Below are positions 1 to 64,000 of a stretch of DNA of 64,000 nucleotides, one piece after another. Below the pieces are notes generated by a model. That model was not told the DNA's origin, searched no databases, and worked only from the letters and a program-made list of their open reading frames with translations. The stretch's first letter is position 1; each line of letters opens with the position of its first letter. The DNA comes from an uncultured Tateyamaria sp. Lineage in GTDB: Bacteria; Pseudomonadota; Alphaproteobacteria; Rhodobacterales; Rhodobacteraceae. The stretch lies in assembly GCF_947504105.1 (NCBI RefSeq), contig NZ_CANNGP010000003.1, positions 1 to 64,000 of the forward strand. Reading direction: 5' to 3'. A program made the translations under genes and the position numbers.

Positions 1-281
1 CGATTGGCTGCTCGGAGACAGAGGCTATGACGCCGATTGGTTTAGAGAAGCATTGAAAGACAAAGGGATACGTCCCTACATCCCCGGTCGAAAGCAACGC
101 AAGACGACCGTGAAATACGATAAGCGTCGCTACAAACGCCGCAACCGGATCGAGATCATGTTCGGCAGACTGAAAGACTGGCGGCGGGTGGCAACGCGAT
201 ACGACAGATGCCCAAAGGTCTTCCTCTCAGCAATCGCACTCGCCGCAATCGTTACTTACTGGTTATGAGTCCTGAGCCTAG
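1..281 (+). mobile_element. Right end of an IS5-family insertion sequence (partial)
   Basis: The window opens inside an insertion sequence whose transposase reading frame runs to the stop at 266-268. The element appears to end close behind, around 270-281, because an interrupted host reading frame becomes open at 282. The junction contains CCTAGG; IS5-family elements often insert at CTAG or TA targets, which would fit but cannot be confirmed without the left end. The exact terminal inverted repeat was not determined. Confidence 0.75.
2..268 (+). CDS. IS5-family transposase, C-terminal part
   Basis: DDE transposase fragment that enters the window already in frame. The second catalytic aspartate lies in GDRGYDADWFREAL at the very start, and the catalytic glutamate lies in RNRIEIMFGRLKDWRR, followed by the family's usual VATRYDR and a hydrophobic C-terminus. 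These are hallmarks of the IS5 family, closest in style to the IS427 group, whose transposase is often made by frameshifting from two short frames. About 88 residues are visible; the N-terminal part and first aspartate lie outside the window. Whether the copy is active cannot be judged. Confidence 0.85.
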   Translation, partial: DWLLGDRGYDADWFREALKDKGIRPYIPGRKQRKTTVKYDKRRYKRRNRIEIMFGRLKDWRRVATRYDRCPKVFLSAIALAAIVTYWL

Positions 282-1211
282 GACCTCGGGTTCGCAGAGG
301 CGATTGCCACGGCCCGCCAATCCGGTGCCAAGCTGCAGATTAGCCATATTCAACCGAAATTCGGAGCCCCGGACTATGCAATGGATCACACGCTCGAGAT
401 GATTGAGCTGGCCCGTCGGCATGACGTAGACATTGCCTTTGACGTTATCCCGCACGACTGGAACCACACGTTGATGGCGGCAATCCTGCCCAAATGGGCA
501 CAGGCGGGATCCATCGACGATGTTCTGGCACGGCTGGCCGATCCAGAATGCCGGGAAAAGATCAAGGCCAACCCGCAACCTATGTGGCTGATTGTGAAGG
601 CCGAGAAATGGTCGGACATCATTCTACTCAATGCGACACACAACCAGGACATCGTCGGTGCTGACTTTGCCGAGATCGGACGGATGCGCAATTGTCACCC
701 CTATGACGCGGTGCTCGATATCCTTCTGGAAGAGGGTGAGAATCTGATGGCGTGCATGTGGTCCTCAAAGTCGTTCCGCAATTCCGATGTGGAACTGTGC
801 CTCGCGCAGCCAGAGTGTGCGGTAATATCGGACACTGTCACCATCGCGAACGAAGAGATTCTGAAAGACCATGTCGGTTCGCTTTCCGGATATGGTTGGG
901 CTGCGCGGTTCCTGCAGTATTACGTACGGGATCGACGCGCCCTCGGTTTGGGTGAGGGCATTGCCAAACTGACGTCCATTCCTGCAAATCGCCTGGGACT
1001 TAAAAATCGCGGTCGGCTGGCTGTTGGCTGTCAGGCGGATATTTGCGTGTTCGACAAGGCAAATATCACAAGCAATGCGACCCCTAAAAATCCACGCAGA
1101 TACGCCTCGGGCATCGTTCATGTTCTGGTGAACGGCCAGCTCTCGATGCTGAACGGATCCCGAACGTCTGTAAACGCAGGGCGGGTCGTTCGGGAGTTTG
1201 CAGCGCACTGA
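282..1211 (+). pseudogene. N-acyl-D-amino-acid deacylase (D-aminoacylase), 5' truncated by IS
   Basis: The reading frame is open from 282 directly after the IS end and continues to a stop at 1209-1211, about 309 residues. It lacks a start and the N-terminal half of a normal 480-540 residue amidohydrolase. The visible part begins DLGFAEAIATARQ and includes ISHIQPKFG, corresponding to the metal-ligand SHI/SHH strand of D-aminoacylases, and ends with the typical NRGRLAVGCQADICVFD that closes the TIM barrel and re-enters the beta-sandwich. Intact relatives remove N-acyl groups from D-amino acids or related amidated substrates. An ATG at 381 could start a shorter product, but that would lose the SHI strand. 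Most likely an inactivated gene. Confidence 0.8.
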
Positions 1212-1412
1212 GACCTCGTTCGCCCGAACTTTCGTTGAAGCTACTTGTGCCTTTTCAAGGCAATTTGAAGTTCGAAAACCCGTGCGAAGTGACCAAAAAT
1301 CCTTGCCCTGACGCCAGAACCACAACACGTTGTCTTTCGACTAGGTTGGTTGGCGATGGTCGCAGAGTATCCACTAATCATGGAACCCGCATTTGCTTCG
1401 CACCGTCCTATG

Positions 1413-2036
1413 TCAGACCAACCGCCCTGTCAGAATGCGCAATGCTGCAACTCCGAAAAACACGGCGAACACTGCTTCGAACCCACGTTTGGCACGGCTG
1501 TATGCACGCGTCATAAGAGCCGAAGAAAAGATCACGGCATAGCCGTGAAAGACAGTGAAGCTGAGCGTGCCTACGGCGAGAATGACGGTTATGAGTCCTG
1601 TAATGGGTGTCCCAGGCGGCACCCCGACAGAATAAAGCGCGCCAAAAAACAACACGGCCTTCGGGTTGGTCAGGTGCAAAGCCAACCCTTTGGCGTAGTG
1701 CCCCTTGATCGACCTCCTGGTAACGGGCGGCACCTTCAACGCCGCGCCCATCCAAGCAGACCGGGCCGATCTGATGGCAAGCCAACCCAGATACGCGGCC
1801 CCGAAATAGCGCACGATCTCGAACATCCACGCATTGGCCAACATGATTGCGCCCAAGCCAAAAGCGGCCAACACTGACCACGTAAACGATCCGGTCGTCA
1901 CGCCGGCGGCAACGGCCAGCCCGGCCCTGCGGCCGGACGCCATCGACGTTCCTGCTATCGTAAGCGTGGCTGGCCCGGGGCTTGCGCCCGCCAGAAGAGC
2001 AGCCAGCAAGATCAGCGGTAGATTGATATCAGTCAT
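1413..2036 (-). CDS. LysE/RhtB-family amino acid exporter
   Basis: A 207-residue inner-membrane protein with about six hydrophobic segments. The N-terminal SPGPATLTIAGTSMASGRRAGL is the LysE/RhtB signature (SPGP followed by a glycine-rich turn), and the conserved LTNPKAVLFFGALY sits in the middle. Family members export amino acids or derivatives by proton antiport; the substrate cannot be predicted from sequence. The gene stands alone, separated by about 60 bp from the plsY group and convergent with the D-aminoacylase remnant. Confidence 0.88.
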   Translation of the reverse strand: MTDINLPLILLAALLAGASPGPATLTIAGTSMASGRRAGLAVAAGVTTGSFTWSVLAAFGLGAIMLANAWMFEIVRYFGAAYLGWLAIRSARSAWMGAALKVPPVTRRSIKGHYAKGLALHLTNPKAVLFFGALYSVGVPPGTPITGLITVILAVGTLSFTVFHGYAVIFSSALMTRAYSRAKRGFEAVFAVFFGVAALRILTGRLV

Positions 2037-2093
2037 ACGGGCAGCCTATGCGCCTGGCACCACCGCGTCTACATCATCGCCTGATTAGACACT

Positions 2094-2366
2094 TTACACA
2101 TCACCACCCGGCGCCTCAATAACGAGCCGCTCGACGAACGAACGCACCTTGGCCTCCGGCATCTCGCAGGGTTTCAAACGTCCGCCCGGTCCGATGTCAT
2201 ACCAGTTCAGACTGATATAATCCGTTCCTCCCAGTTCTTCGGCCACCAGCTTGACGGATTTGCCGCCGGCAAAAAGCGACTTGGTTGCAACATATCGCCG
2301 CCCGCCAACCGTACCAAAGAATGTACCATCCGGCAGAGCGGCCAACGCCGTCGTGAAGTCGCTCAC
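2094..2366 (-). CDS. Conserved small hypothetical protein downstream of plsY
   Basis: A 90-residue soluble protein with no signal peptide or membrane segment. It contains GTVGGRRYVATKSLFAGGKSVKLVAEELGG and ends in acidic residues. Its ATG overlaps the plsY stop by four bases (ATGA), so it is almost certainly translated together with plsY. I do not recognise a domain with a known function. It is probably a beta-rich protein, a guess from alternating hydrophobic residues and glycines. Confidence 0.7.
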   Translation of the reverse strand: MSDFTTALAALPDGTFFGTVGGRRYVATKSLFAGGKSVKLVAEELGGTDYISLNWYDIGPGGRLKPCEMPEAKVRSFVERLVIEAPGGDV

Positions 2367-2977
2367 GCGCCTTTCTGACCGATTTTGGGTTCGGTACCAG
2401 CCTTGATGCGGCGAATGTTCTCGCGGTGCCGCCAGAAAATCAAAAGGGTCAGGACGATGCCCAGAAACAACCCCTCAGCCGCACCAAGAAACATCATCAG
2501 GAACGTGGATGACGCGGCAGCGACTAAAGCCCCCATAGATGAAATCCGCGACAGACCTGCCCCGACCAACCAGGCAACACAGGCGCCCAAACCCACAGGC
2601 CAATGCAGTGCAGTCAGCAGGCCAAGGAAGGTCGCAACGCCCTTGCCGCCTTTGAAGCCCAGCCAGATCGGATAACAATGTCCCAGCATCGCCGCGAGCC
2701 CGGCAAGTTGGGCGGTATCCTCTGCCCCCGTGATCGCGCGCGCAAGAAGTAACGCCACAGCGCCTTTACCTGCATCCAGCAACAGGGTCAGCCCTGCTGC
2801 CGTCTTGTTGCCTGTTCGCAAAACATTTGTCGCGCCGATGTTGCCGGACCCGATCTCGCGCAGGTTCCCAAGGTTCATCACCCGGGCCAAAATCATGCCG
2901 AAGGGGATCGATCCAAGGATGTAGCCAATCACCGCCCAAAGGGCGAGCGTTGCGTGTGTACTTTCAAGAATGGGCAT
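2363..2977 (-). CDS. plsY: Glycerol-3-phosphate acyltransferase PlsY
   Basis: A 204-residue polytopic membrane enzyme that acylates glycerol-3-phosphate using acyl-phosphate made by PlsX, the first step of phospholipid synthesis. All three PlsY motifs are visible: GSGNIGATNVLRTG near residue 42, GFKGGKGVATF near residue 108 and WRHRENIRRI near residue 181. The start overlaps the stop of the upstream dihydroorotase-like gene by one base (TGATG), and its stop overlaps the next gene, so three genes form one translationally coupled set. Confidence 0.95.
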   Translation of the reverse strand: MPILESTHATLALWAVIGYILGSIPFGMILARVMNLGNLREIGSGNIGATNVLRTGNKTAAGLTLLLDAGKGAVALLLARAITGAEDTAQLAGLAAMLGHCYPIWLGFKGGKGVATFLGLLTALHWPVGLGACVAWLVGAGLSRISSMGALVAAASSTFLMMFLGAAEGLFLGIVLTLLIFWRHRENIRRIKAGTEPKIGQKGA

Positions 2978-4281
2978 CAGTCTCTTTTATATACGGATTG
3001 TCCAGCGACAAAGGTTTCCAAAACCTTACCCTGCATCCGGGCCCCGTCAAATGGGGTGTTGCGCGATTTCGAATGCAGTGTTGCCCGATCCATCACAAAC
3101 GGGGCATGCGGGTCGAACAGGACAAGGTCGGCGGGCGCGCCAACAGACAAGCGTCCGGAATCGAGACTTAGCCTTTTTGCCGGATTCAGGGACATGGCGC
3201 GCCAAAGCGTGGGCAGATCAATCTGGTCAGCGTGGAACAAGCGCATGGCGGCCGGCAGCAAGGTCTCAAGCGCCACCGCTCCGGACGCGGCAGCTTCGAA
3301 AGGCAATCGCTTGCTTTCTTCGTCTTGTGGGGTGTGCATCGAACTGATGATGTCGATCAGGCCGGTCCGCACGGCTTCGGCCACAGCAATCCGATCCTCC
3401 TCGTCCCGCAACGGCGGCTTGATCTTGAAGAAGGTGCGGTAGTCAGCAATGTCCAACGCGTTCAGCGTCAGGTGGTGAATAGACGTACCGGCCGTGATAT
3501 CGAACCCATTGCTTTTGGCGCGCTCGAGCGGAGGAAGCGCGCGGGAAACAGTGATCTGGTCGGCGTGATAGCGCACGCCTGTCATCTCGACCATGGCGAT
3601 ATCGCGATCCAGCCCCATCCGTTCTGCCATGGGAGATACTGTGGGCAGGCCCCGAAGCGAGGCAAATTTGCCCGACGTGGCCGCAGCACCCGCACTCAGC
3701 CCGGGATCCTGGGGATGCCCCAGCACCAGAGCGCCCAAAGACCGGGCATAAGCCAGAGCACGGGCAAAAACCTTGCTGTCAGTCACCACATGATCGCATT
3801 CTGTAAAAGCGACAGCACCCGCATCCAGCAGAAACCCGATCTCGGTCATCTCGCGCCCCCGCCGTCCTTTGGTCAGGGCCGCCATGGGCAGCACGTTGAC
3901 CGGTGCGGCTTCGCGGGCGCGGCGGATCACAAATTCCAGGGTCTCGGGATTGTCGATCACCGGGTCGGTGTCGGGTCGTGTCACCATGGTGGTCACCCCA
4001 CCTGCCGCCGCCGCAAGCCCTGCGGACCCAAAGCTTTCCTTGTGCCGCTCGCCAGGCTCACAAACCTTGACCCCGATATCCACGATACCAGGAGCGAGAT
4101 GCTTGCGTTGGCAATCAACGATCCGAGCAAAGTTCGCGCCCGCGACTTCTTCGTCCTTCAGGTCAGAGGCCTGCGGTCGAGTCTCCGCAATCCTTCCATT
4201 CCGCACGATGAGCGCACCTGTCGTGACAGTGCCCGCCTCTGGATCCACCAGCTTGGCGTTTTTGAACAGGATATCTGTCAT
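2977..4281 (-). CDS. pyrC: Dihydroorotase-like protein (PyrC homologue lacking metal ligands)
   Basis: A 434-residue amidohydrolase-fold protein of the class I dihydroorotase family. Active enzymes carry HxH in D(x)HVHLREPG and an Asp in the TDHAPH segment. Here the first motif reads DIGVKVCEPGERHKE near residue 66, with both histidines replaced, and the second reads SSMHTPQDEESK near residue 313, without the aspartate. The family's VTTMVTRPDTDPVIDN loop is still recognisable. This pattern matches the inactive 'PyrX' dihydroorotases known to act as structural partners of aspartate carbamoyltransferase (PyrB). No pyrB gene adjoins it here; the upstream neighbour is a 284-bp gap and gshA. It is co-translated with plsY. 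Database annotation as plain dihydroorotase would probably be wrong about activity. Confidence 0.85.
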   Translation of the reverse strand: MTDILFKNAKLVDPEAGTVTTGALIVRNGRIAETRPQASDLKDEEVAGANFARIVDCQRKHLAPGIVDIGVKVCEPGERHKESFGSAGLAAAAGGVTTMVTRPDTDPVIDNPETLEFVIRRAREAAPVNVLPMAALTKGRRGREMTEIGFLLDAGAVAFTECDHVVTDSKVFARALAYARSLGALVLGHPQDPGLSAGAAATSGKFASLRGLPTVSPMAERMGLDRDIAMVEMTGVRYHADQITVSRALPPLERAKSNGFDITAGTSIHHLTLNALDIADYRTFFKIKPPLRDEEDRIAVAEAVRTGLIDIISSMHTPQDEESKRLPFEAAASGAVALETLLPAAMRLFHADQIDLPTLWRAMSLNPAKRLSLDSGRLSVGAPADLVLFDPHAPFVMDRATLHSKSRNTPFDGARMQGKVLETFVAGQSVYKRD

Positions 4282-4477
4282 ACGGCGCCTTTCGTGTCAC
4301 AGTGCGCAACCATGTGGATGGCGCCCCAGCGCGAATTAAAACGGGGGAAGTCGATCATGACACTCCTAAACCGGAACCCGGACCGCCTTGTCGGGCAAAG
4401 TAGCCGTTTTGTCCAGAGATGCACGGGAAGCGAATGTCGTAATGCTCAACCGTGACTTTTGGCTACCGTAGATCCCC

Positions 4478-4503
4478 GAGCACGCCGCCCACGCGGCATG
4501 CTC
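4478..4503. repeat. Strong inverted repeat between pyrC-like gene and gshA
   Basis: Two 11-base arms, GAGCACGCCGC and GCGGCATGCTC, flank a CCAC loop, with one wobble-type mismatch. It lies in the 284-bp gap downstream of gshA and upstream of the pyrC-like gene. No T-run follows on either strand, so it is not a classical intrinsic terminator. It could be an mRNA-stabilising or Rho-associated hairpin for gshA. The rest of the gap shows no convincing gene. Confidence 0.5.
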
Positions 4504-4565
4504 AGAGCTGGCCGCCAAACAAGCGACAAGCCTGCATACGCAGCAGGCCCGCCGGCGCAATGCAA

Positions 4566-5936
4566 TCAGTAGGAGTAGTCCGCGAATACCCGGCTGATGT
4601 CACCGTTCCAATCACCATGGTATCGGTCAAGCAACTCGTCAGCGGGCGCCTTGCCTGTCTCAACGCTTTCCTGCAGCGCATTGAGGAAGTGGGTTTCATC
4701 CGGGATCAGCCCACCGGCCCCCGGGCGCGCCCGTGCCTTCAGCCCCGCACGCGAGATCGCAACCGCTTCGCGCGCGAGGTCGTGCATCTTGACCCCGTTC
4801 ACTTCTGCCTGCAATCCATCCACCGACGCCGCAACACGCAAGCCTTCCCGTGTTTCAGCATCGAGTCCTTTGACCAAATCCCATGCAGCATCCAGCGCCG
4901 TCTGGTCATAGGTCAGCCCGACCCAGAATGCGGGTAACGCGCACAAGCGTCGCCAAGGGCCGCCGTCAGCCCCTCGCATTTCTATGAATTTCTTAACCCG
5001 TGCTTCGGGGAAGGCCGTCGTCAGGTGATCGGCCCAGTCGCTTAACATGGGCGTCTCGCCCGGCAACGCCGGCAGCTTGCCCTTCAGAAAGTCACGAAAT
5101 GACTGCCCCAGCGCATCGATGTATTTTCCATCGCGGTAGACGAAGTACATCGGCACATCGAGCGCATATTCGACCCAACGCTCAAAACCGAAACCCTCTT
5201 CAAAGACAAAGGGGATCATGCCGGTGCGGGCAGAATCAAGATCACGCCAGACGCGGCTGCGCCAGGATTTGTGGCCATTCAGCTTGCCTTCGAAGAAAGG
5301 CGAGTTGGCAAAGAGCGCCACGGCCACGGGCTGCAGCGCCACGGCCACGCGCATCTTCTGCACCATGTCCGCCTCGGACCCAAAGTCGAGGTTCACCTGC
5401 ACGGTGCAGGTACGCCGCATCATTGTTCGGCCCATGGTGCCAACCTTGCCCATATAGGCATCCATCAGCTTGTAGCGGCCCTTGGGCATCAACGGCATCT
5501 CTTCATGAGTCCAGATGGGTGCCGCGCCAAGGCCAATGAAGCCAACGCCGATCTCGTTCGCGATGTCCATAACCTCGCTCAGATGCTGGTTCACCTCATC
5601 ACAGGTTTCGTGGATGGTTTCGAGGGGCGCGCCGGACAGCTCAAGTGCACCGCCCGGTTCAAGCGAGATATTTGCCCCATCCTTTTCCAACCCAATTAGC
5701 TTGCCACCCTCGCGGAGCTCCGCCCAGTTGTGGCGATCGCGCAGAGCGCTCAGCACCGCCTCGATCGACCGCATCCCTTCATAGGGCAGCGGCTTGAGCG
5801 TATCACGGCAGTAGCCGAACTTCTCATGCTCGGTGCCGATGCGCCAGTCTGCCTTGGGCTTGCATCCATCCGCCAGGTATTGCGCCAGCTGCTCGTGATG
5901 TTCGATTGGCCCGCCGCCGGATTGAGGGATGGACAT
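4566..5936 (-). CDS. gshA: Glutamate-cysteine ligase, plant/alphaproteobacterial type
   Basis: A 456-residue cytosolic enzyme that joins L-glutamate and L-cysteine using ATP, the first and rate-limiting step of glutathione synthesis. It begins MSIPQSGGGPIEHHEQL and soon shows WRIGTEHEKFGY, the glutamate-binding/metal region of the GCS2 family. MRRTCTVQVNLDFGSEADM and LFANSPFFEGK are further family signatures. Length matches the roughly 450-460 residues of the plant-type enzyme rather than the 510-520 of the Escherichia coli type. It lies downstream of rsmE and a membrane protein on the same strand. Confidence 0.95.
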   Translation of the reverse strand: MSIPQSGGGPIEHHEQLAQYLADGCKPKADWRIGTEHEKFGYCRDTLKPLPYEGMRSIEAVLSALRDRHNWAELREGGKLIGLEKDGANISLEPGGALELSGAPLETIHETCDEVNQHLSEVMDIANEIGVGFIGLGAAPIWTHEEMPLMPKGRYKLMDAYMGKVGTMGRTMMRRTCTVQVNLDFGSEADMVQKMRVAVALQPVAVALFANSPFFEGKLNGHKSWRSRVWRDLDSARTGMIPFVFEEGFGFERWVEYALDVPMYFVYRDGKYIDALGQSFRDFLKGKLPALPGETPMLSDWADHLTTAFPEARVKKFIEMRGADGGPWRRLCALPAFWVGLTYDQTALDAAWDLVKGLDAETREGLRVAASVDGLQAEVNGVKMHDLAREAVAISRAGLKARARPGAGGLIPDETHFLNALQESVETGKAPADELLDRYHGDWNGDISRVFADYSY

Positions 5937-6072
5937 AGGGCGCTCCGCTTTATCTTTGCCTAAGGCTGCAAGGGATGGGGCGAATTGGCGGAGGTGTCAA
6001 TGCGCTGGGAACGTGCATTAGGTCACGGGGGCGTGCGCATCCGTGCGCAGTCAGCCACGGCGCGCCCATCAA

Positions 6073-6633
6073 TCACGCCCGGCCGCGCGGCTCCATTTGC
6101 GCAAGTATCGGCGCACTACGTTCCCAAATCAGCACTGACGTGTCGGGACCGGCACGCAACTGCGCCAGCATCCGTTCAGTTTTTAGCCCTGGTAGGGCAG
6201 CGAAGGCATCAAACAACGCGTCAGCTCCATCCGCATCCACTGGAATCATCAGCGGCGGGTGATGGGGCTGGTCGAGCCGCCAATGCGCCGGGGTCTGTGC
6301 ACCGTCCAAAGTCAGGCGTTGCACCTCGCGCATCGAGACCGATCCCCCAGAAAGCGGGCCGAAATAGGTCACCTCGCCCTCGTCCACCTGCACGGTGCCA
6401 AGGCCACCGCCCGCGCCCCGAAAGCGCCCGCGTTGCAGGCCCACCATGATCAACGCGCCCGCGCCCACAAGCATGACAGGGGCAATATATCCCAACACAC
6501 CGCGCGCTTGCGCCAACCACCAGAGGGCGAGGATGGCCAGTGCGATACCCGCCAGAACTTCGCGCCAACGCCAGAGCACGGCTTTTGCTTCAGGTCGAAA
6601 GAACATGTACTGCTTCCCTTTCGCCAGGGGCAA
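6073..6633 (-). CDS. Conserved membrane protein with a PH-like cytosolic part
   Basis: Up to 186 residues; an ATG at 6603 (MFFRPEAKAVLWRW) is an equally good or better start and would give 176. Two hydrophobic helices (VLAGIALAILALWWLA and GYIAPVMLVGAGALIMVGL) sit near the N-terminus. The soluble part holds VQVDEGEVTYFGPLSGGSVSMREVQRLTL, the strand pattern of bacterial PH-like domains. It is located between rsmE and gshA in the same orientation. Function is unknown. Confidence 0.75.
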   Translation of the reverse strand: MPLAKGKQYMFFRPEAKAVLWRWREVLAGIALAILALWWLAQARGVLGYIAPVMLVGAGALIMVGLQRGRFRGAGGGLGTVQVDEGEVTYFGPLSGGSVSMREVQRLTLDGAQTPAHWRLDQPHHPPLMIPVDADGADALFDAFAALPGLKTERMLAQLRAGPDTSVLIWERSAPILAQMEPRGRA

Positions 6634-6648
6634 AGATACTTGGTGTTG

Positions 6649-7374
6649 TCACCGCCAATCCCCCAATTGCTGTTGCCACACAGTCAACGCCGTCACGGCC
6701 GCGGTATCTGCGCGCAAAATGCGCGGCCCCAGTTGCACCGCGTGGGCGTGATCCAACGCGTGCAGGCGGGTGCGTTCCTTCTCAGAAAATCCGCCCTCAG
6801 GCCCGATCAGGATCGCCCAAGGGCCCGGAATGTCCGGTAGGGCGGAGGTGTCCTCCGCCCCCGCCAGAGCCTCGTCACAGAACATGATCTGCCTGTCACC
6901 AAGGTCCGCCAGAACGCGATCAAGCCGTGCCATATCCGCGACCTCGGGCACATAAGTTCCGCCGCATTGTTCCGCCGCCTCGACAGCATGGGCCTGCAAG
7001 CGGTCACGCTGTACACGGCCCGCATTCGTGAACTCGGTCTGAACCGGCACGATGCGCCGAGCACCCATCTCTGCCGCCTTTTCGACGATGAAGTCAGTGC
7101 GCGCCTTCTTGATCGGCGCAAAGATCAACCACAGGTCCGGGGGCATTTGCAACGGTCGGGTCCGCGCCTCGCACAAAAGCGCGCCGCCGCGCTTACCCGC
7201 CTCAACCACCCTGGCCCGCCATTCGCCATCCTGCCCGTTGAACAGCAAAACCGCCGCCCCCACAGTCAGGCGCATCACGCCAAAAAGATAATGGGCTTGG
7301 TCCCGCGACAGTGGAACCGATTGCCCCTGCCCCAAGGCGTGCTCTAAATAAAGGCGGATCTTTGCGTCACTCAT
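6649..7374 (-). CDS. rsmE: 16S rRNA (uracil-1498-N3)-methyltransferase RsmE
   Basis: A 241-residue SPOUT methyltransferase that methylates U1498 of 16S rRNA using S-adenosylmethionine. The SAM-binding trefoil knot is shown by AILIGPEGGFSEKE near residue 180 and LGPRILRADTAAVTAL close to the C-terminus, both diagnostic. An N-terminal PUA-like region precedes it. It is divergent from ubiA, whose start lies only 12 bp away, so both promoters must lie inside or overlap the neighbouring coding regions. Confidence 0.94.
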   Translation of the reverse strand: MSDAKIRLYLEHALGQGQSVPLSRDQAHYLFGVMRLTVGAAVLLFNGQDGEWRARVVEAGKRGGALLCEARTRPLQMPPDLWLIFAPIKKARTDFIVEKAAEMGARRIVPVQTEFTNAGRVQRDRLQAHAVEAAEQCGGTYVPEVADMARLDRVLADLGDRQIMFCDEALAGAEDTSALPDIPGPWAILIGPEGGFSEKERTRLHALDHAHAVQLGPRILRADTAAVTALTVWQQQLGDWR

Positions 7375-7386
7375 GGACCTCTACAT

Positions 7387-8349
7387 ATGACCAACTCGCA
7401 GCCATCACCAGACGGGCAAGTCGCCGACGCTGTATCCGACAACTGGGTGGATACGCTGGCACCTGTATGGAGCCGCCCCTACCTGCGCCTGAGCCGCGCA
7501 GATCGGCCCATCGGGACATGGTTGCTGTTGCTGCCCTGCCTGTGGGGGCTGACGCTTGCAATGCTCCACGATCAAACCCCGCGCTGGGAAGATGCATGGA
7601 TCGCATTTGGCTGCGCTTTGGGGGCCTGGTTGATGCGTGGGGCAGGATGCACATGGAACGATATCACCGACCGCGATTTCGACGGACAGGTCGAGCGCAC
7701 GCGGTCGCGCCCCATCCCGTCGGGTCAGGTCACTGTGCGCGGTGCAGTGATCTGGATGTGCCTACAATCACTGATCGCCCTTGGCATCCTGCTGACCTTC
7801 AACACCGCGGCCATTCTGCTTGGCATACTCGCGTTGGTACCCGTCGCGGTCTATCCGTTCGCGAAACGGTTCACCTGGTGGCCACAGGTCTTTCTTGGGC
7901 TTGCATTCAACTGGGGCACTCTGCTGGCCTGGACCGCCCATACAGGACAAGTGGAGGCGCCTGCCGTGGTCCTGTACCTCGCGGGGATTGCTTGGACACT
8001 GTTTTATGACACGATCTATGCCCATCAGGACACCGAAGATGACGCCCTAATCGGTGTCAAATCCACCGCGCGCCTGTTTGGCGAAAAAACGGCTCCGTGG
8101 CTGCGTCGCTTCCTGATGGCCACCGTGGGTCTGATGGGGATCGCAGTGATCTTTGCCGCCGTGGACGCAGCGAATATGCTGGCAATGGTGCTTGCCCTGG
8201 GCGGCCCATGGGCCATGGGGTGGCACATGGCATGGCAGTTGCGCGGCCTTGATATCGAGGACCCAGCCAAGTGCCTGCAGCTTTTCCGGGCCAACCGAGA
8301 CACGGGCGCGATTCCGCTGGTCTTTTTCTGCGCTGCACTTCTGGTATGA
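7387..8349 (+). CDS. ubiA: 4-hydroxybenzoate polyprenyltransferase UbiA
   Basis: A 320-residue integral membrane prenyltransferase that attaches the polyprenyl tail to 4-hydroxybenzoate in ubiquinone synthesis. Two aspartate-rich motifs that bind magnesium-diphosphate are present: NDITDRDFDGQVERTRSRP near residue 97 and DTIYAHQDTEDD near residue 208. There are eight or nine hydrophobic segments. About 30 extra N-terminal residues precede the usual RADRPIGTWLLLLPCLWG opening. It is followed after 63 bp by an OmpA-like gene. Confidence 0.94.
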   Translation: MTNSQPSPDGQVADAVSDNWVDTLAPVWSRPYLRLSRADRPIGTWLLLLPCLWGLTLAMLHDQTPRWEDAWIAFGCALGAWLMRGAGCTWNDITDRDFDGQVERTRSRPIPSGQVTVRGAVIWMCLQSLIALGILLTFNTAAILLGILALVPVAVYPFAKRFTWWPQVFLGLAFNWGTLLAWTAHTGQVEAPAVVLYLAGIAWTLFYDTIYAHQDTEDDALIGVKSTARLFGEKTAPWLRRFLMATVGLMGIAVIFAAVDAANMLAMVLALGGPWAMGWHMAWQLRGLDIEDPAKCLQLFRANRDTGAIPLVFFCAALLV

Positions 8350-8412
8350 TTGAACCCCCGGTCCAAGCCGCGTAGACCGGACCGCGCCACTGACCTGAGA
8401 AAAGGTTTGCCG

Positions 8413-10329
8413 ATGATGCGTTTGTCCTCCCTTCTGATTGTCGTCGTCACGTTCGCCGTGGCGGCTGTACTTGCGTTGGTGACGGCCAATCTTTCGGTCA
8501 ATCTGATCGAGGAAAACTCGGAAATCGGTGTGCGCGACGCGCTGGACACCGCGGGTTTGACCTGGGCCGAGGTCGAGGCCGACGGCTTGCAGGTCACCCT
8601 TGCCGGCATTGCACCAACCGAAGCGATCCGCTTTGCGGCATTGTCCACTGCCGGCAGCGTTGTCGACGCGGCCCGTGTCATCGACGAGATGGAGGTGGAA
8701 GCCGCGGCGGCGATTGCCCCGCCGCGCTTTTCGGCTGAAATCCTACGCAACGATGCCGGGTTGTCGATCATCGGTCTGATCCCCGCGGCAACGGATCGAA
8801 CAGCCGTAATCGACCGCATTACGGCCATTGCGGGCGACCTGCAGGTGACTGACCTGATCGAGGTGGCAGATTATCCGGCCCCGGACGGATGGGAAGAATC
8901 GCTTGGCTTTTCACTCGCCGCCATGGAGCGTTTGCCCCGCGCCAAAGTATCGGTCACAGCGGGTCGCGTGTCGATCAAGGCCATCACCGACAGCGCAGAG
9001 GAAAAGGCGCAGCTTGAAACGCAGTTGAACCGCGCCACGCCGCCCGGGTTGCGTGTAGCCCTCGATATCGCCGCACCGCGCCCCGTCATAACCCCGTTCA
9101 CCTTGCGGCTGGTCAAGGACGAGGACGGCACCCGCTTCGATGCCTGTTCTGCCGATACCGAAGCTGCACGCACGCGGATCGTTACCGCGGCTCTGGAAGC
9201 GGGGTTAGCCGGCTCTGCGACCTGTACGGTCGGCATGGGAGTACCCAGCCCGAACTGGAGCACCGCCGTGGAGCAATCCATTGCAGCTCTGGCCGAATTG
9301 GGTGCGGGATCTGTCACCTTTTCCGATGCGGACATCACTCTGATTGCCGCCGAAGGTACTCCACAAACCGATTTCGACCGCATCGTGGGCGAATTGGAAA
9401 ACCAGTTGCCCGAAGTGTTTGCGCTTTATGCCAAGCTGCCTGAGACAGTGGACCCCAACCAGGGCCCGCCAGAGTTTGTTGCCACGCTCAGCCCCGAAGG
9501 TCTGGTGCAATTGCGTGGTCGCATTTCGGATGAAAATCTGCGGTCACTGGTGGACAGCTACGCGCAGGCTGCCTTTGGCTCAAATAGTGTTTATACCGCA
9601 ACGCGTATTGTCGAAGGCTTGCCCTCGACCTGGCCAGTGCGCGTTCTAACCGGCCTTGAGGCTCTGTCACAACTGTCGAATGGCGCCGTGACCGTGACCC
9701 CTGATACCGTGACAGTGTCCGGCAACACCGGTAACCCAAAGGCAAGCACCAACATTGCCACGTTGCTCGCCTCAAAGCTGGGAGAAGCGGAAGAGTTCGA
9801 CATCCGTGTCACATATCAGGAAAAACTGAATCCCATAGCTGCTCTTCCAACTCCTGATGAATGTGAGGCAGAGATCGCAACGATCCTGTCATCCTCCAAG
9901 ATCACCTTCGAACCGGGCAGCGCAACCATCGACGCCAGTGCGCTTGGCACAATGGACGACATTTCCGAAGTGCTGCGCCAATGCGGTGACCTACGGTTGG
10001 AAATTCAGGGCCACACTGACAGCCAGGGCCGGGAAGAGATGAACTTGAACCTCAGCCAAGCCCGCGCCCAATCGGTGTTGAATGAGTTGAGAGCTCGGCG
10101 CGTGCTGACGGCCACCTATTCCGCCAGAGGCTACGGTGAGGCCGATCCAATCGCGGAAAATGACAGCGAAGAAGGACGCGAAGCCAACCGGCGCATTGAA
10201 TTCAAACTGATCCGCCCAGCCCCTTCCGCTCCGGAAGGTGAAACAACGCTGGAAACCCTGGCCGGAACAGGCGATACAGAGGCGGGCACAGAGGACAGCG
10301 CCGAAGGACAGGACGATGAGCAGAACTGA
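8413..10329 (+). CDS. OmpA-family envelope protein with BON-like repeats
   Basis: A 638-residue protein from ATG at 8413 (a second ATG follows at once). An N-terminal hydrophobic helix (LSSLLIVVVTFAVAAVLALV) acts as signal anchor. The long middle part contains repeated segments of the BON type, for example near residues 38-100 and again later, a fold that contacts membranes. The C-terminal 110 residues are an OmpA peptidoglycan-binding domain: ITFEPGSATIDASA, then LEIQGHTDSQGREEMNLNLS and EGREANRRIEF. The protein should sit in the periplasm anchored to the inner membrane and touch the cell wall. Its 3' end overlaps the next gene by 14 bp. Confidence 0.85.
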   Translation: MMRLSSLLIVVVTFAVAAVLALVTANLSVNLIEENSEIGVRDALDTAGLTWAEVEADGLQVTLAGIAPTEAIRFAALSTAGSVVDAARVIDEMEVEAAAAIAPPRFSAEILRNDAGLSIIGLIPAATDRTAVIDRITAIAGDLQVTDLIEVADYPAPDGWEESLGFSLAAMERLPRAKVSVTAGRVSIKAITDSAEEKAQLETQLNRATPPGLRVALDIAAPRPVITPFTLRLVKDEDGTRFDACSADTEAARTRIVTAALEAGLAGSATCTVGMGVPSPNWSTAVEQSIAALAELGAGSVTFSDADITLIAAEGTPQTDFDRIVGELENQLPEVFALYAKLPETVDPNQGPPEFVATLSPEGLVQLRGRISDENLRSLVDSYAQAAFGSNSVYTATRIVEGLPSTWPVRVLTGLEALSQLSNGAVTVTPDTVTVSGNTGNPKASTNIATLLASKLGEAEEFDIRVTYQEKLNPIAALPTPDECEAEIATILSSSKITFEPGSATIDASALGTMDDISEVLRQCGDLRLEIQGHTDSQGREEMNLNLSQARAQSVLNELRARRVLTATYSARGYGEADPIAENDSEEGREANRRIEFKLIRPAPSAPEGETTLETLAGTGDTEAGTEDSAEGQDDEQN

Positions 10330-10642
10330 GTTCGTCATTGCGACAGCCATCATTCTTTTCATTGCGTTTTGCCTTGGCTGGTTTGCCAACTGGCTAATCC
10401 ATCGCTTTACCCGTGTCGCAGCCGGGGATGTGGCAGAACTGGACCGTATGAGCCAGGAACTGCACGAAGCCGAGGAAACGCGCGATCAGGCCATCACCTA
10501 TCTGCAGCAACGCGAAGCTGAGCTGACCAACCAGCTGAGCCAGACAGAGGCCGAATTGCGCGCGGCCATGGACGGGTTGCGCGACGCGCGGCAAGAGACG
10601 GAAGAACTGCGCGCCTGGATTGACCGCCAGCAGGCAAGCTAG
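10316..10642 (+). CDS. Small inner-membrane coiled-coil protein
   Basis: A 108-residue protein starting MSRTEFVIATAIILFIAFCLGWFANW, a single membrane helix. The rest is a charged heptad-rich coiled coil (AELDRMSQELHEAEETRD and onward to the C-terminus). The ATG lies inside the last codons of the OmpA-like gene, so the two are coupled in translation and probably act together at the envelope. Specific function unknown. The 190 bp that follow hold no gene I can support. Confidence 0.8.
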   Translation: MSRTEFVIATAIILFIAFCLGWFANWLIHRFTRVAAGDVAELDRMSQELHEAEETRDQAITYLQQREAELTNQLSQTEAELRAAMDGLRDARQETEELRAWIDRQQAS

Positions 10643-10832
10643 CGACAGGGCCGGTTCAATAGCCGCCAAGCAATTTCCGTCTCCTAAATCCACCAAGCGT
10701 TCCGTTAGCCGTCCAAGTTGCACCCGTTGGTGGTGTACGGATGCTGCACGCGGGTGGCACCCTCCAAAATGGCGATTCAGCTATGTTAACAGGGGATGAA
10801 TCACCCAGCTAATCGCCAACCTGTGCACCACG

Positions 10833-11273
10833 TCACCAGCGCGTCAGCGCGTCTTCGTCTTCATCCCGCGCAGCGACCCATTCGGCGCCATCTTGGGTGA
10901 TCTCCCGCTTCCAGAACGGGGCGCGGGATTTGAGATAATCCATCAGAAATTCCGCAGCCTCGAACGCATCCTTCCGGTGTCGCGCGGCGGTGGCGACCAT
11001 CATGATCATCTCGCCAACCGCAAGCCGTCCGTGCCGGTGGATCACCAGCGCGTCTTCCAGTGACCAGCGGGTAACGGCTTGGTCTGCGATCTCGGTCAGG
11101 GCTGCTTCGGTCATGCCGGGATAGTGTTCAATCTCCATCGCCCGCAGCCCGCCGTCGACGTCCCGCACGATGCCGGTAAACGTCACGATGGCACCGGACA
11201 CGGCGCGCGCCCTGGCAAATTCCTCGGCTTCCATCCCGAAGTCGAACGGCGCATCCTGAACAGCAATGTGCAT
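10833..11273 (-). CDS. moaE: Molybdopterin synthase catalytic subunit MoaE
   Basis: A 146-residue protein that with MoaD converts precursor Z (cyclic pyranopterin monophosphate) to molybdopterin. Signature stretches are GAIVTFTGIVRDVDGG, the LEIEHYPGM-like AMEIEHYPGMTEAAL, VIHRHGRLAVGE and FLMDYLKSRAPFWKRE with the conserved lysines. It lies three bases downstream of moaD, with which its product forms the heterotetramer. Needed for any molybdoenzyme, including an assimilatory nitrate reductase if one follows outside the window. Confidence 0.94.
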   Translation of the reverse strand: MHIAVQDAPFDFGMEAEEFARARAVSGAIVTFTGIVRDVDGGLRAMEIEHYPGMTEAALTEIADQAVTRWSLEDALVIHRHGRLAVGEMIMMVATAARHRKDAFEAAEFLMDYLKSRAPFWKREITQDGAEWVAARDEDEDALTRW

Positions 11274-11276
11274 ATA

Positions 11277-11522
11277 TCAACCGCCCGTCATCGGTGGAAA
11301 GAACGCGACTTCGCGCGCACCGGAGAGCGGCGCATCGAAGCCGGTCAGTTGTTGGTCTACGGCCACTCGCAGGGCTGTAATGTCGGCGAAAGCCGCGGCA
11401 TAACGATCCTCGCGGGCGCGGAGTTCGTCGACAAGGTCCATGACCGTAACCGCTTGTGTTTCAACGGCCTCACGCGGGATGCCGATCCGTTCACGAACCC
11501 AGGCAAAATAGAGCACGTCCAT
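11277..11522 (-). CDS. moaD: Molybdopterin synthase sulfur carrier subunit MoaD
   Basis: An 81-residue ubiquitin-like protein. The C-terminus ends FFPPMTGG, the double glycine that is adenylated and thiocarboxylated to donate sulfur to MoaE. The start is ambiguous: ATG at 11522 (MDVLYFAWVRERIG), ATG at 11525 or GTG at 11531. I prefer 11522 because an AGGG element lies at the right distance. The stop of pgsA overlaps the start region. Confidence 0.9.
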   Translation of the reverse strand: MDVLYFAWVRERIGIPREAVETQAVTVMDLVDELRAREDRYAAAFADITALRVAVDQQLTGFDAPLSGAREVAFFPPMTGG

Positions 11523-11527
11523 CATTG

Positions 11528-12187
11528 TCACCCTTTCAGGTAAGGCATCGCCTTACGGAAGTAATCCCACCCGGTGATAAAGGTAAGTGCGGCAGCGATC
11601 CACAGCAACCAAAGGCCTATGCGACCCGACCAATCGGCACCTGCCAGTTTCCACGCGAGACCCAGATGATCGGGTTCGTCGCCATTCAGGATGGCGCTGA
11701 CCATCGCCTGATCCATACCCCAGATCGACATGCCGAAATAATGCTCAAACACACCTTGAGAGAACAGCACCGCGATGGCGATCATCTGAAGGGTCGTCTT
11801 CCATTTCGCCAGCTTCGTGACACTCAGCGTCCCGGCAGTATCGCCCAGATATTCGCGGAGGCCTGACACGAAAACCTCGCGGAAAAGGATCATTGTCGCG
11901 GGCAAGACGAGCCATGGCGACCAACTGGAAAAGCCAATGATGACCATCAACGCGATCACAACCATCGCCTTGTCTGCGATGGGATCAAGCATGGTGCCCA
12001 GTTTTGTTTGTTGCCCCCACGCCCGTGCGAGGTAGCCGTCGAACCAGTCCGTGATAGCAGCCCCAACGAACAGGATCACCGCAAGGATATCGGCATAAGG
12101 TCGGGTGAAGTACAGGAACATGACGGCGACAAGTGGGGCTGCGATCAGACGTAGAGTCGTCAGGATGTTCGGGATATTCCAGTTCAT
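11528..12187 (-). CDS. pgsA: CDP-diacylglycerol-glycerol-3-phosphate 3-phosphatidyltransferase
   Basis: A 219-residue membrane enzyme that makes phosphatidylglycerophosphate, the precursor of phosphatidylglycerol and cardiolipin. The CDP-alcohol phosphotransferase motif is clear: DWFDGYLARAWGQQTKLGTMLDPIADK, fitting D(x2)DG(x2)AR(x8)G(x3)D(x3)D, near residues 42-70. Around five hydrophobic segments are present. It begins the pgsA-moaD-moaE group and follows uvrC on the same strand. Confidence 0.95.
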   Translation of the reverse strand: MNWNIPNILTTLRLIAAPLVAVMFLYFTRPYADILAVILFVGAAITDWFDGYLARAWGQQTKLGTMLDPIADKAMVVIALMVIIGFSSWSPWLVLPATMILFREVFVSGLREYLGDTAGTLSVTKLAKWKTTLQMIAIAVLFSQGVFEHYFGMSIWGMDQAMVSAILNGDEPDHLGLAWKLAGADWSGRIGLWLLWIAAALTFITGWDYFRKAMPYLKG

Positions 12188-12244
12188 GCCGTACCTCTAG
12201 CGTGTCCCGTGTCAGGCAGGAAGGGGGTGTACGACACCTGCGCC

Positions 12245-14131
12245 CTACTGATCGTGAAAGAAGTCATAGACCTTTTGCGCCAGCCCTTCTGACACACCGT
12301 CGACCGCCTTGAGGTCGGCAAGGTTGGCGCGGCTTACGGCTTTGGCCGACCCGAAATGAGCCAGCAGCGCACGCTTGCGCGCGGCGCCCACGCCCGGAAT
12401 GTCATCGAGCGGGTTCTTCATGTTGGATTTGGCCCGCTTGGCCCGGTGTGTACCGATAGCAAAGCGGTGCGCCTCGTCCCGCATCCGCTGCACAAAGTAA
12501 AGCACGGGATCGTTGTGGCGCAGAGCAAATGGGCGTTGGCCGACACGGTGGAATTCTTCCTTACCCGCATCGCGATCCACCCCCTTGGCCACGCCCACCA
12601 TAGGAATATCCTCAACCCCGTGCTCGGCCATGATCTGAGCAACTGCACTCACCTGCCCGGCTCCGCCATCAATCAGCAACAGATCGGGCCACATGCCCTT
12701 GGCCCGGTCGGGGTCTTCGCTGAGCAGACGTTTGAAGCGGCGGTGCAGCACTTCCTTCATCATGCCAAAGTCGTCACCGGGGGTCAGGTCGTCGCCCTTG
12801 ATGTTGAACTTGCGGTAGCTGTTTTTCATGAACCCATCGGGACCAGCAACGATCATGGCGCCAACTGCGTTGGTGCCTTGAATGTGCGAGTTGTCATAGA
12901 CTTCGATCCGTTCGGGCGGTTCAGGCAATTCGAAGGCGTCCGCCAGTCCGCGCAGCAACTTGGCCTGCGTGGCGCTTTCGGACATCTTGCGGGCGAGGCT
13001 TTCGCGGGCATTGCGCAAAGCTGAATCAACCAGTTCCGCCTTTTCGCCGCGTTGGGGGACCAGCAGTTCGACTTTGCGGCCCAGTTTCTGTGTCAGCGCT
13101 TCAGCCATAAGGTCGGGGTTTTCGATCTCGTTCGACAGGATCAACTGCCGAGGAGGTTCCTTGGTGTCGTAGAACTGGCCCAGGAACGCCTCAAGCACCT
13201 CGGCCGCATCCACATCCGCACCGACGCGAGGGTAGAAGTCGCGGTTGCCCCAGTTCTGGTTGGCGCGGATAAAGAACACCTGAACACAAGCTTGCCCACT
13301 GTCCATGTGAAGGGCAACGATGTCTGCCTCGGTGACACCACGCGGATTGATACCCTGAGCAGACTGCACCTGTGTCATCGCGCGGATGCGGTCGCGCAGC
13401 GCGGCGGCACGTTCAAATTCCATCTCTTCCGAGGCCTGCTGCATCTGGTCAGCGAGTTTTGCCTGAATGTCAGTGCTTTTGCCGGACAGAAAGCGTTCGG
13501 CATCCTTGACCGATTGAGCGTAGTCGGCTTCCGAAATCAGGCCCACGCATGGTCCTGAACACCGCTTGATCTGGTACAGCAAGCAGGGGCGCGTGCGGCT
13601 CTCGAACATCGAATCCGTGCAATTGCGCAGCAGGAACACCTTTTGCAGCTGGTTCAGCGTGCGGTTCACCGCACCTGCGCTGGCGAAAGGTCCGTAATAT
13701 GCCCCCTTCTGCTTTTTTGCCCCGCGATGCTTTTTGATTTGCGCATAGGCGTGATCGCCAGTCACAAGGATATTTGGAAAGCTCTTGTCGTCCCGCAGCA
13801 GCACGTTGAACTTGGGTTTGAGCTGCTTGATCAGGTTCTGTTCGAGCAGCAGTGCCTCGGTTTCTGTCCGTGTGGTCAGGAACATCATCGACGCCGTCAT
13901 CGAGATCATGCGGGCAATCCGGCCACTGTGACCGGAGGGTCGCGCATAATTGGAGACGCGCGCGCGCAGGTTGCGAGCCTTGCCCACGTAGAGAACCCGG
14001 CTTTCACGATCAAGCATCCTGTAGACGCCAGGGGATGAATCCAGCGTCTTGAGATAGCCCTGGATCACTTCGTGCCCGACAGGCGCGAGGTGTTCAATTT
14101 GGGCGTGTGAGGATGGCTTGTTTGTTTCCAT
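12245..14131 (-). CDS. uvrC: Excinuclease ABC subunit C
   Basis: A 628-residue nucleotide-excision-repair endonuclease from ATG at 14131 (METNKPSSH); a longer frame extends upstream but has no family similarity. Domains in order: GIY-YIG nuclease ([21 protein letters not shown], incision 3' of the lesion), UVR motif ([20 protein letters not shown]) for UvrB contact, RNase H-like nuclease with [19 protein letters not shown] and [10 protein letters not shown], and C-terminal helix-hairpin-helix ([16 protein letters not shown]). Length is normal. Confidence 0.96.
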
Positions 14132-14419
14132 GCGATTCGTGCTGTCTTTCCTGTTTTGGCTGCACTTATTTGACTGGTCGATCAAGCATACTTGCATCCA
14201 CGGATCATGTGGATAAGTGTGCGGGTAACTTCTGGCCGTTTGGGTTTTTTCTTTGTTTTTTGGGCGTTTCGCTGGAATGCCTAATTTTTAGGCACATATC
14301 CAACACGTTGTTTTCACTTCATTTTTAATTACACAGGCAACAAGTCACTGAAATCACAGGGCTTTTAGTAACAGTTTTGTAACCAAAATGAATCCAGTGC
14401 AAAACTCACCTAGCGTCAT
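14132..14419. other. AT-rich intergenic stretch upstream of uvrC
   Basis: About 288 bp, clearly more AT-rich than the neighbouring genes, with runs such as GGGTTTTTTCTTTGTTTTTTGG. It holds the promoter side of uvrC and the 3' side of the SDR gene. A perfect inverted repeat, TGCCTAA TTT TTAGGCA, lies at 14278-14294; it may be a regulatory site or a hairpin. I see no protein-coding signal. Confidence 0.5.
14278..14294. repeat. Perfect 7-bp inverted repeat with 3-bp spacer
   Basis: TGCCTAA and TTAGGCA flank TTT, 147 bp upstream of the uvrC start and 126 bp downstream of the SDR stop. Without a T-run on the minus strand it is not a clear terminator for the SDR gene; an operator is possible. Confidence 0.4.
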
Positions 14420-15199
14420 CTACTCCACCCCGATCACATCAGGCGTTTCCCACGCCAAATGTTGTCCTCCATCCACGCATAAAAGCTGCCCCGTAATCCC
14501 CGGTGAATCGAGGAAATAACCCAGCGCGCCGACAATATCCGCGGGATTGGATCCACGCTCCAAAACGGTAGCTGCCCGTTGCTTGGCGAAGTGTTCAGCG
14601 CTTTGGCGGCCACCCTGCAACGTTGGACCCGGTCCGATTGCGTTGACGCGTATCACGGGTGCCAGAGCCCGTGCGCTGGTCTGTGTCAGCGCCCAGAGCC
14701 CCATCTTGGCGATTGTGTATGTCATGAACTCGGGCGTGAGCTTGCGCACACGTTGATCCACCATATTCAGGATCAACCCGGCCGCGACCGGCTCATTCAT
14801 ATCGTCTTGCGTGGGCATCAGCCCCTGGGCCGCCATGGCCTGTGTCAGTACGAACGGTGCGCGCAGATTGCTTTCCATGTGCCGGTCCCAGCTGTCCCGG
14901 GTGGCGCTCTCTACGGTGTCGTATTCGAAGATGGAGGCATTGTTCACTAGGCAGGTGATCGAACCACCCAGCGCGTCCACGGCGCGTTCGAACAGCGTTT
15001 GTGTGTCAGCCTCGTCCAGCAGGTTGGCCTGCAAAGCGACACCACGCTGCCCCTTGGCTTCGATCTGTGCGACTGTTTCGCGCGCGCCCTTGTCCGAGCT
15101 GGCGTAGTGCACGGCCACATCATAGCCACGCCCCGCCAGATAGACGGCCATGGCCTGGCCCAGGCGATGCCCTGCCCCTGTTACTAGTGCGCGCGTCAT
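14420..15199 (-). CDS. Pteridine-reductase-like short-chain dehydrogenase (FolM/PTR1 type)
   Basis: A 259-residue NAD(P)-binding SDR from ATG at 15199, chosen because GAGGGAGG lies just upstream. The Rossmann motif is TGAGHRLG, with the arginine typical of PTR1/FolM (NADPH preference). The usual catalytic serine is missing; instead LILNMVDQRVRK places Asp ahead of the YTIAK motif (YxxxK), as in Leishmania pteridine reductase, where Asp-Tyr-Lys form the active site. This suggests reduction of dihydropterin or dihydrofolate rather than an alcohol. The residue near the C-terminus, GQLLCVDGGQHLAW, is standard. Substrate not proven. Lies 20 bp downstream of the antiporter. Confidence 0.8.
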   Translation of the reverse strand: MTRALVTGAGHRLGQAMAVYLAGRGYDVAVHYASSDKGARETVAQIEAKGQRGVALQANLLDEADTQTLFERAVDALGGSITCLVNNASIFEYDTVESATRDSWDRHMESNLRAPFVLTQAMAAQGLMPTQDDMNEPVAAGLILNMVDQRVRKLTPEFMTYTIAKMGLWALTQTSARALAPVIRVNAIGPGPTLQGGRQSAEHFAKQRAATVLERGSNPADIVGALGYFLDSPGITGQLLCVDGGQHLAWETPDVIGVE

Positions 15200-15219
15200 C
15201 GCACCCTCCCTCTTCGAAA

Positions 15220-16182
15220 TCAGCTTAGTACGATAGCCAGATAGGTCAGATAGAGGACGGTCAAGATCACGCCCCAAACCCGCGTAATATCACGGCGCAT
15301 GTACACGAATGGCACCAGCAGGATAGATGCACCCAGCATGACCCACAGGTCAAACTGCAGGAACCCGGAATCCACGGGGATCGGCCCCACAAAGCTGGCC
15401 ACGCCAATGATGGCGAGCAGGTTGAACATGTTTGAACCGATGACATTGCCCAGCGCAACGTCCGCCTGCCGACGCAGCGCTGCCATGACCGTTGTCGCAA
15501 GCTCGGGCAGGGACGTGCCCACAGCCACAAGCGTCAGGCCAATAACGGTATCACTGACGCCGTACATCTTCGCAATGATCGTCGCATTATCGACCAGCAG
15601 GTCAGCCCCCAACGGCAAGCCGATCAGGCCAAGGATCAAGAAGACCGCAATACGCCAGCCGGGCAGGTCCGGATCCACCCCTTCGATTTCCTCTGGATCC
15701 GCTGTTGCATCCGCACATGCCGCGCGGTGGCCTCTGGCCTCACGCGCAGCATCCCACAGGACAAACCCAAGCGCAGCCAAAAGGACAATCGCCGCGATCC
15801 AGTCAAACACTCCGCGGAAGGCAAGCGCTATAAACAGGATCGAGGCCGCGATCATGAAATTGTAGGTCTTTTTCGTCTCGCACTCGGACGTGTGCATCGT
15901 CGCAAGTAGCGCAGGGATACCTAAAACCAGCAGGATGTTTGCAGTATTGGACCCAACCACGTTGCCCATCGCAATCCCCGGCGCATCGTCCAGTACCGCC
16001 TGAATGGCTATCAATAACTCTGGCGCCGATGTGCCGAAGGCGACAATCGTAAGGCTTACAATCAAGGCAGGCACGCCTAAACGCAGAGACAGGTTCACGG
16101 CCCCTTTGACCAGAGAGTCGCCCGCCAGAAGCAGGATGACCAAACCGAGACCGCTGAGCAGCCATGGCATTGCAACAGCCAT
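15220..16182 (-). CDS. Calcium/sodium antiporter, YrbG-like (CaCA superfamily)
   Basis: A 320-residue membrane protein with about ten helices and the two inverted alpha repeats of cation/calcium exchangers: VAFGTSAPELLIAIQA with GNVVGSNTANILLVLG in the first half and LVAVGTSLPELATTVMA with GNVIGSNMFNLLAIIG in the second. A central charged loop (about residues 150-175) separates the halves. The start at 16182 is supported by a TGATG overlap with the stop of the preceding small gene. It likely exchanges Ca2+ (or other cations) for Na+ or H+. Confidence 0.9.
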   Translation of the reverse strand: MAVAMPWLLSGLGLVILLLAGDSLVKGAVNLSLRLGVPALIVSLTIVAFGTSAPELLIAIQAVLDDAPGIAMGNVVGSNTANILLVLGIPALLATMHTSECETKKTYNFMIAASILFIALAFRGVFDWIAAIVLLAALGFVLWDAAREARGHRAACADATADPEEIEGVDPDLPGWRIAVFLILGLIGLPLGADLLVDNATIIAKMYGVSDTVIGLTLVAVGTSLPELATTVMAALRRQADVALGNVIGSNMFNLLAIIGVASFVGPIPVDSGFLQFDLWVMLGASILLVPFVYMRRDITRVWGVILTVLYLTYLAIVLS

Positions 16183-16346
16183 CAAGTTCCACCCCGCCCA
16201 CACGTGCATTTGCCCTTGCCGATCCGGTAGCGTCCGCAGCTACATTTTGCGGATGCCAACCGCTTGCCGCCGATCCAGTGCAGTTTGCCAAAGACAGCCA
16301 GCACCGCAATGAAGGCAAGGAACAGAAGGACAATCTTGGACATCAT
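16182..16346 (-). CDS. Small membrane-anchored protein with two CxC motifs
   Basis: A 54-residue frame that starts MMSKIVLLFLAFIAVLAVFGKL, one hydrophobic helix, and continues to a short basic, cysteine-containing tail: KCSCGRYRIGKGKCTCGRGG. The four cysteines in two CxC pairs suggest metal or disulfide binding. Its stop overlaps the antiporter ATG by one base and it begins four bases from the S49 peptidase stop, so it fits exactly between its neighbours with no slack. The context supports a real gene; the function is unknown. Confidence 0.75.
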   Translation of the reverse strand: MMSKIVLLFLAFIAVLAVFGKLHWIGGKRLASAKCSCGRYRIGKGKCTCGRGGT

Positions 16347-16349
16347 GAA

Positions 16350-17147
16350 TTACAGTCCAAACCGGGCATAGGCCGCGCGTTCTTCGATGGACGACACGGC
16401 GTCGTCCATCAGGTGCGCCCCCAACCGAGCAAAGAAAGGACGTCGCACACCGTATCGACGGAATTTCACTTTTTCGCCGAACCGATCTTGCATCATCGGT
16501 TTGAGATGTCCGATCCCGTCAATCAGCCCAAGCGCCTTGGCCTTGTCAGCCAACCAGACTTCACCAGTGAACAAATCAGCTTCCGTATCAAGCTTGCCCA
16601 CCCGGCGGGCTTTCACATGTTCGATAAAATTGGTGTGGATATCATTAAGCAGCCCCTTGAGGCGTTCGACGTCTTCGGGTTTTTCGGGGCGGAATGGATC
16701 CAGCATGCTTTTGGACTTGCCAGCCGTATACACGCGCCGTTCCACGCCTTGCCTAGCCAGTAATTCATGCGCACCGAAACTCGCGGAAATGACACCAATG
16801 GATCCAACCACCGATGATGGGTCCGCATATATTTCATCCGCCGCCGCAGCCAACCAATAGCCGCCGGATGCAGCGACGTCTTCGACAAAGGCGATAACGG
16901 GCACATCTTTCTCCATTGCGAGCCTGCGGATGCGAGCACCGATCAGAGACGATTGTACGGCGCTGCCGCCGGGGGAATTAATTTCAAGCGCCACCGCAGC
17001 GGGTTTGCCACGGCTGAACGCCTTTTCAATGGCGCTGGTCAGCGCTTGACCATTCAGTGCACCACGCGATCCACCGGCAATGACCCCCTGCAGTCGCACG
17101 ACAGCGACCGTGGGGTCTGATTTCATGAAGGGGATCCAGCGTTTCAT
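16350..17147 (-). CDS. S49-family serine peptidase (SppA/SohB-like)
   Basis: A 265-residue protein from ATG at 17147 (MKRWIPFMKSD). The Ser-Lys dyad of signal-peptide peptidase relatives is present: DVAASGGYWLAAAADEI with the nucleophile serine near residue 108 and GKSKSMLDPFRPEKPED with the lysine near residue 161. LEINSPGGSAVQSSLI and VGSIGVISASFGAHELL are further signatures. It is a short, single-domain form without a clear N-terminal membrane helix from this start, so it may be cytosolic or loosely membrane bound. Family members degrade cleaved signal peptides or membrane proteins. Confidence 0.9.
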   Translation of the reverse strand: MKRWIPFMKSDPTVAVVRLQGVIAGGSRGALNGQALTSAIEKAFSRGKPAAVALEINSPGGSAVQSSLIGARIRRLAMEKDVPVIAFVEDVAASGGYWLAAAADEIYADPSSVVGSIGVISASFGAHELLARQGVERRVYTAGKSKSMLDPFRPEKPEDVERLKGLLNDIHTNFIEHVKARRVGKLDTEADLFTGEVWLADKAKALGLIDGIGHLKPMMQDRFGEKVKFRRYGVRRPFFARLGAHLMDDAVSSIEERAAYARFGL

Positions 17148-17216
17148 CTCAGCCCATGTAGAATGCAGCCCCGCACAGAACAAGGCCACATTGCAAAGGA
17201 GTTGTGCGCCGTTACG

Positions 17217-17978
17217 TTATTGCCGAATGCGCCAACCCGTCTTGAATATCCACCAGACGGCCCCAAGACACAGCGATGTAAAAAGTGCGATGGCAAACAG
17301 AGACGTTGCAATCGGGACGTCTTCGACCCCGAAAAAGGCCCAGCGAAAACCGGAAATCAGATAAACCACCGGATTGAACATCGAAATGGCCTGCCACACC
17401 GGCGGCAGCATCGAGATAGAATAGAACGATCCCCCCAGAAACACCAACGGGGTGACCACCAGCAGTGGCACCAGTTGCAGCTGTTCAAAATTGCTCGCCC
17501 AGATGCCGATGATGAACCCAAAAAGCGCGAAACTGACACAGGTCAGAAGCAGAAAAGCGATCATTGCCAATGGGTTCTGAATATCCAGGTCCACAAAGAA
17601 AAATGAGGTGATCAGGATGATGATCCCGATAAACATTGCCTTGGTGGCAGCCGCCCCAACATAGCCCATCACAATCTCGAGAAAACTGACAGGTGCGGAA
17701 AGCAATTCATAGATCGTGCCAATGAACTTGGGAAAGTAGATGCCAAAGGACGCGTTCGAAATACCTTGGGTCATCACCGTCAGCATGATGAGGCCCGGCA
17801 CGATGAACGCGCCATAACTAACCCCCTCGACCTGATCGATACGGCTGCCGATGGCGGCGCCGAAGACCACGAAGTACAGGGATGTGGACAGCACAGGCGA
17901 AATGAGGGATTGCGCGATGGTTCGAAAAAAACGTGCCATCTCAAAGGCATAAATGGCGCGAATTGCTGTCCAGTTCAT
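17217..17978 (-). CDS. ABC-2 type transporter permease (YadH-like)
   Basis: A 253-residue inner-membrane permease with six hydrophobic segments. It starts [40 protein letters not shown], the usual opening of the YadH/NodJ-type ABC-2 permeases, and has [25 protein letters not shown] and [31 protein letters not shown]. Its ATG overlaps the stop of the ATPase gene by four bases. Together they form an exporter of unknown substrate. Confidence 0.92.
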
Positions 17979-18910
17979 CCCGTTTCCTCCGGCTGGTGCA
18001 CCAGTGACACAAATATATCCTCAAGGCTGGATTGACGCGTGACAACATCACGAAGCTGTAGGCCCGATGCCTGAACGTCCGTGAGCAGTTTGGTGATGCC
18101 GGTGCGTTCTGCATTCACGTCGTAGCTGTAGATCAATGTCCAGCCACCGTCGCCCAGTATCAGGTCATAGGTCGCCAGAACATCGGGCACGGCATCCAAC
18201 TGCGTCGTCAGTTGAACATCCAGTTGCTTTTTGCCCATACGCGCCATCAGCGTGTCCTTGTCTTCGACCAACAGGATTTCACCTTTGCTGATGACACCGA
18301 CCCGATCCGCGATGGCTTCGGCCTCTTCAATGTAGTGCGTGGTCAGGATCGTGGTGACGCCATCCGCTCGTAATTGTTCGACAATTCCCCACATGTCCTT
18401 GCGCAGTTCCACATCGACGCCTGCTGTGGGTTCGTCCAGAAACAGCACGCGCGGTTCGTGGGCCAACGCTTTGGCGATCAATACGCGGCGCTTCATGCCA
18501 CCGGACAATTCGCGGATCTGGTTGTCACGCTTGTCCCACAATGACAGGCGCTTCAGGATATCTTCGACCGCGCTGTCCTTGCGGCCCTTGCCAAACAGGC
18601 CACGGGAGAAGCGGACCGTGTTGATGACCTTTTCGAACGGCTCCAACGCGATTTCCTGGGGTACCAGACCGATCAGGCTGCGGGCCTGACGGTAGTTGTT
18701 CAGGATGTCGAAGCCAGCGACTGTCACCGTGCCTGAGGTTGGCATCGTGATTCCGCAAACCGTTGAAATCAAAGTTGTTTTTCCCGCGCCATTGGGACCA
18801 AGCAGGGCGATGATCTCACCCTCCTCGATATCGAGGTTCACGCCCTTGAGGGCTTCGAACCCGCTAGCATAGGCCTTGCGCAGGTTCTGGATACTCAGGA
18901 TCGTCGCCAT
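17975..18910 (-). CDS. ABC exporter ATP-binding protein (YadG-like)
   Basis: A 311-residue ATPase from ATG at 18910 ([14 protein letters not shown]). Walker A is [12 protein letters not shown], the signature is [19 protein letters not shown], Walker B is [12 protein letters not shown] and the H-loop lies in [16 protein letters not shown]-terminal extension of about 80 residues is typical for ABC-2 export ATPases. It pairs with the downstream permease. Confidence 0.93.
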
Positions 18911-18998
18911 GAATGCTCCGGCTCGTTTCGGGTGGATCAGGATTATGCCGCGCCCCAGCGCAGCGCCAGAGCGCCCGCGCACAGCTGCATGTGCGCGC

Positions 18999-19505
18999 CT
19001 ATTCCTTGCCCGTCAGGCGGCCAAGCCAACCCTTCTTGGGTGCTTCTTCCCCGTCGGGCTCGGCCGGCCCTTCCAGTGTTTCCTGCAAGTTGGAAAAGAA
19101 CTGGTCGGCCATCTTCTTGGCAAAGCCGTCGATGATACGGCTGCCCAATTGAGCCAGCTTGCCACCAACTTTCGCCTCGACATCATAGGAAAGTTCGGTC
19201 CCGCCATTGACCTCTGCCATACGCACTTCGGCGCCGCCTTTGGCAAACCCGGCGGCCCCGCCTTTTCCTTCACCCGTGATGGTAAGGCTTTGATTTTCAA
19301 CCATTTCAGACAAGGTCACCTGTCCCTTGAACGTCGCTTTCACTGGCCCGACCTTCTGAGTGACCGATGCCTCGAAACCTTCTTCGGGGCTGCCCGTCAC
19401 TTCGGTCGCTCCCGGCACGCAGGCTTTGAGTATATCAGGGTTCAAAAGAGCAGCGTAAACCTCGGACGGGGTGGCTGCGATCTGGCGGGTATCGGACATT
19501 TGCAT
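18999..19505 (-). CDS. CoxG/SRPBCC-family protein
   Basis: A 168-residue protein of the carbon-monoxide-dehydrogenase subunit G (CoxG) type within the START/SRPBCC fold. It opens MQMSDTRQIAATPSEVYAALLNPDILKACVPG and has GPVKATFKGQVTLSE and the LSYDVEAKVGGKLAQLGSRIIDGFAKKMADQFF helix. CoxG proteins have been linked to membrane recruitment of molybdenum hydroxylases, but no coxMSL genes are nearby, so only the fold is assigned. A GGGAG element precedes the start. Confidence 0.85.
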   Translation of the reverse strand: MQMSDTRQIAATPSEVYAALLNPDILKACVPGATEVTGSPEEGFEASVTQKVGPVKATFKGQVTLSEMVENQSLTITGEGKGGAAGFAKGGAEVRMAEVNGGTELSYDVEAKVGGKLAQLGSRIIDGFAKKMADQFFSNLQETLEGPAEPDGEEAPKKGWLGRLTGKE

Positions 19506-19609
19506 GAAGGGTCTCCCTTGCTCTTTCGGTCGTGATACCTCACCCGGTGCAATTGCGCTATGCGCTATTCACAAGCCAACTTGCGCCATGCTGTGATAGG
19601 GCTGTGGGC

Positions 19610-20593
19610 ATGGAAAATACCCGTCAGAACATCGCCGGACTGGGCATTCTATGCGTGCTGATCGGTGTATTCTGCATTTCAATAAATGATATGTTTATCA
19701 AGCGGTTATCGGGTGATTATCCGCTCCATCAGATTGTCTTTGCGCGCTCTGGCATCGGCATTCTGTTCAGCCTGATCATCGTTCAGTACGAAGGTGGCTT
19801 TGGCATTCTGCGCACCAATACCCCATGGCAGCACGCGCTGCGGGGCATTCTGATCGTCATTGCCAACATGACTTTTTTTGTGGGGCTGGCGGTGCTGCCA
19901 CTGGCGGATGTGACGGCCCTGTTCTTTGTCGCGCCCCTGTTTATCACATTGTTATCTATACCCATTTTGGGTGAACGGGTTGGCGTTTTGCGCCTGTCGG
20001 CGGTGGCCGTTGGATTTGCCGGGGTCGTCATCATGCAACGCCCCTGGGCGGATGCAGATACGCTTGAGGTGAGCCGGGTCGTGCTGCTGTTGCCGGTTCT
20101 GGCGGCCCTGACTTACGCGTTGAATCAAATACTTACGCGAAAACTGGGTGTGGCCAGCAAAGCCAGCGCCATGGCGGTTTATATCCAGGCGACCTTTGTC
20201 ATCGTGTCCTTGGGCTTTTTCGCTGTCGCCGGTGACGGGCGGTACGCCGAAGGCGCGACAAACGGATCGGTGATCTTTCTACTGCGGGCGTGGGTCTGGC
20301 CGCAAGGCGTTGATATATGGATCTTTTTCGGCCTGGGCGTGAACGCAGCCATCATCGGGTATTGCCTGAGCCAGGCCTACCGCCTGGCCGATGCGGCAAC
20401 GGTTGCGCCCTTCGAATACATTGGTCTGCCGCTGGCCGTCTTCTGGGGCTGGGCGGTGTTCGGGGACCTGCCGATGCTGGAGGTCTGGATCGGCATTCTT
20501 CTGATCCTGGGCGCGGGTCTGTTCGTGTTTCTGCTGGAGCACCAAAAAGCGCGGGGTGGCGACCGGCGGCCTGTCCGGGGACGCAATGGTTAG
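19610..20593 (+). CDS. EamA/DMT-family transporter
   Basis: A 327-residue inner-membrane protein from ATG at 19610 (MENTRQNIAGLGILCVLIGVF) with ten predicted helices and two EamA repeats. Signatures are DMFIKRLSGDYPLHQIVFARSGIGI and LPLADVTALFFVAPLFITLLSIPILGERVG in the first repeat and ATVAPFEYIGLPLAVFWGWAVFGDLP in the second. The drug/metabolite superfamily exports or imports small metabolites; the substrate is unknown. It is convergent with the quinone oxidoreductase. Confidence 0.9.
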   Translation: MENTRQNIAGLGILCVLIGVFCISINDMFIKRLSGDYPLHQIVFARSGIGILFSLIIVQYEGGFGILRTNTPWQHALRGILIVIANMTFFVGLAVLPLADVTALFFVAPLFITLLSIPILGERVGVLRLSAVAVGFAGVVIMQRPWADADTLEVSRVVLLLPVLAALTYALNQILTRKLGVASKASAMAVYIQATFVIVSLGFFAVAGDGRYAEGATNGSVIFLLRAWVWPQGVDIWIFFGLGVNAAIIGYCLSQAYRLADAATVAPFEYIGLPLAVFWGWAVFGDLPMLEVWIGILLILGAGLFVFLLEHQKARGGDRRPVRGRNG

Positions 20594-20811
20594 GGCACCG
20601 CACGGTGCGTTGATATTGCAAGACCGCGCATTTTGAAGCCGAAACCGCGTATTTTACACCCCGCGAAAATGGGGATTTCACCCCTGTTTCCGAAAAACTG
20701 CACAATTTACGGCCAAAACTGCGCAGTTTCTGCACCCAGAGCGCAGTCACACCCTGTTAACTTTCCTGCCGTGTTAAGATTTGCGCGGCTCCGGTAACTT
20801 TTGGGTAAGAT
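20594..20811. repeat. Convergent spacer with degenerate ~21-bp repeats
   Basis: Between two 3' ends lie four related 14-bp elements: AGACCGCGCATTTT (20621), AAACCGCGTATTTT (20642), AAACTGCACAATTT (20695) and AAACTGCGCAGTTT (20716, a perfect palindrome). Elements 1-2 and 3-4 are each spaced by exactly 21 bp, two helical turns. Further on, GTTAACTTT with GTTAAGATTT (20756-20781) and GGTAACTTT with GGTAAGATCT (20793-20813) form a second degenerate repeat. A compact hairpin GCACCG CA CGGTGC lies just after the EamA stop. No coding potential was recognised. Confidence 0.6.
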
Positions 20812-21777
20812 CTAGCCGTCGACCTGGATCACGACCTTGCCCGTGGCCCTGCGTGTCCGCAGCAGGTCGAGCGCCTCGTTCGCCCGGTCCAGCGGCAGCC
20901 CATGGCTGACATGGGGTTTCAGCTTGTCTTCGGCATACCAGCCAAAGAGCACCTCGAAACTGTCGGTCAGCACTGATGGATTCACCCGCATGTAGCCGCC
21001 CCAATAGAAGCCGAGCACGTGCAGGTTCTTGACCAGCAGATAGTTGGCGGGAATTTGCGGGACCGTGCCCGACGCAAAACCGAGGGGCAGCAGTCGCGCC
21101 TCGGGGTTGCAGGCACGCAAGGCTGCGTCGAAGAGGTCGCCGCCCACCGGGTCATAAACCACATCTGCGCCACCCAGTGCCTTGACGTCAGCGCGCAGAT
21201 CGCAGGTGTCGCTGTCAAGAAGGTGGTCCGCGCCCGCATGCGACGCGATCTTGAGTTTGTCGGCGCCGCGCGCGCAGGCGATCACCTCTGCGCCCATGAG
21301 CTTGCCCAGTTCGACAGCAGTGAGGCCGACCCCACCTGACGCACCGAGCACGAGCAGTCGTTCACCGGGTTTCAGATGCGCCTTGTAATCAAGCGCCACG
21401 TGGCTGGTGCCATAGGCGACAAGGAAGGCCGCGGCGTCCACCTCGGTCATCGCGTCGGGGATGGGTACGCAAACGCTTGCAGGCAGGGCCGCGTATTCAG
21501 CAAGTCCGCCAAAACCGGCATAGGCGGCGATCCGTTGGCCCTTGGCCAGGTGCGTGACGCCCTCGCCCAGTGCCTCGATGGTGCCGCACATCTCCATCCC
21601 GATGGTGGCGGGCAGGTCCGGCTTTTCCTGGTAGGTGCCTTTTACGATCAGCGTGTCACCGAAGTTGAGCCCGCAGGTGTGGATGCGGACCAGCACCTCG
21701 CCCGCTTTGGGTGTGGGGCGGTCGATCTCGCGCATCTGGAGTGGCTGCCCCAGTTCGGTGACTTGCATGGCGCGCAT
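20812..21777 (-). CDS. NADPH:quinone oxidoreductase (zinc-free MDR family)
   Basis: A 321-residue medium-chain dehydrogenase/reductase from ATG at 21777, supported by GAGGGA eight bases upstream. It opens MRAMQVTELGQPLQMREIDRP, has GLNFGDTLIVKGTYQEKPDLPATIGMEMCG (no structural zinc cysteines) and the cofactor site LVLGASGGVGLTAVELGK near residue 145. Family members reduce quinones or alpha,beta-unsaturated carbonyls with NADPH, often a detoxification role. The second gene upstream is an unrelated small membrane protein. Confidence 0.9.
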   Translation of the reverse strand: MRAMQVTELGQPLQMREIDRPTPKAGEVLVRIHTCGLNFGDTLIVKGTYQEKPDLPATIGMEMCGTIEALGEGVTHLAKGQRIAAYAGFGGLAEYAALPASVCVPIPDAMTEVDAAAFLVAYGTSHVALDYKAHLKPGERLLVLGASGGVGLTAVELGKLMGAEVIACARGADKLKIASHAGADHLLDSDTCDLRADVKALGGADVVYDPVGGDLFDAALRACNPEARLLPLGFASGTVPQIPANYLLVKNLHVLGFYWGGYMRVNPSVLTDSFEVLFGWYAEDKLKPHVSHGLPLDRANEALDLLRTRRATGKVVIQVDG

Positions 21778-21793
21778 TGTGGGTGTCCCTCTG

Positions 21794-22036
21794 TCAGCGG
21801 CCCTCGCGGCCGATTTGCCAGACCACATAGCTGATCTGCACAGCGCCGAACAGCAGGCCGTTGAAGAACCACAGAATGAACAGGACCAGGAACGCATCGT
21901 CACTGTTTTGGGCATGCGTGCGGATGTCCGCGATGTCGAGGAGCCAGATAGCCGAGACGAAGACGGCCGAAAGAGCGAAGCCCACGGCGGTGCCGTTGAG
22001 GAAGAGGCGAATGAGAGGGTGGGGCTGGTGACTCAT
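21794..22036 (-). CDS. Small two-helix membrane protein
   Basis: An 80-residue protein beginning MSHQPHPLIRLFLNGTAVGFALSAVFVSAIWLLDI, followed by a polar loop and a second helix (DAFLVLFILWFFNGLLFGAVQISYVVW). It ends 16 bp ahead of the quinone oxidoreductase start, on the same strand, so they may share a transcript. No functional domain recognised. Confidence 0.75.
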   Translation of the reverse strand: MSHQPHPLIRLFLNGTAVGFALSAVFVSAIWLLDIADIRTHAQNSDDAFLVLFILWFFNGLLFGAVQISYVVWQIGREGR

Positions 22037-22236
22037 GGAATTAAGGTAGTGTTTTATCTGGGAGACGCCAGAAGCCGATCACCCTGATGGGTGTTTGGGC
22101 CATGTGGTGCCGATGCGGCATGTGCTGCAGAGCCTTTCAGCAAGGACGGTGCCCGGCACCCCGGCCAGAGGGAGCGGGGCTGGATTGAATAAAGTCAAGA
22201 TATGCGCATCGGTTTGCCCGGCATCGATACGTCAAC

Positions 22237-22737
22237 TCACGTCGGAGCGTGGGTATTCTCAACGCTGACATCAGTATCAAGGCCGTCTCTTTTCGCCCGC
22301 CGCTCACCCGCTGTCCGGCCGCCAAGCGCATCGCGCAGTTCCTCGGCAGTCTTGAAGATGGTGGCCGCTTTATCAGCACCAATGACGCCTTCAATGATCC
22401 GGTCGACTTTGTGCCAGATCGCGCGCACATCGGATAGAAGGCTGGCCCCCGTTTTTGACAATCGCAAGATGTTGCTGCGTTTTTCATTTGGGTCTTGTCG
22501 CCGGACAATGAACCCGGACGCCAGCAGACGCATTGTCATCGTGCTCATGCTGGCAGCCGTGATATTGCATTCGTCCGCCAACTCTATCTGCGAGGATGGT
22601 CCCATCCGATCAAGCGCGTCGAGGACGCGGGCTTGGCTGTGCCCCACACCAAGTGGGCGCAGCTCATGACGCACGACATCTTCCACCAGGGCGGCAGAGT
22701 GCAGCAGGAAGTGGAGGTTGGGTTCTTTGCGCGTCAT
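22237..22737 (-). CDS. MarR-family transcriptional regulator
   Basis: A 166-residue winged helix-turn-helix regulator. The helical core includes VGHSQARVLDALDRMGPSSQIELADECNITAASMSTMTMRLLASGFIVRRQDPNEKRSNILRLSKTG, in which DPNEKRSNILRLS is the MarR wing (normally DxRxxxxxLT). MarR proteins are dimeric repressors that release palindromic operators on ligand binding. It is divergent from the YHYH gene with only 38 bp between starts and a palindrome in that gap. A 200-bp stretch downstream is empty. Confidence 0.9.
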   Translation of the reverse strand: MTRKEPNLHFLLHSAALVEDVVRHELRPLGVGHSQARVLDALDRMGPSSQIELADECNITAASMSTMTMRLLASGFIVRRQDPNEKRSNILRLSKTGASLLSDVRAIWHKVDRIIEGVIGADKAATIFKTAEELRDALGGRTAGERRAKRDGLDTDVSVENTHAPT

Positions 22738-22744
22738 TAAATTA

Positions 22745-22760
22745 TTAGTAAGCTAACTAA
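22745..22760. promoter_or_regulatory. Candidate MarR operator
   Basis: TTAGTAAG and CTAACTAA form a 16-bp imperfect palindrome (seven of eight positions complementary) within the 38-bp spacer between the marR-type gene and the divergent YHYH gene. MarR proteins commonly bind such AT-rich palindromes of 16-20 bp and control both directions. Binding itself is inferred. Confidence 0.6.
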
Positions 22761-22775
22761 GAATCATCATCAAGG

Positions 22776-23807
22776 ATGAAACGGCGCATGTCCAAAGTGC
22801 AGATGTTCCGAAGGTTTCGTTTCCGAGGGCCCGCAAAATACTTCGCCGTCCTGGCGCTGGCATGCCTGCCTTCGGGGGCTGCATCGCAAAACGTCGACGC
22901 GCGGCTGGAAACGGTTATGCAGTTTTTTGCTGGCGCGACCGTTGTCTCCAGCCCGACAGTTGTCGAGTGTAAACTGAGCGGCGGAACGGAAACGGCCTGT
23001 TTTTCGATTACCTTCACCGATGATCCTGAAGGTGACACGCCCGGACCGTGGTGCCCCCGCAATGTTGATGATGGTGCGGACGCAGGCGGTATCTGGCTGC
23101 AGGATGGCGTCGTTCACGATGTCGACGGTGCCTTTATCGAACGCCTTGCGGAATTTTACGGCGATACCAACTGGCAACTCCATGACCCGGAGACCGGTGC
23201 CGTCCGTTTCACCGGCACGCTTGAAGCCTGCGAGGCGGCAGCACGACCGAATGTCGACCCCGCCTACCAGAACCACTGCGTCGAATGTCTTCCCGAGTAT
23301 ATGCCGGATGGTGCATCGGTGACCTATGTCATCCCGATCGATCCCGGTGAGCCGGATCAGTTGTCACCGACGCGGACCGGATCAGGTGTTGCCTACAACG
23401 GCGTTCGGCTGGACGGCCCTGCCCCCGTCGACGCGATACTGGGGGCGTATACGATTGCCCCGTTCGACGATTGCGGGGGGCACGTGAACCTGCATGTCGG
23501 ATACCATTATCATGCAGTCACCGAGTGTTTGAACAACGGCCCCGAAGCGGATGTGCCCGAACACGGCCCCCAGATCGGAATCGCGATGGACGGCTATCCA
23601 ATCTTCAAACATCTGATGGCCGATGGATTGGTGCCTGCGGAACTCGACCAATGCAACGGCCATCTTGGTGAAGATGGCACTTATCACTACCACGCAGGCG
23701 CAGCGGGATCGAATGCCATTCTGGGATGTTTGCGGGCCGAGACCGGCTGCACATTGAATGATCCTGACGCCCCCTGCGATGCTACGGCGCGACGGCCGGG
23801 CCCATAG
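22776..23807 (+). CDS. Secreted YHYH-domain protein
   Basis: A 343-residue protein with an N-terminal signal peptide (AKYFAVLALACLPSGAASQN, cleavage likely near residue 37). The mature part contains the YHYH domain: HVNLHVGYHYHAVTECL and GEDGTYHYHAGAAGS, plus GIAMDGYPIFKHLMADG, which frames a histidine-rich, presumably metal-binding site. It has numerous cysteines that may form disulfides in the periplasm. The biochemical role of YHYH proteins is poorly known. It is divergent from and likely controlled by the MarR-type regulator. Confidence 0.82.
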   Translation: MKRRMSKVQMFRRFRFRGPAKYFAVLALACLPSGAASQNVDARLETVMQFFAGATVVSSPTVVECKLSGGTETACFSITFTDDPEGDTPGPWCPRNVDDGADAGGIWLQDGVVHDVDGAFIERLAEFYGDTNWQLHDPETGAVRFTGTLEACEAAARPNVDPAYQNHCVECLPEYMPDGASVTYVIPIDPGEPDQLSPTRTGSGVAYNGVRLDGPAPVDAILGAYTIAPFDDCGGHVNLHVGYHYHAVTECLNNGPEADVPEHGPQIGIAMDGYPIFKHLMADGLVPAELDQCNGHLGEDGTYHYHAGAAGSNAILGCLRAETGCTLNDPDAPCDATARRPGP

Positions 23808-23864
23808 CAGCAAAGGGTGGAGCTTCTATCTAATAGATCACATTTCAACACTTGGAGAATGAAG

Positions 23865-24752
23865 ATGAACCGCATGACAGCCAAAGACTTTGATCAAGAG
23901 CTTCTCGATCTCTATGATTTCTATGCACACGGCAAGATCACCAAACGCGAGTTTCTGGATCGCGCCGGCAAGTTTGCCGTTGGTGGCGTAACAGCGGCTG
24001 CCCTGCTCAATATGCTGAGCCCAAATTATGCTATGGCAGAGCAGGTATCGTTCAATGATCCCGACATTCATGCCGACTACATCATGTATCCTTCACCGAA
24101 TGGCACCGGCGATGTCCGAGGTTATCTGGTGCGCCCTGCCGAGGTCGAGGGGCCGCTGCCAGCCGTATTGGTCATTCACGAAAACCGCGGCTTGAACCCC
24201 TACATCGAAGATGTTGCCCGCCGCCTTGCCAAGGATGGCTTTATGGCGTTGGCGCCTGATGGGCTGACATCTGTGGGAGGCTATCCGGGCAATGACGTCG
24301 ATGGCCGGGAGCTTCAGCGAACCGTCGACGGTATCAAACTGATGAATGATTTCTTTGCAGGCTTCGAACACCTGTTGGGACGAGACGACAGCACCGGCAG
24401 CGTTGGTGCCGTGGGCTTTTGTTATGGCGGGGGCGTGGTCGGCGCGATCGCTGTCGCATACCCGGAACTTGCAGCCGGTGTTCCTTTCTATGGGCGGCAG
24501 CCGGCGGCTGATGATGTTGCCATGATCGAGGCCCCGCTTTTGATCCAAATGGGCAAACTTGACGAGCGCATCAATGCCGGCTGGCCCGCGTTCGAAGCGG
24601 CGCTGCAAGCCAACGACAAGATGTACGAGGCGTATATCTATGAAGGCACAAACCACGGCTTTCACAACGACAGCACACCCCGCTATGACGAAGCCATGGC
24701 AGAATTGGCGTGGGAACGGACGATTGGCTGGTTCAAAACACATTTGTCGTGA
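23865..24752 (+). CDS. Dienelactone hydrolase family protein, exported
   Basis: A 295-residue alpha/beta-hydrolase. The start at 23865 is preferred because GGAG lies seven bases upstream. An N-terminal leader (KITKREFLDRAGKFAVGGVTAAALLNMLSPNYAMA) resembles an export signal but lacks a twin arginine. The catalytic cysteine lies in VGFCYGGGVVGAIA and the histidine in GTNHGFHNDSTP, with an aspartate between (GKLDERINAGW), fitting the Cys-Asp-His triad of dienelactone hydrolases (YghX-like subgroup). It follows the YHYH gene by 57 bp on the same strand and may share its control. Confidence 0.88.
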   Translation: MNRMTAKDFDQELLDLYDFYAHGKITKREFLDRAGKFAVGGVTAAALLNMLSPNYAMAEQVSFNDPDIHADYIMYPSPNGTGDVRGYLVRPAEVEGPLPAVLVIHENRGLNPYIEDVARRLAKDGFMALAPDGLTSVGGYPGNDVDGRELQRTVDGIKLMNDFFAGFEHLLGRDDSTGSVGAVGFCYGGGVVGAIAVAYPELAAGVPFYGRQPAADDVAMIEAPLLIQMGKLDERINAGWPAFEAALQANDKMYEAYIYEGTNHGFHNDSTPRYDEAMAELAWERTIGWFKTHLS

Positions 24753-25194
24753 TCGGGCCAATCGTCGCTGATTGGTCAAGTGTCTTGCAGCAACGGAAAG
24801 TTGGTGTCCGGTCTTTGCGGTATCGCGTGCACCGACGCAGGGCACGCGATACGACCGAAATACCAAGGGACGTTCTACCGTGTATCCGCGTATGACAATG
24901 GCAGTAGTCGCAGACAAACTGCTTGCGACAAGCGCGGCAGATCCAGCAGACGGCTTGCAAGGCTGCGCGTGCGACAGCCCGTCAGGTGGGCTTGTGGTGG
25001 ATCAGATTTTGGATGCTGCTGGACTTTGACGTCTGCGCCGAAGTTGCCCCGGTTGTGGCGGCACATCTATTGATCTGGCCGCAGGTCATGGCAGCGTCGC
25101 AAATAGCTTTGTTTTTCGGTGAGGGCGTGATCACCCTGAGCATCACATCCCTTGGCAACGATGAACAGGATCCTATCTTGGGCGGCCCTGCCCC
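24753..25194. other. 442-bp gap without a supportable gene
   Basis: Short open frames exist on both strands but none looks like a protein and none has a good ribosome site. The only structure is a perfect 11-bp inverted repeat at 24820-24852. The gap separates the dienelactone hydrolase 3' end from the nusB 3' end, so it lies between convergent genes. Confidence 0.5.
24820..24852. repeat. Perfect 11-bp inverted repeat
   Basis: GTATCGCGTGC and GCACGCGATAC flank an 11-base spacer, 68 bp downstream of the dienelactone hydrolase stop. A transcript would fold into a stable hairpin. No T-run follows, so it may mark a mRNA 3' end trimmed by nucleases or a Rho-dependent end. Confidence 0.55.
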
Positions 25195-25662
25195 CTAAAA
25201 CGCCTCGGGTCGCGCTTCCCGCGCCATGTGGTCCAACACCGCGTTCACGAACTTCGGCTCTTTGCCGTCGGGGAAAAACGCCCGCGCCACGTCCACATAT
25301 TCCACGATCACCACCTTTGGCGGCGTGCCCGTATCCCGCAGCTCTGCCCCGGCCGCGCGGAACAGCGCGCGCAGGGTCGGATCGATGCGCGCGATAGGCC
25401 ATTTCGCGACCAGCGCCCGATCCGTCATCTGGTCGATCGGCGCCTGGTAGTTCACCGCATCATCCATCACGCGGGCGAAATGATTTGGGTCGCCCTCGGT
25501 CATCTCGTCGCCTTCGTAGGACGCACCAAAGCGGTGGTCCATGAACTCGACCTTGATCTGGTCGACGGTCTGCGCGGTCTGTTCCATCTGGAACAGCGCC
25601 TGCACGGCATAAAGCCGCGCGGCCGAGCGCATCTTGCGTTTCTGGTTGCCCGAGAGGGTCAT
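25195..25662 (-). CDS. nusB: Transcription antitermination factor NusB
   Basis: A 155-residue helical RNA-binding protein from ATG at 25662 (MTLSGNQKRKMRSAARLYAVQALFQME). NusB binds boxA of rRNA leaders with NusE to allow rRNA antitermination. WPIARIDPTLRALFRAAGAEL and VVIVEYVDVARAFFPDGKEPKFVNAVLDHMAR are the diagnostic helices. The start overlaps the ribH stop by four bases (ATGA), a common ribH-nusB arrangement. Confidence 0.94.
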   Translation of the reverse strand: MTLSGNQKRKMRSAARLYAVQALFQMEQTAQTVDQIKVEFMDHRFGASYEGDEMTEGDPNHFARVMDDAVNYQAPIDQMTDRALVAKWPIARIDPTLRALFRAAGAELRDTGTPPKVVIVEYVDVARAFFPDGKEPKFVNAVLDHMAREARPEAF

Positions 25663-26201
25663 GCGGTCGTGGATCCTGTCTTGCCTGCCAGCTGGTATTC
25701 GGTGGCGGGTTTGAACCCGACCCCCTTGCTGGAGCGGCCCCACTTACGGCTGAGTGCAATCAGGTGCAAGGCCGCAGCCGCAGCCCCGCCACCTTTATTC
25801 TGACCCGCAGGATCGGCGCGTACCTCGGCCTGCTCGGTGTTTTCCACCGTCAGGATTCCATTCCCGATGCAGAGCCCCTGAAGGCCGAGCAATTGGATCG
25901 CGCGGGACGAGTCGTTGCAGACCGTTTCGTAATGCGTGGTCTCGCCCCGGATGACGCAGCCGAGCGCCACGTAGCCATCGAAGTTCGAAAGGCGTTCGCT
26001 GATGCCGATGGCGGTCGGAATTTCGAGGGCACCCGGCATTTCGACCAGATCCCAGGTGGCGCCTGCTGCCTCGATCTCGGCCTTGGCACCGGATACAAGG
26101 TTTTTGGCGATCTGCTTGTAATAGGGCGACACGACGATCAGCAGCTTTGTGGGCGTGTCAAAGCTGGGTCGGTCCAGCACGTGGTGTTCGATGGATGCCA
26201 T
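25659..26201 (-). CDS. ribH: 6,7-dimethyl-8-ribityllumazine synthase
   Basis: A 180-residue enzyme that condenses 5-amino-6-ribitylaminouracil with 3,4-dihydroxy-2-butanone 4-phosphate, the penultimate riboflavin step. Signatures are VEMPGALEIPTAIGI, VALGCVIRGETTHYETVCNDSSRAI and GNGILTVENTEQAEVRA. It begins immediately at the stop of the ribBA-type gene. Length is slightly above the usual 155-160 residues because of an N-terminal extension. Confidence 0.95.
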   Translation of the reverse strand: MASIEHHVLDRPSFDTPTKLLIVVSPYYKQIAKNLVSGAKAEIEAAGATWDLVEMPGALEIPTAIGISERLSNFDGYVALGCVIRGETTHYETVCNDSSRAIQLLGLQGLCIGNGILTVENTEQAEVRADPAGQNKGGGAAAAALHLIALSRKWGRSSKGVGFKPATEYQLAGKTGSTTA

Positions 26202-27322
26202 CAGGTCTCTCCGAGAATGGGGCGGGTGCCCACGATTTCGAGCCCGTAGGCGTCGATGCCCATATAGGTCGTGCGCGGGCTGTCCGTAAGCAGGATAAGG
26301 CGTGAAAGGCCCATGTTCGACAACATCTGGGCGCCGAGGCCGGTGTTTTTCACGATCCGGGGGCCGGCCTCTTCATCCGTGAACAGTGACTTGCGCGGTT
26401 CGCGAAACAGGCAGACGACCCCGCGCCCTTCATCGGCAATCAACTCCATTGCACGGGGCAGTTCCCCCACGGGCTTGTCGCTGAGACCCAGGATATCCGT
26501 CACCTCGGCCAGTGCGTGGGTGCGGACCAGAACAGGCTCATCCGTGCCCAGATCACCTTTCGAAAGCGTCACGTGCTCGATACCGTAGGTTTGGTCAGTG
26601 AAAATGCGCATGTCCCATTGCCCGCCATGTTGCGAGGTAATCATGCGGCGATCCGTTTCGACCACCAGATTGTCATGGCGGCGGCGGTAGGTAATCAGGT
26701 CCGAAATGGTGCCGATCTTGAGCTTGTGCTTGGCGGCATAATCCACGAGGTCAGGCAGACGTGCCATGGTCCCGTCTTCGTTCATGATCTCGCAGATCAC
26801 GGAGCTTGGGTAGTGACCGGCGAGGCGTGCCACGTCGCAGCCAGCCTCGGTATGACCGGCCCGCACAAGCACCCCGCCCTTGCGGGCGCGCAGGGGGAAC
26901 ACATGCCCCGGTGTGGCCAGATCGGCCGAAGTTGCTTGCGGGTTCACCAGGGTCGAGATAGTCAGCGCCCGGTCCCCCGCCGAAATGCCAGTGCTGACAC
27001 CCTCACGCGCCTCAACAGACACGGTAAAGGCCGTCTCGTGCCGCGAAGAATTGTGCATTGCCATCATGGGCAGGCCCAGATCGTCGATCCTTTCGGCAGG
27101 CAAGGTCACACAGATCAGCCCACGCCCATGGGTCGCCATGAAGTTCACCGCCGCCGCATCGGCAAAGTTGGCGGGGATCACCAGATCACCTTCGTTCTCG
27201 CGATCCTCGTGATCGACGAGGATGAACATCCGGCCGTATTTCGCCTCTTCAATGATCTCTTCGATGGGCGAAATGGCAGCGGCAAGGTCCGTTTCGACCG
27301 GCCCGGGGGTCTCAAAGCTCAT
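26201..27322 (-). CDS. ribB: RibB (DHBP synthase) fused to a degenerate GTP cyclohydrolase II domain
   Basis: A 373-residue protein. The N-terminal 210 residues are 3,4-dihydroxy-2-butanone-4-phosphate synthase: FILVDHEDRENEGDLVIPA (acidic, Mg-binding) and ARKGGVLVRAGHTEAGCDVARLAG. The C-terminal half aligns in position with GTP cyclohydrolase II (from SQHGGQWDMRIFTDQ), but the zinc cysteines and the HSECLTGD-type motif are absent; the region reads LVRTHALAEVTDILGLSD. So only the RibB activity is expected and a separate RibA must exist elsewhere. Such fusions with an inactive second half are known in Alphaproteobacteria. Confidence 0.88.
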   Translation of the reverse strand: MSFETPGPVETDLAAAISPIEEIIEEAKYGRMFILVDHEDRENEGDLVIPANFADAAAVNFMATHGRGLICVTLPAERIDDLGLPMMAMHNSSRHETAFTVSVEAREGVSTGISAGDRALTISTLVNPQATSADLATPGHVFPLRARKGGVLVRAGHTEAGCDVARLAGHYPSSVICEIMNEDGTMARLPDLVDYAAKHKLKIGTISDLITYRRRHDNLVVETDRRMITSQHGGQWDMRIFTDQTYGIEHVTLSKGDLGTDEPVLVRTHALAEVTDILGLSDKPVGELPRAMELIADEGRGVVCLFREPRKSLFTDEEAGPRIVKNTGLGAQMLSNMGLSRLILLTDSPRTTYMGIDAYGLEIVGTRPILGET

Positions 27323-27441
27323 GTGTCACCTGTGGCAGCGTTGCCCGCGACATAGAGGATCAGGCACACCAATACCAGTGTCGCAAGGCAGCAAAAGCTG
27401 CGCGGTTCTTCGTTCCTCAGGAATCTGTCCCAACGGGCCAA
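27319..27441 (-). CDS. Candidate small single-helix membrane protein between ribE and ribB
   Basis: From a TTG at 27441 a 40-residue frame reads ARWDRFLRNEEPRSFCCLATLVLVCLILYVAG and more, giving a basic/acidic N-terminus followed by one hydrophobic helix. Its stop overlaps the ribB ATG by four bases (ATGA), the coupling used elsewhere in this operon. The start is weak (TTG, no strong ribosome site) and the frame extends further upstream without a better start. A real small protein is plausible, not proven. Confidence 0.45.
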   Translation of the reverse strand: MARWDRFLRNEEPRSFCCLATLVLVCLILYVAGNAATGDT

Positions 27442-27529
27442 TCTGTCACCGGGCCATCGCCTCTTATGATGCGAGCACGCCAGCACCCACATCCAAAATG
27501 GCGTCAGGCCGAATGGCCTGTCCGTTGGG

Positions 27530-28114
27530 TCACCCGGCTTCAGCCAGGCGCGCGACATAGCGGGCGAGCGTGTCGATCTCAAGATTGACCGCATCCCCCA
27601 CAGCGACATCACCCCATGTGGTCACCTCCTTGGTGTGTGGGATGAAGTTGATGCCGAACACATCGCCCTGCACTTCGTTTACCGTGAGGGAGGTGCCGTT
27701 CAGCGCCACGGATCCCTTCGGCGCAATGAAACGCGCAAGGCCCTCCGGTGCCCGCAATTGCACGCGGGTGCTGTCACCCTCATCCACGACCGACACAACT
27801 TCGGCCACACCGTCCACGTGCCCCGAAACGATATGCCCACCCAACTCGTCACCGACACGCAGCGCCCGCTCCAGGTTGACCCGCCGCCCCACGGCCCATG
27901 CCGACAGGTTGGTCTTGGATACCGTTTCCGCGCTGACCTGCACGTCATACCAGTCGGGGCCAAGGTCCACGACGGTCAGACATACGCCGTCGGACGCGAT
28001 GGAGGCCCCCATGTCGATACCCGACGTGTCGTACCCGGTCTGGATGCGCACCCGCAGGTCGCCCTCTTGCTCGAGATCCGAAATGGTGCCGATGTCGGTG
28101 ACGATACCTGTGAA
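27530..28114 (-). CDS. ribE: Riboflavin synthase alpha chain
   Basis: A 194-residue enzyme that dismutates two lumazines to riboflavin. The start is the conserved MFTGIVTDIGTISDLE at 28114. Two lumazine-binding repeats are visible: GASIASDGVCLTVVDLG and later KGSVALNGTSLTVNEVQGD, with LGGHIVSGHVDGVAEV between. It heads the ribE-ribB-ribH-nusB group. The usual partner ribD is almost 5 kb away, on the other side of the capsule genes. I did not see a recognisable FMN riboswitch upstream. Confidence 0.95.
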   Translation of the reverse strand, partial: FTGIVTDIGTISDLEQEGDLRVRIQTGYDTSGIDMGASIASDGVCLTVVDLGPDWYDVQVSAETVSKTNLSAWAVGRRVNLERALRVGDELGGHIVSGHVDGVAEVVSVVDEGDSTRVQLRAPEGLARFIAPKGSVALNGTSLTVNEVQGDVFGINFIPHTKEVTTWGDVAVGDAVNLEIDTLARYVARLAEAG

Positions 28115-28270
28115 CATGAGCGCTCTCCTTGTCATTCTGACCCGAGGTAACGGTGCATATCCTCAAGGGCAAGTCTGACAGACGTTGCGGTTTTTTGCCA
28201 GTTGAGCCATAAATCCGCCCCAGTCAGATGTTCATCATGGGTCAAGACATTGCCACGTATCAGGGACCAG

Positions 28271-29563
28271 ATGATACTGCACGCCCCCGAAGCCCGGGTG
28301 TTCCTTTTTCTGCAGGGACCGCATGGACCGTTTTTCAACCGTCTTGGCGCCATGCTGCGTCGCGCGGGAGCGACTGTGTGGCGCGTCGGGTTCAACGCGG
28401 GCGACCAGGCCTTCTGGTTTCATCCGCGCAGCTACATCCCCTACACCGGCAACGCTGCCGCGTGGCCAGACGCATTTTCACAGATCGCAGACGACAAGGG
28501 CGTGACCGATATCGTCCTCTATGGTGACGTTCGCCCCATCCATGCGCAAGCCGTGGCCGAGGCCAAGCGGCGCGGCATCACTGTGCACGTGTTCGAGGAA
28601 GGGTATATGCGCCCCTATTGGGTCACCTATGAACGCGGCGGCACCAACGGCCATTCGCGCCTGATGGACATGTCCGTAACCCAGATGCAAGACGCGCTGG
28701 CCCTGTCCGATATGGAAGCCCCCTTGCCCCCCGGCAATTGGGGCGACATGCGCCAACACGTGTTTTATGGTGCGCTCTACCATTGGTTCGTCATGTTCCG
28801 AAACGGCAGGTATCGCAGTTTCCAGCCGCATCGCGCGCTGAGCGTTACCCGTGAGTTTCAGCTTTATTTGAAGCGATTGCTTCTGATGCCGGTCCATACC
28901 CTGGACCGGATACAGGCCACGATGCGCATCCGTTATGGTGGCTTCCCATATCACCTGGCCTTGCTTCAGCTGGAGCATGACAGCAGCTTTCAAAAGCATT
29001 CACCCTTCAAGACGATGCCGGAATTCCTGGACCTCGTGATCCGTGGGTTCGCCGAAGGCGCGCTGGCCCATCATCATCTTGTCATCAAGGCACATCCCCT
29101 CGAAGACGGACGCACCCCCATTCGGAAAGCCATTCGAACCCTGGCTCGTGAGCTGGGACTGCAAGGGCGGGTGCACTACGTGCGCGGCGGCAAGCTGGCG
29201 CAGCTTCTGAATGACGCCCGCAGCGCCGTCACCGTGAATTCAACGGCTGCTCAACAGGTGTTGTGGCGTGGTATTCCGCTCAAAGTCTTTGGCAAGGCCG
29301 TCTTTGCAAAGCCGGAATTTGTCAGTGACCAGCCCCTGCCCGCCTTCTTTGCCGGGGCGAGCCGTCCCGACAACCGTGCATACCGGGACTATCGCCGCTA
29401 TCTGCTGGAAACCAGCCAGATTCCGGGCGGCTTTTATTCCGCCCGTGGCAGACGCCAACTGTTGCGTCAGGTCGTGGACATGATGCTGTCGCCGGACGAT
29501 CCTTACGATGCGCTTGCATCGGGCACCGCGGCGCCAAGGCAACAGTTGCGGTTGGTGACCTGA
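28271..29563 (+). CDS. Capsule polysaccharide export protein, KpsS-like Kdo transferase
   Basis: A 430-residue cytosolic protein from ATG at 28271 (MILHAPEARVFLFLQGPHGPFFNRLGAMLRRAGATVWRVGFNAGD). The opening FLQGPxGPFFxRLxxxL and HVFEEGYMRPYWVTYE are hallmarks of KpsS, a beta-Kdo transferase that begins the poly-Kdo linker on lyso-phosphatidylglycerol for group 2-type capsules. LVIKAHPLEDGR and VNSTAAQQVLWRGIPLKVFGKAVF form the nucleotide-sugar side. It is followed by a Wza-like exporter and KpsC, but no kpsM, kpsT or kpsE is in the window. Confidence 0.88.
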   Translation: MILHAPEARVFLFLQGPHGPFFNRLGAMLRRAGATVWRVGFNAGDQAFWFHPRSYIPYTGNAAAWPDAFSQIADDKGVTDIVLYGDVRPIHAQAVAEAKRRGITVHVFEEGYMRPYWVTYERGGTNGHSRLMDMSVTQMQDALALSDMEAPLPPGNWGDMRQHVFYGALYHWFVMFRNGRYRSFQPHRALSVTREFQLYLKRLLLMPVHTLDRIQATMRIRYGGFPYHLALLQLEHDSSFQKHSPFKTMPEFLDLVIRGFAEGALAHHHLVIKAHPLEDGRTPIRKAIRTLARELGLQGRVHYVRGGKLAQLLNDARSAVTVNSTAAQQVLWRGIPLKVFGKAVFAKPEFVSDQPLPAFFAGASRPDNRAYRDYRRYLLETSQIPGGFYSARGRRQLLRQVVDMMLSPDDPYDALASGTAAPRQQLRLVT

Positions 29564-29713
29564 CCACCACTACCCCTATGGCTAGATTTTATCACCGGAC
29601 TCCGGTAGCTTGACGACAAATCAGCGTCGGAAAACCGTCGCAACACACAATAATATGGGCGCGGACCAACCTGCGCCCGAGGCAGAACAAGAACAGGTCG
29701 AGGAGACCGAGCA

Positions 29714-30850
29714 GTGATTTTCCAACCGTTCCGCTGGGCGCGCGTGGCTGCGTCGTTGGCCCTTTTGGGGATTCTGGCTTCTTGCGGCCTTCCGCAGATC
29801 GGGCCGAGCAAACGCCAGATTTTCTCTGGTTCCGTTCAACGTGAGGGCGATGCGTTTGTCGTGTCGGTCAATGATCGGGTGACCGAAGCGACTGCCGTGA
29901 CCCCGGCCCTTGGATTTTCCGACCAGTTCCGGAACGCGGGCGTGTTGGGGTCGGATACCATCCGGCCCGGTGACGTACTGGGCCTGACAATCTGGGAAAA
30001 CGTCGATGATGGCCTGCTGGCTGGAGAAACACAGAACTCCACCATCCTCGAAGAAGTACAAGTGGACGGCGCTGGCTTCATCTTTGTCCCCTATGCAGGC
30101 CGCATCCGCGCCGCAGGCAATACTCCGGACGCCATTCGCCGCATCATCACCACCAAGCTCGAAGACCAGACCCCCGACCCGCAGGTGCAGGTGCGCCGGG
30201 TGGCCGGTGACGGATCAACCGTATCGCTGATCGGATCGGTGGGCGCGCAAGGCGTCTATGCCATTGAACGCCCCACACGCACCTTGTCGACCATGCTGGC
30301 CCGCGCCGGTGGCGTCACCATCGTGCCCGAAATTGCACGCGTCACCGTGATCCGCGGCGGCATGCGCAGCCAGGTGTGGTTCCAGGACATCTATGACCAT
30401 CCGGAACTGGATATCGCCCTGCGCGGCGGAGACCGTGTGCTGGTGGAAGAAGACACGCGTGCCTTTACAGCATTGGGCGCGACCGGTGGACAGGCCCGCG
30501 TACCCTTTGAAAGCCAAAACCTGAGCGCACTCGAAGCGCTTGCCCAGGTGGGTGGTTTGCAGACCAACACATCCGACCCAACCGGCATCTTCGTATTCCG
30601 CAACGAACCTGCGGAAGTGGCCAATGTCGTGCTGGGACGGGATGATCTGGTCGGCGCGCAACGGGTCGTCTATGTTCTGGACCTTACGCAGCCCAACGGA
30701 ATGTTCCAGGCCCGTGACTTCGTGATCCGCGATGGCGACACGCTTTATGTGACTGAAGCGCCCTATACCCAGTTCGCCAAGATCATCACATCGATCACCA
30801 CGCCCATCACAAGCGTCAACACGCTTGCCAATGGTGTGACCGGCAACTGA
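29714..30850 (+). CDS. Outer-membrane polysaccharide export lipoprotein (Wza/KpsD-like)
   Basis: A 378-residue protein from GTG at 29714, supported by GAGGAG nine bases upstream. A lipobox ending LASC near residue 24 predicts lipid attachment and transfer to the outer membrane. The polysaccharide-export domain follows (DTIRPGDVLGLTIWENVDDGLL and GFIFVPYAGRIRAAGNT), then SLBB-type repeats (VSLIGSVGAQGVYAIERPTRTLSTMLARAGG and ALEALAQVGGLQT). It should form the outer-membrane channel for the capsule. It sits between the two Kdo transferase genes. Confidence 0.9.
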   Translation: MIFQPFRWARVAASLALLGILASCGLPQIGPSKRQIFSGSVQREGDAFVVSVNDRVTEATAVTPALGFSDQFRNAGVLGSDTIRPGDVLGLTIWENVDDGLLAGETQNSTILEEVQVDGAGFIFVPYAGRIRAAGNTPDAIRRIITTKLEDQTPDPQVQVRRVAGDGSTVSLIGSVGAQGVYAIERPTRTLSTMLARAGGVTIVPEIARVTVIRGGMRSQVWFQDIYDHPELDIALRGGDRVLVEEDTRAFTALGATGGQARVPFESQNLSALEALAQVGGLQTNTSDPTGIFVFRNEPAEVANVVLGRDDLVGAQRVVYVLDLTQPNGMFQARDFVIRDGDTLYVTEAPYTQFAKIITSITTPITSVNTLANGVTGN

Positions 30851-30855
30851 CGCCA

Positions 30856-32868
30856 ATGATCCAGTCAGACGATTCAGCCGCCGGACCCGAAAAGGCCCGG
30901 CGGCTTTACGTTTACAATGGTGGTTTTCTGACCCGCGGGCGTGTGCGGCGCATTGTCGAGCTTGCGGGTTACGATATCTCTCTTGGTCTGCCCGGCCCGG
31001 ATGCCCTGGTTGGTGTTTGGGGCAATTCGCCGACAGCGCATCGGGGCGAAACGGTCGCCAACCGACGTGACGCAAACCTCGTGCGGGTCGAGGACGCGTT
31101 TTTGCGGTCCGTTCTACCCGGCCGTACAGGAAGCCCGCCAATGGGGTTGCTGATCAATCACAAGGGGGTGCATTTTGACCCGGCGGCCCCGTCTGATCTT
31201 GAAGAGATTCTGGCAAGCCATCCGCTGGACGACACGGCCATTCTGAATACGGCCCGCGGCGCCATGGCGCGGATGCAAGAAGCGCATCTGAGCAAGTACA
31301 CTGGCTTTGATCCAAGCACACCCGTGCCCGACCCGGGTTACGTTCTGGTCATCGACCAGACACAGGGTGACGCATCGGTTACGGCATGTGGCGCGGATCG
31401 GAACCGGTTCCTTGAAATGCTGTTTGTCGCGCAGGATGAGCATCCCGGCGCACGCATCCTGATCAAGACACACCCCGAAACCGTACAGGGGTTCCGGGAA
31501 GGATATTTCGGCCCGGACGACTGCAACGACCGCGTGTCCCTTTTTTCGGACCCGGTCAGCCCGTGGATTCTGATGGAGGGGGCTGTGGCCGTCTACACCG
31601 TTTCTTCCGGGCTGGGTTTCGAAGCAATCATCGCGGGCCACAAGCCGCGCGTGTTTGGCCAGCCTTTCTATGCAGGATGGGGGCTGACCGCGGACGAATT
31701 CCCGGTGCAGCGCCGCCAGCGCAAGTTGACCCGCGCGCAATTGTTCGCCGGGGCGATGATCCTGTACCCGACATGGTATGATCCGCATCGCGATTGCCTG
31801 TGCGATCTGACCACCACGATGGAGGCGCTTGCCGCAGAAACCCGCGCGTGGCGCGCCGATCACAAGGGATGGGTCGCCAGCGGCATGCGGTTGTGGAAGC
31901 GGCAGCCCCTGCAAAAGGTGTTTGGCCGCTTTGCACCAGTGCGGTTTCAGGATGACCCCCGCCGTGCGCGGGCGATGGCGCGGCCCTGGATGGTGTGGGC
32001 CGGTAAAGCAGATGTGGGTCACGAGGATGCCGTCCGGATCGAGGACGGGTTCTTGCGCTCGCGTGGCCTGGGCGCCGCATTGATTCCGCCGCTGTCATTG
32101 GTCACGGATGATTTGGGGATCTACTATGACCCCTCTCGCCCGAGTCGGTTGGAGCATATGATCCGATCCCGTCGCACCTTGCGCCCGGATCAGACCCTGC
32201 GCGCAGAGCGCCTGATGCGCACTCTGACCGAGGATGGTTTGAGCAAGTATAACCTGTCCGGTGACGTGCCTGACTGGCCCGCAGGGCGGCGCGTTCTGGT
32301 TGTTGGGCAGGTCGAGGATGATGCGTCGATCCGCCTGGGGGCTGGTCGGGTGTGCACCAACTCGGCGTTGCTTGAGGCGGCACGGGCCGCCCGGCCCGAC
32401 GATGTCCTGATTTACAAACCGCATCCGGATGTGGAAGCGGGGTTGCGCGATGGCGCGTATGATGCCAGCGCACTTGCCGACGTAGTGGCGGCGAATGCCG
32501 ACATTGGCGCGGTGTTGGCGCAGGTGGACGAGTTGTGGACCATGACATCGCTGACCGGGTTCGAAGCGCTGTTGCGCGGCGTGCATGTGGTCACGACGGG
32601 TGCGCCATTCTATGCCGGATGGGGGCTGACGGAGGATCTTGGCGACGTCCCCCCCCGACGCCGCGAAGACATCCCGCTGACCGGTCTGGTGCATGCCACC
32701 CTGATCGACTATCCGCGCTATTTCGACCCGGCAACCGGTACCGCCTGCCCTGTCGAGGTGGTTGTTGACCGTTTGCGCGACGGGCCTTTGCCCCGACCCG
32801 GATTTGCCAACAGGGCGCTATCCAAGCTGCAAGGATTGCTGGCCAGCCGCGCGCATCTGTGGCGCTAG
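30856..32868 (+). CDS. kpsC: Capsule polysaccharide export protein KpsC, double Kdo transferase
   Basis: A 670-residue protein with two homologous halves. Each half contains the same ordered motifs: FLRSVLPGRTGSPPMGLLIN then YAGWGLTADEFPVQRRQRKLT in the first, FLRSRGLGAALIPPLSLVTDD then YAGWGLTEDLGDVPPRRRED in the second. In characterised KpsC the two domains add alternating beta-Kdo residues to the lipid-linked capsule primer. It starts six bases after the wza-like gene. Its last four bases overlap the 3' end of ribD, which runs the opposite way. Confidence 0.94.
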   Translation: MIQSDDSAAGPEKARRLYVYNGGFLTRGRVRRIVELAGYDISLGLPGPDALVGVWGNSPTAHRGETVANRRDANLVRVEDAFLRSVLPGRTGSPPMGLLINHKGVHFDPAAPSDLEEILASHPLDDTAILNTARGAMARMQEAHLSKYTGFDPSTPVPDPGYVLVIDQTQGDASVTACGADRNRFLEMLFVAQDEHPGARILIKTHPETVQGFREGYFGPDDCNDRVSLFSDPVSPWILMEGAVAVYTVSSGLGFEAIIAGHKPRVFGQPFYAGWGLTADEFPVQRRQRKLTRAQLFAGAMILYPTWYDPHRDCLCDLTTTMEALAAETRAWRADHKGWVASGMRLWKRQPLQKVFGRFAPVRFQDDPRRARAMARPWMVWAGKADVGHEDAVRIEDGFLRSRGLGAALIPPLSLVTDDLGIYYDPSRPSRLEHMIRSRRTLRPDQTLRAERLMRTLTEDGLSKYNLSGDVPDWPAGRRVLVVGQVEDDASIRLGAGRVCTNSALLEAARAARPDDVLIYKPHPDVEAGLRDGAYDASALADVVAANADIGAVLAQVDELWTMTSLTGFEALLRGVHVVTTGAPFYAGWGLTEDLGDVPPRRREDIPLTGLVHATLIDYPRYFDPATGTACPVEVVVDRLRDGPLPRPGFANRALSKLQGLLASRAHLWR

Positions 32869-33962
32869 ACCCGGGCCCATTTGTGGCACACATCATCGCC
32901 CACGCGTGACACTGATTTCAGCACGTAGCGCTGCGCGGCGGCAAGCGCCTCCAACCCAAGAGCCCCGATATTCGGCAAACCTTCGGCCCCGATCACAAGG
33001 CCAGCCGTGAACCCCACCAGTTCATCGACCAGGTCCGCTTCGATCAGGGATGCGGCAAGTGCGCCGCCCCCTTCGCAGAACACGCGGGTGAAGCCGTGAC
33101 TGCCCAGTTGCTGCAATACATCCCGCGGATCAAGCTGACTGCCTGACGCGCCACAGGGCAACAGGGTCGCGCCCAGATCGCGCCATGTGTCCTGCAGCAT
33201 CGGGTCCGCATCGCGCCCGTGGCAGAGAATGACCGGAATTTCTTTGGCGGTGCGGGCGAGTGTGGACATGAGCGGCAGATCCAGCCTGCGCGATACCACC
33301 ACGCGGGCGGGTTGCGCCACACTGCCAAAGCCGCGCACCGTCAGCGACGGGTCGTCATGCCGCGCCGTCCCGCCCCCTATCATCACCGCATCGTGCCGCC
33401 CGCGCGTGGCGTGAACATGCCTGCGCGCCTGCGGTCCGGTGATCCATTTGCTTTCTCCTGTGCCGGTCGCGATGCGCCCATCGAAACTGCTGGCGAGTTT
33501 GAGGGTGACGAACGGGCGCCCTTGTTCGGTGCGCAGAAAGAACCCGACATGATCCGTCTGTGCCTGCGCCTCGCATATGCCTGTCGTCACGTCGATACCC
33601 GCGTCACGTAGGATCGCCATACCAGCGCCGTCGACACGGGCATCACTGTCCTGAGTGGCGATAACGACACGTGCAATACCAGCGTCGACCAGAGCATTCG
33701 CACAGGGCGGCGTCTGACCATGGTGGGCGCAGGGTTCAAGTGTCACGTAAGCTGTGGCACCGCGCGCCGCGTCACCCGCTTGCGCCAGGGCTTCGGTTTC
33801 CGCGTGGGGCCGCCCGCCGGGTTGGGTCCAGCCCCGTCCAACGATGCGGCTGTCCTTTACAATGACGCAGCCCACTGCCGGGTTTGGGGCTGTGTGCCCC
33901 ATTCCGCGCCGCCCCAGGGACAGCGCCAGTGACATGAAGCGGATGTCCTCCGCTTCGCTCAC
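32865..33962 (-). CDS. ribD: Bifunctional pyrimidine deaminase/reductase RibD
   Basis: A 365-residue enzyme for two consecutive riboflavin steps. The N-terminal deaminase carries the zinc motifs HAETEAL and [15 protein letters not shown] near residues 50-90. The C-terminal reductase has [26 protein letters not shown] and [21 protein letters not shown]. Its ATG overlaps the nrdR stop by four bases. Downstream transcription would run into the converging kpsC gene, and ribE is separated from it by the whole capsule block. Confidence 0.95.
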
Positions 33963-34426
33963 TCGTCTGACGGGGTGTCTGGCCGCAGCTCTGCCACGAA
34001 CTTGTCAAAGTCGTCCGCTGCCTGGAAATTCTTGTAAACACTGGCAAACCGGACATAGGCCACCGTATCGATACGGTTGAGCGCCTCCATCACGATCTCT
34101 CCGATCTGCTTGGACTGGATGTCTGTTTCACCCATGCTTTCCAAACGCCGCACAATGCCCGAGATCATCTGATCGATACGTTCGGGATCAATGGGCCGCT
34201 TCTGCATCGAGATGCGGATCGAGCGTTCGAGCTTGTCGCGATCGAAATCCTCGCGCTTGCCGTTGGACTTGATGACCACCAGGTCACGCAATTGGACGCG
34301 TTCATACGTGGTGAACCGCCCGCCACAGGCCGGACAGAAGCGCCTGCGCCGGATCGAAACGTGATCCTCTGCCGGTCGGCTGTCTTTTACCTGTGTGTCA
34401 ATATTCCCGCAAAACGGACAGCGCAT
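33959..34426 (-). CDS. nrdR: Ribonucleotide reductase repressor NrdR
   Basis: A 155-residue ATP-cone repressor that senses ATP/dATP and controls nrd genes. The N-terminal zinc ribbon is [45 protein letters not shown] (two CxxC pairs); the ATP-cone follows ([30 protein letters not shown]) and [12 protein letters not shown] is conserved near the end. nrdR-ribD is a widespread pairing. Confidence 0.97.
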
Positions 34427-34514
34427 CGCCCATCCCCTTGTTCTAGTCCCGTCTGTAGTGGGGGTTTTCCCCCGTTCCGCGAAACTATAGGCGGTTGTCT
34501 AAGTTTTGGGTAGA

Positions 34515-34547
34515 GGGGAAATGACACCGCTACATGAGCGGTGCCCC
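34515..34547 (-). terminator. Hairpin just after the small secreted-protein gene
   Basis: CACCGCT and AGCGGTG (34525-34543) flank a five-base loop, with outer GGGG and CCCC that can extend the stem across a bulge. It begins about six bases after the stop of the minus-strand gene at 34549. The T-run behind it is poor, so this is a weak intrinsic terminator at best. Confidence 0.4.
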
Positions 34548-34548
34548 T

Positions 34549-34977
34549 TTAACGCCGAACCAGTTGGTTCGAAGAGGTCCGCACCCTTAGGAAGGGTACA
34601 CTGCGGCAAAGAGCGTAGGCATGGGCCATCGAAAATACCTTGCCCGTGCGGCGCACGCCTTGACTGACCGAGGAGAACGCATTTGGCACCGCTTGTGTGC
34701 TGAAGGTCACGCCCTTGCGTCCCGGTGCCGTCTGCGCATCTCCGCGCCCCTGTGCAATGTACAGGTCACCGCCCCGCACCCCCAAAACCTTGCGCGCATA
34801 GAGACCGGCTGCGCACCACATCTGCGTGCCGCCTGCGCTGTCGGCTTCGACCACCTCAAACGTTGTGCTGTCGATCTGGTTGACGGGGATCGTGAACCGT
34901 TCGCGGCGCACGAAATCCTGTGCATGCCCCAAAGTCGGCAAGGTTATCACAATGGCAAGGGTAATTGGTTTGAACAT
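34549..34977 (-). CDS. Secreted hypothetical protein
   Basis: A 142-residue protein with signal peptide MFKPITLAIVITLPTLGHAQ. The mature part has two cysteines (MWCAAGLYARKVLG and AYALCRSVPFLRV) that may form one disulfide bond. It is rich in basic residues at the C-terminus. I recognise no functional domain. It is a single gene between nrdR and the yjbQ-type gene. Confidence 0.75.
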   Translation of the reverse strand: MFKPITLAIVITLPTLGHAQDFVRRERFTIPVNQIDSTTFEVVEADSAGGTQMWCAAGLYARKVLGVRGGDLYIAQGRGDAQTAPGRKGVTFSTQAVPNAFSSVSQGVRRTGKVFSMAHAYALCRSVPFLRVRTSSNQLVRR

Positions 34978-35092
34978 CGGGCATCTCCTTTATCGAAAGG
35001 ATGTAGGTAGCGCGGACTGAAATGGAAATCACCTTGTGGCGACATGAGTTTCAAAGCACCAAATACACGGGTGCGGTGCCCTTTCGCCGCCT

Positions 35093-35497
35093 CTAGCCTA
35101 TGTGCGCCAAGACCTTGCGCTGATGTGGCGCATCGCGATGTTCAAACAGATATATGCCTTGCCAGGTGCCAAGTTGTGGCTGCCCTTGCCACACCGGGAT
35201 CTGAAGGCTGACGGGCAAGAGTGCCGCCTTAATGTGGGCAGGCATATCATCCGGTCCTTCGTAAGTGTGGGTCAGATAGGACATTGAGGCGTCAGTCGTA
35301 GGCGGCACGAGGCGTGAAAAGAAATTGTGCAGGTCAGTCTGCACCTCGGGATCGGCATTTTCCTGAACAAGCAATGAACATGATGTGTGTTGCACGAACA
35401 GGGTCAGCAGGCCGTCGCCAGTGCACCAGTCCACCACGGCGCTGGTGAATTCGTATAGCCCTTGGCCTTGCGTGGCGATGATAAAGGTCTTCTGCAT
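35093..35497 (-). CDS. YjbQ/UPF0047-family protein
   Basis: A 134-residue protein from ATG at 35497 (MQKTFIIATQGQGLYEFT). The UPF0047 signature is TLFVQHTSCSLLVQENADPEVQTDLHNFFSRLVP together with DDMPAHIKAALLPVSLQIPVWQGQPQLGTWQGIYLFEHRD, which carries the conserved histidines and aspartates of the trimeric YjbQ fold. Family members have been reported with weak thiamine-phosphate-synthase-like activity, but the physiological role is uncertain. Confidence 0.92.
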   Translation of the reverse strand: MQKTFIIATQGQGLYEFTSAVVDWCTGDGLLTLFVQHTSCSLLVQENADPEVQTDLHNFFSRLVPPTTDASMSYLTHTYEGPDDMPAHIKAALLPVSLQIPVWQGQPQLGTWQGIYLFEHRDAPHQRKVLAHIG

Positions 35498-35596
35498 CTT
35501 GCGATCCTGTATCAAAGGCATTCGAAGCCGCTTTGGGTCGGATCAGGCACACGGCCGATTGCCTGTCCCGGGCGCGTTCTGTGGAACAGGGCGATC

Positions 35597-36085
35597 TCAG
35601 TCGGCGCAGGCCGCGCTGGTGTAGAGCCCGCTATCGTGGTCCGCGCAATATCCCGCCGCTTGCATCGCATCCGCAATGGAAAAGATCCCGACATTTGCCG
35701 TGTCTGCATTGCAGGTCAGGTCGGCCAGCTTTTGATCACCATGCGAGACGATAACGCCACCGGTTGCTGGCAGATCTTCAGCCATGCGGTCGACAGAGAT
35801 CCATGCGGTATATCGGGTACCTGCGTTCTCGAATGTGATGTCTTCCCAGATTGAGCGTCCGACGCCCGGCCACGGTCTGGCCTGTACCTGCCCCAAGGGC
35901 ATGACCAATTCGAGTTCAGGTGCGTTCAGCGGACCAAAGGCATAGGTTGCCTGACCTTCCCCCGCGCACACGGTGATGGTTTTGGAGCCTATCTGACAGT
36001 TCAGTACCAGGTCCATGCCACCGCATTGCGCCACCGCCACCCCAGGGGTGAGCGCCAGCGCAAGGACGGTGGCCAGCCCCCTCAC
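35597..36085 (-). CDS. Secreted hypothetical protein coupled to rpoD
   Basis: A 162-residue protein with a clear signal peptide ([20 protein letters not shown]). It contains six cysteines, suggesting periplasmic disulfides, and a beta-rich middle ([30 protein letters not shown]). The ATG overlaps the rpoD stop by four bases, an unexpected partner for a sigma factor gene. Function unknown. Confidence 0.75.
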
Positions 36086-38067
36086 TGATCGAGGAAGCTG
36101 CGCAGTTTACGGCTGCGGCTGGGGTGCTTGAGTTTCCGCAGCGCCTTGGCTTCGATCTGCCGGATCCGTTCGCGGGTCACGCTGAACTGCTGGCCGACCT
36201 CTTCCAACGTGTGGTCTGTGTTCATGCCGATGCCAAAGCGCATCCGCAGCACGCGTTCTTCACGCGGGGTGAGCGAGGCCAGAACGCGGGTTGTGGTTTC
36301 CTTGAGGTTTTCCTGAATGGCGCTGTCGAGCGGCAGCACGGCATTCTTGTCCTCGATGAAATCGCCCAACTGGCTGTCTTCCTCGTCCCCGATAGGGGTT
36401 TCAAGGCTGATCGGTTCCTTGGCGATCTTCATCACCTTGCGGACCTTTTCGAGCGGCATCTGCAGCTTCTCGGCCAGTTCCTCGGGCGTGGGTTCGCGGC
36501 CAATCTCGTGCAGCATCTGGCGGCCTGTCCGGACCAATTTGTTGATCGTTTCGATCATATGCACGGGGATACGGATGGTGCGCGCCTGGTCAGCAATGGA
36601 TCGGGTGATCGCCTGACGGATCCACCATGTGGCGTAGGTCGAGAACTTGTAGCCGCGGCGGTATTCGAACTTGTCGACCGCTTTCATCAGGCCGATGTTC
36701 CCTTCCTGGATCAGGTCGAGGAATTGCAGGCCACGGTTGGTATACTTCTTGGCGATCGAGATCACGAGGCGGAGGTTGGCTTCGACCATCTCTTTCTTGG
36801 CCTGACGGGCTTCTTTCTCGCCCTTCTGGACCTGCTGCACGATGCGACGGAATTCAGAGATGTCGAGGCCGACATATTGGCCAACCTGTGCCATGTCCGC
36901 GCGCAGCTCTTCGACCTTTTCGGCCGAGCGTTCGATGAACATCTGCCAGCCGCGTCCGGACTTCTCGCCCATCTCGTCGAGCCAGTTGGGGTCCAGTTCG
37001 CGCCCACGATAGGCGTCCACAAACTCTTTGCGGTTGATCCGCGCCTGGTCGGCAAGCTTCACGATGGAACTGTCGATCTGCATGATCCGGCGGTTGATGC
37101 CGTAAAGCTGGTCGATCAGTGCTTCGATCCGGTTGTTGTGCAGGTGCAGTTCGTTCACCAGCAGCACGATCTCTGCCCGCAGCTTCTGATACGTCTCTTC
37201 ATCGCCCAGGCTGAACGATCCATCCTCGTTCAAAGTTGCGGAAATCCGGCTATCCTGCATCTCTGACAAGAGCGAATAGTCGTGTGCGATGACCTCAAGG
37301 GCCTCAAGCACCTGCGGCTTGAGTGCAGCCTCCATCGCGGCGAGCGACATGTTGGCCTGTTCGTCCTCGTCGTCGTCGTCATCCTTGGCAATCGGATTGC
37401 CATCGGCGTCCAGTTCGGGGTCGGCGTCCGTCTTTTCCTCGGTCTTGGCGGCCGCATCAACGACAGGTTCTGACACCTCTTCGCCGTCTTCGCCCAACTG
37501 GTTGCCGAAGGTCGCTTCGAGGTCGATGACGTCGCGCAGCAGGATCTCTTCGCTGAGAAGTTCGTCGCGCCAAATGGTGATCGCCTGGAAGGTCAGCGGG
37601 CTTTCGCAAAGCCCTGCGATCATGGTGTTGCGCCCGGCTTCGATCCGCTTGGCGATAGCGATCTCGCCTTCGCGGCTCAGCAGTTCGACGCTGCCCATCT
37701 CGCGCAGGTACATGCGCACAGGGTCGTCGGTCCGGTCCAGTTTTTCCTGACCCGTGGCGCCCAGCGTCAGATCGCGGGTGCCTTCGGTGGTCGTAACCTC
37801 GGTCGAGCCCTTTTGCTCTTCCTCTTCAGCTTCTTCGTCCTCGATGATGTTGATGCCCATTTCGGACAACATCGACATCACGTCTTCGATTTGCTCTGAG
37901 CTGACCTGATCGGGCGGTAGCACAGTGTTGAGCTGATCATAGGTGATGTAGCCCTTGTCGCGGGCTTCCGAGATCATCTTTTTGACGGCTGCCTGGCTCA
38001 TGTCCAGCGAGTGGGCGCTGTCCTGATCTTCGGTCTTGGCGTCTTCGTTTGTGTCTTTCGCGGCCAT
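36082..38067 (-). CDS. rpoD: Primary RNA polymerase sigma factor RpoD (sigma-70)
   Basis: A 661-residue housekeeping sigma factor from ATG at 38067, supported by AAGGAG upstream. Order: region 1.1 ([26 protein letters not shown]), an acidic linker, region 1.2 ([22 protein letters not shown]), a large non-conserved insert with acidic runs, region 2 ([50 protein letters not shown]), region 3 and region 4 ([43 protein letters not shown]). It follows dnaG with a 129-bp spacer that may hold a promoter. dnaG-rpoD is the classical macromolecular-synthesis order. Confidence 0.97.
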
Positions 38068-38196
38068 ACTGGGCTCCTTCAATCGGGGCTCCTTGGCGAT
38101 TCGTCCCCGCGAATCGCTGCCAGAAACATTTAGTGCTTTGGGTGATTCGACCACCCATGTACGTGCATTTTCTTTATATTTTGAGACCAATTCGCA

Positions 38197-40152
38197 TCAG
38201 TTACGGCGTTTAGAGAAGTCGATCTGATCCATCAGCGCAGAAAAAGCGTCTTTTTCGCTCCGACTGATTCGGGCACCGTTGTCGCCCGTCTCATATTCCG
38301 AATCATCCTCTTTTCCGCTGCGGGAGGCCTGAGCTGCGGCTTCAGCCGCTTGGCTGAGGCGCCAAGTTACGCCTTCATCTGCCACACCTTCCAGGTCCTG
38401 CGCCGCATCCGCGATCTCGGCATTCAGTCCCTTTGCCGCGCTGAGTTTTGCGAGCTCTTCGGCCACGGTCATGCGGGCCATTTCAGCATCGCCGGGTGTG
38501 CGGATACACGGGACAATTGCCACATGGCGTGAAGAGAGCAGGTTATCAAGGGCATCAGGGCCCAGTGCGCCGAAAATCTTTTCGCGCAACAGCTCGGTGC
38601 CGGCATGCCCGTGGCGCAGAATCAGGTCGCGCAATACGGCATGGTCCGGGTTTACACAGGCAAGGCTTTCGAGCCCGCTTTCGAATTCTTCCGCAACGTC
38701 AGGCGTGCAGACAAGGGCGGCAAGGATCACCGTTTCCCGCAAATGATCCGCAATCTGCGCATCACCTGAAGCCAGCGCGGATGTCTTGGTGCTGGGCATG
38801 GGCACAGGTGGCGCTTGCCAACCGCGCCCCGGCTGCCAGTTCCGTTTCTGACCACCTGCGCCGCGTTGCGGGCGGAAAAGCTGCCAACGCAGGTCCTTGA
38901 TCGCCTGACCGTAGTGTTGGCGGATCGACGGATCCTGGATCAGCTTGATCTTGTCGCGCAACGACTTGTCCAGCGCTGCCTTGCGTTCGGGGCTGTCGAA
39001 GGTCTTGCCTTCGGTCTCGCGCTGCCAGAGCAACTGGACCATGGGCATCGCGTTATCGACCAGCTTTTGCAGGGCTGGCGCGCCTTGGGCCTTGAGCAGA
39101 TCGTCAGGATCCTGCCCTTCCGGCATCAGGACAAAGCGCAGCGATTTGCCTGCTTCCAGCTGGGGCAAAGCAAGATCGATCAGGCGCATGGCCGCGTGGA
39201 GGCCCGCCTTGTCACCATCAAGCGCGATGATCGGCTCATCGGCGATACGCCAGAGCATTGCGAGCTGGTTTTCGGTCACCGCGGTACCCAAAGGCGCAAC
39301 AGAGGCGCCGAACCCATGTTCGGCCAGTGCGATGACATCCATGTAGCCTTCGGCCACGATCAGGGGCTGGCCTTTGCCCGCCGCTGTCCGGGCCGGACCA
39401 TGGTTGTATAGGCTACGCCCCTTGTCGAAGAGTTCCGTTTCGGGCGAGTTCAGATATTTCGCATTGTCATTGGGGTCCATCGCGCGCCCGCCGAAGGCGA
39501 TACACCGACCGCGCGCGTCCCGGATGGGGAACATGATACGGCCCCGAAAGGTGTCATAGGGCGTACCACCCTTCTGGCTGGGTTTGGCCAGACCGGCACC
39601 GAGGATCAGGTCGTCTTCGACGCTTTTCCCCTTGAGTGCGTCCCACAAGCCCTGCCAGGCATCGGGGGCATAACCAATCTCCCATCGGTCCTGCGCCGCT
39701 GGATCAAGGCCCCGCCGCTCCAGATAGTCGCGTGCTGTTCCGGCTGCGCCGGTTTTCAGTTGCAGACGGAAGTGCTGGACAGCCATTTCCATAACATCGG
39801 CCAACTGAGTTCGCTTGTCGGCCTTTTCCTGCGCACGCGGGTCGCGCTCGGGCATGGGCATCCCGGCTTCACCGGCCAGGATTTCGACTGCTTCCATGAA
39901 GCCTACATTCTCGGTCTCGCGGACAAAGCTGATCGCGTCGCCCTTTGCGTGGCAACCAAAGCAGTAATAGTAGCCCTTGCGATCATCGACGTGAAAACTG
40001 GCTGTTTTTTCGTGGTGAAACGGGCATGGCGCCCAGAGATCACCTTTGCCTTGGTTGGACTTGCGCGCGTCCCACATGACCTTGCGGCCTACAACCTGTC
40101 CCAAGGACAGGCGTGTGCGCAGTTCATCAAGAAATCCGGGGGGCAGGCTCAT
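38197..40152 (-). CDS. dnaG: DNA primase DnaG
   Basis: A 651-residue replication primase. The CHC2 zinc finger is CPFHHEKTASFHVDDRKGYYYCFGCHAKGD near residue 42. The RNA polymerase domain has GRIMFPIRDARGRCIAFGGRAMD and the TOPRIM motifs IVAEGYMDVIALAEHGF and ALDGDKAGLHAAMR. The C-terminal helicase-binding part is less conserved and ends RSEKDAFSALMDQIDFSKRRN. Starts at MSLPPGFLDELRTRL. Confidence 0.97.
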   Translation of the reverse strand: MSLPPGFLDELRTRLSLGQVVGRKVMWDARKSNQGKGDLWAPCPFHHEKTASFHVDDRKGYYYCFGCHAKGDAISFVRETENVGFMEAVEILAGEAGMPMPERDPRAQEKADKRTQLADVMEMAVQHFRLQLKTGAAGTARDYLERRGLDPAAQDRWEIGYAPDAWQGLWDALKGKSVEDDLILGAGLAKPSQKGGTPYDTFRGRIMFPIRDARGRCIAFGGRAMDPNDNAKYLNSPETELFDKGRSLYNHGPARTAAGKGQPLIVAEGYMDVIALAEHGFGASVAPLGTAVTENQLAMLWRIADEPIIALDGDKAGLHAAMRLIDLALPQLEAGKSLRFVLMPEGQDPDDLLKAQGAPALQKLVDNAMPMVQLLWQRETEGKTFDSPERKAALDKSLRDKIKLIQDPSIRQHYGQAIKDLRWQLFRPQRGAGGQKRNWQPGRGWQAPPVPMPSTKTSALASGDAQIADHLRETVILAALVCTPDVAEEFESGLESLACVNPDHAVLRDLILRHGHAGTELLREKIFGALGPDALDNLLSSRHVAIVPCIRTPGDAEMARMTVAEELAKLSAAKGLNAEIADAAQDLEGVADEGVTWRLSQAAEAAAQASRSGKEDDSEYETGDNGARISRSEKDAFSALMDQIDFSKRRN

Positions 40153-40188
40153 GCTCTTAATATTGGTGGTGACACGCCGGGAGTCGAG

Positions 40189-40491
40189 TCACTGCTGTAA
40201 GCAGAGTTCACTCCAAGCGTCTGACAGGCTTTCATTGCGCAACACGCGACGCTTTTGCTCGTAGACCCATGGGGTGATCAGCGGGATCGCGTTGTTGTAC
40301 TGCTCTGGCCAGTCAGTGTCCTGGGACAGAATGTGCGCCTGAACGTCACGTTCACTTACGCGATCAAGGCGCGCCTGTTGTATCGCACCTACAACCTGCG
40401 CTTGGTAGCCACAGCTTTCTTCCTTGCTGTCTTGGGCAAAGGCGGGTGCCGTGGACAATGCGATAGCGGCAATAAAAGCAAAACGGATCAT
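40189..40491 (-). CDS. Small secreted hypothetical protein
   Basis: A 100-residue protein with signal peptide MIRFAFIAAIALSTAPAFAQ. The mature part of about 80 residues has two cysteines (EESCGYQAQVV near the start, WSELCLQQ at the end), which may join in a disulfide. It lies 36 bp upstream of dnaG on the same strand. No recognisable domain. Confidence 0.75.
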   Translation of the reverse strand: MIRFAFIAAIALSTAPAFAQDSKEESCGYQAQVVGAIQQARLDRVSERDVQAHILSQDTDWPEQYNNAIPLITPWVYEQKRRVLRNESLSDAWSELCLQQ

Positions 40492-40528
40492 GGACAGCTC
40501 CAGACACTTGGGAATCGGTTTAGTCGTT

Positions 40529-41068
40529 TTAGCCCCGCACCGCGACGCTTGCCATGGCCCTTTCCAGATCGTGCAGCAGCGTGCCTGCCATGGATCTGAA
40601 GACCATCAGGAGAAAGGCATCCGTCCCAACGCGGGTGATCGACCCGGTCATGTGCTGGATTTGACTGCGGGCCGTGTGTCCACGCTTGAATTGACCCGGG
40701 CTCAGATCAAGGGGAACAAGACGGGCCAATACATCCTCGACATCTGCACCTGATAGGGTAACGGCCGCCCACGCATCAGACTGATCCGTCAGCGCCGCGT
40801 GTTTGGTCAGCGTCGGATCGGGTTTTGGACCAGCCAACAGAACCATGTCACGTCCAAACCAGATGGCGCGCCCATCTGCCTTGCCCGTTGCCCTGTTCGG
40901 CGCAGGCCATGCCATGCCATGTGCTGCCTTGAACGGCGCGGCAATCTTGCTTGCGGCATAGGGTGCAATCGAGGTCAGGATGCCCAGATCAACCTCGGCC
41001 AGCCTACATGCCCCGATGGTGAGCGGCGCCATGTCATCAAGCGGTGTTTTGGCGATCAGCTCAGTCAC
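40529..41068 (-). CDS. soxG: Sarcosine oxidase gamma subunit
   Basis: A 179-residue subunit of the heterotetrameric enzyme. I chose GTG at 41068 because GGAGGG lies seven bases upstream; an ATG at 41083 is an alternative. The region LSGADVEDVLARLVPLDLSPGQFKRGHTARSQIQHMTGSITRVG is characteristic of SoxG. It overlaps the soxA stop by eight bases and is the last gene of the soxBDAG set. Confidence 0.9.
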   Translation of the reverse strand: MTELIAKTPLDDMAPLTIGACRLAEVDLGILTSIAPYAASKIAAPFKAAHGMAWPAPNRATGKADGRAIWFGRDMVLLAGPKPDPTLTKHAALTDQSDAWAAVTLSGADVEDVLARLVPLDLSPGQFKRGHTARSQIQHMTGSITRVGTDAFLLMVFRSMAGTLLHDLERAMASVAVRG

Positions 41069-43994
41069 GTGTGCGCCCTCCATCCTGGTCAAAGAACACC
41101 GGATCGCAAAGCTCAACCCGTGTCTGGATGCCCCTTACATGGTCGACCATGTTCAGCACCTCTCCATGCCGAGTGAGCCCGTCCTGCACAAAGCCGAGAC
41201 CGATGAAATGCCCAAGCGTCGGCGAGAACCCAACCGACGTGACATATCCTTGGTCATGCGCACGCACCGGGTCTTCACCGTTGGAATAGATGTGTGCCCC
41301 GGCGGTCAGCTGTTTGACCGGTCCCACTGGCTTCATGCCAACAAGCTGTTCGCGACCGTCTTCGGTCAGGCCGGGGCGTTGCGCCATGGTTGCGCCGATG
41401 AAGTCTTTCTTTCCAGACAGCATTCGCTCCATCCCGATGTCCTGTGCCGTCATGCGGCCGTCAATTTCAGCGTGGGTGATGAACCCCTTTTCGATCCGCA
41501 GGACATTCAATGCCTCCATCCCGTAGGCGCCGCCGCCCAACGCTTCGGCTCTTGCAACCAGCAGTCGGAACAGGCTGTCCCCATAGCGGGATGGGACCGC
41601 GATTTCGTAGGCGTGCTCGCCTGAAAAGGAGATGCGGAAGAGCCGTCCGTTGACCCCCTGCACATCCACCGGACCGCAAGACATGAACGGCCACGCGTCA
41701 CTGTCGATGGGTTGATCGAGCAAACCGTTCAGCACTTCGCGCGACTTCGGTCCGGCCACGGCAAACTGCGCCCATTGTTCGGTCACCGACATGATCCGCA
41801 CATCCCATTCGGGGTGCAGCGCCTGCGTCACAAATTCGAGGTGCCGCATGACCTGCCCCGCTGCGGCGGTTGTGGTTGTCATGACATAGTGGTTTTGACC
41901 CAGACGGGCGGTCGTCCCATCATCCATGACGAACCCGTCCTCGCGCAGCATGAGCCCATATCGCACCCGGTTCTCTTTCAGGGTCGAGAACATGTTTGTG
42001 TAGACAAAGTCGAGCAGTTGCGCGGCGTCCGGCCCCTGAATGTCGATCTTGCCCAATGTGCTGACATCGCAGATGCCGACAGCATTCCGGACCCAGCCAA
42101 CCTCACGGTCGCAGGACTGGCGCCATGTCTTTTCGTCAGGCAGCGGGTAGTAGGACGGGCGATACCAAAGCCCCGCCTCGATCATTGGAGCGCCCGCGAC
42201 GACGGTCGCCGCGTGGCTGGTGGTCTTGCGTTCGGGCGCAAATCCTTTGCCCTGCGCGCCCGCTCCCAGCGCGGCAAGCGCCACGGGTGTGTATGGCGGG
42301 CGGAACGTGGTCGTGCCCGTTTCGGGGATGCCACGACCTGTTGCATCGGCCAGAAGTGCCAGTGCAGCCACGTTCGAATTCTTACCCTGATCCGTCGCCA
42401 TACCTTGGGTCGTGTAGCGTTTCATGTGCTCCACGGAGGTAAAGTTCTCCTGCGCGGCTTGTTTGACGTCCTTGACGCTTACATCGTTCTGGAAGTCGAG
42501 CCAGGCGCGGCCCTTGCCCGGCACTGCCCAGAGCGGTTCGACCGCGTATGGCGTGTCATCGGCCTGCGGCACGTCCATGACAACAGGTGTCACGCCAAGC
42601 GCTTCAAGGCTGGCCTTGGCCGCGGACACACCTTCCGCCAGACAGGCGGCGGTCGAGAATGCACCGTTGCAGGCCCCCGCCGTCGCCATCCCCGGAATTG
42701 CGCCGGGCGTCGGGATGAAGCTGGCGATGGCGTCATGCCATGTGGGACGTCCGTTCATGTGGCACGTCATGTGCACCGTCGGGTTCCACCCGCCCGAGAC
42801 AGCCAGACAATCCGTGGCAATCTTTTCACGGCCCGACGCCATCTGGACAGTAATGGCCTCAAGCCCACGGCGCCCATGGCCGCCAGAAACCATGGCGCCT
42901 GCGATCAGACGATAATCACCCAAGGCAGTCGCGTCCTTGCGGCAGTCAATGACTGCGGCGATGTGAACGCCCGCCTCCTGCATATCCATCGCTGTCCGGT
43001 GCGCGTCGTCATTGTTGGCAAAGACCGTCACGGCCTTGCCCGGACTTACGCCAAACCGGTTGAGATAGACACGCACGGCGCCCGCAGCCATGATGCCGGG
43101 GCGGTCGTTGTTCTGAAACGCGATGTGTCGTTCGATGGCACCCGCCGCGAGGACAGAACGCTTTGCCACGATACGCCAGAAGGTTTCCTTGACCCCGCCC
43201 TTTGGCGTGCCGTTCACATGATGGGCGACGCGTTCCAAGGCGCCAAACGTGCCTCCGTCATGCGCTCCGGTGAGTGTTGTTCGCGACATCAGGCGGACAT
43301 TGTCCATGGCTGCCAGTTTCGCGACCATATCGGCGGCCCATTCAGCGCCCGGCTTGCCATCTACAGTCAAGGTTTCAGCGTTCAGGCGCCCCCCCATCAG
43401 GCTGTCTTCGTCCGCGAGGATCACACGGACACCGGATTGCGCTGCGGTCCAGGCAGCCATCAGGCCAGCAGGACCCGCGCCAATCACCAGCACGTCGCAA
43501 AATGCGTATGCCTTTTCATAGTGATCGGCATCCTGCTTGCCACTCAGCGCGCCCAGCCCCGCAGCGCGACGAATGACGGGTTCATAGACCTTCTCCCAGA
43601 ACACGCGCGGCCACATGAAGGTTTTGTAGTAAAATCCTGCGCCCAGAAAGGGTGCCGCGAGATCGTTGACGCTGAGCAGATCAAAGCCGAGCGACGGCCA
43701 CGCATTCTGGCTGCGCGCCTCAAGGCCGTCGTACAGCTCCTGCACCGTTGCCCGCACATTTGGGTCAGCATCCGCACCCCGTCCGACCGTCATCAGGGCG
43801 TTGGGCTCTTCCGATCCGGCGGTGAGAATGCCGCGAGGGCGGTGATACTTGAACGACCGCGCCACGTGTCGCACATTATTGGCCAAAAGTGCCGAAGCCA
43901 GCGTGTCCGCTGCAAATCCACGATAGGTGTTGCCGTCAAAGCGGAAGGATACCGGTTGCGATCGTTCAATCAGCCCCTTGCCGTCCACCCTCAT
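41061..43994 (-). CDS. soxA: Sarcosine oxidase alpha subunit
   Basis: A 977-residue subunit. An N-terminal ferredoxin-like segment (ADTLASALLANNVRHVARSFKYHRPRGI) precedes the NAD-binding Rossmann fold VLVIGAGPAGLMAAWTAAQSG near residue 170. The C-terminal 400 residues form a GcvT-like tetrahydrofolate-binding domain (YRPSYYPLPDE onward, including FLRISFSGEHAYEIAVP-like RLFRISFSGEHAYEIAVPS). The complex demethylates sarcosine to glycine, passing the one-carbon unit to tetrahydrofolate and electrons to oxygen. Its ATG overlaps soxD by four bases. Confidence 0.96.
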   Translation of the reverse strand: MRVDGKGLIERSQPVSFRFDGNTYRGFAADTLASALLANNVRHVARSFKYHRPRGILTAGSEEPNALMTVGRGADADPNVRATVQELYDGLEARSQNAWPSLGFDLLSVNDLAAPFLGAGFYYKTFMWPRVFWEKVYEPVIRRAAGLGALSGKQDADHYEKAYAFCDVLVIGAGPAGLMAAWTAAQSGVRVILADEDSLMGGRLNAETLTVDGKPGAEWAADMVAKLAAMDNVRLMSRTTLTGAHDGGTFGALERVAHHVNGTPKGGVKETFWRIVAKRSVLAAGAIERHIAFQNNDRPGIMAAGAVRVYLNRFGVSPGKAVTVFANNDDAHRTAMDMQEAGVHIAAVIDCRKDATALGDYRLIAGAMVSGGHGRRGLEAITVQMASGREKIATDCLAVSGGWNPTVHMTCHMNGRPTWHDAIASFIPTPGAIPGMATAGACNGAFSTAACLAEGVSAAKASLEALGVTPVVMDVPQADDTPYAVEPLWAVPGKGRAWLDFQNDVSVKDVKQAAQENFTSVEHMKRYTTQGMATDQGKNSNVAALALLADATGRGIPETGTTTFRPPYTPVALAALGAGAQGKGFAPERKTTSHAATVVAGAPMIEAGLWYRPSYYPLPDEKTWRQSCDREVGWVRNAVGICDVSTLGKIDIQGPDAAQLLDFVYTNMFSTLKENRVRYGLMLREDGFVMDDGTTARLGQNHYVMTTTTAAAGQVMRHLEFVTQALHPEWDVRIMSVTEQWAQFAVAGPKSREVLNGLLDQPIDSDAWPFMSCGPVDVQGVNGRLFRISFSGEHAYEIAVPSRYGDSLFRLLVARAEALGGGAYGMEALNVLRIEKGFITHAEIDGRMTAQDIGMERMLSGKKDFIGATMAQRPGLTEDGREQLVGMKPVGPVKQLTAGAHIYSNGEDPVRAHDQGYVTSVGFSPTLGHFIGLGFVQDGLTRHGEVLNMVDHVRGIQTRVELCDPVFFDQDGGRTRD

Positions 43995-44254
43995 TGCCTA
44001 ACCTCCCGCGCCAGTATGACGCTTCTGATCTCATGTGTGGACACGTTGCGGGTCACCTTGAGCCACGCGCCGCAGCCCGCGTCATGGCTCCAAAGTTCGT
44101 CCAGATCCCCAGGAGAATTATCGCGCAGGTGCAGGTATTCATCCCACGCATCCTCGCCCGCGTCCGGTGCCGGACGCTCCAGCATCACCGCCGCACCTTG
44201 ATAGTAGAATTCGCGCCGATCACGCTCACCACAAATTGGACATGGCAGCCGCAT
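43991..44254 (-). CDS. soxD: Sarcosine oxidase delta subunit
   Basis: An 87-residue zinc-binding subunit. The zinc site is visible as MRLPCPICGERDRREF at the start (CxxC) and WSHDAGCGAWLKVTRN in the second half (H and C). Length and motifs match SoxD of other heterotetrameric sarcosine oxidases. It sits between soxB (86-bp gap) and soxA (four-base overlap). Confidence 0.96.
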   Translation of the reverse strand: MRLPCPICGERDRREFYYQGAAVMLERPAPDAGEDAWDEYLHLRDNSPGDLDELWSHDAGCGAWLKVTRNVSTHEIRSVILAREVRQ

Positions 44255-44340
44255 CAGACCTCTCCATCAGGGTGCATCGTCCAGCCCTTCCCTGTTTCAA
44301 AAAAATCCCCGCCGGAGGCTCGTGTCATCTCAATCACCCC

Positions 44341-45600
44341 TCAATGCAGATTGTGTTGCGACCCTGTCGCCTCTTCGTCCATGATGCCGCGCCCTGTGCG
44401 GAAGCGGTCAAGACGGTGGCGCACAGTGGTCGGGTGCGGATTGCCCGTTGCGAGCAGATGGGCAAATGTGTGACCCGACGCAGGCGTCGCCTTGAACCCG
44501 CCATAGCACCAGCCCGTGTTGACGAAGAGCCCCTTGATGTCGGTCTTGTCGATGATGAACGACCCATCGGGCGACATGTCCATGATCCCGCCCCAGCTGC
44601 GCAGCATCCTGGCCTTGCCAATCACGGGCATCAGGGTCATCGCCGCCTCGGCGACGTGCTCGACCAACGGCAGGTTTCCACGGGCGGCATAGCTGGCGTA
44701 CATGTCCAGATCACCACCGAAGACGAGGCCACCCTTGTCTGATTGACTGATGTAGAAGTGGCCCATGCCATAGGTGACAACGTGGTCAAGGCAGGGTTTC
44801 AATCCCTCTGTCACGAAGGCCTGCAGCACGTGGCTCTCAATCGGCAGGCGCAGACCGGCCATCGCGGCCACCTGAGACGAGCGGCCCGCGGCGACCATGC
44901 CGACCTTCTTGGCCCGGATCGGCCCCTTTGTCGTTTGGACGCCCTTGACCACGCCATTGACAACATCAATGCCTCTCACTTCGCATTGCTGGATCAGATC
45001 CACACCCCGGTCACTTGCCGATCGTGCAAAACCCCACGCCACTGCGTCATGCCGGGCCGTGCCGCCGCGCTTGTGATAAAGACCGCCGTAGATCGGAAAA
45101 CGTGTCTGCTCGAAATCCAGGAATGGCAGCAGCTTTTCGACGCCTTTGCGATCCAGCATCGCGCCGTCGTCACCCTGCCCGCACATCATATTGGCACGGC
45201 GGACAAATGCATCGCGCTGCCCGTCGGAGTGGACGAGATTTATGATGCCCCGCTGCGAGTGCATCACGTTGTAATTCAGGTCTTCTTCAAGACCTTCCCA
45301 AAGTTTCAGGGAATGGGAATAGAATTCGGAGTTGCCGGGCAGCATGTAGTTCGCGCGCACAATCGTGGTGTTCCGCCCTACATTTCCACCGCCAAGATAT
45401 CCCTTTTCGAGCACGGCGATATTGGTCAGCCCATGCACCTTCGCCAGATAGTGCGCTGTGGCCAGACCGTGGCCGCCGCCGCCGATCAGAACAATATCGT
45501 ATTCGGACTTTGGTTCCGGGCTGCGCCAATGCGGCCCCCAGCCCTTGTTACCGATCAACCCTTCCGCCAACACTTTCAGCCCTGAAAAGCGCATGCGCAC
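44341..45600 (-). CDS. soxB: Sarcosine oxidase beta subunit
   Basis: A 419-residue FAD/FMN-binding subunit where sarcosine is oxidised. The dinucleotide-binding motif is DIVLIGGGGHGLATAHYLAK near residue 36, followed by NVGRNTTIVRANYMLPGNSEFY. The C-terminus shows MDMSPDGSFIIDKTDIKGLFVNTGWCYGGFKATPASG, typical of SoxB. It leads the soxB-D-A-G group; the promoter must lie in the 163 bp up to the divergent SGNH-like gene. No glyA or folate genes adjoin it here. Confidence 0.96.
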   Translation of the reverse strand: MRMRFSGLKVLAEGLIGNKGWGPHWRSPEPKSEYDIVLIGGGGHGLATAHYLAKVHGLTNIAVLEKGYLGGGNVGRNTTIVRANYMLPGNSEFYSHSLKLWEGLEEDLNYNVMHSQRGIINLVHSDGQRDAFVRRANMMCGQGDDGAMLDRKGVEKLLPFLDFEQTRFPIYGGLYHKRGGTARHDAVAWGFARSASDRGVDLIQQCEVRGIDVVNGVVKGVQTTKGPIRAKKVGMVAAGRSSQVAAMAGLRLPIESHVLQAFVTEGLKPCLDHVVTYGMGHFYISQSDKGGLVFGGDLDMYASYAARGNLPLVEHVAEAAMTLMPVIGKARMLRSWGGIMDMSPDGSFIIDKTDIKGLFVNTGWCYGGFKATPASGHTFAHLLATGNPHPTTVRHRLDRFRTGRGIMDEEATGSQHNLH

Positions 45601-45763
45601 CTCCGCCGTTTCATGGCACCACCATCACCATCCTTGCGGGTGTAGCAATAGCCGCCGAACACCTTACGGCGCTTTTCGACACGGGCTGGCCCACCAGCGA
45701 CGAATTACTGCACTCACAGGGATTTGCCTGTTATGAAACATCATTTTGGCATTGAATGTTGTC

Positions 45764-46657
45764 ATGAACCTACTTCGCACATTGGCCTTGGCGCTCGGTA
45801 CAATTTTGCCCGTTCAGATGGCTGCCCAACCCTCTGACTTCGTTTCACCTTCGATCGTTGTTCTTGGCGACAGTCAGATCCCGTTTGGCTCAGGTCCAGT
45901 ATTTCTGGAGTTCTTTGAGAACATCAAAAGCCATTGCCCACCAACCCCGAAGCAAGCCGCCAATCTTGAAGTGCTGGCGGACATGAAGGTCGCGGTCATC
46001 GGCGTTCGTTCGACGTCGCTGCATTCCTGGACGGCCAAGATGGGTAAAGCCAAGGGAGCAATCTGTGATGTTGATCCGAAGTGGAAGGTCAACGCGGGCA
46101 CCTACGGGTTCATCAACACGACTGGAAACAAGTACAAACAGATTGGACAGGGAGACGCTTACCAGTTCTGTAAGATGGACATGTCTGCCTTTCAGACCAT
46201 GTTTCGCCCGGGCTACTACGAACCCAAGCTGATACTTTTGTCATTTCTGGGGAACTCGGCGAAACGCTGGGCAAGCAGCTATGAGCAAGCCCTGGAAGAC
46301 GTTGAGAAGATGAATGCTCAACTGCCCGCGGGTGTCCCTTGCATCTTTATGACGACAGCACCGAGTTACTCCAAGAAGATCACCGACCTGCGCCTGAAAG
46401 CGCAAGCCAATGTGAAACGCGCTTTTGTCGAAACAGGGAGCCAATGCAGCTTTGTCGAGGTGGCAACCCCCGAGACGGTCGCGGCAAATCAAGGCAACAA
46501 GAAGTATTTCCGTCTTTCGAAGTCGGGCAAGGTCAAAGACCCCTACCACCCAAATGAAAGGGCAGCCAAAACCTTCTTCATGATTGCGATGCAGGACATA
46601 TGCACCGCCGTTTACGATCAGATTGATGCGGCCATGCCAGACCTCGCCGCCCGCTAG
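45764..46657 (+). CDS. Secreted SGNH-hydrolase-like protein
   Basis: A 297-residue protein from ATG at 45764 with signal peptide MNLLRTLALALGTILPVQMA. The mature part shows the SGNH blocks in order: VVLGDSQIPFGSG (nucleophile serine near residue 37), a block III-like LLSFLGNSAKRW with asparagine, and KDPYHPNERAAKTFF giving the DxxH pair near the C-terminus. The family includes esterases, lipases and O-acetyl-glycan esterases. The substrate is unknown. Codon choice is slightly different from neighbours (fewer G/C third positions), which may indicate acquisition. No ribosome site stands out. Confidence 0.7.
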   Translation: MNLLRTLALALGTILPVQMAAQPSDFVSPSIVVLGDSQIPFGSGPVFLEFFENIKSHCPPTPKQAANLEVLADMKVAVIGVRSTSLHSWTAKMGKAKGAICDVDPKWKVNAGTYGFINTTGNKYKQIGQGDAYQFCKMDMSAFQTMFRPGYYEPKLILLSFLGNSAKRWASSYEQALEDVEKMNAQLPAGVPCIFMTTAPSYSKKITDLRLKAQANVKRAFVETGSQCSFVEVATPETVAANQGNKKYFRLSKSGKVKDPYHPNERAAKTFFMIAMQDICTAVYDQIDAAMPDLAAR

Positions 46658-46701
46658 ATAAATCGGTTGCCTTTTTATGCGTCCCAAAACTGTGACGGGC
46701 T

Positions 46702-46732
46702 AAAAAAACGCACCCGCCGAAAGGCAGGTGCG
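46702..46732 (-). terminator. Intrinsic terminator of glutamate dehydrogenase gene
   Basis: On the minus strand CGCACCTGCC and GGCGGGTGCG form a ten-base stem (one wobble) around a short TTTC loop, followed by TTTTTTT. It lies 37 bp beyond the gdhA stop. This is a classical Rho-independent terminator. Confidence 0.88.
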
Positions 46733-46768
46733 ATGAGGTTTTGCAAGGGGATGTGTCTGGATTGATCG

Positions 46769-48199
46769 TTACAGACCTTTGGCCCGGTAGCTGTCGGCAA
46801 CTTTGCCAATTGACACCAGATACGCCGCCGTACGCAGATCATCGACATCCCCCCGGTCGTGCCAGACGGACGCCATGGATTGGTAAGCCGCCCGCATCGT
46901 GTCGTCGAGGCCGGAGCGGACCAGTTCCAACTCATCCGCGCCGCGCAGATACTTGTCCTTGAAGTCAGGCGTCATGGACCATGAATCTCCAAGATGTCGG
47001 CTCAACCGTTCCAACTCGTCCACGACAAGCTGGTGCCGCGCCTCTTCCTGACGGCGCTGCATCCGGCCAAACCGGATGTGACTGAGGTTCTTGACCCATT
47101 CGAAATACGACACGGTCACACCACCCGCATTCGCGTACATGTCCGGGATGATGACTGTGCCTTTTTCCCGCAAGACGGAATCCGCACCCGCGGTGACGGG
47201 TCCGTTCGCGGCCTCGATGATCAGTGGCGCTATCACACGCTCCGCATTTGAAAGGTTGATCACGCCTTCCAGTGCGGCGGGTACAAGGATATCACAGTCT
47301 TTCTCCAGCACAGAGGCGCCGTTTTCGACATAGGTTCCGTCGGGATATCCAGAGACGCCACCATGCCCACCGATCCAGTTGCGGACGGCATCCACATCAA
47401 GACCACGGTCATCCACCAGCGCGCCGTCGCGCTCTATGATGCCAACAATTTTGCAGCCGTCCTCTTCGGCCAGAAACTGTGCCGCGTGATACCCCACATT
47501 GCCCAAGCCCTGTACAATAATGCGCTTGCCATCAAGTGTGCCGGACATCCCCGCCTTGGCTACACCTTCGGTGTCGCGGAAGAACTCTCGCAATGCGTAT
47601 TGCACGCCACGCCCGGTCGCTTCCGTACGGCCCTGAATGCCGCCGGCGTTGGTCGGCTTGCCTGTCACGCAGGCCACGCCGTTGATGTCGGTCGTGTTCA
47701 TGCGCTTGTACTGATCGGCGATCCACGCCATCTCTCGCTCACCCGTGCCCATGTCGGGTGCGGGCACGTTCTGGGCCGGGTTGATCATGTCTCGCTTGAT
47801 TAACTCGTAAGCAAAACGACGGGTGATCAGTTCCATCTCGTGCTCATCATATTCGCGAGGATCAACGTGCAGCCCGCCCTTTGACCCGCCGAACGGAGCC
47901 TCGACCAGCGCGCACTTGTAGGTCATCAGTGCAGCCAGCGCCTCGACCTCATCCTGATTGACACCCAGCGCAAACCGAATTCCACCCTTTACAGGTTCCA
48001 TATGCTCGGAATGTACGGACCTGTATCCCGTAAATGTCTGGATCTGACCGCGCAGTCGCACACCAAACCGTACAGTGTATGTCGCATTGCACACCCTGAT
48101 TTTCTCTTCAAGGCCCGGTGGCAGGTCCATCAGCGCAACGGCGCGATTGAACATTATGTCCACACTTTCACGGAAACTGGGCTCATTGGGGGTGCTCAT
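46769..48199 (-). CDS. gdhA: Glu/Leu/Phe/Val dehydrogenase family, glutamate dehydrogenase
   Basis: A 476-residue enzyme from ATG at 48199 (MSTPNEPSFRESVDIMFNRAV). It reversibly deaminates glutamate to 2-oxoglutarate and ammonia with NAD(P). The active-site region is VEAPFGGSKGGLHVDPREYD, with the catalytic lysine, followed by VPAPDMGTGEREMAWIADQY; the Rossmann motif is VQGLGNVGYHAAQFLAEEDG. A GGAG site lies upstream. The 299 bp before it hold promoters for this gene and the divergent tad genes, with no other visible feature. Confidence 0.93.
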   Translation of the reverse strand: MSTPNEPSFRESVDIMFNRAVALMDLPPGLEEKIRVCNATYTVRFGVRLRGQIQTFTGYRSVHSEHMEPVKGGIRFALGVNQDEVEALAALMTYKCALVEAPFGGSKGGLHVDPREYDEHEMELITRRFAYELIKRDMINPAQNVPAPDMGTGEREMAWIADQYKRMNTTDINGVACVTGKPTNAGGIQGRTEATGRGVQYALREFFRDTEGVAKAGMSGTLDGKRIIVQGLGNVGYHAAQFLAEEDGCKIVGIIERDGALVDDRGLDVDAVRNWIGGHGGVSGYPDGTYVENGASVLEKDCDILVPAALEGVINLSNAERVIAPLIIEAANGPVTAGADSVLREKGTVIIPDMYANAGGVTVSYFEWVKNLSHIRFGRMQRRQEEARHQLVVDELERLSRHLGDSWSMTPDFKDKYLRGADELELVRSGLDDTMRAAYQSMASVWHDRGDVDDLRTAAYLVSIGKVADSYRAKGL

Positions 48200-48498
48200 C
48201 CGGGTTCTCCTTTTTCCGGGTCGACTCACTTGCGTCTGAGTCTGTGAAGGCAGCCTATGACGGTTCCGTTAATCAGCGCGACTTTTTTGTGCGAACCGAC
48301 AAACACCCGCCGTTCCCACACCATTTCTTAATGAATCGTAAACAGTAATCCATACGTGGTCGGATTGACGACAATTGGACCTAAATCTCCTTAGTGGTTT
48401 CCCCCTTTTGCCCGATTTCGGCCACATTCAGAGACCACACCCATCGTTGGACAAAAGGCTGTCAAAGCCTGTGATGACCAAAAACAATAAGGTGCATT

Positions 48499-49914
48499 AT
48501 GTTAATGATGTGGACACGGAAATTGACGACGAAGGCAGGGCTGAAAAGCAGCGTTGCCGGATTTGCGCGCGACGACTCGGGGTCCATGACCATTTTCGCC
48601 GTCGCGATGTTTATGATGATGATTTTGGTTGGCGGCATCGGCGTCGACCTTATGCGCAATGAGATGGAACGCACGCGGATGCAGGCGACCGTCGACCGCG
48701 CGGTCCTGGCGGCTGCCGACCTGGATCAGCCGTTGGAGCCCGAAGCAGTCGTGCGCGATTACTTCAACAAGTCGGGGATGAGCGACTATCTCTCTTCGGT
48801 GACGGTTGATCAGGGTCTGAATTACCGGACAGTGACAGCCAGTGCCAATATGTCGACAACCACCCAATTCATGCATTTGATGGGTGTCGAAACGTTGCCT
48901 GTGCCCGCACTGGGTCAGGCCGAAGAGCGTGTTTCGAACGTCGAGATTTCAATGGTTCTCGATATCTCCGGCTCGATGGGCTGGGACAACAAGATGGAGA
49001 ATCTTCAGAATGCGGCCACAACATTTGTGGACACCGTCATTCGCGAAGAAAACGAAGACCTGATCTCGATCTCGTTGATCCCATACACCGCGCAGGTGAA
49101 TGCGGGTTACGATATATTCTCGCGGATGGAGACCGACCATAAGCACAATTATTCATATTGTGTCGACTTCGACATTGAAGACTTTTCGTCAACCGGTCTG
49201 GATCTGGATTCACCTTATCAACAGATGCAGCACTTTGACGAAGGGTGGAACTACTCCAACCCTGTCAGCAACCCAGGCTGCCCCAAACGCAGCTACGAAG
49301 AAATCGTACCGTTCAGCCAGAATGCGACGACACTCAAGAACACGATCGACGACTACCGCGCACGCGCCAATACGTCGATCCACCTTGGGATGAAGTGGGG
49401 CGTCGCGCTTCTTGACCCGTCGTTCCGCCCGATTATTCAGGATTTGGCAGCGCCCGATGAGAACGTCGTGGATAGCACGTTCGCAAATCGTCCGGCCGCG
49501 TACACGGATACCGAAACGCTGAAGACTGTCGTGCTGATGACTGACGGTCAGAACGTGGACACCACTCGTATCCAACCTTGGTACTACGCCAATTCTTCAC
49601 ACTACGCGCACTGGAGCCGTTATCCGCTGCACTGGTACCTGAACAACTACGTGCGGGGCAGCTGGAGCGACTGGCGCTACACCAAGTACACGTCGACCCA
49701 GGCCGACTCGATGCTCGGTAACATCTGCGACGCGGCCAAGGACCAGGGTATCGTGGTGTGGTCCGTCGGCTTCGAAGTTACCGACTTCTCGGCCGGGATC
49801 ATGGAAGATTGCGCATCTTCGCCCAGTCACTTCTTCCGGGTGGAAGGCGTCGAAATTACCGAAGCCTTCGAGGCAATTGCCAAGCAAATCAACCAACTGA
49901 GGCTGACCCAATGA
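48499..49914 (+). CDS. TadG-like pilus assembly protein with VWA domain
   Basis: A 471-residue protein. The N-terminus matches the TadG/TadE pseudopilin-like segment (DDSGSMTIFAVAMFMMMILVGGIGVDLMRNEMERTRMQATVDRAVLAAADLD) with one membrane helix near residues 31-48. From about residue 146 a von Willebrand A domain begins, with MIDAS motif DISGSMG at 155-161 and VVLMTDGQNVD near residue 340. The middle is rich in Tyr and Trp. Tad systems make Flp pili for tight surface adherence; the core tad genes are not in the window. The next gene overlaps by four bases. Confidence 0.9.
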   Translation: MLMMWTRKLTTKAGLKSSVAGFARDDSGSMTIFAVAMFMMMILVGGIGVDLMRNEMERTRMQATVDRAVLAAADLDQPLEPEAVVRDYFNKSGMSDYLSSVTVDQGLNYRTVTASANMSTTTQFMHLMGVETLPVPALGQAEERVSNVEISMVLDISGSMGWDNKMENLQNAATTFVDTVIREENEDLISISLIPYTAQVNAGYDIFSRMETDHKHNYSYCVDFDIEDFSSTGLDLDSPYQQMQHFDEGWNYSNPVSNPGCPKRSYEEIVPFSQNATTLKNTIDDYRARANTSIHLGMKWGVALLDPSFRPIIQDLAAPDENVVDSTFANRPAAYTDTETLKTVVLMTDGQNVDTTRIQPWYYANSSHYAHWSRYPLHWYLNNYVRGSWSDWRYTKYTSTQADSMLGNICDAAKDQGIVVWSVGFEVTDFSAGIMEDCASSPSHFFRVEGVEITEAFEAIAKQINQLRLTQ

Positions 49915-50447
49915 CCTTTAATCCCAAATCATTCCTGCGCCGCTTCCGGCGTGAAGAGGATGGCCAAATGTTGGTGGAATTTGCCCTTGCAGTGCCACTT
50001 ATGTTCACCCTCTTCATGACCTCGGTCGAACTCGGAATCTACTCTGTACGCCAGGGTTTCCTGGATCGGGGTCTGGACATGGCGGTCCGCAACGTCCGCT
50101 TGAACACCGGAGCCAACTATTCACACGGCGATATCAAGACGATGGTGTGTGAATTCTCAGGCTTCCTGGAAGACTGCGACTCCGCTCTGAAGCTTGAGAT
50201 GAAACCTGTTTCGGCACGTAACTTCGCTGGCTTCCCGGACTCACCGGACTGCGCGGACGTTTCCCTGGCCGTTACACCGTCTACCACATTCGTACATGGG
50301 TCAGAGCACCAGCTGATGATGCTGCGCGCATGTTACACCTTCAATCCGGTGTTTCCGATGACGGGGCTGGGCGCTTCGTTCTCCAAGGACGGTGCCGGCC
50401 GGGTCAAGATGGTCTCGATGTCCGGATTTGTGCAGGAGCCAAGCTGA
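49911..50447 (+). CDS. TadE-like pilus assembly protein
   Basis: A 178-residue protein from ATG at 49911. The TadE motif is EEDGQMLVEFALAVPLMFTLFMTSVELGIYSVRQGFLDRGLD: a prepilin-like G/E cleavage context followed by one membrane helix. The rest is a periplasmic domain with four or five cysteines. Start and stop both overlap the neighbours (ATGA and TGATG), so three genes are translationally linked. Confidence 0.88.
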   Translation: MTFNPKSFLRRFRREEDGQMLVEFALAVPLMFTLFMTSVELGIYSVRQGFLDRGLDMAVRNVRLNTGANYSHGDIKTMVCEFSGFLEDCDSALKLEMKPVSARNFAGFPDSPDCADVSLAVTPSTTFVHGSEHQLMMLRACYTFNPVFPMTGLGASFSKDGAGRVKMVSMSGFVQEPS

Positions 50448-50998
50448 TGAAACGCTTTATCGCAACACTACAATCCTTCCGCGACGACGAGCGTGGCAGC
50501 CTTGCGGTCGAAACCGTACTGATCATTCCCGTCCTCTTTTGGGCTTACCTGTCGATGTTCGCTATCTTTGATGCGTATCGCCAGCACTCGATCAACCAGA
50601 AGGCCGCGTACACAATCGGTGACATTATCTCTCGCGAGACGACACCGCTTGACGGCGACTACCTGGACGGCACGCGTGAGATTCTCGCCTACCTGACGGC
50701 CAACGCCGAAACAAATGTCGCTGTGCGCGTCACAAGCGTGAAGTATGACGGCGTGAACGATGTCTACAAACGCGACTGGTCCCAAGCCAAAGGTTGGAAG
50801 CCAGCGTTGAGCAACAACGACGTCGGCAAGCTGAAGAGCCTGCTGCCTGTCATGCCCCACAACGAACGGGTGATGGTGGTAGAGACCTTCGTCAAGTACG
50901 ACCCACCGTTTGAAACGGGTTTGCAAGACCGCGAGATCGAGAACTTCGTGTTCACGCGGCCCCGCTACGCACCTCGCGTTCTGTGGTCGAACGAATAA
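50447..50998 (+). CDS. Second TadE-like protein
   Basis: A 183-residue protein from ATG at 50447. DDERGSLAVETVLIIPVLFWAYLSMFAIFDAYRQHSINQKAAYTIGDIISRE repeats the TadE pattern (glutamate in the helix start, hydrophobic helix, then a tyrosine/arginine-rich stretch). The following periplasmic part has no cysteines, unlike the preceding TadE. It completes a TadG-TadE-TadE set, compatible with minor pilins. Confidence 0.85.
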   Translation: MKRFIATLQSFRDDERGSLAVETVLIIPVLFWAYLSMFAIFDAYRQHSINQKAAYTIGDIISRETTPLDGDYLDGTREILAYLTANAETNVAVRVTSVKYDGVNDVYKRDWSQAKGWKPALSNNDVGKLKSLLPVMPHNERVMVVETFVKYDPPFETGLQDREIENFVFTRPRYAPRVLWSNE

Positions 50999-51493
50999 TC
51001 AGTCGGATGATCGTTCCGCAATCATGGCCGAGAGTATCTCGGCCATGAATTTTGCCTGGTGACCGGGTGTCATACCACCGACACCAACGCGGTTTCCAAG
51101 CCGCCACCAGAGCCCCGGACGCCAAGCACGTCCGTCTGACCCGTTTAGCCTGAGCAAAAAACCGTTCGACGGCTTGAAGGCAAACATACCGCGATCCAGT
51201 GATTGGATGTCATCGGTGCGTGCGACAACCTGTCCGGAACTGTCACGCAGTTCCTCAGGCGTCAGCTCCAGCGTGAGGGCCGTGGCCCGGCGCATCTTTT
51301 CCGCGATCCAGATGGAACCACCACCCAACGCAAACAGGAAAAGTTGCCAACCAATCTCGGGTGGGCGTACAATGGCGACGTAAATAACCATCAGCGACAG
51401 GATCCAAAGCGATCCGATGCCCAGGATGCGCCGCCCCGGCGACGCGTTGATCGTGGCGATCACTTCGCCTTCTTTGAAATCCAGACCTTGCAT
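50999..51493 (-). CDS. Conserved membrane protein with PH-like tail
   Basis: A 164-residue protein with two helices (ILGIGSLWILSLMVIYVAIV and IGWQLFLFALGGGSIWIA) and a cytosolic part with alternating strands (TALTLELTPEELRDSSGQVVARTDDIQSLDRGMFAFKPSNGFLLRL). The arrangement resembles the membrane protein at 6073-6633 but sequences differ. Function is unknown. It is convergent with the tad genes, ending at the base after their last stop. Confidence 0.75.
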   Translation of the reverse strand: MQGLDFKEGEVIATINASPGRRILGIGSLWILSLMVIYVAIVRPPEIGWQLFLFALGGGSIWIAEKMRRATALTLELTPEELRDSSGQVVARTDDIQSLDRGMFAFKPSNGFLLRLNGSDGRAWRPGLWWRLGNRVGVGGMTPGHQAKFMAEILSAMIAERSSD

Positions 51494-51533
51494 GGCTCGC
51501 CCTTAGCTCGGGCGACCCGGGCGGGCAAGGGGG

Positions 51534-52478
51534 TCAGCGCCGCACGATGACCTCGGCTCCGCGCTCTTCAGGCTCATCATCGGTCATTTCTGATGGGAAT
51601 CCCGGTGCGGTCACATCAAACCCCGTGGCCTCTTCCAACCTCTTGATGATGTTCGGCGACAGCTCACGCGGACCAAATCGGTCGATGGCGTCATTGAACA
51701 ACCGGATCAGCAACGGGTTCAGGTCCAGTGGAACCCCTGCCCGGTCGGCCACGTCTTGAAACAGGCCAATATCCTTCGCCACCAGGTCCATAGTGAAGGA
51801 AATATCGCGGCTGCCATTCAAGATCACCTGGCTTTCCGTTTCATGCACAAAGGACGTGCCCGAACTGATCGCCATGGCTTCGTACGCCACGCCCAAGTCC
51901 ATGCCCGCCCCCTTCGCGACCGTCAGCGCCTCGGCGCAGCTGACGAGGTTGGCAGTGGCCAGGTAATTGGTCAGCACTTTGAGCACCGACGCGCTTCCCA
52001 GATCGCCCGTGTGCAACACCCGGCGACCCATCGTGGCAAGCAGCGGGAGTATACGCTCGAATGTCGCGCGGTCGCAGCCCGCGAAGATGCTGATATTGCC
52101 GGTGTCTGCCCGGTGGCACCCGCCTGAAACAGGACAGTCGACAGCCGCACCACCGGCCGCGATGACCTGCGCGCCGATGCGTTTGACCTCGGCCTCGTCG
52201 GTCGTCGACATCTCCATCCAGATCTTGCCGGAACCGACATGCGGCAGCATCTCCTCCATCACGGCGGCAGAGGCGGCGGGGCTTGGCAAACATGTGATGA
52301 CAACGTCACAGCTTTGCATCATCGCTGCGGCGGTTTCCCCGTCTTGTGCACCATCGGCGACTTTGCCAGCCACGAGTTCCGCGTTCAGATCATGTACCGC
52401 AACATCATGTCCGTTCCGGATCAGGCTGCCCGACAACTTGCTCCCCACATTCCCCAGACCGATAAAACCGATTTTCAT
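51534..52478 (-). CDS. Beta-hydroxyacid dehydrogenase (3-hydroxyisobutyrate dehydrogenase-like)
   Basis: A 314-residue NAD(P)-dependent enzyme from ATG at 52478. The Rossmann motif is KIGFIGLGNVGSKLSGSLIRNGHDV, the substrate motif is DCPVSGGCHRADTGNISIFAGCD and the catalytic lysine lies in SASVLKVLTNYLATANLVSCAEAL. The superfamily oxidises 3-hydroxyisobutyrate, tartronate semialdehyde and related 3-hydroxyacids; the exact substrate is unclear. Last gene of the catabolic cluster, 63 bp downstream of the dipeptidase-like gene. Confidence 0.88.
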   Translation of the reverse strand: MKIGFIGLGNVGSKLSGSLIRNGHDVAVHDLNAELVAGKVADGAQDGETAAAMMQSCDVVITCLPSPAASAAVMEEMLPHVGSGKIWMEMSTTDEAEVKRIGAQVIAAGGAAVDCPVSGGCHRADTGNISIFAGCDRATFERILPLLATMGRRVLHTGDLGSASVLKVLTNYLATANLVSCAEALTVAKGAGMDLGVAYEAMAISSGTSFVHETESQVILNGSRDISFTMDLVAKDIGLFQDVADRAGVPLDLNPLLIRLFNDAIDRFGPRELSPNIIKRLEEATGFDVTAPGFPSEMTDDEPEERGAEVIVRR

Positions 52479-52541
52479 GGCCACTCTCCCTTGCACCTGT
52501 GGTCCATGGGGACAGAGGTAGGCCGACACTGTCCGTCTTGT

Positions 52542-53516
52542 TTACGACGCCGGACCAAAATTCTCGGCATAAAACCGATACCAGTTGCGGCCCATGATGC
52601 CTGCAACCTCGTCCTCGGACATGCCGGTGTCCCGCAAACCGGTTTCGATATTCCCAAAATCGCGGTTGTCGCGGAACCACCCGGGTTGCGGCGGAAAGCC
52701 GGGATTGGCGGCGGAACCCTCGCCATAATCGATCTCTTTCGACCAGCGCCCCACACGCATCCACTCGACCACGCTATCGGGTTGGTCCTGACACAGGTCC
52801 GAGCCGATACCGATCTTGTCCGTTCCGTACTGTTCTGCCGTCCGCGCGATCGCCTCGCAGAAGGATTGCAGTGTACAATTCGTGCCCCCCCTGAGATGGT
52901 GGGGATAGAGCGAGAAACCCAACATTCCGCCATTTGACGTGACTGCGCGGATCACGTCATCACGCTTGTTCCTCAACGCCGGATGCCAATCATGGGGATT
53001 GGCATGGGTGATGGCGATGGGCCGTTCCGAGATGTCTGCGGCCTCGATCGTCGAACGATCCGCCGAATGGCTCATGTCCACGACCAGCCCCACACGGTTC
53101 ATTTCCTTAATAACCTGCCTGCCCATACGGGTGATGCCGGTATCGTCATCCTCGTAACAACCGGTCGCGAGCAGAGACTGATTGTTGTAGGTCAACTGCA
53201 TGAAACGTGCCCCAAGCGTGTGCACGATCTCAACCAGCCCGATGTCATCCTCGATCGGGCTAGGGTTTTGAAAACCAAAGAAAATTACGATCTTTCCATC
53301 CGCCTTGGCGCGATCAATGTCGCTCGCCCATAGCCCTTTGGTGATCAGGTCAGGATAGTGTTCGAACCATCGGTTCCACGCTTCGAAGTTCAGCACCGTT
53401 TCGCGGAAATTTTCGTGGTAGGAAATGGTGACGTGGACAGCATCGACACCCCCTTCGCGCATCTGGCGAAAGACTTTTTCGGACCAATTACAGTACTGAA
53501 GATTGTCGATGCGCAT
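52542..53516 (-). CDS. M19 (renal dipeptidase) family protein lacking the N-terminal HxD
   Basis: A 324-residue TIM-barrel protein. Later M19 ligands seem present: VVDMSHSADRSTIEAADI, PIAITHANPHDWHPALRNKRDD and KIGIGSDLCQDQPDSVVEW. The N-terminal motif that binds zinc in active dipeptidases, usually DGHND, is MRIDNLQYCNWSEKVFRQM here, so the histidine and aspartate pair is missing. Similar divergent M19 proteins occur near glycine betaine/dimethylglycine catabolism genes in pseudomonads, which suits this cluster and the sarcosine oxidase 8 kb away. The reaction is unknown; a dipeptidase label is doubtful. Confidence 0.82.
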   Translation of the reverse strand: MRIDNLQYCNWSEKVFRQMREGGVDAVHVTISYHENFRETVLNFEAWNRWFEHYPDLITKGLWASDIDRAKADGKIVIFFGFQNPSPIEDDIGLVEIVHTLGARFMQLTYNNQSLLATGCYEDDDTGITRMGRQVIKEMNRVGLVVDMSHSADRSTIEAADISERPIAITHANPHDWHPALRNKRDDVIRAVTSNGGMLGFSLYPHHLRGGTNCTLQSFCEAIARTAEQYGTDKIGIGSDLCQDQPDSVVEWMRVGRWSKEIDYGEGSAANPGFPPQPGWFRDNRDFGNIETGLRDTGMSEDEVAGIMGRNWYRFYAENFGPAS

Positions 53517-53519
53517 GGT

Positions 53520-54359
53520 TCAGTCCTTGCCTTTGTCATCCTCATCAAGGTTCAGCGCCATCATCGCACCGCGTCCCATTGGCGTGCTGGCAAAGGGTCC
53601 ACCATGGTAAGCATTGGCCGGGTCTTGGGGGTCGAGCACACCTGCCTCTGCATAGATTTCTTTCGCGAACTGCTCGGCGTTGTCTTTCGGCCGGTAGCCC
53701 AGATGCCGCGCACCTGAATTGTCAACCGGAGCACGATCATTGTCCGATACGCCGTAAACGATGGAAAACCCGGCGATGGGCGTGTCTATGGCCCGTTCAA
53801 CCAGATGGATCATGTCGTCATAACTCAGCCACGACCCGACCGCGCGCGGGTTGGTCACATTGGCGCACGACAGGATACGCAGGCAAACCGCCTCAATCCC
53901 TTCCTTGTCCCAATACATACGGGCCAGATCTTCGGTGAAACATTTGGCAAGACCATAGAACCCGTCGGGCCGATGGGCGGCATCTATGCCGATCGCCTCT
54001 GTCTTGGGGTGCATGCCCACGGCATGGATGGACGATGCATAGACCACCCGCCGCGTCCCGTGCCGCCGCGCGGCTTCCCAGATATTGTAGGACCCGACGA
54101 AGTTGGGGCCGAGAAGCGTTTCGAACGGTCCTTCGTCCACGAAAGCGCCGAAATGGACCACCATATCGGCACCTTTGACAATCGCTTCCATTGCATCGAA
54201 ATCGGCCAGATCGGCTTGGACATAGCTTTCATTCGGCAACAAGGTGTCAATGCTGTCCGCGATATCGGTAGACACCAGTTCGTCACACATGCCTGACAGC
54301 GGCTCGCGCAGGTACGAGCCAAGACGACCGGCTGCGCCCGTAAGTACAAGTTTCTTCAT
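53520..54359 (-). CDS. NAD-dependent epimerase/dehydratase-type SDR, uronate-dehydrogenase-like
   Basis: A 279-residue extended SDR. It has KLVLTGAAGRLGSYL at the N-terminus, VVYASSIHAVG with the serine, and DGFYGLAKCFTEDLARMYW with the YxxxK pair. The overall pattern, including LSYDDMIHLVERAIDTP and LGYRPKDNAEQFAKEI, follows uronate dehydrogenase (Udh), which oxidises galacturonate or glucuronate to the lactone. The true substrate may differ. It is 10 bp downstream of the flavoenzyme and three bases upstream of the M19 gene. Confidence 0.85.
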   Translation of the reverse strand: MKKLVLTGAAGRLGSYLREPLSGMCDELVSTDIADSIDTLLPNESYVQADLADFDAMEAIVKGADMVVHFGAFVDEGPFETLLGPNFVGSYNIWEAARRHGTRRVVYASSIHAVGMHPKTEAIGIDAAHRPDGFYGLAKCFTEDLARMYWDKEGIEAVCLRILSCANVTNPRAVGSWLSYDDMIHLVERAIDTPIAGFSIVYGVSDNDRAPVDNSGARHLGYRPKDNAEQFAKEIYAEAGVLDPQDPANAYHGGPFASTPMGRGAMMALNLDEDDKGKD

Positions 54360-54369
54360 GTTTAGTCCT

Positions 54370-55578
54370 TCAGATCACTGCTTTTTCAATGATGGGACGG
54401 TCCGCGACAAGGCGATCATACCCAAAAAGAGACAGATCAAGGCTACGGTATTCACCATAGGTCAGCCACTCCGCCGTACCGCGTCCCATTGCCGGAGACT
54501 GTTGTAATCCGTGGCCCGAGAATCCGTTGAGAAAGACGAAATTCTCGACCTTGTTGTGCGGTCCCATGATGGCGTTATGGTCGAACGTGTTCATGGCATA
54601 GTGACCCGCCCATTCGCTGGTCACCTTGATCGCCTCGAACTGCGGAATGCGTGTGGCCAGGACTGGCCAGACATGATTTTCCCAAATCCCATGGTCCATG
54701 GCGAAGTCATCATAATCGACCGCAGGATCGATGTCTGAATGCCCGCCCGCCTGATAGGTGCCGCCCCCATTTTCACGCACGTGAACCCCGGACGGATCGA
54801 TTGTCAGCGGCAAGTCGCAATCCAGCGGCTGTTCGGCCTTGAATATCCACGAATAACGTTTGCGCGGCTCAACCGGCACATCAATTCCCGCCATTTGCGC
54901 CGTGCGCGCAGCACGGGGGCCCGAGGCATTAACGACCTGCCCGCAGGAAATAACCTCACCACTCGCGAGTGTAACGCTGTTCACACGTGTGCCAGCCGCA
55001 TTGCGCGTCATCGCAATGACTTCATTTTCAATGTATTCGGCACCGCGTTCGCGGCTCTGCCTGCGCCACCAGTCAAAGACCGCTGCGCCATCCCAATACC
55101 CTTCATCCACCGTGTTGATCGACCCGAGCACGATGTCATCCACATTGTAGAAAGGATAGGCATCCTTGATCTGATCCGGCGTCATGAGTTGGGTTGCGGC
55201 TCCGGCGGCGTGTTGCACCTCAATGTTTCCACGCAAGGTGCTCGCGAAGGCCTCGGTATCGGCGAGATACATATAGCCAAAACTGCGTATCCCCAATTCG
55301 GGCACACGTTCATCGCCGCCCATGTACTGGCGGATGTTCTTCACAAAATCCGCAGCAAACTGGCTGATACGGACATTCAATTCGGTCGAGAACTGCTGCC
55401 GCATGCAACTGTTGGTATGCGCTGTCGAACATGCGGAATAGGTGGGATCACGTTCAATCACCAGAACGCGGCCGTCAAAATCCGGATTGTCTGTCAGAAA
55501 CCAGGCCGTCGACGCGCCCATGATGGCGCCTCCCACGATCACCACGTCGTATGTGTCATGCTCAGGTGTGTTTGCCAC
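54370..55578 (-). CDS. FAD-dependent oxidoreductase, DAO family
   Basis: A 402-residue flavoenzyme from GTG at 55578, with GAGAGGG five bases upstream; longer frames run into unrelated sequence. The FAD motif is YDVVIVGGAIMGASTAWFLTD near residue 10 and the C-terminal part has EWAGHYAMNTFDHNAIMGPHNKVENFVFLNGFSGHGLQQSPAMGRG. It is a D-amino-acid-oxidase/glycine-oxidase/sarcosine-dehydrogenase type protein. It opens a four-gene minus-strand cluster and is divergent from nasT. Confidence 0.9.
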   Translation of the reverse strand: MANTPEHDTYDVVIVGGAIMGASTAWFLTDNPDFDGRVLVIERDPTYSACSTAHTNSCMRQQFSTELNVRISQFAADFVKNIRQYMGGDERVPELGIRSFGYMYLADTEAFASTLRGNIEVQHAAGAATQLMTPDQIKDAYPFYNVDDIVLGSINTVDEGYWDGAAVFDWWRRQSRERGAEYIENEVIAMTRNAAGTRVNSVTLASGEVISCGQVVNASGPRAARTAQMAGIDVPVEPRKRYSWIFKAEQPLDCDLPLTIDPSGVHVRENGGGTYQAGGHSDIDPAVDYDDFAMDHGIWENHVWPVLATRIPQFEAIKVTSEWAGHYAMNTFDHNAIMGPHNKVENFVFLNGFSGHGLQQSPAMGRGTAEWLTYGEYRSLDLSLFGYDRLVADRPIIEKAVI

Positions 55579-55793
55579 GTGGCCCTCTCTCGACTTTTCA
55601 TCTTGCCGCCGATGACTGTGCGGCGGAATTGTATGCTGCACCAGCCCTTTGTTCCGCAGTTGCATATTTTTTAGTCGCATCGCCCAACTCTTGGGATGAC
55701 AGCCCCGAACACTGCGACATCCCGCTGCGCCCAAGATCGCTGTGAATGGATCAGTCGAGCAACTTAACCCACCACGGTCCGGTGACCAAAAAC

Positions 55794-56366
55794 ATGAAAA
55801 TAGCAGTCATTGAACCTGACCCGGACCGCGCCCGCGACATCATCGACGCGCTGATGGAGGGCGGCTGGACCGATGTGGTCGTTCTGGGTGATGTAACAGG
55901 GCTCGCGCGCAAGCTGGCCGCGCTCGACCCGGACCTTGTTCTGATTGATCTGGCCAATCCCAGCCGGGATGCGCTGGAACAGGTCAGCGTCGCCTCCGAT
56001 GCACAAAGCCGGCCGGTTGCCATGTTCGTGGACCGCTCGGATGATGAAATGACCCAAGCCGCCGTAACCGCGGGCCTCTCGGCCTATGTTGTGGGTGAGT
56101 TGCAGCCCGAACGCATCAAGCCTGTCCTGCAAACGGCCATCGCCCGTTTCCAGATGATGAGCCAGATGCGAAACGAGCTTGAAGCCGCCAAGCAGGCTTT
56201 GGCAGATCGCAAAACCGTTGACCGCGCGAAGGGCATGATCATGCGCGCGCGCGGCGTCAGCGAAGAAGAGGCCTATGCCTTGTTGCGCAAGACCGCCATG
56301 TCGCAAAACCGCAAGGTGATCGACGTGGCCCAAGCCCTGCTGACAGCATCGGATTTGCTGACATGA
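55794..56366 (+). CDS. nasT: ANTAR-domain antiterminator NasT
   Basis: A 190-residue two-domain protein from ATG at 55794 (MKIAVIEPDPDRARDIIDAL). The receiver-like domain contains DPDLVLIDLANPSRD with the phospho-acceptor type aspartate. The C-terminal ANTAR domain is ALADRKTVDRAKGMIMRARGVSEEEAYALLRKTAMSQNRKVIDVAQALL, the RNA-binding three-helix motif. In known NasST systems NasT binds a leader RNA and blocks termination when nitrate frees it from NasS. Its stop overlaps the nasS start by four bases; its presumptive target lies at 57640-57700. Confidence 0.94.
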   Translation: MKIAVIEPDPDRARDIIDALMEGGWTDVVVLGDVTGLARKLAALDPDLVLIDLANPSRDALEQVSVASDAQSRPVAMFVDRSDDEMTQAAVTAGLSAYVVGELQPERIKPVLQTAIARFQMMSQMRNELEAAKQALADRKTVDRAKGMIMRARGVSEEEAYALLRKTAMSQNRKVIDVAQALLTASDLLT

Positions 56367-57541
56367 CTGTCGCACGCCTCAATCTCGGGTACGTGCCACT
56401 GGTCGACAGTGCGCCACTGATCGTGGCGCAAGAACTTAATTTTGCCGCGGATGAGGGTCTGTCGCTCAACCTGCTGCGGCAGCCATCATGGGCCGCGTTG
56501 CGTGACTTGCTGGCGCTGGGTCATCTTGATGCCGCACATATGCTGGCCCCGATGCCAACTGCCATGTCGCTGGGGCTGAGTGGCCCTGCTGCCCGGATCG
56601 ATGCCCTGATGGTGCTATCGGTCAATGGCACCGTAATCGGCGTGTCGAACGCCATGGCCGCGGTCATGCGGAACCATGGGTGGCCCGGCGGTTTTGGAAC
56701 GCCATATGATACGGTGGGTCCGCTCCTGAAGGCGCTTGATGGCCCGCTCCGCGTCGGCGTCCCATTTCCCTATTCAATGCACCGCCTGCTGTTTGAATAC
56801 TGGATTGCCCATACCGGTCAGGCACAGGCGGCCGATATCAGGATCATTACGACACCACCGCCTCTGATGGCCGATGCAGTGGCGATGGGCGAGATCGACG
56901 TATTTTGCGTAGGGGAACCTTGGGGATCAGTCGCAGTGGCAGACGATGTTGGCGAACTGGTCATGCCGGGTGCCGCCATATGGGCACATGCACCAGAAAA
57001 GGTACTGGCCGCGCGACATGATTGGATCGAAGAGAATACGGCGGCCGTCGGAGCGCTGATGCGCGCGGTGGCAAGGGCGGCCGCTTGGCTCGACACACCG
57101 AAAAATCGCCCTCTGGCCATAGAGATTCTGGCGCGCAGCGCACATCTGGATTTGCCACACGCAGCTTTGGATCATGCCTTGATGGGCCGTTTCGCGACGC
57201 AGTTCGATGCAGCCCCCGTAGATGTCCCCGGCTTTCTGCGCTTCCATGACCGTGCAGCGAATTTCCCGTGGCGCAGTCAGGCCGCATGGATCGGGGCCGA
57301 GATCGCCCGACTGGCCGGCATTGACCGCGATACCGCGATTGCAGCGGCACAACGCACGATGCGGCCAGATTGCTATCGCCAGCACCTTGGCCCAATTGGT
57401 GTCGATATGCCCGGCGCATCCGCCAAGATCGAAGGTGCACTGACCTACCCGATGGCCGTCGCCTCGACACGGGGCGAGATGATTCTTGGGCCGGATGCTT
57501 TTTTTGATGGCGAAACTTTTGATTTCACCCTGTCTGAGTGA
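56363..57541 (+). CDS. nasS: Nitrate sensor NasS (NrtA-like, cytosolic)
   Basis: A 392-residue periplasmic-binding-protein fold without signal peptide. It starts MTVARLNLGYVPLVDSAPLIVAQELNFAADEGLSLNLLRQPSWAALRDLL and has AAHMLAPMPTAMSLGL, INGNGIxxS-like SVNGTVIGVSNA and GEIDVFCVGEPWGSVAVAD, corresponding to NrtA. NasS sequesters NasT in the absence of nitrate or nitrite. Loss of the leader peptide compared with NrtA (57777-59147) marks it as sensor instead of transport protein. Confidence 0.93.
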   Translation: MTVARLNLGYVPLVDSAPLIVAQELNFAADEGLSLNLLRQPSWAALRDLLALGHLDAAHMLAPMPTAMSLGLSGPAARIDALMVLSVNGTVIGVSNAMAAVMRNHGWPGGFGTPYDTVGPLLKALDGPLRVGVPFPYSMHRLLFEYWIAHTGQAQAADIRIITTPPPLMADAVAMGEIDVFCVGEPWGSVAVADDVGELVMPGAAIWAHAPEKVLAARHDWIEENTAAVGALMRAVARAAAWLDTPKNRPLAIEILARSAHLDLPHAALDHALMGRFATQFDAAPVDVPGFLRFHDRAANFPWRSQAAWIGAEIARLAGIDRDTAIAAAQRTMRPDCYRQHLGPIGVDMPGASAKIEGALTYPMAVASTRGEMILGPDAFFDGETFDFTLSE

Positions 57542-57558
57542 CCAATTTTTGAGCAGTT

Positions 57559-57571
57559 GCTGCATTGCAGC
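57559..57571. promoter_or_regulatory. Short palindrome in the nrtA promoter region
   Basis: GCTGCA T TGCAGC, a 13-bp palindrome, lies 18 bp after the nasS stop and about 70 bp upstream of the leader hairpins. Its location suits a regulator site such as one for nitrogen control, but it is not a clear NtrC or FNR consensus. No strong sigma-54 element was found. Confidence 0.35.
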
Positions 57572-57639
57572 GAATTTCATCAGAATAACGGCGTTTCTTG
57601 TTGGATACTGAACATGGCGACCGCTAAGTTCATTCCAAC

Positions 57640-57700
57640 GAAGCAAAGAAGCTTCCCTCTGCTCCCAGCGATGGGGGCTCACTGAAGAGCAAAGCCGCTC
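57640..57700 (+). promoter_or_regulatory. NasT (ANTAR) leader RNA: two hexaloop hairpins
   Basis: Hairpin P1 at 57640-57655 is GAAGC AAAGAA GCTTC and hairpin P2 at 57687-57700 is GAGC AAAGCC GCTC. Both loops are six bases with A at position 1 and G at position 4, the defining feature of ANTAR target RNAs. P2 shares its loop and 3' arm with the 5' arm of the terminator at 57691, so protein binding to P1-P2 would prevent terminator formation. NasT encoded directly upstream is the expected ligand. Confidence 0.88.
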
Positions 57701-57756
57701 GTTCTGCCTGCGTACACCTCCTCCCGTGCGCATTGTGGAACGGGCGGCTTTTTTTT
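57691..57756 (+). terminator. Leader terminator ahead of nrtA
   Basis: AAAGCCGCTCGTTC (57691-57704) pairs with GAACGGGCGGCTTT (57738-57751) with one wobble, and an eight-base T-run begins at 57749. Inside, TGCGTAC (57709-57715) can pair with GTGCGCA (57726-57732). It ends 20 bp before the nrtA ATG. Together with the overlapping P2 hairpin it forms a nitrate-responsive antitermination switch. Confidence 0.88.
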
Positions 57757-57776
57757 ATAAAAAAAGGACCGACAGG

Positions 57777-59147
57777 ATGACCCGTCTCTTTACTTTTGCA
57801 GGTGCGATGGCTGCCCTGCTTGGCACGGCGGCCCACGCCGAGCTGCTCGACCTGGAAAAGGATGAGCTGAAATTTGGCTTCATCAAGCTGACCGACATGG
57901 CACCGCTCGCCATCGCCTACGAGAATGGCTATTTCGAGGACGAAGGCCTGTTCGTCACACTGGAAGCGCAAGCGAACTGGAAAGTGCTGCTGGACGGTGT
58001 GATCGACGGGCAACTGGACGGCGCACACATGCTGGCCGGCCAGCCGCTGGCCGCTACCATCGGCTACGGCACCGAAGCGCATATCATCACGCCCTTTTCC
58101 ATGGACCTGAATGGCAACGGCATCACAGTGTCCAACGAAATCTGGGAAGAGATGAAGCCCCACGTGCCGCTGATGGACGATGGTCGCCCACAGCACCCCA
58201 TCAGCGCCGAAGCGCTCGCGCCGGTCGTCGAGGACTATAAAGACCAAGGCCTGCCCTTCAACATGGGCATGGTGTTCCCTGTCTCGACCCACAACTATGA
58301 AATCCGCTACTGGCTGGCCGCCGGTGGTCTGGAGCCCGGCTATTACAGCCCGGACAACATCACCGGCCAGATCGGCGCGGACGTTTTGTTGAGCGTGACC
58401 CCACCCCCACAGATGCCAGCAACGATGGAAGCAGGCACCATATATGGCTACGCCGTGGGTGAGCCGTGGAACCAGCAGGCCGTGTTCAAAGGCATCGGTG
58501 TACCGGTCATCACTGACTATGACATGTGGAAGAACAACCCAGAGAAGGTCTTTGGCATCACCAACGAATTTGCCGAAGAATACCCAAACACCACCAAGGC
58601 TATCACCAAGGCGCTGATCCGTGCGGCCATCTGGCTGGACGAGAACGACAACGCCAACCGCGAGGAAGCGGTCGAGATCCTGAGCCGCTCGGAATATGTT
58701 GGCGCGGATTACGACGTGATCGCCAATTCGATGACCGGCTTCTTCGAATTCGAGAAGGGCGACCGCCGCCCGGCCCCCGACTTCAACGTGTTCTTCCGCT
58801 ACAACGCGACCTACCCGTTCTATTCCGACGCCATCTGGTATCTGACCCAGATGCGCCGTTGGGGTCAGATTTCCGAAGCGAAGTCCGACCAGTGGTACTT
58901 CGACATGGCCGCCAAGGTCTATAAGCCCGAGATTTACCTCGAAGCAGCCCGTCTGCTGGTGGACGAAGGGCTGGCGGATGAGGCCGACTTCCCCTGGGAC
59001 AGCGACGGATTCAAGGCACCGACGCCAGCCACCGATATCATCGACAGTATCGCCTATGACGGGAAGGCACCGAACGCCTATATCGATAGCCTGCCTATCG
59101 GTCTGAAGGGTGACCAGAAGGTCGTCGGCAACGCGGTCGAAGGTTGA
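57777..59147 (+). CDS. nrtA: Nitrate ABC transporter substrate-binding protein NrtA
   Basis: A 456-residue periplasmic protein from ATG at 57777 with an AGGA element eight bases upstream. A Sec signal peptide ([21 protein letters not shown]) precedes [69 protein letters not shown], the nitrate-binding NrtA opening. [21 protein letters not shown] and [12 protein letters not shown] follow. It delivers nitrate (and nitrite) to NrtB. Expression should depend on the leader switch. Confidence 0.96.
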
Positions 59148-59158
59148 AAGCCATGAGG

Positions 59159-59250
59159 GGGTGGGCAGCATTGCCCACCCGACGCTGCCCCGCAGCAAAT
59201 TGGCCCCAAAGGCGGGGCGCCTGCTCAAAATTCAGGCACGCTGCTGTGCC
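59159..59250 (+). repeat. Chain of hairpins between nrtA and nrtB
   Basis: Four stems follow one another: GGGTGGGCA GCAT TGCCCACCC (59159-59180), GCTGC CCC GCAGC (59184-59196), GCCCC AAAGGC GGGGC (59203-59218) and GGCAC GCTGCT GTGCC (59235-59250). The first is a strong hairpin that could protect the nrtA mRNA end. The third has a six-base loop with A1 and G4, as in the NasT target, although it may be chance. Confidence 0.6.
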
Positions 59251-59253
59251 GCA

Positions 59254-59316
59254 AGAGCCCCCAACACCCCGGTGTCACCCCACGTGCACCCCCCGTACAC
59301 CCCCTATGCACCGCCG
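59254..59316 (+). promoter_or_regulatory. C-rich, G-poor tract with CACCCC repeats (possible rut site)
   Basis: Directly after the hairpins, CACCCC or its variants recur about every 11-12 bases (ACACCCCGGTGT, CACCCCACGTG, CACCCCCCGTA, CACCCCCTATG). A long C-rich, G-poor transcript region is what Rho factor loads on. It could set the ratio of NrtA to the later gene products. Assignment is by composition only. Confidence 0.4.
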
Positions 59317-59392
59317 CAGTGCAGCATAGCCCGCCACACACAAGATATGGGGTTTTGACCGCCCCGCCCGATCCCGCCGAGGAGGCCCTGAC

Positions 59393-60472
59393 ATGACCGC
59401 CATCGACCCATCCGATCTGGACGCCACAGCGCGCGAAGAGCGCAAACAGCGGAACTTTACCCGCATCAATGCCGCCGACAAATGGTTTCAGGTTCTGGGC
59501 CTGGCCTGGCTGACTCCGGTGCTGAAGGCCGCCGCGAGTGACAACCCCAAAGCGCAGGGGCGCGAAATCTGGCGTCTGCTGGGTGTGCCGCTATTGGCGA
59601 TTGGTCTGTTTCTGGCCGCGTGGGCGTCGCTGGCACCGACAGTGCAAACATCGCTGGGCGCCATCCCCGGACCGGCACAGGTCTGGGAGCAGGTTGGCAA
59701 ACTGCACCAAGACGCACAGCGCGAAAAGGAAAAGGAAGCCGCTTTTTACGTCCGTCAGGACGAGCGCAACGCCAAGCTAATCGCAGACGGACAAGCCGAC
59801 CGCGTGAAAGAGCGGGTCTATACCGGCAAGCCGACCTATTACGACCAAATCTGGACGTCGATCCTGACCGTGTTCTTTGGTTTTCTGATCGCGTCCGTCT
59901 TTGCCATTCCGCTGGGCATTGCCGCTGGATTGAGCCCGATGGTCAATTCGGCCATCAACCCGCTGATCCAGATTTTCAAGCCTGTGTCGCCGCTGGCGTG
60001 GCTGCCCATTGTGACCATGATCGTGTCGGCCACCTATGCCTCGGACGGCTGGTTCGCCAAATCCTTCCTCACCTCGGCCATCACCGTGACCCTCTGTTCG
60101 CTGTGGCCGACTCTGATCAACACCGCCCTTGGCGTGGCGAGCATAGACAAGGATCTGGTGAGTGTGTCCAAGGTTCTGAAAATGAACACCTGGACCAAGA
60201 TCACCAAGCTGGTCCTGCCCTCGGCCCTGCCGCTGATCTTTACGGGTCTGCGTTTGTCGCTCGGTGTGGGTTGGATGGTGCTGATTGCGGCCGAGATGCT
60301 GGCGCAGAACCCCGGTTTGGGCAAATTCGTTTGGGATGAGTTCCAGAATGGGTCCTCGCAGTCTCTCGCCAAGATCATGGTGGCTGTTTTCACCATCGGC
60401 ATCATCGGCTTCCTGCTGGATCGGTTGATGTATGCGATCCAGTCCATGTTCACCTTCACGAACAACCGGTGA
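59393..60472 (+). CDS. nrtB: Nitrate ABC transporter permease NrtB
   Basis: A 359-residue inner-membrane permease, longer than the usual 270-280 because of an N-terminal extension and a charged insert ([37 protein letters not shown]). Membrane helices flank the EAA-loop [47 protein letters not shown], which contacts the ATPase. It begins [26 protein letters not shown]-like sequence lies upstream. The next gene starts five bases after the stop. Confidence 0.94.
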
Positions 60473-60477
60473 GCGCC

Positions 60478-62154
60478 ATGAGCATGATCGAGTTCAAGAA
60501 CGTATCGAGGCATTTTGAGGCAGGCAACGAACGGACGGAGGTTTTGAAAGATGTCTCTCTGTCCGTGGAAGAGGGCGAGTTTCTGGTTCTGCTGGGCTTT
60601 TCCGGCACCGGCAAGACGACCCTGATCAACTTGATGGCTGGTTTGGATATGCCGTCCTCCGGTGAGGTGACGTTCAAGGGCGCGCCGATTACCGGGCCGG
60701 CGCCGGAGCGTGGCGTGATCTTTCAGAACTATTCACTGATGCCGTGGCTGACGGTGCACGGGAATGTCGGGTTGGCTGTGGATACGATCTTTCCCGGTAT
60801 GTCGCGCGCGGAGCGGGCGGCGAAGGTGGATCATTATGTGAAGATGGTTGGTCTGGGTCACGCGACCGGGCGGCGGCCTGCCGAGTTGTCAGGTGGCATG
60901 CGTCAGCGGGTGAATGTGGCCCGTGCCTTGGCCATGAACCCGGAGGTGTTGTTGCTGGATGAGCCGTTGAGCGCCTTGGATGCGCTGACCCGTGCCAATC
61001 TGGCTGACGAGATCGAGCACATCTGGGAGGCCGACAAGAAGACCTGTGTGCTGATCACCAATGACGTGGATGAGGCCATTATTCTGGCCGACCGCATCAT
61101 TGCGCTGAACCCCGATGGCACATTGGGCGATGAGTTCAAGGTGTCCATTCCGCGTCCGCGCGACCGGATGGAGATGAACCATAACGAGCAGTTCAAGCGG
61201 TTGCGTGCGGATGTGACCAAGTACCTGATGGATGTAGGGATCGAAGCGAAGGTCGAGGGCACCAAGTCCTTGCCGGATGTCACACCTATCCATGGTGTGC
61301 CATCTGCTGTCGCCGACGCGCAGAAGGGGATGATCGAGAACCGGTTCCTCGACTTCAGCCAGTTGCACAAGGTGTATCCGACGCCCAAGGGGCCGCTCAC
61401 GGTGGTTGAGGATTTCGACCTGAAGATCAACAAGGGCGAGTTCATTTCGCTGATCGGGCATTCAGGCTGTGGCAAATCCACCGTGTTGACTATGGCCGCG
61501 GGTCTAAACGAGATCTCCAAGGGCGCGATCAAGCTGGATGGTCGGCATGTGGAGGGCGCGGACCCTGAACGCGCCGTGGTGTTCCAGTCGCCCAACCTGT
61601 TCCCGTGGCTGAGCGCCAAGGAAAACGTGGCGATCGGGGTGGACAAGGTCTACCCGCGCGCCTCGCGCGAGGAACGGCAGGATGTCATCGAGTACTACCT
61701 GGAGCGTGTGGGTCTGGCCGATGCGATGGACAAGCAAGCGGCGTCCTTGTCGAACGGGATGAAACAACGGGTGGGGATCGCGCGGGCCTTCGCATTGTCT
61801 CCGAAGCTGCTGCTGCTGGATGAACCGTTCGGGATGCTGGACAGCCTGACACGGTGGGAGTTGCAGGAAGTGCTGATGGAGGTGTGGTCGCGGACCAAGG
61901 TGACCGCCATCTGCGTGACCCACGATGTGGACGAGGCGATTTTGCTGGCGGATCGCGTGGTGATGATGACCAACGGGCCGCAGGCGACGATTGGGAGGAT
62001 CGTGGATGTGGACCTGCCCCGCCCGCGCACCCGCAAGGCGCTGCTCGAACACCCCGATTACTACAATTACCGGCAGGACGTGCTCGATTTCCTTGAGGAA
62101 TACGAACACGGCGCCAAACCGAAACCGAAGCCAAAAGCCATCGCGGCGGAGTGA
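60478..62154 (+). CDS. Nitrate ABC transporter double ATPase (NrtC/NrtD fusion)
   Basis: A 558-residue protein with two complete ABC ATPase domains. First: [50 protein letters not shown]. Second, from about residue 285: [35 protein letters not shown] (Gly-Asn change in LSGG), [15 protein letters not shown]. Cyanobacterial NrtC and NrtD are separate, and NrtC has a NrtA-like tail; here both ATPases lie in one chain and no NrtA-like tail is present. The lysine-rich end ([12 protein letters not shown]) is disordered. ATG at 60478 has GGTGAG upstream. Confidence 0.94.
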
Positions 62155-62159
62155 AAGAG

Positions 62160-64000
62160 ATGACCCAAGAAATCATCGTCATAGGTGCTGGCATGGCCTC
62201 GGGCCGTACGTTGGAGCACCTGTTTGACGCGGGCGCGGACGTGAATGTCACCCTGTTCAACGCCGAGCCGCGCGGGAACTACAACCGTATCATGCTGTCG
62301 CCTGTTCTAGCGGGCGACAAGACGTACGAGGAGATCGTGACGCACGATGCCGATTGGTACGAGGCCAACGGGGTGACCTGCCGCTTTGGCGAACGGGTGG
62401 CGTCGGTGGACCGTGCGGCCAAGACTGTCACGGCCGAGAACGGCGACGTGCTGCCCTATGACAAGCTGATATTCGGTACCGGCTCGAACCCCTTCATGAT
62501 CCCCCTGCCCGGCCATGATCTGGACGGTGTGATTGCGTATCGCGATCTGGAAGACACCGAGTTGATGATGTCGATGGGGCCGCAGAACAAGGTGGTTGTC
62601 ATTGGCGGCGGTCTGTTGGGGCTTGAAGCCGCAGCGGGCATGGCCGCACGCGGTGTGGAGGTGACGGTGGTGCACATTATGGGCCACCTGATGGAGCGTC
62701 AACTGGACGAGACGGCAGGGTATCTGCTGCGCAAAGCGTTGGTGGACAAGGGCATCACGGTGCTGTGTCAGGCGAACTCCAAAGAGATCCTTGGCCAAGA
62801 CGGCAAGGTATGCGCGCTGCTCTTGGACGATGGGACAGAGTTGCCCTGTGACCTGCTGGTCATGGCGGTGGGTATCCGGCCCAACGTGGCTCTGGCGCAG
62901 GACGCTGGATTGGCCGTCGGCAAGGGCATTCATGTGGACGACCAGATGGTGACGTCTGATAAAGACATCCTCGCCGTTGGCGAATGTGTCGAACACAACG
63001 GCGCGATCTTTGGTCTTGTTGCCCCACTTTACGATCAGGCGAAGGTGGCGGCACAGACGATCCTTGGGGACGAAGCAGCATTTGTTCAAAAGGAGCTGAG
63101 CACGAAGCTGAAGGTCACCGGGTGTGATCTGTTCTCTGCCGGGGACTTTGCAGATGGCGAGGGACGCGAGGACATTGTGTTCCGAGACCCAGGGCGCGGC
63201 GTCTATCGAAGGCTTGTGATCGAGGACAATGTGGTTGTCGGCACCGTCATGTATGGCGACACCGCCGACAGCAATTGGTTCTTTGGCCTGATCCGCGACA
63301 AGACCGACATCGCCGACATGCGCGATACGGTCATATTCGGCCCTGCCTATCAGGGGGGTGCCCCCGTGGACCCTTTAGCAGCCGTTGCAGCCTTACCGCG
63401 TGATGCGGAAATCTGTGGCTGCAACGGCATTTGCAAAGGCACCATTGTGGACGCGATTGAGGGTGGGGCAACCGACCTGACCGCCGTGCGCGCTGTCACG
63501 AAGGCGTCCGGGTCCTGCGGGACCTGCACCGGGTTGGTGGAACAGGTTCTGGCTGTGACGCTGGGCGACGATTTCGTTCTGCCCGGTGCACAGCCGATTT
63601 GTGGTTGCACCGACATGACGCACGAAGACGTGCGGCGCATGATCAAGTCTCAGGAACTCAAGTCCATGGCCGCCGTCTGGCAGGAATGCGCGTGGAAGAC
63701 GGTGGACGGATGCCATGTGTGCCGCCCCGCCCTGAACTACTACCTGATTGCCGATTGGCCGCTGGAATATCTGGACGACCCGCAAAGTCGTTTCATCAAC
63801 GAACGCAAGCACGCGAACATCCAGAAGGATGGAACATTTTCAGTGGTGCCGCGCATGTGGGGTGGGATCACCACGCCGGATGAGCTGCGCGCGATTGCCG
63901 ATGCCGCCGACAAATACGACGTGCCGACCGTGAAAGTAACGGGCGGGCAGCGCATCGACCTGTTGGGCGTGAAAGGTGAGGACCTGCCGAGCATCTGGGC
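62160..64000 (+). CDS. nirB: Nitrite reductase large subunit NirB (3' end outside window)
   Basis: The frame is open from ATG at 62160 to the window end: 613 residues of an expected 800 or more. FAD/NAD domain: IIVIGAGMASGRTLEHLFDAG, then VVVIGGGLLGLEAAAGMAARG and DKDILAVGECVEHNG. Two BFD-type [2Fe-2S] domains follow: CGCNGICKGTIVDAIEGGA with SGSCGTCTGLV, and CGCTDMTHEDVRRMI with GCHVCRPALNYYL. The ferredoxin-like half domain begins near residue 575 (TTPDELRAIADAADKYDVPTVKVTGGQRIDLLG). The siroheme part lies beyond. It reduces nitrite to ammonium with NADH, completing assimilation. Confidence 0.95.
   Translation, partial: MTQEIIVIGAGMASGRTLEHLFDAGADVNVTLFNAEPRGNYNRIMLSPVLAGDKTYEEIVTHDADWYEANGVTCRFGERVASVDRAAKTVTAENGDVLPYDKLIFGTGSNPFMIPLPGHDLDGVIAYRDLEDTELMMSMGPQNKVVVIGGGLLGLEAAAGMAARGVEVTVVHIMGHLMERQLDETAGYLLRKALVDKGITVLCQANSKEILGQDGKVCALLLDDGTELPCDLLVMAVGIRPNVALAQDAGLAVGKGIHVDDQMVTSDKDILAVGECVEHNGAIFGLVAPLYDQAKVAAQTILGDEAAFVQKELSTKLKVTGCDLFSAGDFADGEGREDIVFRDPGRGVYRRLVIEDNVVVGTVMYGDTADSNWFFGLIRDKTDIADMRDTVIFGPAYQGGAPVDPLAAVAALPRDAEICGCNGICKGTIVDAIEGGATDLTAVRAVTKASGSCGTCTGLVEQVLAVTLGDDFVLPGAQPICGCTDMTHEDVRRMIKSQELKSMAAVWQECAWKTVDGCHVCRPALNYYLIADWPLEYLDDPQSRFINERKHANIQKDGTFSVVPRMWGGITTPDELRAIADAADKYDVPTVKVTGGQRIDLLGVKGEDLPSIW

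What the first reader, a model, noticed from the sequence alone, without database searches (positions are those of the whole stretch)
57640..57756. NasT antitermination switch readable base by base
Two hairpins with six-base loops of the form A-x-x-G-x-x (AAAGAA and AAAGCC) precede nrtA, and the second shares its sequence with the 5' arm of a strong intrinsic terminator. nasT and nasS lie immediately upstream. ANTAR proteins are known to bind paired A1/G4 hexaloop hairpins and prevent termination. The short P1-P2 spacing of 31 bp and the overlap give a fully defined regulatory RNA.
Basis: partly seen in the sequence, partly recalled or inferred. Interest (0 to 1): 0.72.

Follow-up and report, generated by a model that had tools for sequence, protein, structure and literature searches.

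The report
Three-hairpin nitrate switch in nrtA leader
Ahead of a nitrate-uptake operon lies an RNA on/off switch of a known kind, in which a nitrate-released protein grips RNA hairpins to stop early termination, but here the switch has three hairpins where the described ones have two, and the extra one makes it testable how the protein is passed along the RNA.

Summary
Window 57640-57655 and 57687-57700 form A1/G4 hexaloop hairpins; the second shares bases with a strong terminator (57693-57756) ahead of nrtA, behind nasT and nasS. No such hairpin-terminator overlap arose in 2000 shuffles. NasS/NasT control is known from Paracoccus.

That spacer is long: EutV loses most induction with a 14-nt linker. 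The middle hairpin is found in 36 of 38 related leaders, with G at loop position 4 in 29 of 36 (null 19%); its arms fit each other better than swapped arms (0 of 1000). It sits about 21 nt 5' of the P2 loop, where the A1/G4 partner lies in two-hairpin NasT leaders of other Alphaproteobacteria. A covariance model of the leader hits 40 of 43 family genomes with full NasT (36 of them supplied the model) and 0 of 77 without.

Verdict: new variant of a known kind. That NasT binds the middle hairpin is inferred.

The parts
55746..56366 (+). nasT: receiver-like domain plus C-terminal ANTAR RNA-binding domain (206 aa)
   Evidence: Pfam ANTAR E 5.3e-20; aligns with EutV 6wsh, NasR 4akk, AmiR 1qo0; the only ANTAR match at E 0.001 or better in the genome
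56363..57541 (+). nasS: nitrate-sensor homologue of NrtA (392 aa, no signal-peptide-like start by eye)
   Evidence: Pfam NMT1_2; matches NrtA and the nitrate/bicarbonate transporter chains NrtC and CmpC; same gene order in relatives
57640..57655 (+).
57661..57678 (+).
57684..57704 (+). P2 antiterminator: GAGC[AAAGCC]GCTC at 57687-57700, lower stem GAA/TTC with a bulged G
57693..57756 (+). intrinsic terminator whose 5' arm shares bases with P2; T-run 57749-57756
57777..59147 (+). nrtA: nitrate-binding protein of the ABC transporter, first gene of the controlled operon
   Evidence: conserved behind the leader
59393..60472 (+). nrtB: transporter permease
60469..62154 (+). nrtC: transporter ATP-binding protein (two ABC stretches)
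62151..64000 (+). nirB, running past the window end; a nitrate-reductase-like gene and cysG follow in the genome
   Evidence: L075

Best explanation
This is the nitrate-responsive transcription-antitermination leader of the assimilatory nitrate operon (nrtABC-nirB-nitrate-reductase-like gene-cysG). Without nitrate, NasS holds NasT and RNA polymerase stops at the terminator at 57693-57756. With nitrate or nitrite, NasS releases NasT, whose ANTAR domains bind the hexaloop hairpins on the nascent RNA and hold P2 together; P2 occupies the 5' arm of the terminator, so transcription reads into nrtA. Unlike the described two-hairpin ANTAR targets, this leader and its family relatives carry three hairpins in a row: P0 (strict A1/G4), a middle hairpin at the canonical distance from P2 (G4 mostly kept, A1 relaxed, loop often 7 nt), and P2. 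The middle hairpin splits a 31-nt gap into loop-to-loop steps of 22 and 24 nt, so NasT loaded on P0 can reach P2, either directly because the middle stem folds the gap away, or by a hand-over through the middle loop. Shown here: the anatomy, its conservation, its co-occurrence with NasT. Shown by others in Paracoccus: nitrate-dependent release of NasT and leader binding. Inferred: that the same happens here, and the role of the middle hairpin.
For: P2-terminator overlap and folding. One ANTAR protein and one confident leader in the whole genome. P0: A1 and G4 invariant in 38 of 38 sequence-aligned leaders; 62 cells with changes on both sides against 18.1 shuffled. Middle hairpin: found in 36 of 38 linkers (null mean 23, maximum 30), G4 in 29 of 36 (null mean 0.187, maximum 0.45 over 300 sets), A1 and G4 together 0.444 against 0.052 (maximum 0.273), summed energy -171 against -58; native arms pair better than arms swapped between leaders, 0 of 1000. 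Loop-to-loop distance from middle hairpin to P2: 15-28 nt in 36 family leaders; with a search limited to 14-32 nt, 19-23 nt in 38 of 46 family leaders and 17-26 nt in 17 leaders outside the family. Covariance model: 40 of 43 family genomes with full NasT, 0 of 77 without; of the 7 NasT genomes that did not supply the model, 4 are hit. Further hits not used to build it include three ahead of siroheme genes. NasT release and leader binding in P. denitrificans: PMC3795266, PMC5424462.
Against: No binding or transcription data exist for this organism. In P. denitrificans mutation of hairpin HII left nitrate-induced activity relatively unaffected (PMC5424462); if HII is the P2 equivalent, as its distance suggests, that does not fit a strict need for P2 there. 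On the MAFFT alignment with a fixed 7-nt loop, the middle stem alone shows no covariation above shuffles (106 of 500 reach it) and RNAalifold misses it; the signal appears only in the register-free test. 7 of 36 middle loops lack G4, 18 of 36 have 7 nt, and A1 alone (0.50) is within the null range (maximum 0.583). Of 41 complete leaders, 3 (L038, L061, L063) did not fit the P2 pattern and were left out. NasT differs from EutV at several RNA-contact positions (N173, R175, R177), as NasR also does in part. The confidence was lowered from 0.85 to 0.82 for the HII result when the report was checked.
Confidence: 0.82

Rival explanations
1. The middle hairpin is only a structural spacer: it folds away 18 nt so that P0 and P2 come within about 13 unpaired nt, and NasT never touches its loop.
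For: Loop size varies (18 of 36 with 6 nt, 18 of 36 with 7 nt) and A1 is only 18 of 36, whereas P0 is invariant at A1 and G4. Outside the family, leaders with P0 (A1/G4, stem at least 4) have a strict A1/G4 middle hexaloop in 2 of 7, leaders without P0 in 11 of 12, Fisher p 0.0095.
Against: G4, the only base-specific ANTAR contact in the EutV structure (PMC8934654), is kept in 29 of 36 middle loops and in 26 of 27 in a second, hand-anchored set without its own null model; a pure spacer would not need it. Within the family the P0 association is absent (9 of 40 against 1 of 8 strict, p 1.0).
Confidence: 0.35
2. The canonical pair is middle hairpin plus P2, as in two-hairpin leaders, and P0 is an accessory loading site.
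For: The middle-to-P2 distance equals that of two-hairpin NasT leaders outside the family; eutP loops are 24 nt apart (A29 and A53).
Against: Within the family P0, not the middle hairpin, has invariant A1/G4. In P. denitrificans mutation of hairpin HI severely lowers expression and its chromosomal replacement abolishes growth on nitrate (PMC5424462); by stated distance HI fits P0 best, but the figure was not seen.
Confidence: 0.25
3. An ordinary two-hairpin ANTAR target, with a tolerant long linker; the middle hairpin is incidental.
For: P0 and P2 carry the strict A1/G4 loops; alignment-based tools do not recover the middle stem.
Against: Conservation and arm-swap tests of the middle hairpin; published linker limits for EutV.
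Confidence: 0.07
4. The middle hairpin is a transcription pause hairpin that gives NasT time to bind.
For: Position between loading site and antiterminator; lower energy than in shuffled linkers.
Against: No reason for G4 conservation; not testable here.
Confidence: 0.1

Closest known systems
P. denitrificans NasS-NasT and the nasA leader (PMC3795266, passages read; PMC5424462, passages and section 17 read)
   Same: nasT-nasS directly upstream of a hairpin-rich leader; nitrate/nitrite releases NasT, which binds the leader. A P. denitrificans record (L076) also shows three hairpins (loops AACGGC, AATGAT, GACGAT).
   Different: Controls nasA, a NarK/NasA-type transporter, rather than nrtABC; by eye no clear U-run terminator in L076; what I read there speaks of two hairpins, HI and HII.
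EutV / eut leaders of Enterococcus faecalis (PMC3369931, PMC8934654; passages read)
   Same: A1/G4 hexaloops; last hairpin exclusive with the terminator; REC-ANTAR protein.
   Different: Two hairpins with a 5-12 nt linker; activation by phosphorylation, not by release from a sensor. In NasT the receiver stretch LVKPL of EutV reads VVGEL.
NasR / nasF leader of Klebsiella oxytoca (PMC7496416, PMC3369936; passages read)
   Same: Nitrate assimilation; A1/G4 loops closed by C:G; terminator-exclusive P2.
   Different: One-component NIT-ANTAR protein; two hairpins suffice for full binding.
Bradyrhizobium diazoefficiens NasT regulon (PMC6759348; passages read)
   Same: NasT antitermination at several leaders.
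   Different: Targets include nos, nap and nirA; hairpin number not seen in the passages read.

Membership tests
ANTAR target RNA (dual hexaloop) | Two hairpins with hexaloops bearing A1 and G4 | tested here: met
   P0 AAAGAA and P2 AAAGCC; the middle loop AGCGAT also fits
ANTAR target RNA (dual hexaloop) | Second hairpin overlaps and excludes an intrinsic terminator | tested here: met
   Shared bases 57693-57704; 0 of 2000 shuffles
ANTAR target RNA (dual hexaloop) | Exactly two hairpins with linker of 2-25 nt (curation rule for Actinobacteria in PMC8164766) or 5-12 nt (eut) | tested here: not met
   P0-P2 linker 31 nt, 25-47 nt in 37 leaders, with a third hairpin inside; the rule is met by the middle hairpin and P2 taken alone
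ANTAR target RNA (dual hexaloop) | Bound by an ANTAR protein | not testable with these tools
   Only co-occurrence: 40 of 43 genomes with full NasT, 0 of 77 without; 4 of the 7 that did not supply the model
NasS-NasT system | REC-ANTAR protein beside an NrtA-like sensor, upstream of nitrate genes | tested here: met
   (the receiver domain is below Pfam's cut-off, 26.6 against 30.2 bits)
NasS-NasT system | Nitrate-dependent dissociation of NasS from NasT | not testable with these tools
   Shown for P. denitrificans in PMC3795266, not here
Any Rfam family | Score at or above the gathering threshold | tested here: not met
   0 matches in the window; three sub-threshold hits of E 0.14-0.37 in the leader

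The most novel reading that the evidence does not exclude
A three-site ANTAR relay: NasT loads on P0, steps through the middle loop by its G4, and ends on P2, each step near the canonical 18-24 nt. In this family the strict A1/G4 loading role has moved from the middle hairpin to the added upstream one, so partner identity has shifted during evolution while the terminator switch stayed the same.
Probability: 0.4. Interest if true: 0.65.

Novelty: new variant of a known kind. Interest (0 to 1): 0.5.

Why it matters
It is unsettled whether an ANTAR dimer holds two hairpins at once or is handed from one to the next; the EutV structure paper argues for successive binding with a spacing limit (PMC8934654, passages read). 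A natural leader that exceeds that limit but inserts a third ANTAR-like hairpin at the permitted spacing is a ready-made test. It also means that two-hairpin search models with a linker cap could mis-pair or miss such leaders, and it extends the likely NasT regulon to siroheme-synthesis genes unlinked to nasT in three genomes.

Tried and rejected
Rfam search of window and leader: nothing at threshold. RNAalifold on the first alignment recovered P0 and P2 but not the middle hairpin, and pair counting on the fixed-register alignment gave no covariation for it; both stand against the middle hairpin unless the mixed 6- and 7-nt loops are allowed for, which the arm-swap test does. Further NasT leaders in the own genome: one hit at E 6.4e-8, the other seven listed at E above 1, with 150 of 1749 first-look candidates scored. 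A weak extra hit in G038 (L176, E 0.0094) has a broken P2 and by eye no terminator; I take it as chance. Sigma-70 promoter scan around the leader: none found. No structure prediction was run. Papers on triple-hairpin ANTAR targets: none seen in the listings (at most 20 titles each, out of many more), in an open-licence library that lacks most subscription papers, among them the Azotobacter NasT paper of 2012; so absence from print is not established.

Full report
1. What is in the sequence. At 57640-57655 the + strand reads GAAGC-AAAGAA-GCTTC and at 57687-57700 GAGC-AAAGCC-GCTC. Both are hairpins with six-base loops that have A at position 1 and G at position 4. The bases 57693-57704 also form part of the 5' arm of a long terminator that ends in eight T at 57749-57756; the terminator fold alone is -35.6 kcal/mol, z -7.2. 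The fold of the whole leader places the second hairpin inside the terminator and keeps the upstream ones. The fold of 57636-57710 gives three hairpins, not two: the third is GCTCCC-AGCGAT-GGGGGC at 57661-57678. Its loop is also A1/G4 when read as a hexaloop; A and T can pair to leave a GCGA tetraloop. The energy of that three-hairpin stretch by itself is not unusual (z -1.33). In 2000 dinucleotide shuffles of the leader the mean number of A1/G4 hexaloop hairpins was 0.13 against 4 observed (one overlaps two others), and no shuffle gave a hairpin overlapping a terminator; no other place in the window has that combination by the same rules.

2. Surroundings. nasT (ANTAR, Pfam E 5.3e-20; receiver domain just below Pfam's cut-off) and nasS lie directly upstream and nrtABC follow. 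In the genome the operon goes on with nirB, an open reading frame nearest to formate dehydrogenase and nitrate reductase models but below their cut-offs, and cysG. NasT is the only ANTAR match in the genome. It aligns with EutV (6wsh), NasR (4akk) and AmiR (1qo0). If the paper's EutV numbering is the chain numbering minus 2 (my reading), the R142, K143, R168 and M172 equivalents are kept, K147 is R, N173 is S, R175 is N, and R177 is K. The receiver lacks the usual lysine, as expected if NasS rather than a kinase controls it (inference).

3. Relatives. Of 120 genomes of the family, own included, 43 have a full-length NasT; one more, G021, has a fragment at a contig end. I took 43 relative loci plus the window; 41, the window included, had both nasS and an nrtA-like gene. 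A P2-like hairpin with a following T-run was found by pattern in 36, and two more were added by hand (L036, L046); L038, L061 and L063 were left out. The pattern fixed G4 and purine 1 of P2, so P2 conservation is partly by construction. The 5' hairpin was not used for selection, and its A1 and G4 are invariant in all 38 in a plain MAFFT alignment. Its stem shows 62 compensatory cells against 18.1 in shuffles, on 36 leaders. The closest relative by NasT, L046, has an altered 5' loop and fits only with a mismatch.

4. The middle hairpin. The linker between the 5' hairpin and P2 is 25-47 nt in 37 leaders (31 in the window). Its best hairpin with a 6- or 7-nt loop exists in 36 of 38 leaders, against a mean of 23 and maximum of 30 in shuffled linkers. 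G at loop position 4 occurs in 29 of 36, against a null mean of 0.187 and maximum of 0.45 over 300 shuffle sets. A at position 1 occurs in 18 of 36, which is above the null mean (0.296) but within its range (maximum 0.583); both together 0.444 against 0.052 (maximum 0.273). Summed energy is -171 against -58, best null -104. The shuffles do not allow for common descent. Results against: the sequence alignment cannot hold 6- and 7-nt loops in one register, and there RNAalifold misses the stem and pair counts are not above shuffles (106 of 500). A register-free test that exchanges the 3' halves between 36 leaders gave -200.9 for native arms against -125.4, sd 10.9, for swapped arms, 0 of 1000 as good; without the 15 rows with the commonest arms, still 0 of 1000. 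I take the hairpin as real.

5. Which hairpin is which. Searches gave NasT loci from the wider class and named plasmid records. In 29 leaders anchored by eye (no null model) the best hairpin about 17-26 nt 5' of the P2 loop is present in 27 and has G4 in 26 of these. Over all 67 leaders (search limited to 14-32 nt) the slot is filled in 63, G4 in 55. Several leaders outside the family (for example L119, L122, L129, L079, L081) have this A1/G4 hairpin and P2 but no A1/G4 hairpin further up by the rules: the canonical two-hairpin form. P0 with a stem of at least 4 pairs, sought at 36-75 nt, is present in 40 of 48 family leaders and 7 of 19 others, at 41-66 nt, 46-51 nt in 35 of 47. Outside the family, leaders without P0 have a strict A1/G4 middle hexaloop in 11 of 12 and leaders with P0 in 2 of 7 (Fisher p 0.0095); within the family there is no such association (9 of 40 against 1 of 8, p 1.0). 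The first result is small, hand-anchored and not corrected for descent.

6. A model as a test. A covariance model from 36 leaders (L053 and L057 dropped for irregular linkers) hits 40 of the 120 family genomes, all among the 43 with full NasT, none among the other 77 (with stricter filters that lose weak matches). 36 of the 40 supplied the model; of the 7 NasT genomes that did not, 4 are hit (G004, G008, G022, G076) and 3 are not (G017, G023, G068). L177 (G008) and L178 (G022) are nrtABC leaders on separate contigs. L173, L174 and L175 are second leaders in G088, G071 and G092; they precede a uroporphyrinogen-III methyltransferase gene (L173) and cysG (L174, L175), each over an NCBIfam cut-off of that name, so the regulon probably reaches the siroheme of nitrite reductase. 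These five leaders all have G4 in the middle loop. A fourth second hit (L176, E 0.0094) looks like chance. L078 (Leisingera), L111 and L118 also score well, while leaders further away score poorly. In the window's own genome there is one confident hit.

7. Mechanism. Published for P. denitrificans: NasS-NasT dissociates with nitrate or nitrite, and NasT binds the nasA leader (PMC3795266, passages); mutation of hairpin HI strongly lowers expression and its chromosomal replacement abolishes growth on nitrate, whereas mutation of HII leaves nitrate-induced activity relatively unaffected and raises the ammonium level twofold (PMC5424462). The stated distances (137 and 91 bp upstream of nasA) fit P0 and the third hairpin of L076 best by my count, but I did not see the figure and the strain differs. 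If HII is the P2 equivalent, its result speaks against a strict need for P2 in that species. Published for EutV: G4 is the only base-specific contact, the authors argue that a dimer binds one hexaloop at a time, and lengthening the linker drastically lowers or abolishes function. Combined with the anatomy here, the likely working is antitermination by NasT on P2, with P0 as loading site and the middle hairpin either shortening the gap or serving as a stepping stone. The first half I hold very likely; the choice between the last two is open.

8. Verdict. The switch as such is known. The three-hairpin form, the strict A1/G4 loop on an added upstream hairpin and the copies ahead of siroheme genes were not met in the listings of seven searches of an open library. 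I call it a new variant of a known kind.

Noticed in passing
L173 999-1059, L174 1032-1091, L175 5377-5436 (minus strand): The same three-hairpin leader stands ahead of siroheme genes unlinked to nasT in three genomes (uroporphyrinogen-III methyltransferase in L173, cysG in L174 and L175), which suggests a NasT regulon for nitrite-reductase cofactor supply.
   Followed up: partly
Upstream of NasT leaders outside the family (for example L114, L119, L122, L128): A sigma-54-like -24/-12 motif (pattern recalled) lies upstream of P2 in 13 of 19 leaders outside the family and 0 of 48 inside it, so the promoter type seems to have changed in this family.
   Followed up: partly
window 57677-57690: A fourth hairpin GCTC-ACTGAA-GAGC, also A1/G4, overlaps the 3' arm of the middle hairpin and the 5' arm of P2 and could compete with both; no counterpart stood out in the other leaders.
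   Followed up: partly
L076 5872-5940, L077 5872-5940: Paracoccus leaders show three hexaloop hairpins but by eye no clear U-run after the third, and P. denitrificans has G at position 1 of the third loop; how termination works there is unclear.
   Followed up: no
L039 and L057: Two family leaders have G instead of A at position 1 of the P2 loop (GAGGCC, GAAGCC), so A1 of P2 is not absolute.
   Followed up: no
window 57726-57776: The longest nrtA open reading frame starts with GTG at 57726 inside the terminator; the start is more likely ATG 57777.
   Followed up: no
L129 and L132 (two sites each, about 1330 and 2860 nt after nasT): Two successive two-hairpin NasT-type leaders lie downstream of the same nasT.
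   Followed up: no
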